46,077 bases of DNA, from the NCBI GenBank assembly GCA_903843045.1, contig CAIMOJ010000014.1:1-46077 (forward strand), written 5' to 3'. The position numbers were made by a program, and so were the translations under genes. Below are positions 1-46,077 of the stretch, piece after piece; positions within the stretch are counted from its first letter, which is position 1; each line of letters begins with the position of its first letter. The notes below the pieces were generated by a model. The model did no database searches. It was not told where the DNA came from and saw only the letters and a program-made list of their open reading frames with translations. Origin of the DNA: Candidatus Uhrbacteria bacterium. Lineage in GTDB: Bacteria; Patescibacteriota; Patescibacteriia; UBA9934; GWF2-40-263.

Positions 1-248
1 CCGAGGTGCGCCGTGGTCCGGCGGTCCGTCAGGTAGCTTCCGTCCCACAGGTCGGAGCGGTCTTCCAGCCATCCGCCATACGACCACGCGACGCCGAGGT
101 CCCCATGCATCTCGTCGACCATCCGCTGGCAGACGATCGGATCCAACAGCGGGTTCCCGTCGAACACCTTTCCCGCAAGCCACTCGCGACTGTAGAGCGC
201 GACGTTCGCATAACCGAACGGCTGTCCGCGCAACGTTGGAAAGATCAC
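1..248 (-). CDS. Partial unknown protein, possibly an M23-type peptidase (C-terminus outside the window)
   Basis: An open frame runs from a GTG at 246-248 off the left edge; 82 codons are visible. The GTG lies 4 nt after the stop of the upstream lipoprotein gene and is preceded by a purine-rich GAGTAGAGG stretch that can act as a ribosome binding site, so the two genes look like one operon. The visible part is rich in W, Y, D and G and ends with TTAHLG. In M23 metallopeptidases an HLGxD motif carries the first zinc ligands, so a peptidoglycan endopeptidase is possible, but the decisive Asp lies outside the window. No other family is recognised. Start and frame are fairly sure; the function is a guess. 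Confidence 0.5.
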   Translation of the reverse strand, partial: MIFPTLRGQPFGYANVALYSREWLAGKVFDGNPLLDPIVCQRMVDEMHGDLGVAWSYGGWLEDRSDLWDGSYLTDRRTTAHL

Positions 249-252
249 ACCT

Positions 253-714
253 CTACTCGATCACGTACCCGTTCTCGCCCGCCCACGACTGGACGGCCGA
301 CTCGACGATGGGCGCGCTCATGTCGAGGGTAAACTCCCAGGTGTTGCCGTACTGGTCGGTCCCGGACGCGGTGCCGTCCTCGCGGATTTCCGCCGTAAAC
401 GTGAGGATATCCCCCTCTCCGTTGTGGATGGCGTCGACGTAGGCACCGGAGATGTCCGCGTCGAGCGCGTAGGTGCTTCCAGACAGAGCGGAGTATGCCT
501 GAACGGACGCGGTTCCGTTCACGTTTCGGGCGATCTGGTACCAATACTGGTCGATCGCGTCCGAACGGGTAATCGTCTGCGTCGCTTCGTTCGCCGAAGC
601 CTGGTCGTCGGAATCGGACGAGGTCGATTGGGTCGAACCCGAGCAACCCGCTCCCAGGAGAATGACGGCGCAAAGAACGAACAGGGACGACGCGGCGCGA
701 GAAGAGATGTTCAT
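253..714 (-). CDS. Putative lipoprotein of unknown function
   Basis: 153 aa. The N-terminus is a lipoprotein signal: positive start, hydrophobic stretch, then the lipobox LLGAGC with the acylated Cys at about residue 24. A Ser/Thr-rich linker follows, then a globular domain of about 110 residues. The domain is mostly predicted beta strand, with NVNGTASVQAYSAL and a DQYGNTWEFTLD segment, resembling a small secreted beta-sandwich. No family is recognised. It is the first gene of an operon with the partial gene downstream (4-nt gap). A TATGAT box about 30 nt upstream on the minus strand could be its -10 element. It likely acts anchored to the outer face of the membrane. Confidence 0.72.
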   Translation of the reverse strand: MNISSRAASSLFVLCAVILLGAGCSGSTQSTSSDSDDQASANEATQTITRSDAIDQYWYQIARNVNGTASVQAYSALSGSTYALDADISGAYVDAIHNGEGDILTFTAEIREDGTASGTDQYGNTWEFTLDMSAPIVESAVQSWAGENGYVIE

Positions 715-851
715 ATGGGTGCGTTCATGGGAATAACGGGGCCATCATAGTCGCTTCGGCCCAAAGCGATCAAGTTTCCGCGAGATGACGCGAAACAAGT
801 CCTCATGCGCCGGCATTCGGCCGGATGCGAAAGGACGGGAAAAGAAGGCGA

Positions 852-1991
852 TCATTGGTACTGGATAAACGATGGCGACGGGGTCAGTTCGAGCACCTCC
901 TGCGGGGTGAGCATGCGCGATCCGGCGCGCTGAAAATCGTTGACGTAGAACAGCTTGAAACCGGTAAACTGCACCGGGTACGCCTGGATGTACGCCTGGT
1001 ACGAGTCGATCTTCTGCGCCTGCGGTCCCCAGCCGTCCATGTCCATGACGACCTGGACTTCGGGAAGCGGGACGATGCTTGTCGCGTTCGTCACCATGGC
1101 GCGGGTGTAGCGGTGCACGATCAGGATCTTCGGCGGGAGGTTGTTGTCGCGAACGAGCGTCGCGAGATATTCGGCCGCGGCATTGACCGTGGTCGCGTCG
1201 ACGGTGCCGACGACGGTACCCGGGCGCTTGCCGGAGGCAATCATCGCAAACTCCGGGTCAATCGCGAGGTGGACGTTGGGAAGCTTAAGATACGGCTCGA
1301 GCTTATCGATCTCGACCATCATGTCAGAGAGTCCTGCCTGAACCTCCAGGATGACGATCCCGTTGATCTTTGCGGCCAGCTCGACCGCCTTGTCCTTCTG
1401 GGAATCCGGCATGCGGAACCGGTACTTGCCGTCGACTCCGGGACTCAACTGTGCCGTTACGGTGATATAGTCGATCGCGGGAATGACCGGCGTGGCCGGG
1501 TCCGCCGCCTGCCAGGATTTTACCTCGACGTCCAGCCGGCGCAGCATCTCGTCGGGATCATACTTTCCGAGCACCCCCATCCCGCGCGAATAAAAGTTCC
1601 CGTAGTACGCGACGATCCGATTGAACGGAAGAATCGCGCCCGGATTGGGGTACGCGGCATGGACGGGCCATAGGGATTCCGCCGTACGAGTCTCCCCTCC
1701 TTCGTCAAGGAGGGGTTGGGGGTGGTCAGCGGTCTCGACGATTGGTTCGACGAAGTGGGCGAGCTGTTTGAGCTTTGCGTCGTACGCGACCGTGTCGAGA
1801 GGCGGCAACGGAGGCGGAGGCGACGTTTCCGGCGGCTGGTCAACCGGGACGTTCGCGACGACGTCGGGACGATCGACGGAAGAATCGGCGGTCGCCACGG
1901 GATCCGGCAGGACAAAATGAACGATGCCAATCACGACGACGGCCCCGATCACGGCCGCAGAGGAAATCTGAATGATCATTTGTCTCTTCAT
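852..1991 (-). CDS. Secreted or membrane-anchored protein, TIM-barrel-like, function unknown
   Basis: 379 aa. An N-terminal membrane segment (about residues 5-27) is followed by a Pro-rich linker (about 55-65) and a domain of about 280 residues. Its motifs (VAYYGNFYSRGMGVLG, VILEVQAGLSD, a VHLAIDPEF signature, KILIVHRYTR, VVMDMDGWG) alternate hydrophobic strands with acidic loops, as in TIM barrels. Similar conserved secreted proteins of unknown function are known to me mainly from Actinobacteria, and a glycosidase-like fold is plausible. An in-frame palindromic insertion encodes residues 93-100 in the linker. A -10 box (TACGAT) ends 8 nt before the ATG and supports this start; the mRNA would be almost leaderless. 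It is a single gene. Confidence 0.7.
   Translation of the reverse strand: MKRQMIIQISSAAVIGAVVVIGIVHFVLPDPVATADSSVDRPDVVANVPVDQPPETSPPPPLPPLDTVAYDAKLKQLAHFVEPIVETADHPQPLLDEGGETRTAESLWPVHAAYPNPGAILPFNRIVAYYGNFYSRGMGVLGKYDPDEMLRRLDVEVKSWQAADPATPVIPAIDYITVTAQLSPGVDGKYRFRMPDSQKDKAVELAAKINGIVILEVQAGLSDMMVEIDKLEPYLKLPNVHLAIDPEFAMIASGKRPGTVVGTVDATTVNAAAEYLATLVRDNNLPPKILIVHRYTRAMVTNATSIVPLPEVQVVMDMDGWGPQAQKIDSYQAYIQAYPVQFTGFKLFYVNDFQRAGSRMLTPQEVLELTPSPSFIQYQ
1694..1715. repeat. Palindromic element inside a coding sequence
   Basis: Perfect 9-bp inverted repeat CCCCTCCTT / AAGGAGGGG around the 4-nt loop CGTC. It lies in frame in the 852-1991 gene and encodes PLLDEGGE in a low-complexity linker. It looks like an inserted hairpin element rather than a selected protein motif. 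Confidence 0.75.
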
Positions 1992-1999
1992 ACCGATAC

Positions 2000-2005
2000 A
2001 TCGTA
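2000..2005 (-). promoter_or_regulatory. Extended -10 box of the 852-1991 gene
   Basis: On the minus strand TGG-TACGAT ends 8 nt before the ATG at 1991. The upstream TG makes it an extended -10. No good -35 is visible. The transcript would have a leader of about 0-3 nt. Confidence 0.5.
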
Positions 2006-2088
2006 CCAGATTCGGACAAATCGCGTTAGGAATTCGCGAACGGATACGACCACCTTCCCTTTTTCCATGCGCGCCTCGACGTCGCGGT

Positions 2089-3315
2089 TCAGCGGGCCGA
2101 TGAGGTCTTCGTCACTTCGAGGATGGTCCCGCCCGATCCATAGCCCGTTGCCAGCACGGACACGCTCAACCCGAGATCGTTCGTAACGCGATTGTCCGGC
2201 GTAATCCGATCGATCGTGCGCGATCCGCCCGTCGAAAGGATTACCGTTTGCGCGTCCGCAAGAAGCCGTCCCGCGATTCCAAGCGACACGTCCAGCCTAT
2301 AGCCGATGTTGCTCAGGTACGCGACGTCGCTTCCGACGGCTATCTTCGGGCTGGCGTTGATGTCTCCCAGGGCGAAACGGACGGAAACCTTCCTCGCCCG
2401 TTCCGCCAGGGCCGCGTACTCCTCTTCCGTCCGGACGATGTCTCCGACAAACGCCTCCCTGTTTCGAGCGCGAATGAATCCTTCCGCGAGCGTCGGGGGA
2501 TACAGCTCGGCACCGTCGAGATTCAAAATGAGATCGAAGAAGTTCTGAGCCTGCGGCGTAAGGGCGCGTCGAATCCGGGCATAGGCGGTCTGCCGGATGA
2601 ATGGTTCCATTCTCTCGACGCGATCGACGATTTCCTTTCCGTCGTTCCCGATGAGGTCCCGGTACTCGTCAAAGGTCAGCCCGCGCAACGCCGCGAGCTT
2701 AAGCTCGGAATACATCAGGGCCGGAAGAGACATGTCGAACACGACGACCTCCCGCGCGCCGCCGTCGACGAATGCCTGCCAAAAGTCGCCATTGCCGGCC
2801 ACCGTGGCGGCCTTCTTTCCACGGACGTCGACGCGTTCCCGCAAGGCACGGAGATTGTCCGACGAGGTAACATAAAATGCCTCGGCATGCGAATAATCGC
2901 GCGCCGCATACCGTCGCACCCGATCATGAACGTCCTGTTCCTGTCGCTGGAGATCGCGCACGGTCTCTTGCTGCGTCGCATACTCCGTCCAAACGCGGTC
3001 GAGGTCCCGCCGAAGATTCTCGACCTCCGCCTCATACCCTTCGCTCCACTGGATCTCTTGAATCCGCTCCTCAAGCAGGATCGTCTCCCGATACAGCCGG
3101 TCGTACTCCTTCTGCTCCGGGGCAAGCTTTATCCTGATCGCCTCGATCTGCGGGCCAAACCTCTCATCCAGGAAATCCAGATCCTTTCCAAACAACTGAA
3201 GATTGGCGACGAAGTCCTTGATTTTCTGGACGGAAACCCCCTGCGACTCGTATTCAAGCCGGATAGCGGATGCCGGCGTGTCATCGGCTGTTGGTCGGTT
3301 GCGCTCAATGGACAT
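2089..3315 (-). CDS. DUF3419-like protein, putative SAM-dependent 3-amino-3-carboxypropyltransferase relative
   Basis: 408 aa from the ATG at 3315; an upstream in-frame ATG at 3336 is unlikely because a TATCAT box ends 9 nt before 3315. The N-terminal part (about residues 60-135) is a charged helical region, probably coiled coil. The middle carries VAGNGDFWQAFVDGG then a VVFDMSLPALMYSELKLAAL stretch, which resembles the SAM-binding loop and acidic strand of the BtaA/DUF3419 family, where the text is typically like GGN...D.N..Q..L.ELK. The C-terminal part has a second alpha/beta region with IGYRLDVSLG. BtaA makes betaine lipid head groups, but this protein may have another substrate. Family assignment is moderate; the reaction is not established. 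Confidence 0.6.
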   Translation of the reverse strand: MSIERNRPTADDTPASAIRLEYESQGVSVQKIKDFVANLQLFGKDLDFLDERFGPQIEAIRIKLAPEQKEYDRLYRETILLEERIQEIQWSEGYEAEVENLRRDLDRVWTEYATQQETVRDLQRQEQDVHDRVRRYAARDYSHAEAFYVTSSDNLRALRERVDVRGKKAATVAGNGDFWQAFVDGGAREVVVFDMSLPALMYSELKLAALRGLTFDEYRDLIGNDGKEIVDRVERMEPFIRQTAYARIRRALTPQAQNFFDLILNLDGAELYPPTLAEGFIRARNREAFVGDIVRTEEEYAALAERARKVSVRFALGDINASPKIAVGSDVAYLSNIGYRLDVSLGIAGRLLADAQTVILSTGGSRTIDRITPDNRVTNDLGLSVSVLATGYGSGGTILEVTKTSSAR

Positions 3316-3324
3316 ACGAAGGAA

Positions 3325-3330
3325 ATGATA
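3325..3330 (-). promoter_or_regulatory. Extended -10 box of the DUF3419-like gene
   Basis: Minus-strand TGG-TATCAT, ending 9 nt before the ATG at 3315. This spacing favours 3315 over the in-frame ATG at 3336 as the start and implies an almost leaderless mRNA. Confidence 0.55.
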
Positions 3331-3497
3331 CCACAAAGCGGGCGGTTTCCCTTGACCGGCGTATTTTCTTTGCTTGTCCGATTTTAGGAGGGATTTGCCC
3401 CAAACGCGATCCGCGCTGGACGGGCGGACCGGGAGGATGTATGGTGTATATAGTTAAACGATCATTTAATCGTTAATCTATTCATTCACTCACCCCT

Positions 3498-3716
3498 ATG
3501 TCCGAGCAAACCTCTGACGGCGGAACCGGCGTCGTGGCAATCGTCGCCCTGCTCATTCTTGCCGCGCTAACGGTACTGTTCTTCGCGTACGGCCTTCCGA
3601 TGCTCCAGCGCGCATCCAGCCAGACCATGCCGTCGACCATCAAAGTCGAGATCCCGACGCCGACGATCCCGACGCCGACGGAACCAGCCGCCCCAGCTCC
3701 TGCCGCGCAGCCATAG
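3498..3716 (+). CDS. Small single-TM protein with Pro/Thr-rich tail
   Basis: 72 aa. A short polar N-terminus precedes one hydrophobic helix (about residues 12-34, VVAIVALLILAALTVLFFAY). A tail follows with direct repeats IPTPT and then Pro/Ala-rich sequence. The DNA behind the tail is a tandem repeat of ATCCCGACGCCGACG. The tail would lie outside the membrane. An AT-rich stretch at 3447-3480 upstream contains TATATA and an imperfect palindrome around ACGAT/ATCGT, likely holding the promoter. The next small membrane gene starts 24 nt downstream, so the two are probably co-transcribed up to the terminator at 3923. Function is unknown. Confidence 0.65.
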   Translation: MSEQTSDGGTGVVAIVALLILAALTVLFFAYGLPMLQRASSQTMPSTIKVEIPTPTIPTPTEPAAPAPAAQP

Positions 3717-3740
3717 CGTTATTCATTGACAAAAACCGAT

Positions 3741-3914
3741 ATGACAAACGGAATCATCACCTACTCCGCCGGCATCCTGATGGTGCTCTACGCCATCATC
3801 TTTCGAGGGTTCGGCGCGAACGACTGGTCCGGCGCGACGATCATGATGTTCATCGCCATCATGGGAATGTGCCTGCAGCGCTCGATGAGCGAGCGGCGCG
3901 ACGACTCGGTGTAA
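3741..3914 (+). CDS. Small membrane protein, two TM segments
   Basis: 57 aa from the ATG at 3741; an upstream in-frame TTG (3726) is less likely. Two hydrophobic segments (about residues 4-20 and 25-43) are separated by a short RGFGANDWSG loop. The C-terminal tail is basic and then acidic (RSMSERRDDS), so by the positive-inside rule it is probably cytoplasmic. No family is recognised. It follows a single-TM gene by 24 nt, and a strong bidirectional terminator begins 9 nt after its stop, so the pair forms a complete transcription unit. Confidence 0.6.
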   Translation: MTNGIITYSAGILMVLYAIIFRGFGANDWSGATIMMFIAIMGMCLQRSMSERRDDSV

Positions 3915-3922
3915 CCGGCCTC

Positions 3923-3966
3923 AAAAACAAGACTGCCGCCGGACATTCGGCGGCAGTCTTGTTTTT
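3923..3966. terminator. Bidirectional intrinsic terminator
   Basis: A perfect 19-bp inverted repeat with loop GACATT. Its outer arms are AAAAACAAG on the left and CTTGTTTTT on the right, so U-tracts exist in both directions. It ends the small plus-strand membrane gene pair and the eight-gene minus-strand operon starting at 7452. Confidence 0.93.
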
Positions 3967-4029
3967 ATGATTGCCCTACCGAGCCGAGACGACGACCGCC
4001 TAGGAAACCTGGGTGGCAAGCCGAAGCGT

Positions 4030-4617
4030 TTACGGGGCCGACGCGAGCGTAACGGGAATCTCAACGGAGTCGTCGTTTGCAGGCAATCCAGACGGATTGT
4101 CTTTTTTCAGGATTATTGCCCCGCGACCGCTGTACGCCTCCGGATCCGCCGCGAATGTCAGCGTCGCCTCGAACGGGACGAACTCCTCGGTCATCCAATC
4201 TCCCGTTGCCCGCGCAATTCCCTCCCCGATGATCCTCCCGTCCCAATCCACGATCGTCACGGGAAAGCTTGCCTCGAAGAACCAGGTCCCGTGAGCCTCG
4301 CCACGAATCGTGAGAGGGCTTCGGACCGTCTCGCCGGTCCGGGGCGTTTCCAACCGAATGACGTCAGACCGCTCGGTGGTCAGCTCGACGGGAGCGGAAA
4401 CCGGCGGCTCGCTCGGCTCGGAAGGAAAGGAAAATTCTCCGAGGAGAAACAGGGCGAGCGTCACAAGGTACGCGATCCCGAGCATCCGGAACACCGCCCA
4501 TTCCTTGTGCCGAAAACCGGCGTACAGGCCGACAATCAGCGACAACGGCGCGGACAGCGTAAACGCGACGGACAGGATTCCCGCGAGCGCGGTCAGCACC
4601 GGACTCGCCTCCACCAC
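4030..4617 (-). CDS. Membrane protein with C-terminal Gmad2 immunoglobulin-like domain
   Basis: 195 aa from a GTG start that overlaps the 3' end of the 49-aa upstream gene, which suggests translational coupling. Two membrane helices (about residues 8-30 and 42-62) are followed by a short acidic/Pro linker. The Gmad2 domain (about residues 85-190) has the family's typical wording: IRLETPRTGETVRSPLTIRG, GTWFFEASFPVTIVDWDGR, GDWMTEEFVPFEATLTF. Gmad2 is an Ig-like fold of bacterial surface proteins, first noticed in sporulation and germination contexts. Here it would sit outside the membrane. It is the last gene of the TspO/DUF2177/DUF1295 operon. Domain call is strong; the role is unknown. Confidence 0.85.
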   Translation of the reverse strand: MVEASPVLTALAGILSVAFTLSAPLSLIVGLYAGFRHKEWAVFRMLGIAYLVTLALFLLGEFSFPSEPSEPPVSAPVELTTERSDVIRLETPRTGETVRSPLTIRGEAHGTWFFEASFPVTIVDWDGRIIGEGIARATGDWMTEEFVPFEATLTFAADPEAYSGRGAIILKKDNPSGLPANDDSVEIPVTLASAP

Positions 4618-4742
4618 CGCCAGAGATCCCCGCCGATCGCGAAGGCAAACACGACGGTGAGCGCGATGGAAGCCACGAGCAGCATCCCAAGGCGCACGGC
4701 CAGCGTTCCCGAGACGGACTTCGGTACGAAGATGATGGACAT
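4593..4742 (-). CDS. 49-aa membrane protein upstream of the Gmad2 gene
   Basis: 49 aa beginning MSIIFVPKSVSGTLAVRLGM, with one hydrophobic helix (about residues 14-37) and a basic W/R-rich tail (DLWRWWRRVRC). The stop lies 25 nt inside the Gmad2 gene, and the start is 9 nt after the DUF1295 stop, so it is embedded in the operon. The overlap with the GTG start of the next gene is typical of coupled translation of two parts of one membrane complex. There is no similarity I can name. Confidence 0.6.
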   Translation of the reverse strand: MSIIFVPKSVSGTLAVRLGMLLVASIALTVVFAFAIGGDLWRWWRRVRC

Positions 4743-4751
4743 ACCAGGAGG

Positions 4752-5822
4752 TTAGTCGCTGATGAATAAGCTATGGGTCAGCAGGAACACGAAGGTGCAC
4801 GCGCCAATGAGGATCGAAGCGCGGACAAGGGTCGCGCGCTCGCGTCCCCTGGCAACGGCAACGATCCCAAGGATCGCCCCGACCAGGCTCGCGGGAAAGG
4901 CGATCCCGACGGTCGCGTCCCACCAATGGTCGTCAAAGGACAGCAGGCCGAGGACCTTCACGAGGACGACGGACGCCGAGACCGATACAACGAACAGCGC
5001 GTTGAGCCCGACGGAGAGCTTTCCGAGGGTCGTGGATGGCATGCGTGGCAGAGTCATACCGGTCCTCGGCCAGGGGAAAAAGACGCTCACGCGCCGCTTG
5101 TATTCCGCGAAGTCGGGATGTTCCGCCATTTTCTTCTCAAGAAGCGGGATGCCGGACACCTTCAGGATGAGAACCGTGATCGTGATCGGTCCGATGACCG
5201 CGAGCGCGCCGCCCGGAACGGAAAGCGCAAGGAGCCAGATCCCCCACCACTGCGTCACCTCCCCGAAATAATTCGGATGGCGGGTGTATGCCCACAGCCC
5301 CCGCTGCATCAGCTTCCCCTTGTTTGCCGGATCCGCAATGAACCGCGCAAGCTGCGCGTCTCCCGCGGCCTCGAAATAGAATCCGAGAAGCCACACCGCC
5401 GCGCCGGCCAGGTCCAGCGGTCCGAGTGCCGGTCCGGCGTTCCCCTGGATCACCAGCACGGGGAGCACGATCAGAAACAGAAGCGCACCCTGCAGCAGGT
5501 ACACCTGCAGGTAGGAACGCAGGTAGAACCACCGGCCCCATTCCTTGCGCCAGGCAAGGTACCGGTAGTCCTCGGCCTTCCCCTTGTTCCGCCCGTGAAT
5601 GTGCCAGGCAAGTCGGATCCCCCAGACGCTCACCAACAGGCAGACGATCAGCCCGCGCGGCCCGGATCCGCCGGACATCGCGTACGACACCCAGGAAAGA
5701 AGCACGAACCCCAGTCCCCAGGCCACGTCGGCCACGTCGTTGCGCCGCTTCGCCAGGGAAACGACGTACCACAGGGTCATGTAGCAAAAGAGGACGAGGC
5801 CGAGAACGAGAAAGGCGCTCAT
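4752..5822 (-). CDS. DUF1295 family membrane protein (steroid 5-alpha-reductase-like fold)
   Basis: 356 aa, about nine membrane helices. Residues 1-260 match DUF1295: NDVADVAWGLGF near the N-terminus, VWGIRLAWHIHGRN, EDYRYLAWRKEWG, and the signature RGLWAYTRHPNYFGEVTQWW, the NADPH-binding region shared with steroid 5-alpha reductases and isoprenylcysteine methyltransferases. DUF1295 proteins are thought to be lipid or fatty-acid oxidoreductases. The last ~90 residues add about three more helices that are not usual in the family. Its start overlaps the stop of the DUF2177 gene by 4 nt. In some Proteobacteria DUF1295 genes sit in photo-oxidative-stress or cyclopropane-fatty-acid clusters; the TspO neighbour is consistent with that. 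Confidence 0.88.
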   Translation of the reverse strand: MSAFLVLGLVLFCYMTLWYVVSLAKRRNDVADVAWGLGFVLLSWVSYAMSGGSGPRGLIVCLLVSVWGIRLAWHIHGRNKGKAEDYRYLAWRKEWGRWFYLRSYLQVYLLQGALLFLIVLPVLVIQGNAGPALGPLDLAGAAVWLLGFYFEAAGDAQLARFIADPANKGKLMQRGLWAYTRHPNYFGEVTQWWGIWLLALSVPGGALAVIGPITITVLILKVSGIPLLEKKMAEHPDFAEYKRRVSVFFPWPRTGMTLPRMPSTTLGKLSVGLNALFVVSVSASVVLVKVLGLLSFDDHWWDATVGIAFPASLVGAILGIVAVARGRERATLVRASILIGACTFVFLLTHSLFISD

Positions 5823-6217
5823 AGGCCAAGTTTCTTCGCGATCACATAGCTGATTCCGGAAACCGACGCGGCAAGCGCGGCGCCCCAGGCCAGGTCCACG
5901 ATCGTCACGAGCAGCGGCCAGTCCTTTGCCACGGCCAGGTTGGTCAGGTCGTACGTGGCGTAGCAGATCAGGCCGAACAGCGCGCCGAACAGGACCGCGT
6001 GCGTCCAGGATCCCCTCGCCACGGCCGGCGAGATCACGAACGCCACCAGGCCGACGATGAACAAAAGATAAAAGATGATCGCCGCGACCCAGTTGACATC
6101 CGGCTTCATCAGGCTTCCGATCTGCGCGCGATAGAAATTCTTTGCCACCAGGCCGAGCCAGACCATGTCCATCGCGAAGAACACGGGAAGGGCGATCGCG
6201 TACAGCTTGAGAAACAT
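5819..6217 (-). CDS. DUF2177 membrane protein, copy 2
   Basis: 132 aa, four hydrophobic helices. It has the DUF2177 pattern MDMVWLGLVAKNFYRAQIG near the N-terminus and FGLICYATYDLTNLAVAKDW before the last helix. It is strongly similar to the other DUF2177 protein of the operon (6732-7130): the N-terminal MFLKLYAIAL, the LMKPDVNWVAA stretch and the ATYDLTNLAVAKDWPL stretch are identical. Length is normal for the family. Biochemical role is unknown. It lies between tspO (57-nt gap upstream) and DUF1295 (4-nt overlap). Confidence 0.9.
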   Translation of the reverse strand: MFLKLYAIALPVFFAMDMVWLGLVAKNFYRAQIGSLMKPDVNWVAAIIFYLLFIVGLVAFVISPAVARGSWTHAVLFGALFGLICYATYDLTNLAVAKDWPLLVTIVDLAWGAALAASVSGISYVIAKKLGL

Positions 6218-6274
6218 AGGGGTTGTTCGGTTACTGAACGGAGGGAGTTAGGGTCCGAGGGCCGGCACGCATTG

Positions 6275-6712
6275 TCATCGGTTCAGATAGGTGATCCCAA
6301 ATTGCACGGTCGTGGCGAAGGCGACCCAGAGGAGATACGGGACGTTCGCGTAGACGATCCAGGCGTAGGTGGGAGCGCCGGTCTCGATGTGGAGCGTGAG
6401 CCCGAAGGAATAGATGGCAAAGAGGGCCCAGACAAGCGTGCCGAGAACGAGAAGGATGTCCGCCGAGGCCAGGAGGTTGTTCTTCAGGCCGAACTGGATC
6501 GGCGTAAACGCGACGTTCGCAATCAGGTTGAGCGCGAACGGCAGTGCCACGATCCACGGGATCTGTTTCGTGAACGCCTTGTAAAACACCGTGCCGAACG
6601 AAACGGCGATCACGGCGTACAGCACCGTCCACACGGGGCCAAACAGCCACGACGGCGGGGACCACGACGGTCTGATCAGCTGGGAGTACCAGTTGTAGGC
6701 GGGGGTAGGCAT
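6275..6712 (-). CDS. tspO: TspO/MBR family membrane protein
   Basis: 145 aa with five membrane helices, the usual size and topology for TspO. Diagnostic residues are NWYSQLIRPSWSPPSWLFGP at the N-terminus (the family's W..l..P.w.PP.w.f.p), VWTVLYAVIAVSFG, a helix with ALNLIANVAFTPIQFGLKN, and a final YANVPYLLWVAFATTVQFGI. An in-frame start 45 nt upstream exists, but MPTPAYNWYS fits the family N-terminus. TspO binds porphyrins and sterol-like ligands and is linked to oxidative and photo-oxidative stress. It is flanked on both sides by DUF2177 genes and followed by DUF1295, suggesting one membrane-lipid or tetrapyrrole stress module. Confidence 0.93.
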   Translation of the reverse strand: MPTPAYNWYSQLIRPSWSPPSWLFGPVWTVLYAVIAVSFGTVFYKAFTKQIPWIVALPFALNLIANVAFTPIQFGLKNNLLASADILLVLGTLVWALFAIYSFGLTLHIETGAPTYAWIVYANVPYLLWVAFATTVQFGITYLNR

Positions 6713-6731
6713 ACAATACAAAAGAGGAAGA

Positions 6732-7130
6732 TTAAAGACCGATTTTCTTTGCGACAAGGTACGTCACGGTTGAGACCGATGACGCCAGCACGGCGCCCCA
6801 CGCCAGGTCGACAAGCGTAACCGAAAGCGGCCAGTCCTTTGCGACTGCCAAGTTTGTGAGGTCATAGGTCGCGTAAGACACGAGGCCAAACAGCGCGCCA
6901 AGAAGCAGGGCCCGCGTCCAATCACCCTTTTCCAAGGCCGGCTTGATCACGAACGTGACAAGGCCGAAAACAAAGATGAGATAAAAGACAACCGCCGCGA
7001 CCCAATTGACGTCCGGCTTCATCAGCGCGCCGATGCGCGCACGATAAAAGTCCTTCGAGACGACGCCAAGCCAGAACATGTCCATCGTAAAAAATACGGA
7101 AAGCGCGATCGCGTAGAGTTTTAGGAACAT
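6732..7130 (-). CDS. DUF2177 membrane protein, copy 1
   Basis: 132 aa, four TM helices, with MDMFWLGVVSKDFYRARIG and FGLVSYATYDLTNLAVAKDW. It has the same length as copy 2 downstream and most residues are identical, so the pair arose by duplication, with tspO now sitting between them. It starts 4 nt after the stop of the preceding gene and ends 19 nt before tspO. The substitutions are largely conservative and lie in helices 2-4. Function is unknown. Confidence 0.9.
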   Translation of the reverse strand: MFLKLYAIALSVFFTMDMFWLGVVSKDFYRARIGALMKPDVNWVAAVVFYLIFVFGLVTFVIKPALEKGDWTRALLLGALFGLVSYATYDLTNLAVAKDWPLSVTLVDLAWGAVLASSVSTVTYLVAKKIGL

Positions 7131-7134
7131 AGGA

Positions 7135-7452
7135 TTAGCTCTCCGTGACCCTCTTCATATCCTTCGTGCCCAAAACGATCAACCCGACCATGACGACCTT
7201 CAGGAGATAATGTCCGTGAAGATCGAAAACGTTTCGGGTCATCGGCGTGAAGGTGAGGAAGACCAGGTGGACGACCACGCTTATCGGCAAGGTCAGATAG
7301 AGCCAGGACCGTCTCGGAATATCAAGGTTGAATTTCCTGCCGAGCCTTGAAAGATAGGGTGCGAGCAGATAGACGGCAACGAACGAAACGGTAAAATCGA
7401 AAATGGCGTATTCGCCGAAACGGAACGACCTTAGGTATGCGATGATTCCCAT
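7135..7452 (-). CDS. Small membrane protein, first gene of the TspO operon
   Basis: 105 aa from the ATG at 7452; an upstream in-frame start at 7470 would lie inside the promoter. About three hydrophobic segments (residues 14-34, 48-68, 84-100) with basic loops (SRLGRKFN, PRRSW). No family recognised. A TGC-TATCAT box ends 8 nt before the ATG, making this the promoter-proximal gene of the operon that runs to the terminator at 3923-3966. The next gene follows after 4 nt. Confidence 0.72.
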   Translation of the reverse strand: MGIIAYLRSFRFGEYAIFDFTVSFVAVYLLAPYLSRLGRKFNLDIPRRSWLYLTLPISVVVHLVFLTFTPMTRNVFDLHGHYLLKVVMVGLIVLGTKDMKRVTES

Positions 7453-7460
7453 AGATCCCA

Positions 7461-7466
7461 ATGATA
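7461..7466 (-). promoter_or_regulatory. Extended -10 box driving the TspO/DUF2177/DUF1295 operon
   Basis: Minus-strand TGC-TATCAT ends 8 nt before the ATG at 7452. No clear -35 is present, as expected for an extended -10 promoter. The mRNA would start at or within 2-3 nt of the ATG. Confidence 0.6.
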
Positions 7467-7525
7467 GCACACTTCATGCGACCCCGTTCGCGAACTCTTG
7501 GATTGCTCGCCTCGAGAAGAACGCG

Positions 7526-8038
7526 TCAGACCTTCCTGCTATCGTACGCCCAGTGCAAAAGCGCCTGCCTCTGCGCGGATCGGCACGAAAAATCTCCGGG
7601 TCGGCAATGTTTCCTGACCTGAGCGAGATGACGGCGGATTGCTTTCCAACGCCTGATCTGCCGTTCGTCCTCGCCCGGCAGCCGCCTGCCCATATAGTAG
7701 CGGCAATACCATTGAAACCATCCGCGCGGATCGTGCTCCGCGTTGATCCATCCCTTTTCCACCCAGACGCTGAGCGGCTGGCTGGCATGCCTGCGAAAAA
7801 AATTCAGCGTGTCGTCGTGGCGTTCGGGAGAAAGCTTTGCGCGCGCAAACCAACTTTTTGGAAATTCGCGCTTGCAATCGGTCATATACTTGCCGCCGAA
7901 AACGCCGAGCGCGAGCATTTCCTTCGGCGAAAGTTCCGGCTCGAAGTCGGAATGAAAATTCCGCCCAACCGGTTCCGTGAGCTCGTACGCGTACCCCTTC
8001 TGGAAGGCATCGTTCACCCTGATCGTCTTTTTCTTCAT
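7526..8038 (-). CDS. Conserved protein of unknown function
   Basis: 170 aa, soluble, no signal peptide. It starts MKKKTIRVNDAFQKGYAYEL, then has a SPKEMLALGVFGGKYMTDC segment, a stretch rich in aromatic residues (GWINAEHDPRGWFQWYCRYY) and a basic C-terminal half with several Cys (KHCRPGDFSCRSAQRQALLHW). The wording resembles a small conserved family I remember from bacteria and some eukaryotes that has no assigned function; W and C conservation suggests a compact fold, perhaps ligand or metal binding. It starts 3 nt after the stop of the upstream membrane gene and is the last gene of its operon. Confidence 0.75.
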   Translation of the reverse strand: MKKKTIRVNDAFQKGYAYELTEPVGRNFHSDFEPELSPKEMLALGVFGGKYMTDCKREFPKSWFARAKLSPERHDDTLNFFRRHASQPLSVWVEKGWINAEHDPRGWFQWYCRYYMGRRLPGEDERQIRRWKAIRRHLAQVRKHCRPGDFSCRSAQRQALLHWAYDSRKV

Positions 8039-8041
8039 ATG

Positions 8042-8509
8042 TTATCGGCCCAGGAGGTAGATGACCAGCAGGAACAGGCCGCCCCACCAACCGAGATCGG
8101 AGACAATGAGGCTTATCGTGATTTTCTTCTGCCAGACGGTCGGTAACAGCTCTCCCGATCGACCGGCCTTCTCGCGCTCCAGCAAAAATGGACTGACCTT
8201 GAAGGACAGGAAATATCCGTTGGCAATGAGAGCGACCGCAATCAACGCGTGAATTCGCGGGATGCCGGAAAAGTCCTGCGCGCGGTAAAAAATCAAACCG
8301 CCGACGACGGCAAGAAACATGCCGACCCAGATCATCGGCTTTGTAACCTTGTGCGTTCTGGTAGTCGCCTCGGTCCAGTACGATGATGTCCGTCCAAGAA
8401 AGCCGTGCATGTCGATCACGGTCACCGCCCCCAGTCCGATGACAAAGCCGGCAAGAAGAGCGAACAATCCCGCAACATCGATCCAATTGATTGAAAGCTC
8501 GGTAAGCAT
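8042..8509 (-). CDS. Conserved four-helix membrane protein, function unknown
   Basis: 155 aa with four hydrophobic helices (about residues 10-32, 58-76, 86-102, 134-152). Conserved-looking polar motifs lie between helices 1 and 2: VIDMHGFLGRTSSYWTEATT followed by RTHKVTKPMIW. His, Arg and Thr there could line a site. The C-terminal helix is preceded by a basic loop (REKAGRSGELLPTVWQKK). It sits between the histidine phosphatase gene (44 nt upstream) and the conserved unknown downstream (3 nt). No family name recognised. Confidence 0.72.
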   Translation of the reverse strand: MLTELSINWIDVAGLFALLAGFVIGLGAVTVIDMHGFLGRTSSYWTEATTRTHKVTKPMIWVGMFLAVVGGLIFYRAQDFSGIPRIHALIAVALIANGYFLSFKVSPFLLEREKAGRSGELLPTVWQKKITISLIVSDLGWWGGLFLLVIYLLGR

Positions 8510-8553
8510 AGGGCGGAATTCGTTGTTTGGCGTTTCTCAAAGGATGCAAAGCG

Positions 8554-9081
8554 TCACGAGATCAGCTCAATGATGTGCCCGTCGTCGAGTTTGTCGGGCG
8601 CGGGCTGGCCAAGGTGTCTCAGGATCATCTTGATAGGACCGCCATGAGAAACGATGGCGACGGTCGCGTCGTTCCTCGTCAGAATGTCCTTGAACGTATC
8701 GACGACGCGGCGGTTAAAATCATCGTAGCCTTCGCCCTCCGGGTCGGTAGACAGATAATCCTTATGCGATTCGACGACGTCGGGATATTTCTCGCGCGCT
8801 TCTTTTTTCGTAAGGCCAGTGAGAACCCCATAGTCCCTCTCCTCCAACCCTTCGACAATTTGCACGGGCGCGCCGACGGCCTGACTGATGATCTCAGCGC
8901 TCTCACGGGCGCGAATTAGCGGGCTTGAAAAGACCACCTCGATCCCCTTCCCGACCAGCTTCTGCGCAGTAACCCCAAGCTGCTCGCGTCCCTTTTCCGT
9001 CATATGGTCATCGTAGCTGCCACCGTAGCGATCTTCGATATCGCCAGTGGTCTGGCCGTGGCGGACAAGGTAGAGTTTCAT
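8554..9081 (-). CDS. Histidine phosphatase superfamily (phosphoglycerate-mutase-like) protein
   Basis: 175 aa from the ATG at 9081 (MKLYLVRHGQTTGD). RHG at residues 7-9 holds the phosphorylated His, VFSSPLIRARESAEII contains the second Arg, EERDYGVLTG supplies the acid, and VSHGGPIK supplies the second His. All four phosphate-pocket residues are present and the length is typical. Substrate cannot be read from the sequence; small-molecule or sugar phosphates, or a cobalamin/folate-type phosphate, are possible. It is the first gene of a three-gene minus-strand run (phosphatase, membrane protein, unknown). A second, divergent member of the superfamily is at 34508-35152. Confidence 0.9.
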   Translation of the reverse strand: MKLYLVRHGQTTGDIEDRYGGSYDDHMTEKGREQLGVTAQKLVGKGIEVVFSSPLIRARESAEIISQAVGAPVQIVEGLEERDYGVLTGLTKKEAREKYPDVVESHKDYLSTDPEGEGYDDFNRRVVDTFKDILTRNDATVAIVSHGGPIKMILRHLGQPAPDKLDDGHIIELIS

Positions 9082-9119
9082 AGCGCATTTACGAACCAAA
9101 TTTCTTGCTCAACGATAAC

Positions 9120-9149
9120 AAAAATCACTGGAATATTCCAGCGATTTTT
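9120..9149. terminator. Intrinsic terminator-like hairpin, both directions
   Basis: AAAAATC and GATTTTT flank a 14-nt palindrome CTGGAATATTCCAG with one A/C mismatch. It lies between the DUF347 gene (ends 9239) and the phosphatase gene (starts 9081), so it probably ends the former transcript. Confidence 0.75.
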
Positions 9150-9238
9150 CTGGCTCTGCGTCATCGAGGATGTTAGAACTGCTATTCAGGAGTACGAGGG
9201 ATACATTAGCATCCCCAAGCTCACAACAGAGATTGTGT

Positions 9239-10489
9239 TTAGCGATTGGCTTCAATAATCGCGAGGAGTGTCTCAAGGGAGGATTTGCACGATGTTACGT
9301 TTGGATTCACTGCTCGAACTTGACGCAACACGCTATCGATCGCGTCGTCCATCTCTGTCCATTTTGCTCGATTCATCGGTTTGAGTTTCGCCTCTGCGTT
9401 ATCCCATTCATACTCCAAATCTCCAACCCGGATTTTTGCATCGGCAAGCTTGCCAGCATTTACAAGGTCAAGCGTGTCCTGAACGATGGTTTGAAAATTT
9501 GATAGGTCTCCAAGTGGAGCCTGATGTTGTGTAGAAGACGAAGAAGTATTTACAGAAGTAGCCGCTGGCTGTTCTATAGGCGCACTGAGGACTGACTGAC
9601 GCCAGCTGTAACCGATAGCGGCGGAAATAAAAAGCAGCGCGAGCACGATGATTGTTTGTTTCAGTCCTCCGACCTGCTTCTCATCTTGTTTTTCTTCCGA
9701 CAAAGCGTTTGTAACCTGATCACGTTTCGTAACGGAGAGGAAAACAACGGTCGCCAAAATAGCTAACAGGAAAATAACGCTCGTGATCGTCGCCCCCAAT
9801 CCCAACCCACCATATTTTTGTGGCTGGGACAAATAGTCACCAAGGGAAGCTCCGAGTGGTCTCGTCATGATGTAGATCATCCAGAATGCCAAGATACTGT
9901 TGAGCCCCAAACGCCACGCCACAGAAAACAGGACGATCAAACCAGCGATAATGAGTCCCGTAACCGCGTATCCAAGACCAAGACCTTCAGCCATTAAGTC
10001 GCCAGATGCCGTACCGAGCGCGAAGGTAAAGAGAATGGCAAGCCAATAAAAAATTTCACGGCGTTTTGTGAAAATGGAGTGCATTGACAAGGTCTTCTCT
10101 TGTTTGTACCAGCAGGCGAATGTCCCCGCAAGAAGCACGCTGAACACTACCGTACTCAACTCAAGTGGCACGCCTAAGGCATCCGTGAGGTTATCTGTCA
10201 CCAGCGTTCCAAACACACTAATGAGCACAACGCTCACCCAATAAAAAACTGGAACGTATTTTTTGGAACGAAACTGAAACCAGAGCGCGACAGCAAGAAG
10301 AACTCCCGTCAGTATGGATGTGCCCGTCAGACCAAAATTGAGGTTGACGTTCAGGAAGTCGGACGCCGTTTCACCGACGGTTGTGCAAAGGACTTTGATG
10401 ACCCAAAAAAAGATTGTTACCTCAGGCACCTTACTTAATATATTTCCGATATCCGTCGGTCTCGACGCTGTTTGTTGGCTCATTGTCAT
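9239..10489 (-). CDS. DUF347-repeat membrane protein (COG4705-like) with extra C-terminal domain
   Basis: 416 aa from the ATG at 10489 (or 10483). The first ~290 residues form about eight helices in four repeats, each with a small-residue/acidic signature: KVLCTTVGETASDFL, FGTLVTDNLTDALG, LGTASGDLMAEGLG, TRPLGASLGDYLS. This is the DUF347 repeat pattern of COG4705 proteins. After a further helix (about residues 285-305) comes a Ser/Thr/Gln linker and a helical domain of about 90 residues with an LADAKIRVGDLEYEWDNAEA segment, probably outside the membrane. The gene is visibly AT-richer than its neighbours and lies just downstream of tRNA-Asn, suggesting acquisition. A TGT-TATACT box lies about 23 nt before the ATG. 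Confidence 0.85.
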   Translation of the reverse strand: MTMSQQTASRPTDIGNILSKVPEVTIFFWVIKVLCTTVGETASDFLNVNLNFGLTGTSILTGVLLAVALWFQFRSKKYVPVFYWVSVVLISVFGTLVTDNLTDALGVPLELSTVVFSVLLAGTFACWYKQEKTLSMHSIFTKRREIFYWLAILFTFALGTASGDLMAEGLGLGYAVTGLIIAGLIVLFSVAWRLGLNSILAFWMIYIMTRPLGASLGDYLSQPQKYGGLGLGATITSVIFLLAILATVVFLSVTKRDQVTNALSEEKQDEKQVGGLKQTIIVLALLFISAAIGYSWRQSVLSAPIEQPAATSVNTSSSSTQHQAPLGDLSNFQTIVQDTLDLVNAGKLADAKIRVGDLEYEWDNAEAKLKPMNRAKWTEMDDAIDSVLRQVRAVNPNVTSCKSSLETLLAIIEANR

Positions 10490-10557
10490 ATCATTTGAAT
10501 TTATACGATTGAAGTATAACAGTTCGAATCCAACTTTGGATAGTTCAAAAGGATAGC

Positions 10558-10581
10558 AAAAACCCCAGCAAAATGCTGAGG
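10558..10581 (-). terminator. Intrinsic terminator of tRNA-Asn
   Basis: On the minus strand CCTCAGCA and TGCTGGGG form an 8-bp stem (one G-U pair) with a 3-nt loop, followed by TTTTT. It begins 8 nt after the tRNA CCA end. Confidence 0.85.
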
Positions 10582-10588
10582 TGGTTGC

Positions 10589-10663
10589 TGGCTCCGGGGG
10601 CGGGGATCGAACCCGCGACAAATGGATTAACAGTCCACTGCTCTGCCGCTGAGCTACCCCGGA
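10589..10663 (-). tRNA. tRNA-Asn (anticodon GTT), CCA encoded
   Basis: Reading the minus strand, acceptor arm TCCGGGG pairs with CCCCGGA. The D arm is GCTC-AGCGGCA-GAGC. The anticodon arm TGGACTGTTAATCCA presents GTT, and the T arm carries GGTTCGATCC. Discriminator G is followed by genome-encoded CCA (10589-10591). Length is 75 nt with CCA. It has its own promoter upstream and terminator downstream, so it is a single-gene unit. Confidence 0.97.
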
Positions 10664-10681
10664 ATTTGGTACGGCGAGAGG

Positions 10682-10710
10682 AGTATAGCAAGGCGGGAGG
10701 TGTCGCGCAA
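10682..10710 (-). promoter_or_regulatory. Sigma-70-type promoter of tRNA-Asn
   Basis: Minus strand: -35 TTGCGC (10705-10710), 17-bp spacer, -10 TATACT (10682-10687) with an extended TG one base upstream. The tRNA begins 18 nt downstream of the -10. Confidence 0.82.
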
Positions 10711-10763
10711 GGGTTGTGGAAAACATTGATTGTCGAAGCGAATCGCCTGCGAATCGGGTGTTC

Positions 10764-11195
10764 CTAGGCGGAACACCCCTTGCATGTGCCGAAGAGCTCA
10801 AGCGCGTGATCGCTCACCTCTTGGAACTCCTTGCTCCCCTTGAGGGCCTTCTTGATGACCGCCTCGACCTCGCAGCCGTCGAAGTCTTCGATCTTTCCAC
10901 AGCCGGTACAGACGATGTGGTGATGATCGTGCTTGTCTTTGACGAGCTCGTAATCGACATGGCCGTGGCGGAGATCTACTTTTCGGACGATGCCGGCTGT
11001 GGCAAAAGCGTCGAGGGTGCGGTAGGCGGTGGCGTAGGTGATGTTTCGGTTCACGGCGATATCGAACAGCTCCGGAACCCCGACCGGGGCATCGAGCTCG
11101 TAGAGGATTCGGAGAATCTCAACGCGGGAACCGGTGATCTTCATCCCGGAGCGATAAAGGACGCTGTAGAGTTCCACGTTCGCAAGCTTTTTCAT
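10764..11195 (-). CDS. zur: Fur-family regulator, probably the zinc repressor Zur
   Basis: 143 aa from the ATG at 11195; a GTG 9 nt upstream is also in frame. The N-terminal winged helix (about residues 1-80) contains SGMKITGSRVEILRIL and ITYATAYRTLDAFATAGIV, the Fur recognition helix. The C-terminal half has VDLRHGHVDYELV, a His cluster DKHDHHHIVC and two CxxC pairs (CTGC and CKGC) for structural zinc. Length is normal. It is divergent from znuABC with only 64 nt between the starts and a palindrome in that space, so it most likely represses the zinc uptake operon and itself when zinc is plentiful. Fur-family identity is certain; zinc specificity is inferred from context. Confidence 0.9.
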   Translation of the reverse strand: MKKLANVELYSVLYRSGMKITGSRVEILRILYELDAPVGVPELFDIAVNRNITYATAYRTLDAFATAGIVRKVDLRHGHVDYELVKDKHDHHHIVCTGCGKIEDFDGCEVEAVIKKALKGSKEFQEVSDHALELFGTCKGCSA

Positions 11196-11205
11196 AGCGT
11201 TCACG

Positions 11206-11240
11206 TTGACGCGACGATATCACAGGTGATACAATGTCGC
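11206..11240 (+). promoter_or_regulatory. znuACB promoter with overlapping candidate Zur operator
   Basis: TTGACG (11206-11211), an 18-bp spacer, then TGA-TACAAT with the -10 at 11230-11235. The spacer holds an inverted repeat GATATCACAGGTGATAC (11216-11232), and outer GCGAC/GTCGC arms extend the symmetry to 11211-11240. A repressor bound here would block RNA polymerase in both directions. The ATG of znuA is 25 nt after the -10. The operator does not match the Zur boxes I remember for Proteobacteria or Firmicutes. Confidence 0.72.
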
Positions 11241-11259
11241 AAATGGAATATTCTCCCGT

Positions 11260-12201
11260 ATGCGGACATTGAACAAGTTTGCGCTTTCCCTCTCGGCGGC
11301 AGTCGTGCTTGGAATTGTCCTGGCCTGGGCGACGTCGCGGCATCCGTCGACGGCGAGTTCCTCCCCAACAGCCGACTCCGGCCGCATCAAGGTCGTCGCG
11401 AGCTTCTATCCCGTCGCCGAGTTCGCGCGGCAGGTCGGCGGGAACCTCGTGTCCGTCTCGACGATCACTCCCGCAGGAACCGAGCCTCACGACTACGAGC
11501 CGACGGCGCGGCAGGTGGCGGAGATGTATGGGGCGGACCTGGTGCTTTACAACGGCGGAGGCGTGGACGCGTGGGCAGAGCGGCTGGATTCCGAGCTGAG
11601 GATGCAGGGGGTTCCTGCCGTTCGGATGGGAACCGCGATCGAACTTCTGCCAGCCTCCCCCGGCGAGGATTCCGGGACGGACCCGCACTTCTGGCTCGAT
11701 CCGACGCTCGCGGCAAAGGAAGTGGCGCTCATCCGTGATACACTGATAACAATCGACGGGAAGGACTCGGCAGCATACCGCGCGAACGCCGACGCGTACC
11801 TTGCGAAACTTTCCTCGCTCGACGCCGATTTCGTCTCCGGGCTTGCGACGTGCCGGCAACGAACGGTCGTCACCTCGCATACCGCGTTCGCCTATCTCGC
11901 CAGGCACTACGGGTTCGACGTAATCTCCATCTCCGGAATTTCTCCCGAGCAGGAGCCATCCGCGGGCCGGCTGTCCGAAATTGCGGGAATCGCGAAGGCA
12001 AAGGGCGTCCGCGCGATCTTCTTTGAGACGCTGGTCAGCCCGAAGCTTTCCGAGACGATCGCGAGCGAGATTGGCGCGCGGACGCTCGTATTCAACCCGC
12101 TCGAGGGGTTGTCCGCGGAAGAGGCACATGCAGGCGAGGACTATCTCAGCGTCATGCGATCCAACTTGGAGAACCTTAAGACTGGAATGGTATGTCCGTA
12201 G
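11260..12201 (+). CDS. znuA: Zinc ABC transporter, substrate-binding protein ZnuA
   Basis: 313 aa. A signal or anchor segment (about residues 7-25) precedes a cluster A-I metal-binding protein. Motifs are VVASFYPVAEFARQVGG, PAGTEPHDYEPTARQ with the first metal His, DPHFWLDPTLAAKEV with the second, TSHTAFAYLARHYGF with the third, and a C-terminal acidic site in IFFETLVSPKLSETIASE. The His-rich loop found in many ZnuA proteins is absent, so manganese specificity is not excluded, but the Zur-like neighbour favours zinc. No lipobox Cys is seen, so it is probably held by the uncleaved anchor. It is first in znuA-znuC-znuB and overlaps znuC by 10 nt. Confidence 0.93.
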   Translation: MRTLNKFALSLSAAVVLGIVLAWATSRHPSTASSSPTADSGRIKVVASFYPVAEFARQVGGNLVSVSTITPAGTEPHDYEPTARQVAEMYGADLVLYNGGGVDAWAERLDSELRMQGVPAVRMGTAIELLPASPGEDSGTDPHFWLDPTLAAKEVALIRDTLITIDGKDSAAYRANADAYLAKLSSLDADFVSGLATCRQRTVVTSHTAFAYLARHYGFDVISISGISPEQEPSAGRLSEIAGIAKAKGVRAIFFETLVSPKLSETIASEIGARTLVFNPLEGLSAEEAHAGEDYLSVMRSNLENLKTGMVCP

Positions 12202-12971
12202 AAGCTACGCCACAACCGATAATCAGCGCGTCCAGGCTCTCATACGTCCGAAACGGCGAGGAGATCATCCATAACTTCTCGTTCGAGATCAAGGCCGGCG
12301 ACTACGTCGGCGTGATCGGGCCGAACGGCGGCGGGAAGACAACCCTGCTTCGCCTTTTGCTTGGATTGCTGCAACCGACGCACGGAACCATCGAGGTGCT
12401 TGGCGGGCCGGCGACGGACGCGTGCGTTCGGCGTCAGATCGGGTACGTGGCACAGCGCGGAGGAAATCTCGACCCGCAGTTCCCCGCCACCGTCGAGGAG
12501 GTCGTTCGCTCCGGGCGCATCCCGCACCTCGGGCTGTTCGGACGGTTCAAGGAGCACGACGAGGACGCCATCCGCCAGGCAATGACGGACATGGGGCTCT
12601 CGACCCTTTGGAAGCGCCCGCTCAGCAAGCTTTCCGGCGGAGAGCGCCAGAAGGTCCTTCTCGCCCGCGCCATGGCCGGCGAGCCGAAGATCCTGTGCCT
12701 CGACGAGCCGACGGACGGGCTCGACCCGGCGTCGCGTGACGCGTTCTACGCCATGCTCCGGCGCATCAACGAGAGCGGGGTCACGATTATCTTCGTGTCG
12801 CACGACATCCACGCGGTCTCGAAGGAGGCGCGCTCGGCCATCTGCCTCAAGCACCAGCTGGTGTGCCACGGAGACAAGGCGTGCCACATCGGCCAGGAGG
12901 AGCTGCGCGACCTGTTCCATCCCGACCGCGCCGACCTGCTCTCCCACCACCAGCATCACGATCACGCGTAA
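12192..12971 (+). CDS. znuC: Zinc ABC transporter, ATP-binding protein ZnuC
   Basis: 259 aa. Walker A GPNGGGKTT (about residues 42-50), Q-loop GYVAQRGGNLDPQFP, signature LSGGERQKVLLARAM, Walker B ILCLDEPTDGLDP, switch His in FVSHDIHAVS. The wording of the Q-loop region (PATVEEVVRSGR) is typical of zinc/manganese importers. The C-terminus ends with HHQHHDHA, a His tail likely to sense or bind zinc. It starts inside the end of znuA and ends 4 nt before znuB. Confidence 0.95.
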   Translation: MSVEATPQPIISASRLSYVRNGEEIIHNFSFEIKAGDYVGVIGPNGGGKTTLLRLLLGLLQPTHGTIEVLGGPATDACVRRQIGYVAQRGGNLDPQFPATVEEVVRSGRIPHLGLFGRFKEHDEDAIRQAMTDMGLSTLWKRPLSKLSGGERQKVLLARAMAGEPKILCLDEPTDGLDPASRDAFYAMLRRINESGVTIIFVSHDIHAVSKEARSAICLKHQLVCHGDKACHIGQEELRDLFHPDRADLLSHHQHHDHA

Positions 12972-12975
12972 TCCT

Positions 12976-13791
12976 ATGTTAGAACTCTTCGCTCTCGACT
13001 TCATGCGCCGCGCCCTGATGGTCGGCATCGTGGTCGCCGTCGTGGCCCCCACGATCGGCCTGTTCTTCGTCGTTCGCCGGTACTCGTCGATGGCCGACAC
13101 CCTGGCGCACATCTCGCTCGCCGGCGTGGCCGCGAGCCTCGTGGCCGGAACCGCCGCGATTCCCACGGCGCTCGTTTTCTCCATCGCGTCGGTGCTCGGG
13201 ATCGAGAGGATGCGCGAAAAGAAGGTGCTCCCTGCGGACACCATCGTCTCCCTGTTCCTGTTCGGCGGCCTCGCCGTCGCAGTCGTCCTGCTCGGCCTCG
13301 CGCACGGCAAGAACGTGAGCGTGGTCAACTATCTCTTTGGAAACATCATCACCGTGACGCGGGCGGACCTGCTTTCGATCGTTCTCCTCGGAACCGCTGC
13401 GTTCGCCATCACCATGATGCTGTGGCGCGCGCTGTTCGTCGTCTCGCTCGACGAGGACATGGCGGAGGCGAGCGGCATATCGGTCAAAAAGCTCAATCGC
13501 GTCCTGGCCGTCCTCGGCGCCGCCACGATCGCCATCTCGATGAACGTCGTCGGCGTGCTCCTCATCGGCGCGCTCATGGTCATCCCGGTGCTCGGCGCGA
13601 TGCAGTTCCGGACGGGATTCAGAAAGACCTGGGAGATCGCCCTCGGGATCTCCGTCCTGTCCGTGATCCTCGGCCTCGTGTCGTCATTCTATCTCGACCT
13701 CGCGAGCGGAGGAACGATCGTGCTCTGGAGCATCCTGTTCTTCCTCGTCGCCAGCGTCGCGGCCTCTACAAGAACAGCCGCGCGAGCTTGA
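12976..13791 (+). CDS. znuB: Zinc ABC transporter, permease ZnuB
   Basis: 271 aa, about eight membrane helices, ABC-3 permease family. Typical segments are FMRRALMVGIVVAVVAPTIG at the N-terminus, YSSMADTLAHISLAGVAASL, and the coupling-region text ISVKKLNRVLAVLGAATIAI followed by VGVLLIGALMVIPVLGAMQF. The ATG at 12976 lies 4 nt after the znuC stop; a longer in-frame opening upstream is only read-through of the znuC region in another frame. The gene's last 26 nt overlap the 3' end of recQ on the other strand, and no terminator is seen between the two. Confidence 0.94.
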   Translation: MLELFALDFMRRALMVGIVVAVVAPTIGLFFVVRRYSSMADTLAHISLAGVAASLVAGTAAIPTALVFSIASVLGIERMREKKVLPADTIVSLFLFGGLAVAVVLLGLAHGKNVSVVNYLFGNIITVTRADLLSIVLLGTAAFAITMMLWRALFVVSLDEDMAEASGISVKKLNRVLAVLGAATIAISMNVVGVLLIGALMVIPVLGAMQFRTGFRKTWEIALGISVLSVILGLVSSFYLDLASGGTIVLWSILFFLVASVAASTRTAARA

Positions 13792-15949
13792 TCTCATCGT
13801 AGGAATAGTCGTCCCCGAGCAGCGTTTTGACCGGCGAGAGAAAGGCTCCGCCGGTTTTTTCGAACGCGTCCGAGATGGCGCACATCCGGTCGTCGGACGG
13901 GCGAAGGTGCTCGATGTCGAGCGAGTCGTCCTCCGCGAGGAGCGCGGCGATGTGCGTCACGACCGTTCCCTCGCTGAGACCGCGGGATTCGGCGATCTGG
14001 GCCAGGGTCAGCTTGTTCTCGATGAGTTCTTTCGTTTTGAGAACGGTTGATCCTCCTCGTCGCTCGACCGTCGCGGATCCGTCCGAGGACGATCCGGTCG
14101 TCCGCTCTTCCCCGGCCTTGGGATGACGACGCTCCGAACGATCGTTCGCCTCGGCGTACTCGCGAATCAACGCCAGGAACGTCTCGCCGAACTCCTCCAG
14201 CTTCTTTGCGCCGACGCCGAACACGGACGACAGGCTGTCCGTCGAGCGCGGAAAGTAGTACGCCATTTCCTGAAGCGTCTTGTCGCCGAAGATGACGAAC
14301 GGCGGAACGTGACGCTCGTCGGCGATGGACTTGCGCTCGCGGCGGAGGATCTCGAACAGGCCCGCGTCGTATGGGACGGAACCCGCGGCGGCCGACGACG
14401 AGCGGGACGATCTCGACGGCGCGGCGGTGGTCGTCGTGATCGAAACCGGCAGCTCGATCGGCTCACGGGCGGAAAGGGCGGCCTTTCCCATGCGCGACAC
14501 CCGAAGCGTCGGGTAGTCGCCCTCGGTCTTTTCCAAATAGCCCTTTTTCTGCAGCAGCCTGAAACACTCCCGAAGCGAGTCGACCGAAACGTCGCGTCCG
14601 ATCCCATGCACCGGCAGGTCGTCGTGATGGTTTTCGACGATCCGCTCCTTCCGGGATCCGCGCAGCACGTCGATCACGTACGCCGCGCCGAACGCCTCGC
14701 CGGTGCGGAGAACGGCCGAGAGAATCTTCTGCGAGATCTCCGTGGCATCTCGCAACTCGACCGGCGCCTGGACGCAGTTGTCGCACGCGTCGCACTTGGA
14801 ATCGTCCCAGGGTTCGCCAAAGTACCGCAGCAGCGTCTGGCGGCGGCAGGTGTCGGACTCGCAGTATGAGACCACCTGGTTCAACTTGGTCTGGGCTAAC
14901 TCACGCTCGTCCTCGTCGGCAATCTGGGCGATGAAGAACTCCTGCTTGCGCTTGTCGCCGTAGGTATAGAACAGCACGCACTCGCTCGGCAGGCCGTCGC
15001 GGCCGGCGCGGCCCGTTTCCTGGTAGTACCCCTCGATGGTCTTTGGAAGATCCATGTGCGCCACGAGCCGCACGTCGGGCTTGTCGATGCCCATCCCGAA
15101 CGCGATGGTGGCCACGATAACCGGCACCTCGTCGCGGATGAACCGCTCCTGGGTCTTGCGACGCAGGTCGCGCTCGAGACCCGCGTGATACGGCAGGGCG
15201 CGAATGCCAGCGTGGGTCAAATCGGCGGCAAGGGACTCGGTGTCCTTGCGCGAAAAGCAGTAGACGATCGCCGGCTGGTCGTTGAGCTTTCGGAGGCGCT
15301 CGACGAGCTGGCCGAAGGAATTCGACTTCGGGACGACCGAGTAGCTGAGGTTCGGGCGGTTGAAACTCGAAAGGAACACGGACGCCTCCTGCATCGAAAG
15401 CTGCTTCACGATGTCGTCGCGTACCCTCGGGGTGGCCGTGGCCGTGAGTGCCATGACCGGGACGGACGGAAACGCGGATCGCAAGTCCTTCAGGTTGCGG
15501 TAATCCGGACGGAAGTCGTGTCCCCATTCCGAGATACAATGTGCCTCGTCGATGGCGATCAGGCTCACGGTGAGCTGCTCCAGGAGACGACGGAACGCAG
15601 GCGACGGCAGGCGCTCCGGTGCGACGTACAGGATCTTCAGCTCGCCGGACAGGGCACGGAATTCGACCGAGGACATCTCGTCGTCCGTGAGCGTGCTGTT
15701 GATGAACGCGGCGGAGATTCCGTTCGCGGTGAGCGAGTCGACCTGGTCCTTCATGAGCGCGATGAGCGGGGAGATCACGAGCGTGATTCCCGGGAACATG
15801 AGCGCCGGAAGCTGGAAACACAACGACTTCCCTCCCCCCGTTGGCATGAGGACAAGCGCGTCCTTTTGGCCGAGGACGGTGTTCATGATGTCCTCCTGCA
15901 GCGGACGGAAGGCATCGTAGCCGAAATGCGTTTTAAGGAGTTGTTTCAT
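13766..15949 (-). CDS. recQ: ATP-dependent DNA helicase RecQ
   Basis: 727 aa. Superfamily 2 helicase core: FRPLQEDIMN (motif 0), Walker A MPTGGGKS (35-42), an IDEAHCISEWGHDFRPDY block (motif II and the aromatic loop), MALTATATP (III), YCFSRKDTE (IV), VATIAFGMGIDKPDVR (V), QETGRAGRDG (VI). The RecQ zinc region follows with four Cys (YCESDTC, CDACDNC), then RQC, an HRDC domain (about 545-620) and a C-terminal helix-turn-helix module (LTLAQIAESRGLSEGTVVTHI), as in the longer RecQ type. It acts 3'-5' in recombination and fork repair. The start at 15949 matches the family N-terminus MKQLLKTHFGYDAFR. It is divergent from the transglycosylase gene (48-nt gap). Confidence 0.97.
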   Translation of the reverse strand: MKQLLKTHFGYDAFRPLQEDIMNTVLGQKDALVLMPTGGGKSLCFQLPALMFPGITLVISPLIALMKDQVDSLTANGISAAFINSTLTDDEMSSVEFRALSGELKILYVAPERLPSPAFRRLLEQLTVSLIAIDEAHCISEWGHDFRPDYRNLKDLRSAFPSVPVMALTATATPRVRDDIVKQLSMQEASVFLSSFNRPNLSYSVVPKSNSFGQLVERLRKLNDQPAIVYCFSRKDTESLAADLTHAGIRALPYHAGLERDLRRKTQERFIRDEVPVIVATIAFGMGIDKPDVRLVAHMDLPKTIEGYYQETGRAGRDGLPSECVLFYTYGDKRKQEFFIAQIADEDERELAQTKLNQVVSYCESDTCRRQTLLRYFGEPWDDSKCDACDNCVQAPVELRDATEISQKILSAVLRTGEAFGAAYVIDVLRGSRKERIVENHHDDLPVHGIGRDVSVDSLRECFRLLQKKGYLEKTEGDYPTLRVSRMGKAALSAREPIELPVSITTTTAAPSRSSRSSSAAAGSVPYDAGLFEILRRERKSIADERHVPPFVIFGDKTLQEMAYYFPRSTDSLSSVFGVGAKKLEEFGETFLALIREYAEANDRSERRHPKAGEERTTGSSSDGSATVERRGGSTVLKTKELIENKLTLAQIAESRGLSEGTVVTHIAALLAEDDSLDIEHLRPSDDRMCAISDAFEKTGGAFLSPVKTLLGDDYSYDEIKLARLFL

Positions 15950-15985
15950 ACGGTTGGTTCGCTGGATGCGGAAGTTCGCACATGT

Positions 15986-15991
15986 TACCAT
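15986..15991 (+). promoter_or_regulatory. Candidate -10 box of the lytic transglycosylase gene
   Basis: TACCAT lies 6 nt before the ATG at 15998 and 21 nt before the alternative ATG at 16013. The overlapping CATACT is a second option. It lies within the short recQ divergent region. Confidence 0.4.
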
Positions 15992-15997
15992 ACTGCC

Positions 15998-17320
15998 ATG
16001 CGATCGACGCACATGACATCTAAAATCACGCGGATCATTGCCCTCTGCCTGCTGGCTTCTTTTTGTCTGCCGTTGGAACTGCGCGCGGAGGACACGGCTT
16101 CGAGCCTCCAGGCGCGGCTCAAGGAAATTGAGGCGGAGATTGCGAGCGACCAGCAGCAGATCGTTGCCGCACAGGGCAAGACGAGAACGTACGCGAGCGC
16201 CATCGCGGAGATCGCGAAGAGCCGGTCGATCATTCAGCTCCAGATGGAGGAGGCAGACCTGCAGATTCGCGACGCGGAGGACCGACGGAATGAGACGAGG
16301 AAGCGGATCGACGAGAATAGCGCGCATCGGGACGTCCTGCGCGGACAGCTCGCCAACCTGCTTGTCGCCATGGACATGGCCGACGGCCAATCTCCGCTGT
16401 TCGCCTTTCTGAAGAGCGACAACGTGTTCGACGCGATGAACGTGGTTCAGCAATACGTGGAGGTTGCGGACAAGCTGAACGAGGCGGTCGCGGCCGCGAA
16501 GGAAATCAATCAAGCCCTGGCGGCGCAGAACCAGGCCCTGGAGGACGTTGCCGATGAGGCGCGCAACCTGCTCGCCATCCATGCTCTTCAGGAAAACGCA
16601 CTTTTGGAAAACGAGCAGGATCAAAAGGGTTTGCTCGCCCAGTCCAAAGGCAAGGAATGGGCATACGCGGCCGACATCAAGACGCAGAAGTCCGAGGCCG
16701 CAAAGATTCGGACCCGCATCTACCAGCTGCTCGACACGGGGGCGGTCCACATCACCTTTGGCGAGGCCGTCACGAAGGCAAGGTGGGTTTCGGGCGTCAC
16801 GGGAATCGACCCGGCGTTTCTCCTGTCCGTTTTGACGCAGGAATCGAATCTGGGCGCGAACGTGGGGACATGCAACCGCCCACAGGACCCTCCGGCGAAG
16901 GGATGGAAGGTCGTCATGAAGCCAACGCGCGACCAGGAACCGTTCAAGAGCATCATGGCGGCTCTCGGACGCAGCACGGAGGGAACGCCCATCTCCTGTC
17001 CGATGCACGATGCGAAGGGCAATCAGATCGGCTGGGGCGGAGCCATGGGCCCCGCGCAGTTCATTCCGTCCACGTGGATGGGATATTCAGGCAAGATCAG
17101 CGCGATCACGGGCAAGGCGTCCGATCCATGGAACATCACCGACGCGTTTCTTGCGGCAGCGCTGAAGCTCACCCATGACGGGGCGAATGGCACGACGGAC
17201 GGGAACTGGGCAGCGGCTATGTACTACTTCAGCGGATCCACCAACGTCGCCTACCGATTCTACGGCGACCAGGTCATCGCCCGCGCCAAGCAGTACCAGA
17301 AAGATATCGATTCACTTTAG
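15998..17320 (+). CDS. Secreted coiled-coil lytic transglycosylase (SLT/MltB-like)
   Basis: 440 aa; an internal ATG at 16013 is also possible. A signal peptide (IIALCLLASFCLPLELRA) is followed by a long coiled coil (about residues 35-245, heptads in LQARLKEIEAEIASDQQQIV and onward) like the N-terminal halves of PcsB/EnvC-type proteins. The C-terminal domain (about 260-440) is a transglycosylase: FLLSVLTQESNLGANVG carries the catalytic Glu, GAMGPAQFIPSTWM is the conserved substrate-cleft motif, and MYYFSGSTNVAYRFYGDQVI closes the fold. It would cut peptidoglycan glycan strands outside the membrane, with the coiled coil perhaps as regulatory or division-linked arm. The msrB gene follows after 5 nt. 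Confidence 0.9.
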   Translation: MRSTHMTSKITRIIALCLLASFCLPLELRAEDTASSLQARLKEIEAEIASDQQQIVAAQGKTRTYASAIAEIAKSRSIIQLQMEEADLQIRDAEDRRNETRKRIDENSAHRDVLRGQLANLLVAMDMADGQSPLFAFLKSDNVFDAMNVVQQYVEVADKLNEAVAAAKEINQALAAQNQALEDVADEARNLLAIHALQENALLENEQDQKGLLAQSKGKEWAYAADIKTQKSEAAKIRTRIYQLLDTGAVHITFGEAVTKARWVSGVTGIDPAFLLSVLTQESNLGANVGTCNRPQDPPAKGWKVVMKPTRDQEPFKSIMAALGRSTEGTPISCPMHDAKGNQIGWGGAMGPAQFIPSTWMGYSGKISAITGKASDPWNITDAFLAAALKLTHDGANGTTDGNWAAAMYYFSGSTNVAYRFYGDQVIARAKQYQKDIDSL

Positions 17321-17325
17321 AACCT

Positions 17326-17802
17326 ATGCCCAACAGCAAGGATATTGGTTTAGTCTCCATTCTCTGCGTTTTTCTCCTGGCTGGATTCGGCTGCGACGGA
17401 AGTACGGATGTTTCGACGTCGACAGGAGACCCGTGGAGATCGAAGCTGTCGGCGGAGCAGTATCACATTCTACGCGAAAACGGCACAGAGATTCCATTCA
17501 GCAGCCCCCTTGAAACGGAAAAGAGGCCTGGAACGTACTACGGCGCGGATTGCAGCCAGCCGCTGTTCAGATCGGAACAAAAGTACAACTCGGGAACCGG
17601 ATGGCCAAGCTTTTGGGCACCGATAACGGAAGACGCGCTTGTCCTGAAGGAAGACGACTCGATCCCTTTCTCGCCGCGCACGGAAGTGCTGACGCAATGT
17701 GGCGGACACTTGGGACACGTGTTCGACGACGGCCCGAAGCCGACGGGCAAGCGCTACTGCATGAACGGAGCGGCGCTTGTGTTTGTCCCCGACGAACCCT
17801 AA
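17326..17802 (+). CDS. msrB: Lipoprotein peptide-methionine (R)-S-oxide reductase MsrB
   Basis: 158 aa. A lipoprotein signal (LLAGFGC, acylated Cys about residue 24) anchors it outside the membrane. The MsrB domain contains KYNSGTGWPSFWAPI, a LGHVFDDGPKPTGKRYC stretch and the catalytic Cys in RYCMNGAAL. In most MsrB proteins two CxxC pairs hold zinc; here the matching positions read YGADC and LTQC, so one Cys of each pair is gone and zinc is probably not bound as usual. MsrB reduces oxidised methionine in proteins; being extracytoplasmic it would protect surface proteins and need an external electron donor. It is co-oriented with the transglycosylase gene (5-nt gap) and convergent with the ATP-grasp gene (2-nt gap). 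Confidence 0.93.
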   Translation: MPNSKDIGLVSILCVFLLAGFGCDGSTDVSTSTGDPWRSKLSAEQYHILRENGTEIPFSSPLETEKRPGTYYGADCSQPLFRSEQKYNSGTGWPSFWAPITEDALVLKEDDSIPFSPRTEVLTQCGGHLGHVFDDGPKPTGKRYCMNGAALVFVPDEP

Positions 17803-17804
17803 GG

Positions 17805-18812
17805 TCAGCGCGCCACCGCCATGCTCTTCAGTACCTCCAGATACAAATCCTCCACGATTTGCTCCTGTTCCGCCCCGGACTTGGCATAGTGGTCCAGGCC
17901 TGGCGCGGAGTTGATCTCAATGACCCGGTAATCGGCGGGTTTTTGCGTAATGTCGCCATTTACCATCAGATCCACGCCACACAGCCGAAGGCCCATGTCC
18001 TTCGTGATCCGCACAGCGATTTTCTTGAACTCGGGATGGATCGTCTTCGTCACGTCCACCGCATCGCCTCCCGTGGACAGGTTGGCGTTGTCGAGCAGGA
18101 ACACCCGTCTGCCCGTCTCAATGACTGAATCGCGGGAAAGGCCCTGTCGTTGCAGTTTGATCGTGATGCGCGGATCGTCCGTCCGAATGGACGTGTCCCT
18201 CCCCGCCGTCCGAAACTCCTTCTGCTTGCGTGCCAACAGCCGGTCGACCGTCGCCCGACCGTCGCCAACCACGCTCAGCGCGATACGCTCGTATGCTGAG
18301 ATAATTTTGTCGTCAAGAACGACGACGCGATAATCCTTGCCGGCAACGGGACGCTGGATGAGCGCGACGCGGTCCGTCTTAAAGACGCGGCGCATCGCCA
18401 CGTAGAACTCCCTCTTGGTCTGAACGAACGCAACCCCGGTCCCCTGGCTTCCGCTGTTCGGCTTCACCACGACCGGCATCCCGAGCGTCATCGCATACCG
18501 AAATGCCGCGTCAATGTTCTGCTTCGGCCGTCCGATCGCGCGTCCGAAATCAGGCGAAAAAAACACCTTGCCCTCGATGGTCGGGTACCCCATCCTCGCC
18601 AAAAAAAAGTTTGCGTAATCCTTGTCCTTCGCAATGTCGGACGCACCAAGCCCATTCAGGTCGAGGCTCGAATACCGGAAGTACCGCTTGCGCCCGTTCG
18701 CGAAAATGATCTGCCCGGCAATGTCCCATTCCGGTTCCATCACGACGGTCGCGCCGATCCGCGGGGCGATTTTCTGGAGCATCTGGCCGAGCAGTGGTTT
18801 CATCTGATTCAT
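17805..18812 (-). CDS. ATP-grasp ligase, RimK / cyanophycin-synthetase-like
   Basis: 335 aa. ATP-grasp fold: IAKDKDYANFFLARMGYPTI (lid helix), MPVVVKPNSGSQGTGV (ATP-binding Lys and Gly loop), VALIQRPVAGKDYRVVVLDD, and the metal-binding end GLRLCGVDLMVNGDI with VIEINSAPGLDHY. The text is closest to the ATP-grasp half of cyanophycin synthetase and GshF-type glutamate-cysteine ligases, which join an amino acid to a carboxylate through an acyl phosphate. The N-terminal 60 residues are a separate small domain. The substrate cannot be told. A TGC-TATGAT box ends 9 nt before the ATG at 18812. The gene is divergent from the GT-C-like gene and convergent with msrB. Confidence 0.85.
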   Translation of the reverse strand: MNQMKPLLGQMLQKIAPRIGATVVMEPEWDIAGQIIFANGRKRYFRYSSLDLNGLGASDIAKDKDYANFFLARMGYPTIEGKVFFSPDFGRAIGRPKQNIDAAFRYAMTLGMPVVVKPNSGSQGTGVAFVQTKREFYVAMRRVFKTDRVALIQRPVAGKDYRVVVLDDKIISAYERIALSVVGDGRATVDRLLARKQKEFRTAGRDTSIRTDDPRITIKLQRQGLSRDSVIETGRRVFLLDNANLSTGGDAVDVTKTIHPEFKKIAVRITKDMGLRLCGVDLMVNGDITQKPADYRVIEINSAPGLDHYAKSGAEQEQIVEDLYLEVLKSMAVAR

Positions 18813-18821
18813 AGTGGTAGG

Positions 18822-18827
18822 ATCATA
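18822..18827 (-). promoter_or_regulatory. Extended -10 box of the ATP-grasp gene
   Basis: Minus-strand TGC-TATGAT ends 9 nt before the ATG at 18812, so the mRNA is probably leaderless or nearly so. Confidence 0.55.
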
Positions 18828-18841
18828 GCAAATTACGCGCT

Positions 18842-20806
18842 ATGACGGAACCAGTCTTTCAAGACCCAATCGAGCGATCGGCCCTTTGGTTTCTCTGCGC
18901 GCTTTCGACCGCCGGAATCGTTTGGACGGCCGGATATTTGCTGTTCGATTTGAACGTGGCCGTCGAGGTCGCGGGGGTCGTCGTGTCGATCGCCACGACA
19001 CTCGCCCTGTCCCGACGAAAAACGGAACGCGGGACTAACGTCCCTGGGAATCCGGATCTTTTCTTCGTCCTCGCGACCGTCGCCGGCGACCTGTTCATCC
19101 TCCTCGCGTGCCTCCACGCCCGAACCGACCTCGCGCTCTCGAGCCCATGGCTCGTCGTCAGCCCGGCGGTCCTCGTCATCTTCGCCGCGACGACCTTCTC
19201 GGGGATGCTGTCCCGTTCGCGCGTCGCGACCGTCTTCCATTTCTTCGCCGCGTTCTCGATCGCGACCGTCATTTTCAAAATCGGATTCGGCTTCGACCCG
19301 TTCATCCACCGAGCCGCCGAAACCGCGCTGGCCGCAGCCGGGCACATCGATCCGAAGACGCCGCTGTACGCGGGACAATACGCAATCGTCGCGGCCGCCC
19401 ATCGTCTTCTTGGAATCTCCCTCGACGCGCTCGACAAGTGGCTCGTCCCGCTGCTCGCCTCGACGCTGATCCCGATCCTCGGAATCGCCGGCCTTCGCGA
19501 CGGCTGGGGGATGACGGACGGGGCCGCGCGACGATGGATCTACCTGTTCCTCATCACCCCCTTTGCCGCGATGACGTTCACGGTCCCATACAACCTGACG
19601 GTCGTCCTGTTCCTCGTCGTCCTCTGCCTCTGGCCGCTGTGTCACGACCGTCGAATCGCGACGGGACTGTCTCTCGCTGCCGCATGGTCCGTTCTCTGCC
19701 ACCCGCTTCTCGGCGTCCCGACCGCGATCTTCACGGCGTACTCGATCGCGAACGGACGCGTTCGTCGCTCGGTGAAGAACATCGTGGCGACTGTCTTGCT
19801 TACCGTATCCGTTCCTGCGCTTCTCGCGCTGAACAACTATCGTGTTCACGCACCTACCATCATCAACAACCCGTTCTCACGCCTCGATTTCTTCTGGGGC
19901 CTCTTCGCCGATCCGTTCCCCCACCCTCCCGGAATCGTCCCGACGTTCTGGACCGGCCTCTATCTCTATCACCAGTGGCTTCCGGCGATCCTTCTCGTCG
20001 CGACGATTGTCGTGGCCGTTTGCACGTCCCGCCGTCGGGCGGGATCACGCCCGACGGCGGGAAAAACCGATCGATCGACGATCTCCATCCTTTTCCTCGG
20101 TCTCCTCGGCTCGATCTTCCTCGTGAGCACCGCGTTCGTCTTCCAGGACATCATCTCCTACGAGCAGTCCGAGTTCGCCCTTCGCCTCGTCGAGATCCTT
20201 CCGCTTGTCCTACTGCCAACGCTCGGCGTCGGAAGCGAAGCGGTCTGGCAATTCGTCGCGGCGCGCCGGCCTTCGCTCGCCCCGCTCCTCCTCGTCCCCG
20301 TCGCCATCGCGGCGTCGCTCTCCCTCTACCTTAGCTATCCGCAGACGAATCCCAAATCCGACCTTTCCGGACCGAGCGTGAGCGCCGCGGACGTCGAGGC
20401 CGTCCATGCCATCGACGACCTCGCGGACGGCCAGCCCTACTTCGTCCTCGCCAATCAAATGACGTCCGCCGCCGCGCTACGGGAGTTCGGCTTTGCGCAC
20501 TACCTTTCCGCCGGCGAACGACAGACCCTCTGGTACCCCCTCCCAACCGGAGCCGCGCTCTACGACCTCTACGGACAGATGACGTACGGCGAGCCAACGA
20601 TCGAGACGATGCGTGCCGCCGCGGCGCTCACGGAAACCAACCGTGGCTACTTTCTCACCTACCGCTACTGGCCCGGGTTCGAATGGCTTGACGAACGGGC
20701 GCGGGGGATAAGTAGCGCCTGGTATCCGGTGGGCAACGGTGCTATCATTATCTACGAATTCGATAATTTACTTGTGGAACCAGATTCGTATGCAAACCAA
20801 GACTGA
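18842..20806 (+). CDS. Polytopic membrane protein, GT-C-glycosyltransferase-like
   Basis: 654 aa, about 12-13 membrane helices (from residue 16 to about 500) and a soluble C-terminal part of about 150 residues. An extracellular loop with FDPFIHRAAETALAAAGHID follows the fifth helix and holds an Asp/His pair, as in GT-C lipid-sugar transferases. A second conserved region is NNYRVHAPTIINNPFSRLDFFWGL. The C-terminus reads FGFAHYLSAGERQTLWYPLP, with many aromatic residues. The family is not one I can name. Two palindromic DNA elements lie inside the frame (residues 63-70 and 396-407), both in loops. It probably builds a surface glycan or lipid-linked sugar. Confidence 0.7.
   Translation: MTEPVFQDPIERSALWFLCALSTAGIVWTAGYLLFDLNVAVEVAGVVVSIATTLALSRRKTERGTNVPGNPDLFFVLATVAGDLFILLACLHARTDLALSSPWLVVSPAVLVIFAATTFSGMLSRSRVATVFHFFAAFSIATVIFKIGFGFDPFIHRAAETALAAAGHIDPKTPLYAGQYAIVAAAHRLLGISLDALDKWLVPLLASTLIPILGIAGLRDGWGMTDGAARRWIYLFLITPFAAMTFTVPYNLTVVLFLVVLCLWPLCHDRRIATGLSLAAAWSVLCHPLLGVPTAIFTAYSIANGRVRRSVKNIVATVLLTVSVPALLALNNYRVHAPTIINNPFSRLDFFWGLFADPFPHPPGIVPTFWTGLYLYHQWLPAILLVATIVVAVCTSRRRAGSRPTAGKTDRSTISILFLGLLGSIFLVSTAFVFQDIISYEQSEFALRLVEILPLVLLPTLGVGSEAVWQFVAARRPSLAPLLLVPVAIAASLSLYLSYPQTNPKSDLSGPSVSAADVEAVHAIDDLADGQPYFVLANQMTSAAALREFGFAHYLSAGERQTLWYPLPTGAALYDLYGQMTYGEPTIETMRAAAALTETNRGYFLTYRYWPGFEWLDERARGISSAWYPVGNGAIIIYEFDNLLVEPDSYANQD
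19029..19050. repeat. Half copy of the GGGACT-type palindromic element inside a CDS
   Basis: 22 nt that differ at one base from one arm of the intergenic inverted repeat at 40295-40347 (GCGGGACTAA, then C instead of A, then GTCCCTGGGAA). It is in frame in the membrane protein gene and encodes RGTNVPGN, in a loop between helices. Confidence 0.75.
20027..20062. repeat. Palindromic element inside a CDS
   Basis: Perfect 15-bp inverted repeat TCCCGCCGTCGGGCG and its complement around a 6-nt loop GGATCA. It encodes residues 396-407 of the membrane protein, a basic loop (RRRAGSRPTAGK) between two helices. Confidence 0.78.
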
Positions 20807-20813
20807 TGTCGCC

Positions 20814-21053
20814 ATGTCCACGAAGACGAAGGTCGCCTACGGGCTCGTGACGGCCGCGGTGATCGTCGCCGCCGGGTTCATCGTGATGAGCACGACGAGC
20901 AGCACCGAGACGACTGGAACGGCAGCTGGCACGCCGGCATACAAGTCGGGATACTCCGCTCCGGGATACGTTCCGCCAGGCTACTCGAAGCCGGGGTATG
21001 GCAAGCCGGGATACCTCCCGCCGGGCTATAAGAAGCCGGGTTACAAGAAATAA
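20814..21053 (+). CDS. Single-TM protein with xxPGY pentapeptide repeats
   Basis: 79 aa from the ATG at 20814, 7 nt after the stop of the membrane protein gene; an ATG at 20790 inside that gene is in frame. One helix (about residues 9-25, LVTAAVIVAAGFIVM), a Ser/Thr-rich spacer, then six tandem xxPGY units (SAPGY, VPPGY, SKPGY, GKPGY, LPPGY, KKPGY) and a Lys-rich end. The repeat tail should be outside the cell, flexible, Tyr-rich and positively charged. The terminator at 21064 follows 10 nt later, so it is the last gene of the unit. Function is unknown; such tails can bind polyanions or self-associate. Confidence 0.75.
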   Translation: MSTKTKVAYGLVTAAVIVAAGFIVMSTTSSTETTGTAAGTPAYKSGYSAPGYVPPGYSKPGYGKPGYLPPGYKKPGYKK

Positions 21054-21063
21054 GAGCAACCAG

Positions 21064-21086
21064 AGCCCGCCGTTACGGCGGGTTTT
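21064..21086 (+). terminator. Intrinsic terminator after the PGY-repeat gene
   Basis: CCCGCCG and CGGCGGG form a 7-bp stem with loop TTA, followed by TTTTA. It separates the unit from lysA, whose ATG is 12 nt further. Confidence 0.85.
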
Positions 21087-21097
21087 AGGACTTCCCT

Positions 21098-22336
21098 ATG
21101 AACGAATCCGTGACCATCTTCCCAAGGGGCGCCATCGTAAGCGCGGCCGCCCAGTTCCCAACCCCGTTTTTCCTGTATGACGAAGAGCGGCTGCGGGAGA
21201 ACTGCCGAGCGTTCCGTGAGACGTTTCAGGCCGTGTTCCCAGACTTTCATCCGCTTTACGCAGTGAAGGCAAACGCAAACCCGGACGTCCTGCGAATCGT
21301 CCAGTCGGAAGGATTCGGTTTTGACGCGTCGAGTTCCGCGGAAGCGTGGATCGTCGAGAAGATTGGAGGAACCGGCATGTACACGGGCAACTACACCCCG
21401 GCCGAAGAACTCGCCTTCGCCGCGTCGCGGGGATTCGTCCTGAATCTCGACGACGCGAGCATGGTCGACTTTCTGGACGAAGCTGGCATTCCCGAGACGC
21501 TGTCGTTTCGCATCAATCCCGGAATGGGTTCCGGCGACCGCGAAAGCAACGTCCTTGCCGGGCCGGACGCCAAGTTCGGCGTGCCGTTCGAATGGGCAAG
21601 CGACGCGTATCGAGCCGCAAAGGACAAAGGGGTGCGGCATTTTGGCATTCACATGATGACCGGGAGCAACTGCCTTGACGCGGCCTTCTTCGCGCAATCC
21701 GTCGAAAAGCTGTTCGAGATCGTCGCGACGATCAAGCGGGACACGGGGATCGAGATCGAGTTCATGAACATCGGCGGAGGATTCGGCGTTCCCTATCGCC
21801 CCGACGAGCCGACGCTCGATCTCAGGGCCGTCGTCGCGGGAATCCGTCGCGTCGTCGACGAACAATGCGCCAAGCTCGACCTGAAGGAACCGGTTCTCTA
21901 CGCCGAGCCGGGACGGTTCATCGCGGCTGACATGGGATTCTTGGTCGGCACGGTCCGCGTGATAAAGAATGGGTACAAGAAGTTCGTAGGGATCGACGCG
22001 GCCGCCAACGACATGCCGCGACCGTCGATTTACGGCGCGTACCACCACGTTTCGGTCATCAAGGTCGGGTACGAGAAGCCAACCTTCGAGACCGTCTCGA
22101 TCGTCGGTGGCATCTGCGAGAACAACGACCAGTTCGCCAAGGACCGCCTCCTCCCCGCCTGCGAGATCGGCGACCTGGTGGTCATTCACAACTCCGGCGG
22201 CCACGCCTACTCGATGGGACACAGCTATAACGGCAGGACGCGCCACGCCGAATACCTCCTCGAGCTCGACGGCACAATCAAAAAGATCCGCGACGCCGAG
22301 CGCATCGAGGATCTTTATCGGGGGACGAACTTATAG
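21098..22336 (+). CDS. lysA: Diaminopimelate decarboxylase-type PLP enzyme
   Basis: 412 aa, fold type III group IV decarboxylase, the usual LysA length. HPLYAVKANANP carries the PLP Lys (residue 57), then FDASSSAEAW, FRINPGMGSG, MNIGGGFGVPY (phosphate-binding Gly loop), LYAEPGRFIAADMGF, and the partner-site motif GGICENNDQFAKDRLLP with the Cys of the active site, ending with a GDLVVIHNSGGHAYSMGHSY segment. It decarboxylates meso-diaminopimelate to lysine; arginine or ornithine decarboxylases are close relatives, so substrate is likely but not proven. Its last 6 nt overlap the 3' end of the ABC-F gene on the other strand. Confidence 0.9.
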   Translation: MNESVTIFPRGAIVSAAAQFPTPFFLYDEERLRENCRAFRETFQAVFPDFHPLYAVKANANPDVLRIVQSEGFGFDASSSAEAWIVEKIGGTGMYTGNYTPAEELAFAASRGFVLNLDDASMVDFLDEAGIPETLSFRINPGMGSGDRESNVLAGPDAKFGVPFEWASDAYRAAKDKGVRHFGIHMMTGSNCLDAAFFAQSVEKLFEIVATIKRDTGIEIEFMNIGGGFGVPYRPDEPTLDLRAVVAGIRRVVDEQCAKLDLKEPVLYAEPGRFIAADMGFLVGTVRVIKNGYKKFVGIDAAANDMPRPSIYGAYHHVSVIKVGYEKPTFETVSIVGGICENNDQFAKDRLLPACEIGDLVVIHNSGGHAYSMGHSYNGRTRHAEYLLELDGTIKKIRDAERIEDLYRGTNL

Positions 22337-23782
22337 CGTTCCGAGGTCCAACCAGTCCGTGAACGCAATCTTGCTTACGAAATCGGGGACGTGGCTGACC
22401 ACGATCATCGTTCCGACGTACTGCTCGAGCGCCTCGGCGATGACCGGGAGGTGGCGGAAGTTAATGTGGTTCGTGGGCTCGTCGAGAATGAGGAGGCCCG
22501 GCTTCTGGAGGACGAACCTGGCGAAGCAGAGCAAACCTTTCTGCCCTTCCGACAGCGAGCCGACCTTGTTGAGCAACAGGTCGCCCGTGAGCAGAAACTG
22601 GGCGGCGGCAGAACGAAGTGCCTCGTTGTCCGGGACGTCCATGACAGACTCGAGCGACTTGTAGACCGTCTGGTCGAAGTCCAATCCCGAGAAATCCTGG
22701 CGGTAATAGCCAACCTTCACGCCCTTCGCGATCACGGCCCCTTCGTCCGCCTCCTCGGCCAGCGAGCGCAGCAGCGTGCTCTTGCCGATCCCGTTCGGTC
22801 CGGAGATGAACAGGCGCTGACGCTTGCGAAGCTTGATCTCCACCTCGGCGCGATGCGGCTCGTGATTCTTGATCACCTTTACCGACGTGATCATCACAAC
22901 GGGCTCGATGAACTCCTGGGCCGGGATGGTGAAGTCGCGGATCGTGCGGTCGTCGCGCTTGACCTCGACCATGTTCTCCTCGGCGTCGGCCACCTGGTCG
23001 CGCAATTTGGCGGCAAGGGCGCGCATCTTTCCTCCCTTGTGCGCGAAGAAGTTGATCTTGTCCTTGCGATCCTGGATTTCCTTGAGGAGCTGCGCGTTCT
23101 TGGCACGGTCGCGCTCGACGCGGGCGGCAATCTCCTCGACCACGTTGAAGTAGTTCCCCTCGTATCGATCGACCTTTCCCGAGTACACGTCGAGATGAAG
23201 AACGCCCTCGGTAAACGAGTTCAGGAAGTCCGCGTCGTGGGAAATCACGAGGACGGTCTTCTGATAGCACATGAGGAAGCCGGTCAGGTGCTCGATTCCG
23301 GCCGTATCGAGATTGTTCGTCGGCTCGTCGAGAAGCAGGATGTCGGGCTCCTGGATAATGGCGTAGGCGAGAAGGAGGCGCGCCTGCTGGCCGCCGGAAA
23401 AGTCCTTGATCTTCTTGTCGTACTTCGTCTGCAAATTAACGATCTCGAGCGCGTCGGCGATACGGCGGTCGAGGTCGTACATCTTCTCGGGAAAGGCATG
23501 GGCGAAGAACTCGGACACGGTATCCTCCTTGCGTTCCGGCGGGACGACCTGGGTCGCGATTCCTACCGTGGCGCCCTGGCGCATATGGATCTGGCCCTTG
23601 TCGGCCGTAAGCGCGCCGGTGACCAGCTTGAAGATCGTGCTCTTCCCGGCCCCGTTCTGGCCCATCACCGTCATCTTGGCGTCCTCGCGAACCGAAAAGC
23701 TCGCCTCCTTGAGGATCGGATTTTCCTTGTCATACCCGAAGGTGACGTTTTCGAAGCGCAGAATAACGGCGGCCTTGTCCAT
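22331..23782 (-). CDS. ABC-F family ATPase (ribosome-associated type)
   Basis: 483 aa with two ABC domains and no membrane helices. Domain 1 has GQNGAGKST, DFSGGQQARLLLAYAI and LLLDEPTNNLD. Domain 2 has GPNGIGKST, SLSEGQKGLLCFARFV and LILDEPTNHIN. The linker (about residues 245-305) is a charged helical arm (ERDRAKNAQLLKEIQDRKDK) typical of the P-site tRNA interaction motif. ABC-F proteins such as EttA or Uup act on the ribosomal E site, resolving stalls or giving antibiotic protection. The second signature (SEGQ) is degenerate. A TATCAT box 36 nt upstream of the ATG gives a short leader; no clear Shine-Dalgarno is seen. Confidence 0.92.
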   Translation of the reverse strand: MDKAAVILRFENVTFGYDKENPILKEASFSVREDAKMTVMGQNGAGKSTIFKLVTGALTADKGQIHMRQGATVGIATQVVPPERKEDTVSEFFAHAFPEKMYDLDRRIADALEIVNLQTKYDKKIKDFSGGQQARLLLAYAIIQEPDILLLDEPTNNLDTAGIEHLTGFLMCYQKTVLVISHDADFLNSFTEGVLHLDVYSGKVDRYEGNYFNVVEEIAARVERDRAKNAQLLKEIQDRKDKINFFAHKGGKMRALAAKLRDQVADAEENMVEVKRDDRTIRDFTIPAQEFIEPVVMITSVKVIKNHEPHRAEVEIKLRKRQRLFISGPNGIGKSTLLRSLAEEADEGAVIAKGVKVGYYRQDFSGLDFDQTVYKSLESVMDVPDNEALRSAAAQFLLTGDLLLNKVGSLSEGQKGLLCFARFVLQKPGLLILDEPTNHINFRHLPVIAEALEQYVGTMIVVSHVPDFVSKIAFTDWLDLGTL

Positions 23783-23865
23783 AATGTGAGGTAATGGGAT
23801 CAATTCATTTTCTCGCGGATGATACCCGAAATCGACGCGATTGGCAAGCGATGACCGGACGAAAA

Positions 23866-23891
23866 GAAAAAACGACCCGTTGGAGGGTCGG
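23866..23891 (-). terminator. Intrinsic terminator after the lipoprotein gene
   Basis: Minus strand: CGACCC, loop TCCAAC, GGGTCG, then TTTTTTC. It begins 4 nt after the stop of the 23895-24398 gene. Confidence 0.85.
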
Positions 23892-23894
23892 CAA

Positions 23895-24398
23895 CTAGTA
23901 GCAGGACTTGCTGTCCGTGAACCAGTAGTAGAGGTGCGTGAGGGTCGTGTTGACGACGCGCACGGTGATCGTGTCGAAGACCACGGGACCGAGGCTCGAG
24001 GAGTTGTCCTTGTCCCAGGCGATCCGAGTGGGATCCTGCGTGAACCAGGTGTCCACAAGGGAGTTCGTCGACGCCGAGGAGAGGACGTCGAACGTGTACG
24101 TGGTGTTCGTCAGCGTGATCGAGGTGATCCCCGTCCCGGTCGCCTGGACGCGGACGGCGCTGGCGCAGCCCGTGTAGTTGTTCGCGGCGACGTGCGGGTT
24201 GCTGATGTAGTAGGTCGACGTCCGCATGACGTACGCGGCGGCCATGGGCTCATGCTCGGGGAGCGCGCCGGTGTCCGCGAGGAACTCCGCCGTATCCGAG
24301 AGCAATTCCGCAACGGCATCGCCGGTTGGCGGTTGCCCGTCATCGCACCCGACAAGAAACAGCATGGAAAGAACCGACAGGATCGAGACAGTTTTCAC
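23895..24398 (-). CDS. Putative lipoprotein, unknown function
   Basis: 167 aa, GTG start at 24398 preceded by AGAGG. A lipoprotein signal ends at FLVGC (Cys about residue 18). An acidic helix (DAVAELLSDTAEFLADTG) follows, then a predominantly beta domain with many Thr and Tyr (TSITLTNTTYTFDVLSS, FDTITVRVVNTTLTHLYYWF) and two further Cys (GCASAV and the end KSCY) that could form a disulfide. The composition suggests a secreted beta-sandwich. It is divergent from the large BNR-repeat secreted protein gene and may function with it; no family recognised. Confidence 0.68.
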   Translation of the reverse strand: MKTVSILSVLSMLFLVGCDDGQPPTGDAVAELLSDTAEFLADTGALPEHEPMAAAYVMRTSTYYISNPHVAANNYTGCASAVRVQATGTGITSITLTNTTYTFDVLSSASTNSLVDTWFTQDPTRIAWDKDNSSSLGPVVFDTITVRVVNTTLTHLYYWFTDSKSCY

Positions 24399-24558
24399 GT
24401 TCGCCTCTGTCTATCTGGGCTTCCGCCCACGTTCTCGCTTGCCACCGGAATTGGAGGGCCTGCGAAAGGATGGGAGAAAGATTCGATAGCGCAGCCAGAG
24501 GCTACCACGCGGCGGCCATGCGCGCAACGGGAAGGACGACAGCCTCGGCGAAAGATGC

Positions 24559-24564
24559 TATCAT
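24559..24564 (+). promoter_or_regulatory. Extended -10 box of the BNR-repeat gene
   Basis: TGC-TATCAT, with the ATG 23 nt downstream. The same TGCTATCAT string precedes other genes of the window. The 189-nt divergent region 24399-24587 shows no strong -35 and no obvious operator. Confidence 0.5.
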
Positions 24565-24587
24565 GAGGGCAAATTCTAACCACATCT

Positions 24588-26588
24588 ATGTCCAAACGAG
24601 CCATTGCCGCCACATGCCTTGCTCTTCTCCTCGCGATTCCGTCCGCGACCCGCGCCGCCGGATGGGCAGAGGCCGACACCTCGTCGAGCCACACGCTCTA
24701 CGGAGTCTCCGTGAGCGGCAGCACCGCATACGCGGTCGGAGCCAGCGGAACCGTTCGGTACAGCGACGACAGCGGGGCGAACTGGACGAACGGAGACAGC
24801 GGCACGTCGAACGACCTGTACGACGTGGCGGCCATCAGCTCCACGAAGGCGGTCGCGGTCGGCGAAGGAGGAACGGTCCTTCGCACGACGGACGGCGGGG
24901 ACAGCTGGTCGACGATCGACCCGGACTATCTCACGAGCAACCATGCGGACTACGACCTCCGCGCCGTGGCCATGGCCTCCTCGACCGTCGGATACGCAGC
25001 CGGCCAGTACGGCGTCATCCTGAAGACCACCGACGGCGGGGCGAGCTGGGACGAGATCGTGAGCCCGGAGGCGGACACGAACAACAGCCTTAACTCCGTC
25101 GCGGTCTCCGGAACGTCCAAGCTCTGGGTCGCCGGGGAGAACGGCGTCATCCACGCCAGCACGGATGGCGGGTCCGACTGGACGGAGGAAACGTCCGGGA
25201 CCGGCGAGGACCTGGTTACGATCGTCTTCACGGATTCCACCCACGGCTACGCGAGCGGGGACAATAGAAAGTTCCTGAAAACCACGAACGGCGGTTCAGC
25301 CTGGACGGCCGTCACGGTCTCCGAGCTCAGCAGCGGCGACACCATCAACGATATTTCCTTTCTGAGCAGCTCGGTCGGCATCCTGTCGAGCGACAACGGC
25401 GAGCTACTTGAGACGGACGACTCCGGAAGCTCCTGGAGCACGATGAGCGTGTCCGGATCGCCCGTCCTGATCGACCTTTCCTACGCCTCCTCGTCGGCGC
25501 GTTACGGCGTCGGCGAGAGCGGCGACATCTATCGCTACGACTCGACCGCCCCGACCAAGCCGACCAACTTCGACGTGGATGGCTACAACGGCGCGGTCAC
25601 GGACACGACCCCGGACTTCTCCTGGACCGCCTCTACCGATAGCGAATCCGGCGTCGATTACTATGAGTTCAAGATGGATTCGGGAAGTTACGCGAAGGTA
25701 AGCGACGGGACGTCGAAGACCTACTCGACCGTCCTCTCGAACGGCTCGCACACGGCCTCGCTCTACGCGGTCGACCTCGGCGGCAACCCAAGCTCCGTCG
25801 CGACGCTTACCTTCACGATCGACGCGGACTCCTCCTCGAGCAACGCGCCGGACGTTTCCTCCGTCACCCCGTCCACCGCGCTCAAGGACTACACGGTCAC
25901 CTTCTCCTCCCGCGTCTCCGACAACAAGTCGGTGAGCTCCTGTGACCTCTACGTGGACGGCTCGAGGTCAAAGTCGATGACGCTCAAGACCGACCTCGCG
26001 TACGCGACCGAAAAGTTTACGGCGACCGGGACGCACGAGCTTTACGCGCGCTGCGAGGACGCGGACGGCAACAAGACGAGCGGCACGACGACGACCGTCA
26101 CGGTTTCCTCGACCTCGAGCTCCGTGACCCCTGGAAACATCATCAAGATCGGATGCGAGGGAAACGTCTACGTGAACGACCCGTGCACCGCCGTGTACTA
26201 CTACGGCTACGACGGCCTCCGGCACGCCTTCCCGAACGAGGCCGCGTTCAAGTCGTGGTTCACGGACTTCGGCGATCTCGTGACGCTCTCCAGCTCGGCC
26301 ATGGCCAACATCACGCTCGGCCGCAACGTCACCTTCCGCCCGGGAACGAGCCTGATCAAGTTTTCCACGAACACCGTGTACGCGGTATCCTACGGCGGCA
26401 TCCTCCGACCGATCTCGACCGAGGCCATCGCCATCGCGCTGTTCGGAAGCTCCTGGGCCTCGCAGATCACGGTCGTCAGCGACGTCTTCTTCGCCAACTA
26501 CCGCATCGGTTCCACCATCGACAGCAGCAGCGACTACTCGTCGAGCTCATCCAAGTCCGGCAGCGCGACGATTGACGTGACGTTCTAA
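24588..26588 (+). CDS. Large secreted protein: YCF48/BNR-like beta propeller, Ig-like domains, CPR-type C-terminal domain
   Basis: 666 aa with a signal peptide (about residues 4-23, cleavage after ATRA). Residues 30-320 hold repeated blades with the pattern VGxxGTVxxSDDSGxxW (for example GEGGTVLRTTDGGDSW, GQYGVILKTTDGGASW), as in YCF48/BNR propellers. Residues 325-410 and 420-510 are Ig/FN3-like (a DTTPDFSWTASTDSESGVDY stretch, then SVTPSTALKDYTVTFSS). The end (about 515-650) is a Tyr-rich domain with YYYGYDGLRHAFPNEAAFKS then VTFRPGTSLIKF and YAVSYGGILRPI, a text I associate with CPR surface proteins. A Ser-rich tail closes it. Probably a cell-surface adhesion or sensing protein. Confidence 0.85.
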   Translation: MSKRAIAATCLALLLAIPSATRAAGWAEADTSSSHTLYGVSVSGSTAYAVGASGTVRYSDDSGANWTNGDSGTSNDLYDVAAISSTKAVAVGEGGTVLRTTDGGDSWSTIDPDYLTSNHADYDLRAVAMASSTVGYAAGQYGVILKTTDGGASWDEIVSPEADTNNSLNSVAVSGTSKLWVAGENGVIHASTDGGSDWTEETSGTGEDLVTIVFTDSTHGYASGDNRKFLKTTNGGSAWTAVTVSELSSGDTINDISFLSSSVGILSSDNGELLETDDSGSSWSTMSVSGSPVLIDLSYASSSARYGVGESGDIYRYDSTAPTKPTNFDVDGYNGAVTDTTPDFSWTASTDSESGVDYYEFKMDSGSYAKVSDGTSKTYSTVLSNGSHTASLYAVDLGGNPSSVATLTFTIDADSSSSNAPDVSSVTPSTALKDYTVTFSSRVSDNKSVSSCDLYVDGSRSKSMTLKTDLAYATEKFTATGTHELYARCEDADGNKTSGTTTTVTVSSTSSSVTPGNIIKIGCEGNVYVNDPCTAVYYYGYDGLRHAFPNEAAFKSWFTDFGDLVTLSSSAMANITLGRNVTFRPGTSLIKFSTNTVYAVSYGGILRPISTEAIAIALFGSSWASQITVVSDVFFANYRIGSTIDSSSDYSSSSSKSGSATIDVTF

Positions 26589-26596
26589 TCGAAGAA

Positions 26597-26677
26597 GGGT
26601 TCCAGGGTGCGGAGGGTCGAAGGTTCGAAGAGCCGCGGTTCTTCGAACCTGTTCACCCCTCTCCACCCTACGAACCC
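26597..26677. repeat. Long imperfect inverted repeat between the BNR gene and rluB
   Basis: The left arm begins at GGGTTC (26597) and the right arm ends at GAACCC (26677). The inner part is perfect: AGGTTCGAAGA (26621-26631) and TCTTCGAACCT (26640-26650) around an 8-nt loop. The outer arms pair with small bulges (GGGTG / CACCC). There is no T-run, so it is more like a hairpin repeat element than a classic terminator. Confidence 0.7.
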
Positions 26678-26702
26678 TAACCACGTACGCACCCCAATCC
26701 TT

Positions 26703-27443
26703 ATGCCAACCCGACTCAACAAATACCTCGCCGATCGCGGAATCTGCTCTCGCCGCAAGGCCGACGAGCTCATCGAGGCGGGCGAGGTCATCGTCAACGG
26801 GGCCGTCGCGGCCGTCGGGCAGAAGGTGGAGGATACGGACGAGGTCCATCTCAAGGGCCAGTCCGTCGCGGCCGAGAAGCCCAAGCCGCTGTACCTCGCG
26901 CTGAACAAGCCGGTCGGAATCATCACGAGCGTCGACCCCAAGGCGCGCGACAACGTCATTTCTCTGCTCGGAATCAAGGACCGCGTGTTTCCCATCGGCC
27001 GCCTCGACGTCGCGTCGTCGGGTCTGCTTCTTCTTACGAACGACGGCCGTCTCTCCGAGCACGTCACGCATCCCCGCTACGAGCACGAGAAGGAATACGT
27101 CGTGACGGTCGACCGCGACATCGACGACGGGGCGCTCAGCCAGATGCGCAGCGGCATCACCATCCTCGGATCCCTGACGCAGCCGGCGACGGTCGTTCGC
27201 GTCCCGGGACGAACGCGCTCGTTCCACATCACGCTCAAGGAAGGCCGCAACCGCCAGATCCGCCGCATGTGCGAGGCACTCGGCTACCGCGTGGTGAAGC
27301 TGAATCGCATTCGCGTGATGAACATTTTGCTCGGCGAGCTGGAGGAAGGAAAATGGCGAAACCTGACCGAGTCCGAGACAAGGCAGTTGCTGGAGTTAAC
27401 GGTTGAAAATGAGAAACCGTCCGACGAGGTTCGCTTTCATTAG
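26703..27443 (+). CDS. rluB: 23S rRNA pseudouridine synthase RluB/RsuA family
   Basis: 246 aa from the ATG at 26703; in-frame codons upstream lie in the hairpin repeat. The N-terminal S4 domain (MPTRLNKYLADRGICSRRKA, residues 1-60) is followed by the synthase domain: LNKPVGIITSVDPKARDNVI, the catalytic Asp in FPIGRLDVASSGLLLLTNDG (about residue 102), KEYVVTVDRDIDD, and LKEGRNRQIRRMCEALGY. It converts one uridine of the large-subunit rRNA (or 16S for RsuA) into pseudouridine. The following helicase gene starts 13 nt after its stop, with its own -10 box overlapping the rluB stop. Confidence 0.94.
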   Translation: MPTRLNKYLADRGICSRRKADELIEAGEVIVNGAVAAVGQKVEDTDEVHLKGQSVAAEKPKPLYLALNKPVGIITSVDPKARDNVISLLGIKDRVFPIGRLDVASSGLLLLTNDGRLSEHVTHPRYEHEKEYVVTVDRDIDDGALSQMRSGITILGSLTQPATVVRVPGRTRSFHITLKEGRNRQIRRMCEALGYRVVKLNRIRVMNILLGELEEGKWRNLTESETRQLLELTVENEKPSDEVRFH

Positions 27444-27446
27444 AAT
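27441..27446 (+). promoter_or_regulatory. Candidate -10 box of the Pif1-like helicase gene
   Basis: TAGAAT overlaps the TAG stop of rluB and ends 10 nt before the ATG at 27457. It would give an almost leaderless transcript. Confidence 0.4.
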
Positions 27447-27456
27447 TCGGTCGCAT

Positions 27457-29010
27457 ATGAGCAGAAGGAAGGTTGCGATCGAGCGAACCGAGGAGTTTGA
27501 GAACGCGCTTGCCCTGATGGAGGGCAAAGACGCGTTCTTGTTCGTTACCGGTCGGGCCGGAACGGGAAAATCGACGCTTCTGAAGCTGTTCCGCGAGAAC
27601 ACGAAGCTCGACTGCGTCTACCTTGCCCCGACGGGCGTCGCCGCGCTCAACGTGAACGGGGAGACGATCCACTCCTTCTTCCGGTTCGCCCCTGGAATCA
27701 CGGTGCGCGAGGCCGCGGCGAAGGGAAAGAACGCAGACGCGGAGCTGTATCGCAAGGTCGACGTGATCGTGATCGACGAGATCTCCATGGTCCGCGCCGA
27801 CCTGATGGACTGCATGGACGCGTTCCTCAAGTCCGCGATGAAGAGCACCACTCCGTTCGGCGGCAAGCGCATCGTGGCGATCGGCGACCTGTACCAGCTC
27901 CCTCCCGTCGTCCGCAAGGACGAGGCGGAGGAGTTCGCCAACAAGTACCCGAGCCCGTACTTTTTCTCGTCCGAGGCGATTGACCTCATGCGAGCGGTCG
28001 GCGAGATCAAGTTCGTCGAGCTCGACCGGATCTTCCGGCAGACGGACAAGGATTTCGTCGACATCCTGAACGGCGTGCGGAATCGGACCGCGACGGACGC
28101 GCACCTCGCGCTTCTCAACAAGCGAACCGTCCCGGCCATACCCGACGAGAAGGACCCGCCGATCTATCTTACGTCGACCAATGCGGCCGCGGACGAGATC
28201 AACGCGATGCGGATGGCGGAACTCGGCGGGAAAACCCGATCGTATTCCGGAAACAAGAACGGCGTCTTTGCCGAGAAGGACTTCCCCGTCGACCCGAACC
28301 TCGAGCTCAAGGTCAGGGCGCGCGTGATGTTTCTGAACAACGACTCGCAGGGCCGCTGGGTCAACGGGACGCTCGGCACAATTACGTCGGGCCAAAGGGA
28401 CACGGTAAACGTCCTCATCGACGACGGAGACGAGGTCGAGGTGGACGTTCACACCTGGAGCAGCTATCGCAGCGTCTACGAGCGCGAGAGCGGCCACCTG
28501 AACCAGGAGAAGATCGGCTCGTACACGCAGCTCCCCATCAAGCTCGCGTGGGCCACGACGATCCACAAGAGCCAGGGCAAGACGTTCGACAAGTGCGTCA
28601 TCGACCTCGGGCGAGGCGCGTTCGCGGCGGGACAGACGTACGTGGCGCTCAGCCGGTGCCGGACGATGGACGGAATCCGCCTGGCCCAGCCCATCACCAA
28701 GCGCCACCTCCTCATCGACTGGCGCGTCTCCGAGTTTCTCACCGCCCTGCAGTACGGCATCGCGGAATCGACCCAGGGAAAGGACAATCGCCAGACGATG
28801 CTCGAGGACGCCATCATGGCCGAGGAAAAGGTTCTCATCACGTATCTCAAGTCGTCCGACGCCAAGTCCGTCCGTCTCATCTCCCCGTATGCGATTGAGG
28901 AAGAGGAATACAACGGCCAGACATTCCTCGCGCTCCGAGCCTTCTGCCACGAGACGAAGGGCGAGCGGGTCTTCAACCTTAAGCGTGTCCTCCGAGTAGA
29001 AAAAGCTTAA
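27457..29010 (+). CDS. Pif1/RecD-like superfamily 1 helicase with C-terminal WYL-like domain
   Basis: 517 aa. Walker A TGRAGTGKSTLL (about residues 31-42), LAPTGVAALNVNGETIHSFF (motif Ia), VIVIDEISMVRADL (Walker B), AIGDLYQLPPVV (motif III), RIFRQTDKDFVDILNGVR, and near the end TIHKSQGKTFDKCVIDLG with TYVALSRCRTMDGI (UvrD_C_2-like motifs V/VI). The last ~60 residues (VLITYLKSSDAKSVRLISPY and onward to FCHETKGERVFNLKRVLRV) have the WYL wording, a nucleic-acid or nucleotide ligand-sensing fold. Pif1-family enzymes unwind 5'-3', often at G-quadruplexes. The WYL end may regulate the motor. The start follows a TAGAAT box rather than a Shine-Dalgarno. Confidence 0.9.
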   Translation: MSRRKVAIERTEEFENALALMEGKDAFLFVTGRAGTGKSTLLKLFRENTKLDCVYLAPTGVAALNVNGETIHSFFRFAPGITVREAAAKGKNADAELYRKVDVIVIDEISMVRADLMDCMDAFLKSAMKSTTPFGGKRIVAIGDLYQLPPVVRKDEAEEFANKYPSPYFFSSEAIDLMRAVGEIKFVELDRIFRQTDKDFVDILNGVRNRTATDAHLALLNKRTVPAIPDEKDPPIYLTSTNAAADEINAMRMAELGGKTRSYSGNKNGVFAEKDFPVDPNLELKVRARVMFLNNDSQGRWVNGTLGTITSGQRDTVNVLIDDGDEVEVDVHTWSSYRSVYERESGHLNQEKIGSYTQLPIKLAWATTIHKSQGKTFDKCVIDLGRGAFAAGQTYVALSRCRTMDGIRLAQPITKRHLLIDWRVSEFLTALQYGIAESTQGKDNRQTMLEDAIMAEEKVLITYLKSSDAKSVRLISPYAIEEEEYNGQTFLALRAFCHETKGERVFNLKRVLRVEKA

Positions 29011-29016
29011 CAATCC

Positions 29017-29046
29017 TTCGAATTTCGAGTTTCGAACTTCGAACTT
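29017..29046. repeat. Short TTCGAA-type direct repeats
   Basis: TTCGAAT, TTCGAGT, TTCGAACT and TTCGAACT occur in tandem just before the GST gene, within the 47-nt gap after the helicase stop. Similar TTCGAA strings form the core of the inverted repeat at 26621-26650. Simple-sequence slippage is a possible origin. Confidence 0.6.
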
Positions 29047-29057
29047 TCATTTCCACT

Positions 29058-29657
29058 ATGTCCTTCAAACTTTACGGTCGCAACTCCGGCTCCCCGCTTC
29101 GCTGCCACTGGACCATGCACGAGCTTGGCCTTCCCTACGAGATGATCGCCCTGGACATGCAGGCAAAGGAACACAAGGGTCCCGCCTATCTCGCGATCAA
29201 TCCGACCGGCCAGGTGCCGACGCTCGACCACGACGGGTTCATTCTCGCCGAGTCGCTCGCCATCGACAACTACCTGATCGAATACGCTAACTCCGATCTC
29301 GCCGGGGCGAACGTGCAGGAACGGGCGAAGGTTTGGCAGTGGTCGCTCTGGACGATCCTGAACGCCCAGCCGGAACTGCTCTCGCTTGCCATGCCGAAGT
29401 GGACGGGCGTCCCGCTGACCCCCGAGAACGACGCCGCGGTTCGCGCGAAGCTCGACAAGCACCTCCAGATCCTCGAGGCGCGTCTTGGCGCGTCGGCATA
29501 TCTTGCCGGCGACCGGTTTACCGTCGCGGACATCAACGCGGCAACGGCGATCGGCTACGCCTCGTACAGCGGATTTGACCTGACGCCGTACCCCGCGGTC
29601 ACCAAGTGGCTCGAAACGATCACGTCGCGCCCGGCATACCTCGCGGCAAAGGCGTAG
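29058..29657 (+). CDS. Glutathione S-transferase family protein
   Basis: 199 aa, complete GST fold. The N-terminal thioredoxin-like domain reads MSFKLYGRNSGSPLRCHW, then PYEMIALDMQAKEHKGPAYL, the cis-Pro in NPTGQVPTLDHDGF (glutathione backbone contact) and LAESLAIDNYLIE (gamma-glutamyl contact). The C-terminal helical domain has YLAGDRFTVADINAATAIGY, the GST N-capping box. The first motif lacks a clear catalytic Tyr and instead has Ser/Cys (SGSPLRC), as in beta/zeta/omega-like classes. Gene neighbours give no pathway: a helicase upstream, an ABC-2 transporter 6 nt downstream that may be co-transcribed. GST identity is strong; a glutathione substrate in this organism is uncertain. Confidence 0.92.
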   Translation: MSFKLYGRNSGSPLRCHWTMHELGLPYEMIALDMQAKEHKGPAYLAINPTGQVPTLDHDGFILAESLAIDNYLIEYANSDLAGANVQERAKVWQWSLWTILNAQPELLSLAMPKWTGVPLTPENDAAVRAKLDKHLQILEARLGASAYLAGDRFTVADINAATAIGYASYSGFDLTPYPAVTKWLETITSRPAYLAAKA

Positions 29658-29663
29658 ACGACT

Positions 29664-30530
29664 ATGGAAGCACTGAAGATCTCCGGGCTGACGAAGACAT
29701 ACAAGACGGGCGTTCAGGCTCTCAAAGGAATTGATCTGACGGTCGATGCCGGGACGATCACCGCGTTGCTCGGGGCGAACGGCGCGGGAAAAACGACGTT
29801 GATCGCCATCCTGACGGGACTCGTAAACAAGACGGACGGCTCCGTTTCCGTCTTTGAGCACGACATTGATTCAGACCCGCAATCCGTCCGTTCCATGATC
29901 GGCGTCGTCCCGCAGGAGTTCAACTTCAACATCTTCGAGAAGGTCGAAGACATCGTCATCAACCAGGCCGGGTACTATGGAGTCCCTCGCGACAAGGCTC
30001 GCGCGCGGACGGAATTTTTGCTAAGGGAACTCGGGATCTGGGACAAACGACGGTCGATCGGACGCACCCTTTCGGGCGGAATGAAGCGCCGCCTGATGAT
30101 CGCCCGCGCCCTCGTGCACGAGCCAAGGCTCTTGCTGCTCGACGAACCGTCCGCCGGAGTGGACGTCGAGCTTCGGCTTGGCATGTGGGAGTTCGTTCGC
30201 AAGATGCACGCCGCGGGAACGACCGTCATCCTGACGACGCACTACCTCGAGGAGGCGGAGAACCTCTGCGAGAACGTCGTCATCATGAAAAAGGGCGAGA
30301 TCATCAAGTCGGGCGCCGTAAAGGTCCTGCTCCGCGACGCGAAGCAGCAGTCGTTCGTCGTGACGGTCGTCCGACCGTCCGGAACCGAGGAGATCATTGA
30401 CGTTTTCCTCGTAGACGGACAGTCCGTGACGGACTACGTGCAGAAGCTCGCTTCGGACGGGACGATCGTGCGAGACATACGTCCGAAGGCGAACCGGCTC
30501 GAGGAACTGTTCTTGGAAGTGAACTCCTAG
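29664..30530 (+). CDS. ABC-2 type transporter, ATP-binding protein
   Basis: 288 aa. Walker A GANGAGKTT (about residues 34-42), Q-loop IGVVPQEFNFNIFEKVEDIV, signature LSGGMKRRLMIARAL, Walker B LLLLDEPSAGVDVE, switch His in LTTHYLEEAENL. The wording (FNFNIFEKVEDIVINQAGYYG, SAGVDVELR) matches the YadG-type ATPases that pair with a YadH-type permease. A C-terminal accessory domain of about 65 residues is normal for this group. The permease gene starts 1 nt after the stop. Substrate unknown; drug, polysaccharide or lipid export are typical for the family. Confidence 0.93.
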   Translation: MEALKISGLTKTYKTGVQALKGIDLTVDAGTITALLGANGAGKTTLIAILTGLVNKTDGSVSVFEHDIDSDPQSVRSMIGVVPQEFNFNIFEKVEDIVINQAGYYGVPRDKARARTEFLLRELGIWDKRRSIGRTLSGGMKRRLMIARALVHEPRLLLLDEPSAGVDVELRLGMWEFVRKMHAAGTTVILTTHYLEEAENLCENVVIMKKGEIIKSGAVKVLLRDAKQQSFVVTVVRPSGTEEIIDVFLVDGQSVTDYVQKLASDGTIVRDIRPKANRLEELFLEVNS

Positions 30531-30531
30531 T

Positions 30532-31305
30532 ATGCAATTCAAAACATCCTGGATCGCGTTTGCGACGATCGCGCGCAAGGAGGTCGGCCGCATCTTCCGC
30601 ATCTGGACGCAGACGCTGCTTCCGCCGGTGATCACCCAGTCGCTGTACTTCGTGATCTTCGGCGCGTTCCTCGGACAGCGCATCGGCGAGGTCGGAGGGA
30701 CAAGTTACGCGGCGTTCCTCGTGCCGGGCCTCGTCCTCATGGCCGTGGTGACGAACGCGTTCACGAACGTGGCCAGCTCGTTCTTCAGCTCCAAGTTCAT
30801 GCGCAACATCGAGGAGATGCTCGTGGCGCCCGTGTCGCCGGGCGTCCTTCTCGCGGGATTCTGCTCGGGCGGCGTCGTTCGATCGGTCCTCGTCGGCATT
30901 ATCGTCTTCGGCGTCTCGACCTTCTTCGTCCCGTCGACCTTCGCGCATCCCTGGGCAATTATTGTGTTCGGCCTTCTGACCGCGGTCGCCTTCTCCTTGT
31001 TCGGGTTCTTAAACGGCTTGTTCGCCCGCAAGTTCGACGACGTTAGCATCATCCCGACGTTCGTCCTCACCCCACTCACCTACCTCGGAGGCGTCTTCTA
31101 CGACATCTCCCACCTCCCGCCGTTCTGGCAGAACGTCGCCCGTCTCAATCCGCTCGTCTACGCGGTCGACGGATTCCGCTACGGATTCTCGGGAGTCGCC
31201 AGCACGCCGGTCGCGGAAAGCGCGATCGTCCTCACCGTCCTGACCGTCGTCATGGCGGGCGGACTTCTTTGGTGCGTGCGCCGCGGAATCGGACTGCGCG
31301 ACTAG
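30532..31305 (+). CDS. ABC-2 type transporter, permease
   Basis: 257 aa, six helices, ABC-2 membrane family. The N-terminus TSWIAFATIARKEVGRIFRI with the amphipathic connecting helix, FVIFGAFLGQRIG, FLVPGLVLMAVVTNAFTNVA, a SSFFSSKFMRNIEEMLVAPV stretch and the C-terminal FVLTPLTYLGGVFYDISHLP correspond to YadH-like permeases. It starts 1 nt after the ATPase stop (TAG-T-ATG) and is thus translationally coupled. It is convergent with greA, 2 nt apart, with no visible terminator. Confidence 0.93.
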   Translation: MQFKTSWIAFATIARKEVGRIFRIWTQTLLPPVITQSLYFVIFGAFLGQRIGEVGGTSYAAFLVPGLVLMAVVTNAFTNVASSFFSSKFMRNIEEMLVAPVSPGVLLAGFCSGGVVRSVLVGIIVFGVSTFFVPSTFAHPWAIIVFGLLTAVAFSLFGFLNGLFARKFDDVSIIPTFVLTPLTYLGGVFYDISHLPPFWQNVARLNPLVYAVDGFRYGFSGVASTPVAESAIVLTVLTVVMAGGLLWCVRRGIGLRD

Positions 31306-31307
31306 CG

Positions 31308-31820
31308 CTACTCGACGGCGACGATCACGTACGAGATCGTCCCGGCCGGGCTTTCGAACGTGACCTGGTCCCCGGCACCGTGGCCGATGAGCGACTTGCC
31401 GATCGGCGACAAATACGAGATCCGTCCGCGCAAAGGATTCGCCTCCTGGGAACCGACGACTTCGAGGACGGACGTCCTGCCGATCGGCGACTCGACGGTG
31501 ACGCGCGACCCGATGCGGACGCGGCCGTCGATCGATTCGGACTGGTCGATCGGGATCGCGGTGGCGAGGCGCTGCTCGAGCGAGGTGATCCGATTGTTGA
31601 TTCGGCGCAGCTCGAACTTGGCGTAGCTGTACGCCGCGTTCTCCGAGAGGTCGCCCATCGCCGCGCACCGTCGTAGCTCCTCGGCCGCCACCGGGCGCTG
31701 CCGCTGCTCCAAATCGACGATCTCCTCCCGCATCCGCTGGATTTTCGCGGGAGTAAGAAAATCGTCATGGACCTTCTTCGTCTGGGCCAGCGTCTCGGAT
31801 TTTCGAGTCGGAAGTCTCAT
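31308..31820 (-). CDS. greA: Transcription elongation factor GreA/GreB
   Basis: 170 aa from the ATG at 31820; an in-frame start at 31838 would lie in the promoter. The N-terminal coiled coil (about residues 25-90) has LTPAKIQRMREEIVDLEQR and the acidic tip MGDLSENAAYSYAKFELRRI, with Asp and Glu placed as in GreA for backtracked-RNA cleavage in the polymerase channel. The C-terminal FKBP-like domain reads GRISYLSPIGKSLIGHGAGD. About 10 extra basic N-terminal residues precede the domain. It lies divergent from the DEAD-box gene (157 nt). A TGA-TATACT box ends 8 nt before the ATG. GreA vs GreB cannot be decided. Confidence 0.93.
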   Translation of the reverse strand: MRLPTRKSETLAQTKKVHDDFLTPAKIQRMREEIVDLEQRQRPVAAEELRRCAAMGDLSENAAYSYAKFELRRINNRITSLEQRLATAIPIDQSESIDGRVRIGSRVTVESPIGRTSVLEVVGSQEANPLRGRISYLSPIGKSLIGHGAGDQVTFESPAGTISYVIVAVE

Positions 31821-31828
31821 ATAATCGC

Positions 31829-31834
31829 AGTATA
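31829..31834 (-). promoter_or_regulatory. Extended -10 box of greA
   Basis: Minus-strand TGA-TATACT ends 8 nt before the ATG at 31820 and decides that start. Its upstream flank runs into the divergent DEAD-box promoter at 31848. Confidence 0.65.
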
Positions 31835-31847
31835 TCACGCCATTTGC

Positions 31848-31876
31848 TTGACAGTAACGTCGAAAAAAGGTATTAT
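31848..31876 (+). promoter_or_regulatory. Strong promoter of the DEAD-box helicase gene
   Basis: -35 TTGACA (31848-31853), 17-bp spacer, -10 TATTAT (31871-31876), the best plus-strand consensus outside 35.9 kb. It starts a leader of about 95 nt, unusual in this otherwise short-leader window. Confidence 0.82.
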
Positions 31877-31943
31877 TCCGCCTGATTCGTCCCTACCCTC
31901 ATGGCGGGATGACAAGACTCGGACCGCGTACGTCAACGATTAA

Positions 31944-31969
31944 GGTGACAACGACGGAGTCGGGTCACC
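31944..31969 (+). promoter_or_regulatory. Hairpin in the leader of the DEAD-box gene
   Basis: GGTGAC / GTCACC outer stem with an inner CGAC / GTCG stem and loop GGA, ending 8 nt before the ATG at 31978 (spacer TATTTATT). No Shine-Dalgarno is visible. A temperature- or helicase-sensitive leader is a natural idea, as for cold-shock DEAD-box genes. Confidence 0.6.
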
Positions 31970-31977
31970 TATTTATT

Positions 31978-33504
<1,527 letters not shown>

Positions 33505-33521
33505 TCGAGATCAATGAGAAG

Positions 33522-33552
33522 AGGCCAGAGGGTTCGTCCCTTTGGCCTTTTT
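33522..33552 (+). terminator. Intrinsic terminator after the DEAD-box gene
   Basis: AGGCCAGAGGG pairs with CCCTTTGGCCT (one G-U) around a TTCGT loop, followed by TTTTT. The -10 of mutY starts 12 nt after the T-run. Confidence 0.88.
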
Positions 33553-33563
33553 GACTGGTCGAC

Positions 33564-33569
33564 TATAAT
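33564..33569 (+). promoter_or_regulatory. -10 box of mutY
   Basis: Perfect TATAAT ending 9 nt before the ATG at 33579. The -35 position (33541-33546) would fall in the terminator stem of the upstream gene. Confidence 0.7.
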
Positions 33570-33578
33570 GGGGCGGAT

Positions 33579-34511
33579 ATGAACCTTTGGACGCGATTGC
33601 TACGCTGGTACGACAAGAACGGCCGCGACCTTCCCTGGAGGAAGACGCGGGACCCATATCGGATTTTGGTATCCGAGATCATGCTGCAGCAGACACAGGT
33701 ATCGCGCGGGCTGATCTTCTACGACCGCTGGCTGCAACAGTTTCCAGACTGGAAGACGCTGGCGAAGGCGTCGAACGCGGACGTCATCAAAGCGTGGGCG
33801 GGGTTGGGATACAACCGTCGGGCGCTGATGCTTCGAGATATCGCGTGCCAAATCGTCGGGACCAATCGCGCGGTTTTCGCACGACCGCACGAAAACCGCG
33901 CGGTGCCGGAAACGGAGGCCGCATGGCGAGAATTAAAAGGAATCGGCCCGTATACGGCCGCGGCGATCTCGGCGTTCGCGCTGCGACAAAGGACGCTGCC
34001 CATCGACACGAACATTCGACGCGTGCTTGGACGACTTCTATTCGGAACGACGTACCCGCAGCCGACGATCGACGACAAGATCCGCGCGAACGTCGACCGA
34101 GCCCTTCCGAAGCGAGGTCGCTTCTACGACGTCCCGCAGGCAATCTTCGACCTTGCCACGACGCACTGCACGAAGGTCCCGACGTGCGCCACCTGCCCGA
34201 TGCGGACGGTTTGTCCCTCGGCAGAAAAATTTTTGTCCGGCCGCGTTCGTGTTCCCAAGCAGATGGTCAAGAAGGCCGTCGAGTCGAAACACCGCGACAA
34301 GAAGTTTCCCGATCGGATTTACCGGGGTCGCATTTTAAAGCATGTCCGCGAGAACGGAAGCGTCGAGATCGATGAGATCGGACCGGTCGTCGACGCAGGG
34401 TTCGACGCGACGGTCGATCGCGATTGGATCATCGCCATGGTAAGGCGGATGGAAAAAGACGGAATGCTAAGTTATTTGGGCGATCGAGTCACCCTTCCAA
34501 AAAATCTATGA
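33579..34511 (+). CDS. mutY: Adenine DNA glycosylase (MutY-type, HhH-GPD family)
   Basis: 310 aa. LPWRKTRDPYRILVSEIMLQQTQV carries the MutY-specific catalytic Glu (E33). The helix-hairpin-helix is GIGPYT (121-126), the catalytic Asp is D143 in PIDTNIRRVLG, and the 4Fe-4S cluster Cys are 197, 203, 206 and 212. It removes adenine opposite 8-oxoguanine. The usual NUDIX-like MutY C-terminal domain is missing; the last ~80 residues look like a winged helix (YRGRILKHVRENGSVEIDEI). Residues 97-109 come from an in-frame palindromic insertion before the conserved LKGIGPYT. The start is supported by a TATAAT box 9 nt upstream. It overlaps the next gene by 4 nt. Confidence 0.93.
   Translation: MNLWTRLLRWYDKNGRDLPWRKTRDPYRILVSEIMLQQTQVSRGLIFYDRWLQQFPDWKTLAKASNADVIKAWAGLGYNRRALMLRDIACQIVGTNRAVFARPHENRAVPETEAAWRELKGIGPYTAAAISAFALRQRTLPIDTNIRRVLGRLLFGTTYPQPTIDDKIRANVDRALPKRGRFYDVPQAIFDLATTHCTKVPTCATCPMRTVCPSAEKFLSGRVRVPKQMVKKAVESKHRDKKFPDRIYRGRILKHVRENGSVEIDEIGPVVDAGFDATVDRDWIIAMVRRMEKDGMLSYLGDRVTLPKNL
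33867..33902. repeat. Palindromic element inserted in mutY
   Basis: Perfect 13-bp inverted repeat CGCGCGGTTTTCG / CGAAAACCGCGCG with a 10-nt loop. It codes for residues 97-108, AVFARPHENRA with flanking R, at a loop where MutY proteins are variable in length. It also doubles the short word RAV in the protein. Confidence 0.78.
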
Positions 34512-35152
34512 TCGAAAACGCAACCCATTATTACATCGTCCGACACGGAAAGTCGGAAGGAAACGCTCAAAATATCATCCAGGGTCACACGGAATCACCT
34601 CTTTCGACCATCGGAGAGCTTCAGGCAAAAGAACTTGGAAACATCCTGCGGAACGTCCCGTTCGATCTTGCATATTCTTCCGATCTCGTTCGCACGAAAC
34701 GAACGGCTGAAATCGTTCTGCTTGAGCGGTCGCTTGCGGTCAATACGACGAAATTGCTTCGGGAACACAACATGGGAACGTGGGAGCGCAGAAATACCGA
34801 CGAATGGCGCGAGAAAAACAAAGAGCTGCTCGAAAGGTACGAAACACTATCCGAAGATGAAAAATGGAAAGCCCGTATTCCCGACGGCGTAGAAAACGAC
34901 GAGGAGGTCAGTTTGCGGCTCATGAGATTTCTCCGTGAGACAGCGGTAACATATCCGGGAAGAAACGTTCTCGTTGCGACGCACGGCGGGGTCATGCGCT
35001 GCCTACTCGTACGGCTTGGCTACGGAACGCATGCGGAACTTCCGATCGGTTCAGTGGAAAACGCGGGGTTGATCCGCGTCGATACGGACGGGGTTGAGTT
35101 TGAAATCGTCGAAACGCGAGGAGTGACCGCAAAACGAAAACCCGGGGACTAG
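34508..35152 (+). CDS. Histidine phosphatase superfamily protein (second copy type)
   Basis: 214 aa. It overlaps the mutY stop by 4 nt (ATGA), so it is coupled to it. YYIVRHGKSEGN carries the catalytic His, YSSDLVRTKRTAEIV the second Arg, REHNMGTWERR the proton donor, VLVATHGGVMR the second His. The middle (about residues 95-135) is longer and more charged than in the 8554-9081 paralogue. Substrate is unknown; the coupling to mutY may hint at nucleotide-pool cleaning, but that is only contextual. G+C appears lower than in the surrounding genes, suggesting a different history. It is convergent with the DUF62 gene (4-nt overlap). Confidence 0.9.
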   Translation: MIENATHYYIVRHGKSEGNAQNIIQGHTESPLSTIGELQAKELGNILRNVPFDLAYSSDLVRTKRTAEIVLLERSLAVNTTKLLREHNMGTWERRNTDEWREKNKELLERYETLSEDEKWKARIPDGVENDEEVSLRLMRFLRETAVTYPGRNVLVATHGGVMRCLLVRLGYGTHAELPIGSVENAGLIRVDTDGVEFEIVETRGVTAKRKPGD

Positions 35153-35952
35153 CCCCGGGTGATTTCGAACGTGTCTTTTTGGGAAATTTGATAGTGGCGG
35201 GCGGCCGAGCTGCCCTGGACGACGAGCTCGAGGAAACGCTTGTCCTTGAACCCGGAGGAGCCGACGATGAGGCCGGTGTGGTAATCGGGGACCTGGCGGA
35301 GCTGCTTGTAGCAGGTGGCTTCGATTGCCAGGCCGTTCAGGATGAACTCGCGCTTGGCGCCTTCCTCGAAGTTGATGTCGCCCGGAAGCAGGGTCATCTT
35401 GCAGTTGCCGAACGAGTCGATCCACCACACGCCCGGGCCCGCGTCCGGAATCTCCGAGAACGGCAGAACCTCGCACGGGGCGTCCACCTTGTCCCAGACG
35501 ATGCGGGCGAGGCGCGGGAGATAGTCAAAGCTGCGGAACTGGCTCGTGGCCGCGTGCTCGATCGTCGCCTCGTCGTAGCCGCCGTACGCCAGCACCTCGC
35601 GGATGTCCGTGACGTTCACGCGGTCGGCGATCCCGAGCTTTTTGACGAGCGAAAGTGTCTCGCCGTCGATGGTGCAGACGACCAGGATCTTGTTGAACCA
35701 GAAGTATCCGAACGGCGTGCCGTTTGGCCACTTTTCCTTGGCGCGTCCATGGCGCGGCGCCACGTTGACCGCGATGACGCCCTCCGCGTCCCCGGCCCCG
35801 TCGAGCACGTCAATGAGGTTTCCGGCGGCCTCGATGTCGGAGGAAACCCCGACGAACGAGATGTTCTGGCCCGGAAACAGCTCGGCATAGCGCGTTTCCT
35901 GGCGCGACTGGGCGTTTGCGTCGCGGCAATCGGTGATGAGAGTGATGAACAT
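35149..35952 (-). CDS. SAM hydrolase / adenosyl-chloride synthase-like (DUF62)
   Basis: 267 aa from the ATG at 35952; a longer open frame upstream crosses the divergent promoter and the next gene and is not real. The N-terminal alpha/beta domain starts MFITLITDCR with the family Asp, then VIAVNVAPRHGR and GYFWFNKILVVCTIDGETL. The C-terminal barrel has WWIDSFGNCKMTLLPGDI, the hallmark DxFGN motif. Family members hydrolyse S-adenosylmethionine to adenosine and methionine, or make 5'-halo-adenosine; here hydrolysis is the default guess. The -10 TATCAT ends 9 nt before the ATG and belongs to the palindromic divergent promoter. Confidence 0.9.
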   Translation of the reverse strand: MFITLITDCRDANAQSRQETRYAELFPGQNISFVGVSSDIEAAGNLIDVLDGAGDAEGVIAVNVAPRHGRAKEKWPNGTPFGYFWFNKILVVCTIDGETLSLVKKLGIADRVNVTDIREVLAYGGYDEATIEHAATSQFRSFDYLPRLARIVWDKVDAPCEVLPFSEIPDAGPGVWWIDSFGNCKMTLLPGDINFEEGAKREFILNGLAIEATCYKQLRQVPDYHTGLIVGSSGFKDKRFLELVVQGSSAARHYQISQKDTFEITRG

Positions 35953-35961
35953 ATTGGGCCG

Positions 35962-36004
35962 ATGATACCGGTTTATTGACATTTTGTCAATAAACCGGTA
36001 TTGT
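35962..36004. promoter_or_regulatory. Overlapping divergent promoters in a perfect palindrome
   Basis: A 17-bp perfect inverted repeat (arms 35965-35981 and 35985-36001, loop TTT, arm sequence ATACCGGTTTATTGACA) contains a plus promoter, TTGACA (35976-35981), 17 bp, TATTGT (35999-36004), and a minus promoter, TTGACA (35985-35990), 17 bp, TATCAT (35962-35967). The two -35 boxes are only 3 bp apart, so both cannot be used at once. Confidence 0.9.
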
Positions 36005-36027
36005 TCGTTGCTTCGGAGGTTCTTTTC

Positions 36028-36834
36028 ATGATTCAAAACGACGATCTTCCGGATGCGAACTGGGACCGAACCGTTCGCCTCCTCGAGCGCGTAAAATGGC
36101 AGATTGACCGGCGGTACCTTGCCGGCCATGGGTGGATCGAGCACTTCAAGGACCGCCACATCATCGGACGCGACCGTCCGGTCGTCGAGGGGGTCTATCT
36201 CGGCCTCTTCGCGCGCGAGGCGATTGTCGTCTCGGAACGGGACGGGGTGCTGAGGGAGCGGTACGCGACCCTTCGCGCCCGACTGCGACGGTTCTTCTGG
36301 CAAACGAAGCCAGATGAGCTGTCGGTGATTCGAACGGTTCACGCCTTCGTCCGCGAGCAGCTTCCGGGCGGGGTTTCCGCCACGGAAGCAATCGTCGCGC
36401 GGCACATGCGGGCCGATGACGCCGACCGCAAGATCGACCTCACGGTCTTCCTCGGCGGTCGCGCGGGCGTCTGTCGACACAGGGCCCTTCTCGGCGCGTA
36501 CTTTCTCGAGAAGCTGATCAAGGACAAGATCCTGGACGGAACCTGTTCCATCGACCGCAGCGAGATGAACGGCGGCGGCCACGCCTGGGCGCGGTTCGTC
36601 TCCAGGAAGACCGGGCGAATCCTGATCTCGGACGCCGGTCTCGACGAATGCGGCGACATCTTCGAGGTCGAGCAAAAGTGGGGGTATCGGCGACCGGAAG
36701 ACAAGCCGCCGATCGTTGGGCCCACTCCCTCACTCATCGAAAGGACTCCGCTCTTCGACGAGATCGACGCGACCATCGCCGTCGCAGGCCTTCTCTGGGC
36801 CGCATGGCACTTCGGCTTCTCCCGCCTGTTCTAA
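36028..36834 (+). CDS. Transglutaminase-like / EDR1-type cysteine protein
   Basis: 268 aa from the ATG at 36028, with GGAGG 8 nt upstream, one of the few clear Shine-Dalgarno sites here. The core has GRAGVCRHRALLGAYFLEKL (Cys and helix), GGGHAWARFVS (His) and RILISDAGLDE (Asp), the Cys-His-Asp triad of transglutaminase/papain-like folds; the wording recalls the EDR1 domain of plant kinases and small bacterial relatives. The N-terminal 90 residues are charged helices. A C-terminal hydrophobic segment (AVAGLLWAAWHFGF) may touch the membrane. It is divergent from DUF62 across a palindromic promoter. Peptidase, transglutaminase or non-catalytic roles are all possible. Confidence 0.8.
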   Translation: MIQNDDLPDANWDRTVRLLERVKWQIDRRYLAGHGWIEHFKDRHIIGRDRPVVEGVYLGLFAREAIVVSERDGVLRERYATLRARLRRFFWQTKPDELSVIRTVHAFVREQLPGGVSATEAIVARHMRADDADRKIDLTVFLGGRAGVCRHRALLGAYFLEKLIKDKILDGTCSIDRSEMNGGGHAWARFVSRKTGRILISDAGLDECGDIFEVEQKWGYRRPEDKPPIVGPTPSLIERTPLFDEIDATIAVAGLLWAAWHFGFSRLF

Positions 36835-36847
36835 CGGGCGGGTTTTT
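36821..36847 (+). terminator. Intrinsic terminator overlapping a stop codon
   Basis: CCCGCC (36821-36826) and GGCGGG (36837-36842) pair across the TAA of the transglutaminase-like gene, followed by TTTTTC. The -10 of rarA comes 9 nt after the T-run. Confidence 0.82.
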
Positions 36848-36855
36848 CTTTGTGC

Positions 36856-36861
36856 TACAAT
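36856..36861 (+). promoter_or_regulatory. Extended -10 box of rarA
   Basis: TGC-TACAAT ends 8 nt before the ATG at 36870. It sits directly after the upstream terminator. Confidence 0.65.
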
Positions 36862-36869
36862 CCTCCCGT

Positions 36870-38120
36870 ATGTCCACACCCAAGACCCTCTTCGACAACC
36901 CGATGAACGATTCCAGCCATTCCCCGCTCGCCGACCGGATGCGTCCGAAAACGCTGGGCGACTATGAGGGACAGCGGCAGATCGTGGGCGAAGGAACGAT
37001 CCTGCGCGAGGCGCTGAAGCGCGACGAGATTCCGTCGATGGTGTTTTGGGGTCCGCCTGGGAGCGGGAAAACGACGCTGGCGAAGATCATCGCGGAGACG
37101 ACCAAGTCGCATTTCATCGCGTTCAGCGCCATCTCCGGAACGGTCAAGGAGATCCGGGAGACGATCGCCGGGGCGGATGCGCGGAGGAAGATGTACGGCG
37201 AGAAGACGCTGCTGTTCGTCGACGAGATCCACCGGTTCAACAAGGCGCAGCAGGACGCATTCCTGCCGGCGGTCGAAAGCGGAATCATCACGCTCATCGG
37301 CGCCACGACCGAGAACCCGTCGTTCGAGGTGAACTCGGCTCTCCTGTCGCGATGTCGCGTGTTCGTCCTTGCCATGCTCGAGCCCGAGGCCGTCATCGCG
37401 ATCCTTCGCCGGGCGCTCGTCGACGAGACGGACGGCCTCGGAAAACTCAAGCTCACGGTCGACGACGACACGCTCGAGTATCTCGCGATGATGTCGAACG
37501 GAGACGCCCGCGTCGCCCTGAACGCGCTCGAGCTCGCCTCGCAGACGGGGTCCGTCGACCGCAAGCGGATCTCCGACGCGCTCCAGAAGACACATCTGCT
37601 TTACGACCGCGCCGGCGAGGAGCACTACAACATTATCTCCGCGCTCCACAAATCCATGCGCGGCAACGACGCGAACGCCGCGCTGTACTGGCTCGGGCGC
37701 ATGCTCGAGGCCGGCGAGGACCCGATCTACGTCGCACGACGGCTCGTTCGGTTTTCATCCGAGGACATTGGCCTCGCGGATCCGAACGCGCTCGTCCAGG
37801 CCGTCACGGCGTTCCAGGCCAGCCACCAGCTCGGGATGCCGGAATGCAACGTCATCCTGGCGCAATGCGTGGCCTATCTTGCCCGCGCCCCGAAGTCGAA
37901 CGCGCTCTACGTCGCCTATGGAAAGGTCCAGCACGACATCCAGGAACTGCCCGCGGAACCAGTCCCGATTCATCTTCGAAACGCCCCAACGAAGCTCATG
38001 AAGGACCTTGGGTACGGGAAAGACTACAAATATACGCCGAGCTTCGAAAATGCGGAGGACGCGAAGCAGGACTTTCTGCCCGATCGTCTCAAGGGGAGGA
38101 AATATCTTGATCCCACGTAA
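36870..38120 (+). CDS. rarA: Replication-associated recombination protein RarA (MgsA), AAA+ ATPase
   Basis: 416 aa, normal length. SPLADRMRPKTLGDYEGQ is the family start, Walker A GPPGSGKT (61-68), Walker B DEIHRF (118-123), sensor 1 LIGATTENPSFEVN, arginine finger LLSRCRVFVL, then the MgsA tetramerisation and C-terminal domains with HYNIISALHKSMRGNDANAA, LYWLGRMLEAGEDPIYVARR and a conserved YGKVQHDIQELPAEPVPIHL. RarA acts at stalled replication forks with SSB and RecQ-type pathways. The ATG at 36870 is chosen because a TACAAT box precedes it by 8 nt; upstream in-frame codons belong to the previous gene. Its last 32 nt overlap the 3' end of the SanA-like gene. Confidence 0.96.
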   Translation: MSTPKTLFDNPMNDSSHSPLADRMRPKTLGDYEGQRQIVGEGTILREALKRDEIPSMVFWGPPGSGKTTLAKIIAETTKSHFIAFSAISGTVKEIRETIAGADARRKMYGEKTLLFVDEIHRFNKAQQDAFLPAVESGIITLIGATTENPSFEVNSALLSRCRVFVLAMLEPEAVIAILRRALVDETDGLGKLKLTVDDDTLEYLAMMSNGDARVALNALELASQTGSVDRKRISDALQKTHLLYDRAGEEHYNIISALHKSMRGNDANAALYWLGRMLEAGEDPIYVARRLVRFSSEDIGLADPNALVQAVTAFQASHQLGMPECNVILAQCVAYLARAPKSNALYVAYGKVQHDIQELPAEPVPIHLRNAPTKLMKDLGYGKDYKYTPSFENAEDAKQDFLPDRLKGRKYLDPT

Positions 38121-38757
38121 CGCGACCGTCGCCTCGGATATCAACCGGGTCGCCGAGATATTTTGGCGCCGATCCGAAGAACATGTCCGCGACCGCTTTG
38201 ACGCGAGACAGCGTTTCGCGCGCCGAGAACCAGAATTGCTTGAGATACGGCTGAAGGTCGGAAGAAACGCCCGATGCCCGTATCCCAAGGTGCGACGCAA
38301 GAAACAGAGCCCGGGAGAGGTGGTAGCGCTGGGTGACGACAATCGCGTCCGTCACGCCAAAGACGCGGTTCGCGCGATACATCGTGTCATACGTGTCGAA
38401 CCCGGCGTGATCAAGAAAGATATCCTCGGGAGCAACCTGCCTCCCGAGCAAAAACCGTCGCATCGCATTTACTTCGTCGTACCCCTTCTTGCCGTTGTCA
38501 CCGGATACGAGAATCTTCTCGACCTTCCCCGCCGCGTACAGGTCCGCCGCGACGATCAGCCGGTCCGCGAGTATGTCGGACGGAGTTCCGTTTCGAAGGA
38601 CGCTCGCGCCCGGAACGATGACGATGTATGCGGACGGCACGTCCCCAATCGAATGGATCGCCGAGCGTGCCCCCATGACGACGACCAGCTGCACGACGAC
38701 AAACGTGAGCAAAAGCAAACAAATGATAGCCATCGATCCCTTGAAAAGTAGTCGCAT
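38089..38757 (-). CDS. SanA/YdcF-like DUF218 membrane-anchored protein
   Basis: 222 aa from the ATG at 38757 (a TTG 15 nt upstream is in frame). One N-terminal membrane helix (about residues 8-28) precedes a DUF218 domain: AYIVIVPGASVLRNGTPSDI, LADRLIVAADLYAAGKVEKI then LVSGDN, YDEVNAMRRFLLG, EDIFLDHAGFDTYDTMYRA, VVTQRYHLSRALFLASHLG. SanA in E. coli affects envelope permeability and vancomycin sensitivity; DUF218 may bind nucleotides or act on lipid-linked sugars. A structured RNA of about 219 nt ends 17 nt before the ATG on the same strand, so it may be its leader. Convergent with rarA, 32-nt overlap. Confidence 0.9.
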   Translation of the reverse strand: MRLLFKGSMAIICLLLLTFVVVQLVVVMGARSAIHSIGDVPSAYIVIVPGASVLRNGTPSDILADRLIVAADLYAAGKVEKILVSGDNGKKGYDEVNAMRRFLLGRQVAPEDIFLDHAGFDTYDTMYRANRVFGVTDAIVVTQRYHLSRALFLASHLGIRASGVSSDLQPYLKQFWFSARETLSRVKAVADMFFGSAPKYLGDPVDIRGDGRVTWDQDISSP

Positions 38758-38774
38758 AGGAAAACCACGCAATC

Positions 38775-38993
38775 AAAACTCCACGCACGCCCTGGATTTG
38801 GTCCAATAGCAGTCGGGTATGTTTGTTCGAGCCGAAGCCGAACGAAACGCTTTCATCCGCGCGAGAGATTCAGTTTTCACCGAGGTCACGCGCAGGAATC
38901 AGCTTAACCGCAGGGCTCTCGCACCGCCGTCAAGGCGACGGTGTCTCTAAGCCCTTGAACCAAATTTAGCCCAAATCAGTTCGTTCGTGGAGT
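38775..38993 (-). ncRNA. Unassigned structured RNA, 219 nt (standalone ncRNA or leader of the SanA-like gene)
   Basis: No protein frame is convincing between 38758 and 39122. On the minus strand a perfect TATAAT (39000-39005) is followed 7 nt later by ACTCCACG (38993-38986), which pairs exactly with CGTGGAGT (38785-38778), followed by TTT; A/G mismatch and ACG/CGT extend the helix. Inside it GATTTGG (38977-38971) pairs with CCAAATC (38801-38795), but ATTTGGTTC (38965-38957) can pair with the same region (38804-38796). Three hairpins follow: GGGCT/AGCCC with inner CACCG/CGGTG (38954-38913), GCGCG/CGCGC (38893-38859), GTTCG/CGAAC with a TTCG loop (38848-38821). It does not show tmRNA, SRP, RNase P or riboswitch signatures that I know. 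Confidence 0.72.
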
Positions 38994-38999
38994 AACCAC

Positions 39000-39005
39000 A
39001 TTATA
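39000..39005 (-). promoter_or_regulatory. -10 box of the structured RNA
   Basis: Perfect minus-strand TATAAT; the predicted start at 38993 is 7 nt downstream. The -35 position (39023-39028) reads TTTTAC and is poor. The flanking DNA (39006-39060) is AT-rich. Confidence 0.7.
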
Positions 39006-39061
39006 AAACATGGGGGTTAAAAGTAAAAGCAAAATGTCAACGGGTTAGAAGTCTGTCGAAA

Positions 39062-39096
39062 TAAAACATCGCGCCCGCTTGTCGGAAGGCGCGATG
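39062..39096 (-). terminator. Intrinsic terminator of the ECF sigma/anti-sigma unit
   Basis: Minus strand: CATCGCGCC and GGCGCGATG, a 9-bp stem with 12-nt loop, then TTTTATTT. It starts 27 nt after the anti-sigma stop. Confidence 0.88.
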
Positions 39097-39122
39097 GCTT
39101 ATGTTCCGGTCGTCGTCCGCGA

Positions 39123-39608
39123 CTAGCGCGCTACGGCAAAGCTGATGGATGGCTGCGCGAACTCAAGGACGTGTCGAACCTCCGGACGCAGCTCGAACGA
39201 GGCAAACTGCGCGGACGTGGAGCGCGAGACGAACGGTTCCGCCTCGGGCGAAAGCCCCGGGCGCTCGATCACGGACTGCCCCTCTTGCGCCCCCATGTCG
39301 ACCAGCTGAATCGGAGCGATCCGAACGGACGACCCAGCCGATGGTCCCGGCGCGGAACGTCGCATATCCGGGAGCTCAAACGACATGACGCTCACCACGA
39401 GCACGGCGACGATGGCGCCGCCCGCGACGAGCGTGGTCGAGTACGTGAAAAATCGCATCCAGACGAGCCGGAACCGGTTGCGCTCGAAGCGCGTCGAGTT
39501 CAGGAGGGCGCGACGTAGAGCATATTTGTGCGTCACGTCCTCCGTAACCTCAACGGACCCCATCCGTCGCAGAAGTTCCTCAAGTTGTAACAGCGTCTGT
39601 TCGGGCAT
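39123..39608 (-). CDS. Putative single-TM anti-sigma factor
   Basis: 161 aa from the ATG at 39608, overlapping the sigma gene by 29 nt. The cytoplasmic N-terminus (about residues 1-55) is helical, with LLQLEELLRRMGSVEVTEDV, and has no zinc-binding HxxxCxxC signature. One helix (about residues 60-83, TTLVAGGAIVAVLVVSVMSF) is followed by an outside part of about 75 residues rich in Ser, Glu and Pro with no clear fold. Gene order (sigma first, single-TM protein second, overlapping) is the standard anti-sigma arrangement, but sequence similarity is not evident. The role is inferred from context. Confidence 0.62.
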   Translation of the reverse strand: MPEQTLLQLEELLRRMGSVEVTEDVTHKYALRRALLNSTRFERNRFRLVWMRFFTYSTTLVAGGAIVAVLVVSVMSFELPDMRRSAPGPSAGSSVRIAPIQLVDMGAQEGQSVIERPGLSPEAEPFVSRSTSAQFASFELRPEVRHVLEFAQPSISFAVAR

Positions 39609-40200
39609 AGGTCTTGATCGACTCACGTTCTTCCGCTGGCAGGCGGGGAGACATGAGCACGTGGAGCTTTTTCAACGCGCGATGGATATGTGACTTAATC
39701 GTCCCTTCCTTCATGCTCGTTGCCGTTGATATTTCAGGAATGCTGAGGTCCGAGAAGTACCGCATCGTCAGGATGTTCTGCTGCTTTTGGTTGAGCTGGC
39801 TCAGGAGCGGCCTAAGGCGATCCAGTTGCCCGCGCAGTCCCAGGTCATCCTCGTCGGCGAGCGCCGAGACATCCGGCCGGTAATCCTCGTTGGCTACCAG
39901 CTCGGGCGCTTCGTCGATGGTCACCGACAGCCAGCGTTTGCGGCTGCGGTAATGGTTGCCGACTTGGGCGACCGCAATCGCGAACAGCCACGACTTGAAC
40001 GGTCTTCCCCGCGATTCATACCGCGGGATGTTCTTCAACGCCTGGAAAAATGTCTCGCTGCACAGGTCCTTTGCGACCTCCGCGTTGCGAGTCCTTGAAA
40101 CAAGGAACCCGAACACCGGCTGGTAATATCTATCATACAACCGCCCGAATGCCTCGGGATCCGTCTTTGCCTGTTCAATGAGCATCACCTCCTCTTCCAT
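39580..40200 (-). CDS. ECF-type RNA polymerase sigma factor
   Basis: 206 aa from the ATG at 40200; a second ATG at 40185 directly follows AGGAGG and is possible. Region 2 reads FGRLYDRYYQPVFGFLVSRT, RNAEVAKDLCSETFFQAL (-10 recognition and core binding) and the typical WLFAIAVAQVGNHYRSRKRW. Region 4 is LNQKQQNILTMRYFSDLSIP, then EISTATSMKEGTIKSHIHRA (HTH for -35). The linker is acidic. ECF factors turn on envelope or stress regulons when an anti-sigma is released. The regulon is unknown; no ECF-type GGAAC -35 was found upstream of neighbouring genes. Confidence 0.92.
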   Translation of the reverse strand: MEEEVMLIEQAKTDPEAFGRLYDRYYQPVFGFLVSRTRNAEVAKDLCSETFFQALKNIPRYESRGRPFKSWLFAIAVAQVGNHYRSRKRWLSVTIDEAPELVANEDYRPDVSALADEDDLGLRGQLDRLRPLLSQLNQKQQNILTMRYFSDLSIPEISTATSMKEGTIKSHIHRALKKLHVLMSPRLPAEERESIKTYARTDAVTT

Positions 40201-40294
40201 ATGATTACACGTATGCAAGTGTAAGTTTTTCGACCTTTCACAAAGTATATAACCAGTATACGCCGATCGTTGCAGTGGGTCACGAAATCAATCG

Positions 40295-40347
40295 AGCGGG
40301 ACTAAAGTCCCTGGGAAAACAAGGTTCCCAGGGACTTTAGTCCCGCT
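40295..40347. repeat. Large perfect intergenic inverted repeat (cruciform-prone)
   Basis: Two 23-nt arms (40295-40317, 40325-40347) are exact reverse complements around a 7-nt loop. Each arm contains GGGACTAAAGTCCC, itself near-palindromic, so four-fold symmetry results. No T-run follows. One arm recurs with a single change inside the CDS at 19029-19050. Confidence 0.85.
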
Positions 40348-40351
40348 TGGA

Positions 40352-40379
40352 TAAAAAAAGAAACGGCACGTTGCCGTTT
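40352..40379 (-). terminator. Intrinsic terminator of the M41 gene
   Basis: Minus strand: AAACGGCA, loop ACG, TGCCGTTT, then CTTTTTTT. It overlaps the TAA stop of the M41 gene. Confidence 0.88.
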
Positions 40380-41133
40380 AGGAAGGTTGCTTGACCCGCG
40401 CCAGAAACTGGTCGAGGTCCGCTCCTTCGATCGTCTCCACCTCGAGCAGTTTCGCCGCGATCTCGTCGAGCAGATCGCGATTCGTCTCCAGGATCTCCTT
40501 CGCGCGGACAGCCTGGGCCTGGATTTCCTCGCGCTTCTGGCCCTCGAGCATGGCGAGCATGTCGTCGGAGACGGTCTCACCTTCGTCCAGCTGCAAGTAC
40601 GCAAGCTTCCCGCTCCCGAATCCAGCGACCTCGAGCATGTGCGTCGCATAGACGGAAGCTTGGCGAAGATCGCTGCGCGATCCGTTGTCGGCCCCGGCGA
40701 GAACCAGGTCCTCCGCAACCCTTCCGCCAAGATAGAAGGCGATCTGATCGCCATACCCCTTCCTCGTCAGGTTCGGCTCCGTTCCCTCGTCGCGCCTGGC
40801 GACGTGCCCCCTGCAGCCAGGGGACGGAACGATGGTCGCCGACTGGATCGAAGCCACCAGCCCGACCGCTCCCCCGACGACCAGGTGCCCGGCCTCATGG
40901 TAGGCCGTGCGGCGCCGGTCCGCGTCGGAAAGCGGCTTGGCTTCAGGCACCAGTTCGGCCTTCGAGCTGGGAACGAGGCGATCGTACACCCAGCCAACGA
41001 ACTCTGTGACCCCCCAAATAACGGCAACGACCACCGGGTACGTAAGGAGAACCGTGATGTCCCCTTTTGCGATGGCCGCCGTTCCCGTCGATACGAGACC
41101 GAGCTGTGCCGCGCTGTTCAGATTTTTGTTCAT
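40378..41133 (-). CDS. Stand-alone membrane-anchored M41 (FtsH-type) peptidase without AAA domain
   Basis: 251 aa from the ATG at 41133, with GAAAGG 1 nt upstream. The N-terminal part has one hydrophobic stretch (about residues 27-50). From about residue 70 the text matches the FtsH peptidase domain: TAYHEAGHLVV (zinc His79 and His83, catalytic Glu80), FYLGGRVAEDLVLAG, and the third ligand Asp155 in GSRSDLRQASVYATHMLEV, then the C-terminal helix bundle. The AAA ATPase half and FtsH extracellular domain are missing, so unfolding would need a partner or the substrate must be loose. The gene follows the ABC exporter by a promoter embedded in its terminator. Confidence 0.9.
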   Translation of the reverse strand: MNKNLNSAAQLGLVSTGTAAIAKGDITVLLTYPVVVAVIWGVTEFVGWVYDRLVPSSKAELVPEAKPLSDADRRRTAYHEAGHLVVGGAVGLVASIQSATIVPSPGCRGHVARRDEGTEPNLTRKGYGDQIAFYLGGRVAEDLVLAGADNGSRSDLRQASVYATHMLEVAGFGSGKLAYLQLDEGETVSDDMLAMLEGQKREEIQAQAVRAKEILETNRDLLDEIAAKLLEVETIEGADLDQFLARVKQPS

Positions 41134-41176
41134 CCTTTCTCCACTGGTCTCCAACCGGATTGGCTGGAAGAGGCGA

Positions 41177-41212
41177 AGGGTATCAAAAAACCGGCCGTTT
41201 GTCAACGGCCGG
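41177..41212 (-). promoter_or_regulatory. Terminator of the ABC exporter gene carrying the promoter of the M41 gene
   Basis: Minus strand: CCGGCCGTT-GACA-AACGGCCGG then TTTTTT is a 9-bp intrinsic terminator (41185-41212). TTGACA (41200-41205) spans the hairpin loop, and 17 bp later TACCCT (41177-41182) is a -10. The M41 ATG is at 41133. Confidence 0.83.
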
Positions 41213-41226
41213 AGGGTGAGACACGC

Positions 41227-42972
41227 TTACCGCTGCGCCTCGCGAAGGCGGCGGAACGGGCCTTCCGCGGAGCAGAGTTCCGCGTACGGGCCGCACTGGA
41301 CGACGCGGCCGTGATCGAGGACGACCACGATGTCGGCGAGCGCGACGGTGGAGAGCCGGTGGGCGACGATGAGGACCGTACGCGATCCCTTGAGGCGCTC
41401 GACGGCCTCGGCCATGATGCGGACCTCGCTGATGCTGTCGAGGTTCGACGTTGGCTCGTCGAGAAGGAGAAGCCTGGGATTTCTGAGCAAGGCCCTCGCA
41501 ATGGCAAGGCGCTGCGCCTGGCCGCCCGAGAGCTTGATGCCGCTTTCCCCGACTTCCGTATGATAGCCGTCCTTCAGTCCGAGAATGAACTCATGCGCGT
41601 CGGCAAGCTTTGCCGCGGCTTCTACCTGCTCTTGAGTCGCATCCGAGACGCCGAACGCGATGTTATCGAACACCGTCGCATTGAACATGCTTGCGCCCTG
41701 GATGACCGTCCCGACCTGCGAAAGATACTCCGCGGGATCAAGGTCGCGCAGATCCTTTCCGTCCACGAGGATGCGTCCTCCATGCACGTCGAATCCACGC
41801 AGCAAGAGCGTCACGAGGGTAGTCTTTCCCGCCCCAGACTCGCCGACGATCGCGACCGTCTGGCCCGCGGGAACGAAGAACGTCACGTCGTGGATCGTCT
41901 CGGCCATGTCGGGATAGGCGAACGAGACGTTCTCGAACGAGATTGAGCCGGCCATCCTGCCGAGCGAAACGGGATTTGCCGGCGGGAGGATGTCGGGCTT
42001 CGTGTCGAGAAGCTCGAACAGCTTCTCGGCGTCGGGCCTCAGGCGCTGGACGAAGGCGTAGTGCCGGACGAGCATTTCTGCCGACCCGACCAGTCGGTTG
42101 ACGGTGCCGACGACGAGCGTCATCGTCCCGAGTGTAATCTCGTGGCGAATCAGCTGCCACGCGCCAATTGCCAGGACGATGCCGGTCACCGCGTTCCGAA
42201 TGACGGACTGTCGGATGGACATCGCCAGGAGACGGCGTGACAGTCGCTCGTCAAGGCCGAACACCCGGAGGTTCCGGTGCGCAAGTCCTTCGAGCACGGG
42301 CCGCTCAAGCGCAGCCGCCTTCACCAGACGAATGTTTCTCAACGCATCGTTCTGATACGTTTCCATGGCGCGACTTTCCTTTCGGGCAAGGCGGCGGTCT
42401 TCGACGAGTCGGCGTGCTTGCCATGCGAACAGTCCGATCGAACCAGCGATTCCGCCGAGGATCACGACGCCCGGAAACGGATCGACGTACAGCACGGCGG
42501 CCGCGAAAACGATCCCCTGCAACACGGTCGGAATCATCTGCGACATGGCGACCCAGACGATCTGATGTGTTCCCTCCAGGCCTTTGGATACGACGTTCGA
42601 CTTCTCGGACGTGTCCTGGCGGGCGTGGAATCCAAGCGACAACCGGAGAAGGTGCCTGGCCGTGTCCGCCGATAACGCCAGTCCCAATCGACGCTGGAGG
42701 CGTTCCGAGACGAACGACGAGACATCGCCCATGATTCCGGAGACCGCTCCGGCGATCACGACGAAAGCGACTGCGACGAGCGCCTCGCGCGGATCGGCCT
42801 CGGTTCCGCGAACCCACCCCTCAACCCATCCCTGAATCGCGTCGAACAGCCGCATTTGAGCGATCATCGGCAGAAGTCCGATGATCTGTGCCAACATGCT
42901 GATGCCAAACACGATCCAAAGCGTTCTGCCGAATGGACGCATGACTTCGTAGATTCTGTTCCAAAAGACCAT
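41227..42972 (-). CDS. ABC exporter, fused membrane and ATPase domains
   Basis: 581 aa half-transporter. The TM domain (about residues 1-310) has six helices, starting with VMRPFGRTLWIVFGISMLAQ and containing LLRLSLGFHARQDTSEKSNV (coupling helix), EYQNDALRNIRLVKAAALE-like text (METYQNDALRNIRLVKAAAL). The nucleotide domain has FENVSFAYPDMAETIHDVTF, Walker A GESGAGKTT, Q-loop SQVGTVIQGASMFNATVFDN, signature KLSGGQAQRLAIARAL, Walker B LLLLDEPTSNLDS, H-loop IVAHRLSTV. It works as a homodimer or with a partner; substrate (lipid, peptide, drug) unknown. Start at 42972 with GAGG 7 nt before it. Its promoter lies in the rpoD terminator. Confidence 0.93.
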   Translation of the reverse strand: MVFWNRIYEVMRPFGRTLWIVFGISMLAQIIGLLPMIAQMRLFDAIQGWVEGWVRGTEADPREALVAVAFVVIAGAVSGIMGDVSSFVSERLQRRLGLALSADTARHLLRLSLGFHARQDTSEKSNVVSKGLEGTHQIVWVAMSQMIPTVLQGIVFAAAVLYVDPFPGVVILGGIAGSIGLFAWQARRLVEDRRLARKESRAMETYQNDALRNIRLVKAAALERPVLEGLAHRNLRVFGLDERLSRRLLAMSIRQSVIRNAVTGIVLAIGAWQLIRHEITLGTMTLVVGTVNRLVGSAEMLVRHYAFVQRLRPDAEKLFELLDTKPDILPPANPVSLGRMAGSISFENVSFAYPDMAETIHDVTFFVPAGQTVAIVGESGAGKTTLVTLLLRGFDVHGGRILVDGKDLRDLDPAEYLSQVGTVIQGASMFNATVFDNIAFGVSDATQEQVEAAAKLADAHEFILGLKDGYHTEVGESGIKLSGGQAQRLAIARALLRNPRLLLLDEPTSNLDSISEVRIMAEAVERLKGSRTVLIVAHRLSTVALADIVVVLDHGRVVQCGPYAELCSAEGPFRRLREAQR

Positions 42973-43018
42973 TTTTTCCTCGTTTGTTAAGGTTCCCAAC
43001 CCTGCGTTGGGAGGGCGG

Positions 43019-43056
43019 AATATACCAAAAAACCGGCCGTTTGTCAACGTGCCGGT
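43019..43056 (-). promoter_or_regulatory. Terminator of rpoD carrying the promoter of the ABC exporter gene
   Basis: Minus strand: ACCGGCACGTT-GACA-AACGGCCGGT then TTTTT (one bulged A) forms the rpoD terminator. TTGACA (43042-43047) occupies its loop, and 17 bp later TATATT (43019-43024) is a good -10. The leader holds a small CCCAAC/GTTGGG hairpin before the ATG at 42972. Confidence 0.85.
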
Positions 43057-43065
43057 CTCTCGATC

Positions 43066-44337
<1,272 letters not shown>

Positions 44338-44348
44338 ACGAAAACGCG

Positions 44349-44371
44349 AAAAAGCGATAAAAACCTATCGC
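44349..44371 (-). terminator. Attenuator-like terminator between dnaG and rpoD
   Basis: Minus strand: GCGATA, loop GGTTTT, TATCGC, then TTTTTCG. It starts in the last codons of dnaG and its T-run ends about 11 nt before the rpoD ATG, so it could lower rpoD expression relative to dnaG or separate the two transcripts. Confidence 0.65.
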
Positions 44372-46077
44372 AGCGCATTGAATTCACGGATGAGTTTTTC
44401 CACGGTCGCTGTGTCGCCCGCCTCCTCGGCGCGGCGCATATCCGCCTCGATTGCCTTTCGTTGGCGATCTTTGGCGGAGGCCGTCATGGAATCAAGAAGT
44501 TCCTGGATCTGTGCCGTAACCCGTTCCGGCGGCGATTGTGCGACAAAATCTTCTCCGTGCAAGGCAAGTTGGGTGAGGAGTGAAATATCCTCGGGGTTTG
44601 CCTGCAGGCGATTGCGCATCTTGCCAAAGAATGCATGGGCCGGCTGATCCGTTGACTGCGAGGAATCATACTCCTCGCGCATGGCTTTGTAAAGCAAACG
44701 CAGGGGTTCCGTGGGGAGGAACCGTTCGTCGATGGAGAGGGTCAAAATGGGCCTGGATTCTGGATCTTGGAGGAATAGGCCGAGGAGGGAGCGGGCGGCC
44801 TGTTCGTCGCGGGAGAGACGGGGGGATGGGGTCGGGGGTTTCAATGGGTTCGGGGGGATCGGTTTAACGACAGCCGTCGAACCCTTTGACCCCCCCGACC
44901 CCTTCGACAACCCATCTCGCAAAATCCCCGCATCCATTCTCAGCAAATCCGCAATCGTCTGCAGCCAATGCTCCCTCTCAATCACATCCGTCATCTGCGA
45001 CAATTCCGGAAGGACGAGGGCGGCGACGGCGCGCTTGTCGTCGACGTTTGCGAGATCTCGACCGGTCACGGCGCGCTCGATGAAATATTCCATGATCGGG
45101 ACGGTCTTCGTGACCGCGTCGCGCCAGAGCTGCGGATTTTTCTGGACCGCGTCGTCCGGATCCTTTCCCGCGTCGGCCGGAAGCACGGCGACGCGGACGT
45201 CCATCGAGGCCGCGCGCGCCAAGGCAATTCCCCTCTGTGCCGCCTTGAAGCCGGCCGCGTCGGCGTCGAACGAAAAGACGAGCGTCGACGTGAATCGCTT
45301 GAGCAGCGCGACGTGATCCTCGGTGAGCGCGGTGCCCGACGACGCGACGACGTTCTCGACGCCCGCTTTGTGCGACGCGATCACGTCGAGGTTGCCTTCG
45401 ACGACGATAACGCGTCCCTCGCGCTTGATCGCCTGCTTTGCCAGGTCGAGCCCGAACAACAGGTGGCCCTTGTGATAAATGGGCGTCTCCGGCGAGTTCA
45501 TGTACTTGGCCGAATCGTCCGGTGCGCCGGGAAGAACGCGGCCCGTGAACCCGACGACGTTTCCGTGCTGGTCACGAAGCGGAACCATGATCCTTGCGCG
45601 AAACCGGTCGAAGACCCCGCTTCCGTCCTTTCGCTTCAATGCCAGCCCCGCCCGCTCAATCTCCATCGGCTGAAACCCGCGCGTCGACAGCGCGAACGTC
45701 ATCGAGTCCCACGTGTCCGGAGCGAACCCAAGCTTGAACTTCTCTGCGAGCGCCACGTCGATTCCGCGCTTGGCCAAATACTCGCGCGCGACCTTTCCCG
45801 CGTCGGACGACACCAGCGTCGAACGAAAAAACTCCGCCGCGACCTCGTTCGCCTCCACGAGCCGCTGTTTCTCGTTCGATTCCGCCGCGACGAATCGCTT
45901 CACTTCGACTCCGACCTTCTTTCCCAGATGGCGCAACGCCTCCGGGAAATCCATCCCTTCCATCTTCATGACGAACGAGAAACAGTCCCCGCCCTCGGAA
46001 CACCCGAAGCAGTGCCAGATCTGTTTGTCCGCGGAGACATGGAACGACGGCGTCCGCTCGGAATGGAAGGGGCAAAG
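44365..46077 (-). CDS. dnaG: DNA primase DnaG, N-terminus cut by the window edge
   Basis: 570 codons are visible; the gene continues past 46077. The visible start LCPFHSERTPSFHVSADKQI and WHCFGCSEGGDCFSFV is the zinc-binding domain (Cys, His, Cys, Cys), so only a few N-terminal residues are missing. The RNA polymerase domain follows with KFKLGFAPDTWD, RARIMVPLRDQHGNVVGFTG, YMNSPETPIYHKGHLLFG, then TOPRIM (VIVVEGNLDVIASHKAGVEN, SSGTALTEDHVALLKRF, LVFSFDADAAGFKAA). After a Ser/Gly/Pro linker (about residue 400) comes the helicase-binding-like C-terminus. It makes RNA primers for replication. It forms the dnaG-rpoD pair. Confidence 0.96.
   Translation of the reverse strand, partial: LCPFHSERTPSFHVSADKQIWHCFGCSEGGDCFSFVMKMEGMDFPEALRHLGKKVGVEVKRFVAAESNEKQRLVEANEVAAEFFRSTLVSSDAGKVAREYLAKRGIDVALAEKFKLGFAPDTWDSMTFALSTRGFQPMEIERAGLALKRKDGSGVFDRFRARIMVPLRDQHGNVVGFTGRVLPGAPDDSAKYMNSPETPIYHKGHLLFGLDLAKQAIKREGRVIVVEGNLDVIASHKAGVENVVASSGTALTEDHVALLKRFTSTLVFSFDADAAGFKAAQRGIALARAASMDVRVAVLPADAGKDPDDAVQKNPQLWRDAVTKTVPIMEYFIERAVTGRDLANVDDKRAVAALVLPELSQMTDVIEREHWLQTIADLLRMDAGILRDGLSKGSGGSKGSTAVVKPIPPNPLKPPTPSPRLSRDEQAARSLLGLFLQDPESRPILTLSIDERFLPTEPLRLLYKAMREEYDSSQSTDQPAHAFFGKMRNRLQANPEDISLLTQLALHGEDFVAQSPPERVTAQIQELLDSMTASAKDRQRKAIEADMRRAEEAGDTATVEKLIREFNALR

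Follow-up and report, generated by a model that had tools for sequence, protein, structure and literature searches.

The window analysed here is the whole of contig C14 (46,077 nucleotides) in the 1.28-Mb, 96% complete genome of a Candidatus Uhrbacteria bacterium; we take the class of this host and of the relatives compared below to be ABY1, Patescibacteria. A gap of 365 nt separates an upstream ORF from a DUF218 gene whose ATG is at position 38757. The ORFs across this region are short or antisense, in agreement with the first-pass annotation, which had seen no credible protein in the gap and had placed a structured RNA there. The genes and transcription signals that frame the RNA are:

39580-40218, minus strand, upstream sigma-70 family gene (PF08281/PF04542)
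39123-39626, minus strand, one-TM protein gene adjoining the sigma-70 family gene; Pfam gives it no family
39000-39027, minus strand, sigma-70-type promoter: -35-like TTTACT from 39027, a 16-nt spacer, TATAAT at 39005-39000
38778-38993, minus strand, RNA gene, with predicted 5' end at 38993 and 3' end at about 38778-38775; fold z about -5; homologs have conserved ends
38089-38757, minus strand, DUF218 (SanA/YdcF-like) gene (PF02698, E 1.6e-22); downstream neighbour of the RNA in 3/5 genomes of the genus only

The one-TM protein (39123-39626, minus strand) resembles an anti-sigma partner, and throughout the family it stays next to the sigma gene. The window also encodes a 275-aa protein (40378-41205, minus strand) with a Peptidase_M41 domain (FtsH-type protease), in which Pfam finds no AAA ATPase domain.

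The TATAAT box at 39005-39000 predicts a transcription start at 38993, the first nucleotide of a closing helix, P1, of 8 bp in the window copy, which is then followed by UUUU. The first-pass annotation had pointed to this agreement between box, start and end helix, and we reproduce it, with a promoter score of 10/12 matches where shuffles expect 0.3 such sites; the other sequence elements that it had picked out were likewise all found where it had placed them. We infer that transcription begins at this sigma-70 promoter and stops just past P1, yielding an RNA of ~215-219 nt. The 3' end of the window copy is a prediction, since only the UUUU run, and no separate terminator hairpin, was found 3' of P1; with only this run after P1, read-through into DUF218 is possible in this copy. 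The minimum free energy of the 219-nt RNA is -94.5 kcal/mol versus -70.3 (SD 4.7) for shuffles, corresponding to a fold z of -4.8 to -5.2, with zero shuffles as stable. The elements of the fold in the window copy, from the 5' end, are:

38986-38993, minus strand, 5' strand of P1, which pairs with 38785-38778; the P1 strands coevolve
38971-38980, minus strand, strand 1 (ACUGAUUUGG), the outer 5' strand of P2
38957-38965, minus strand, strand 2 (AUUUGGUUC), a duplicate of the core with the same 3' partner
38913-38954, minus strand, P3: P3a (38954-38950/38917-38913), an internal loop, P3b (38943-38936/38929-38922) and a CUUG-type terminal loop
38812-38911, minus strand, P4: about 38911-38907 with 38818-38812, enclosing a variable domain
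38871-38882, minus strand, P5 hairpin (CGGU-GAAA-ACUG) within the variable domain, identified by direct inspection
38792-38804, minus strand, 3' strand (GGACCAAAUCCAG), the common partner of strands 1 and 2
38778-38785, minus strand, 3' strand of P1, whose last U opens the UUUU run at 38778-38775

In such a layout the P1/P2 end helix would close a junction from which the P3 hairpin and the variable domain of P4 extend. In some other members the P5 loop is GCAA or UUCG instead of GAAA, and a tmRNA-like motif seen in some members, GGUUUCGACUGG, turned out to be the UUCG-looped form of this hairpin. The total length of the RNA ranges from 131 nt (f1g2, the shortest) to 351 nt across members, and these lengths, together with the compensatory changes described below, are unlike coding sequence. 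The G039 copy (L006:1501-1832) is 332 nt long, its P4 domain carrying an additional insertion that forms a long hairpin of its own.

A DNA search found one copy in the genome of the window and homologs in 4/4 other genomes of the genus, three of them 69-70% identical over almost the full length; in the remaining one, G004, the match covered 94/231 bases, although the 3' half is nevertheless present. Partial DNA matches extend to three further genera of the same family. A covariance model of the 5' core, R1, matched 33/43 genomes of the family, 2/2 of f2 and 3/5 of f3; two of the 33 matches have E of about 3e-4 to 6e-4, for which the rebuilt model R2 gives 2e-8 to 3e-7. In the sister family f4, the fourth of the order, 0/23 genomes had a convincing R1 match; there the RNA is either absent or too diverged for detection. 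The models were rebuilt from 48 (R2) and 69 (R3) sequences, and reach respectively 54/381 and 66/381 genomes of the class, the latter at E<=0.02. The 3' partner strand was left out of every model, and finding it is an independent check because no model contained that strand. Of 99 candidates examined by eye we dropped 23 that lacked the 3' partner, were themselves partial or had been mis-paired by the script; 76 members, representing 46 genus-level groups in 12 families, were kept after this check. Outside the class, no convincing match came from samples of 380 and 217 genomes drawn from the whole phylum: weak matches from other classes (G427, G527, G574, G575, G582, G613, G617, G667, G520) were rejected on reading by eye, with no convincing P1 and P2 partners alongside the remaining fold, and those of a whole-collection pattern scan in Microcystis, Bacteroidales and others were taken as chance. 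As far as these models reach, the family is restricted to one Patescibacteria class. The RNA is usually single-copy; G024 carries two copies (L035, L116), one beside the sigma pair and the other divergent from DUF218.

Evidence for the fold also comes from the way in which its strands change together. The sequence of P1 turns over completely between genera while its pairing is kept (as examples, CUCCACG/CGUGGAG, AACUUCACAG/CUGUGAAGUU and CCGAACGCGA/UCGCGUUCGG). Full-length MAFFT alignments misalign P1 and shorten some 3' ends; they were excluded from pair counts, and because of the misalignment we relied for whole helices on duplex energies, comparing cognate strands with strands exchanged among genus-level groups. 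By this measure the P1 duplex has -16.1 kcal/mol for cognate and -8.4 kcal/mol for permuted strands (z about -16, 0/2000), a result that is partly circular, as is that for strand 1 below, in that the retention of candidates by their 3' partner favours both pairings, while P3, P4 and strand 2 are free of this selection. Strand coevolution is also recognized in P3 (z about -15) and P4 (z about -5), with swapped-region controls between -0.4 and 0.8; all these z values ignore shared ancestry among the copies. In the structure-fitted alignment of 48 sequences P3 has changes on both sides in 14/14 pairs, 93.1% of its cells pair, and its covariation score is 0.760 versus 0.252 shuffled and <=0.157 with slid partners; the smaller MAFFT alignment gives 0.579 versus 0.253. 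The comparison of homologs, present in 12 families with the helices kept, shows a conserved structured RNA in which P1, P2, P3 and P4 covary, as judged by the permutation tests and the P3 alignment score; both the homologs and the covarying pairs had been named beforehand as checks on the structure.

P2 has two candidate 5' strands. GATTTGG (38977-38971) and ATTTGGTTC (38965-38957) each complement the 3' strand at 38804-38792, and the first-pass annotation had already remarked that the two sequences share one partner. Its remark is borne out across the family: strand 1 coevolves with the 3' strand with z about -8.7 (partly circular, as noted), and strand 2, with z about -8 and 0/2000, does so as strongly, while a reversed-strand-2 control has z about 0. 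Matched changes in all three strands can be seen in f25 (UUCGG/UUCGG/CCGAA), f2 (UUGA/UUGA/UCAA) and f21g51 (UCCG/UCCG/CGGA), and at least 3 positions of the 3' strand are shared in 43/46 groups, the shared stretch being short in some. Coevolution among three strands is thus shown by comparison of the sequences. The shared core is extended outward to P1 by strand 1 and inward by strand 2, and for this reason the outer and inner helices can persist while the core swaps partner. In a nearest-neighbour model, which leaves tertiary contacts and proteins outside it, the window RNA has an energy of -93.3 kcal/mol with strand 2 blocked and -92.8 kcal/mol with strand 1 blocked, a gap of 0.5; over the 46 groups the median gap is 2.35 kcal/mol favouring strand 1, and the strand-2 register makes at least 4 pairs in 36/46 groups. 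These calculations suggest that the end helix has two usable registers.

The same data can be read more conservatively. A stand-alone RNA might have a single functional P2 register, with strand 2 pairing only by its inner part, as a short helix within P2, or else serving in a triplex or as a protein contact, and the second register arising as a by-product. The strand-1 register is indeed the one favoured in most groups, and some groups (f9, f46a and f25g274 are examples) pair strand 2 weakly or not at all; for this reason the two-register idea is not universal. Against a single register, the three-strand match at the positions counted above includes the shared core itself and is not confined to the inner extension. 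We regard this simpler reading as possible, though unlikely.

The neighbours of the RNA bear on whether it is a gene of its own or the leader of another. In its own taxonomic family the usual neighbours are the sigma-70-family gene and the one-TM gene, and the RNA lies behind or facing them. Outside that family, many copies have a tRNA-Pro(GGG) gene starting 194-729 nt beyond the beginning of the core, 18 of them on the strand of the RNA and 2 on the opposite one; the RNA gene precedes it in f9, f19, f21, f25, f26, f36, f43, f46, f57 and f86 (L064, L113, L151, L159, L162 and L166 are examples), and a tRNA-Phe is near the RNA in part of f25. This tRNA neighbourhood backs the weak matches in f9, f26 and f46. 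Immediately ahead of P1, 18/46 groups (39%) have a -10 box matching in 5/6 positions or more, and beyond the RNA 13/46 groups (28%) have a terminator by a strict definition; at control positions each frequency is 2%. Since promoter- and terminator-like sites are enriched at the two ends and the neighbours differ between families, we infer that the RNA is its own transcription unit, independent of its neighbours.

Of the two roles that the first-pass annotation had entertained, this organization argues for a separate ncRNA and leaves the riboswitch-like leader of the DUF218 gene without support. A cis-acting leader would be suggested by the DUF218 start lying directly past P1 in G000, G002 and G003, and by the window copy being without a separate terminator hairpin. 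Among the surveyed loci, however, DUF218 follows the RNA only in those three genomes; it is not beside the RNA in G001, it is divergent in G004, G010, G006, G028 and the second G024 copy, and the context survey did not find it beside the RNA in other families, while many copies have a terminator of their own at the 3' end. We consider a DUF218 leader largely refuted and give it almost no credence. With downstream contexts that vary between families, the RNA does not hold the fixed 5' UTR position of one gene or pathway that marks riboswitches and leaders. Like riboswitches and attenuators with alternative pairing it has two segments for one partner strand, from which it differs in having no conserved downstream gene and often a terminator of its own; it may work in a switch-like manner without being a riboswitch.

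The first-pass annotation could not assign the RNA to a known family, and the covariance models of Rfam 15 (4227 families) lead to the same result. At the gathering score the window gives only a tRNA-Asn; this tRNA-Asn(GTT), at 10589-10663 on the minus strand, is the sole Rfam-named RNA in the window. At E<=10 the RNA region has three sub-threshold matches, all on the opposite strand, and in 20 other copies only tRNAs pass the gathering score, so that 21 copies including that of the window are without a family match. Individual models were also run on 8 genomes of the class (G000, G010, G039, G093, G111, G172, G104, G361). RNase P RNA (RF00010) and tmRNA (RF00023) are each above cut-off in 7/8 of them and lie elsewhere (in G000 at C23:7478-7911 and C27:29205-29602, respectively).

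The closest contender among known housekeeping RNAs is 6S RNA, which is about 200 nt, housekeeping-like and usually single-copy, and which rearranges its structure. The RNA described here could be a known housekeeping RNA that has diverged strongly, with 6S as the most plausible choice: it is itself usually single-copy, it has a sigma-70 promoter, and the 6S model (RF00013), which detects 6S in E. coli, B. subtilis and other bacteria, has a match at E<=1 in 0/8 class genomes. But none of the 21 scanned copies has any 6S score, the fold is branched, where 6S is a rod with a bubble at its centre, and the loci found by the RNase P and tmRNA models are different ones; we consider such an origin very improbable.

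Among non-coding RNAs with an elaborate conserved structure, OLE, ROOL and GOLLD are larger than the new RNA. Like it, they are ornate conserved RNAs of unclear function (PMC12286853), from which the new RNA differs in being without any Rfam match. More similar in size and build is raiA / ModT RNA (RF03072), a compact stand-alone RNA of about 210 nt whose biochemical role is unknown (PMC11706538, PMC11751092) and which likewise has several helices and an end-closing P1. The two differ in phylum and in their helices, and the two-pseudoknot core of raiA has no equivalent that we could see in the new RNA, where pseudoknots were not searched systematically. The possibility of a raiA RNA, raised by the first-pass annotation, fails on the model (cut-off 101.3 bits): there is no match at E<=10 in the window region and none in 20 further copies, and the best scores in the 8 class genomes, 12.9 and 12.4 bits, are at other loci. 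We found no published description of this RNA in a literature whose coverage was limited, most subscription journals being outside it.

These results can be interpreted as follows. With moderate confidence, we favour the view that the RNA represents a new family of independently transcribed, probably trans-acting structured ncRNAs with a two-register end helix. A trans-acting housekeeping or regulatory RNA fits better than a cis element because of the breadth of distribution, the usual single copy, the RNA's own promoter and the variable neighbours. According to this proposal, the duplication of the P2 core strand would allow the helix to sit in two registers, with either strand 1 or strand 2 paired, and the register would change by migration of a bulge of ~12 nt. 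As the RNA is being transcribed, the inner extension of strand 2 is the first to emerge, so that this strand could pair before strand 1, which would come to compete with it while the P1 strand is being completed. Either register could be held by a partner, whether protein or RNA; the new RNA would act as a housekeeping ribonucleoprotein or as a regulator, toggling between registers or locked in one of them by its partner. A more speculative extension, which we think doubtful, is that a class-wide Patescibacteria housekeeping RNA shifts its duplicated strand between near-isoenergetic registers and perhaps takes on a task, polymerase regulation for example, for which these genomes yielded no known RNA.

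The novelty lies in the RNA family, structured non-coding RNAs in general being a known kind. The members listed make the family searchable in metatranscriptomes, and the coevolution of three strands offers a concrete and testable mechanism. The genomes of Patescibacteria are very small, yet many lineages keep this RNA, and for this reason it likely matters to them.
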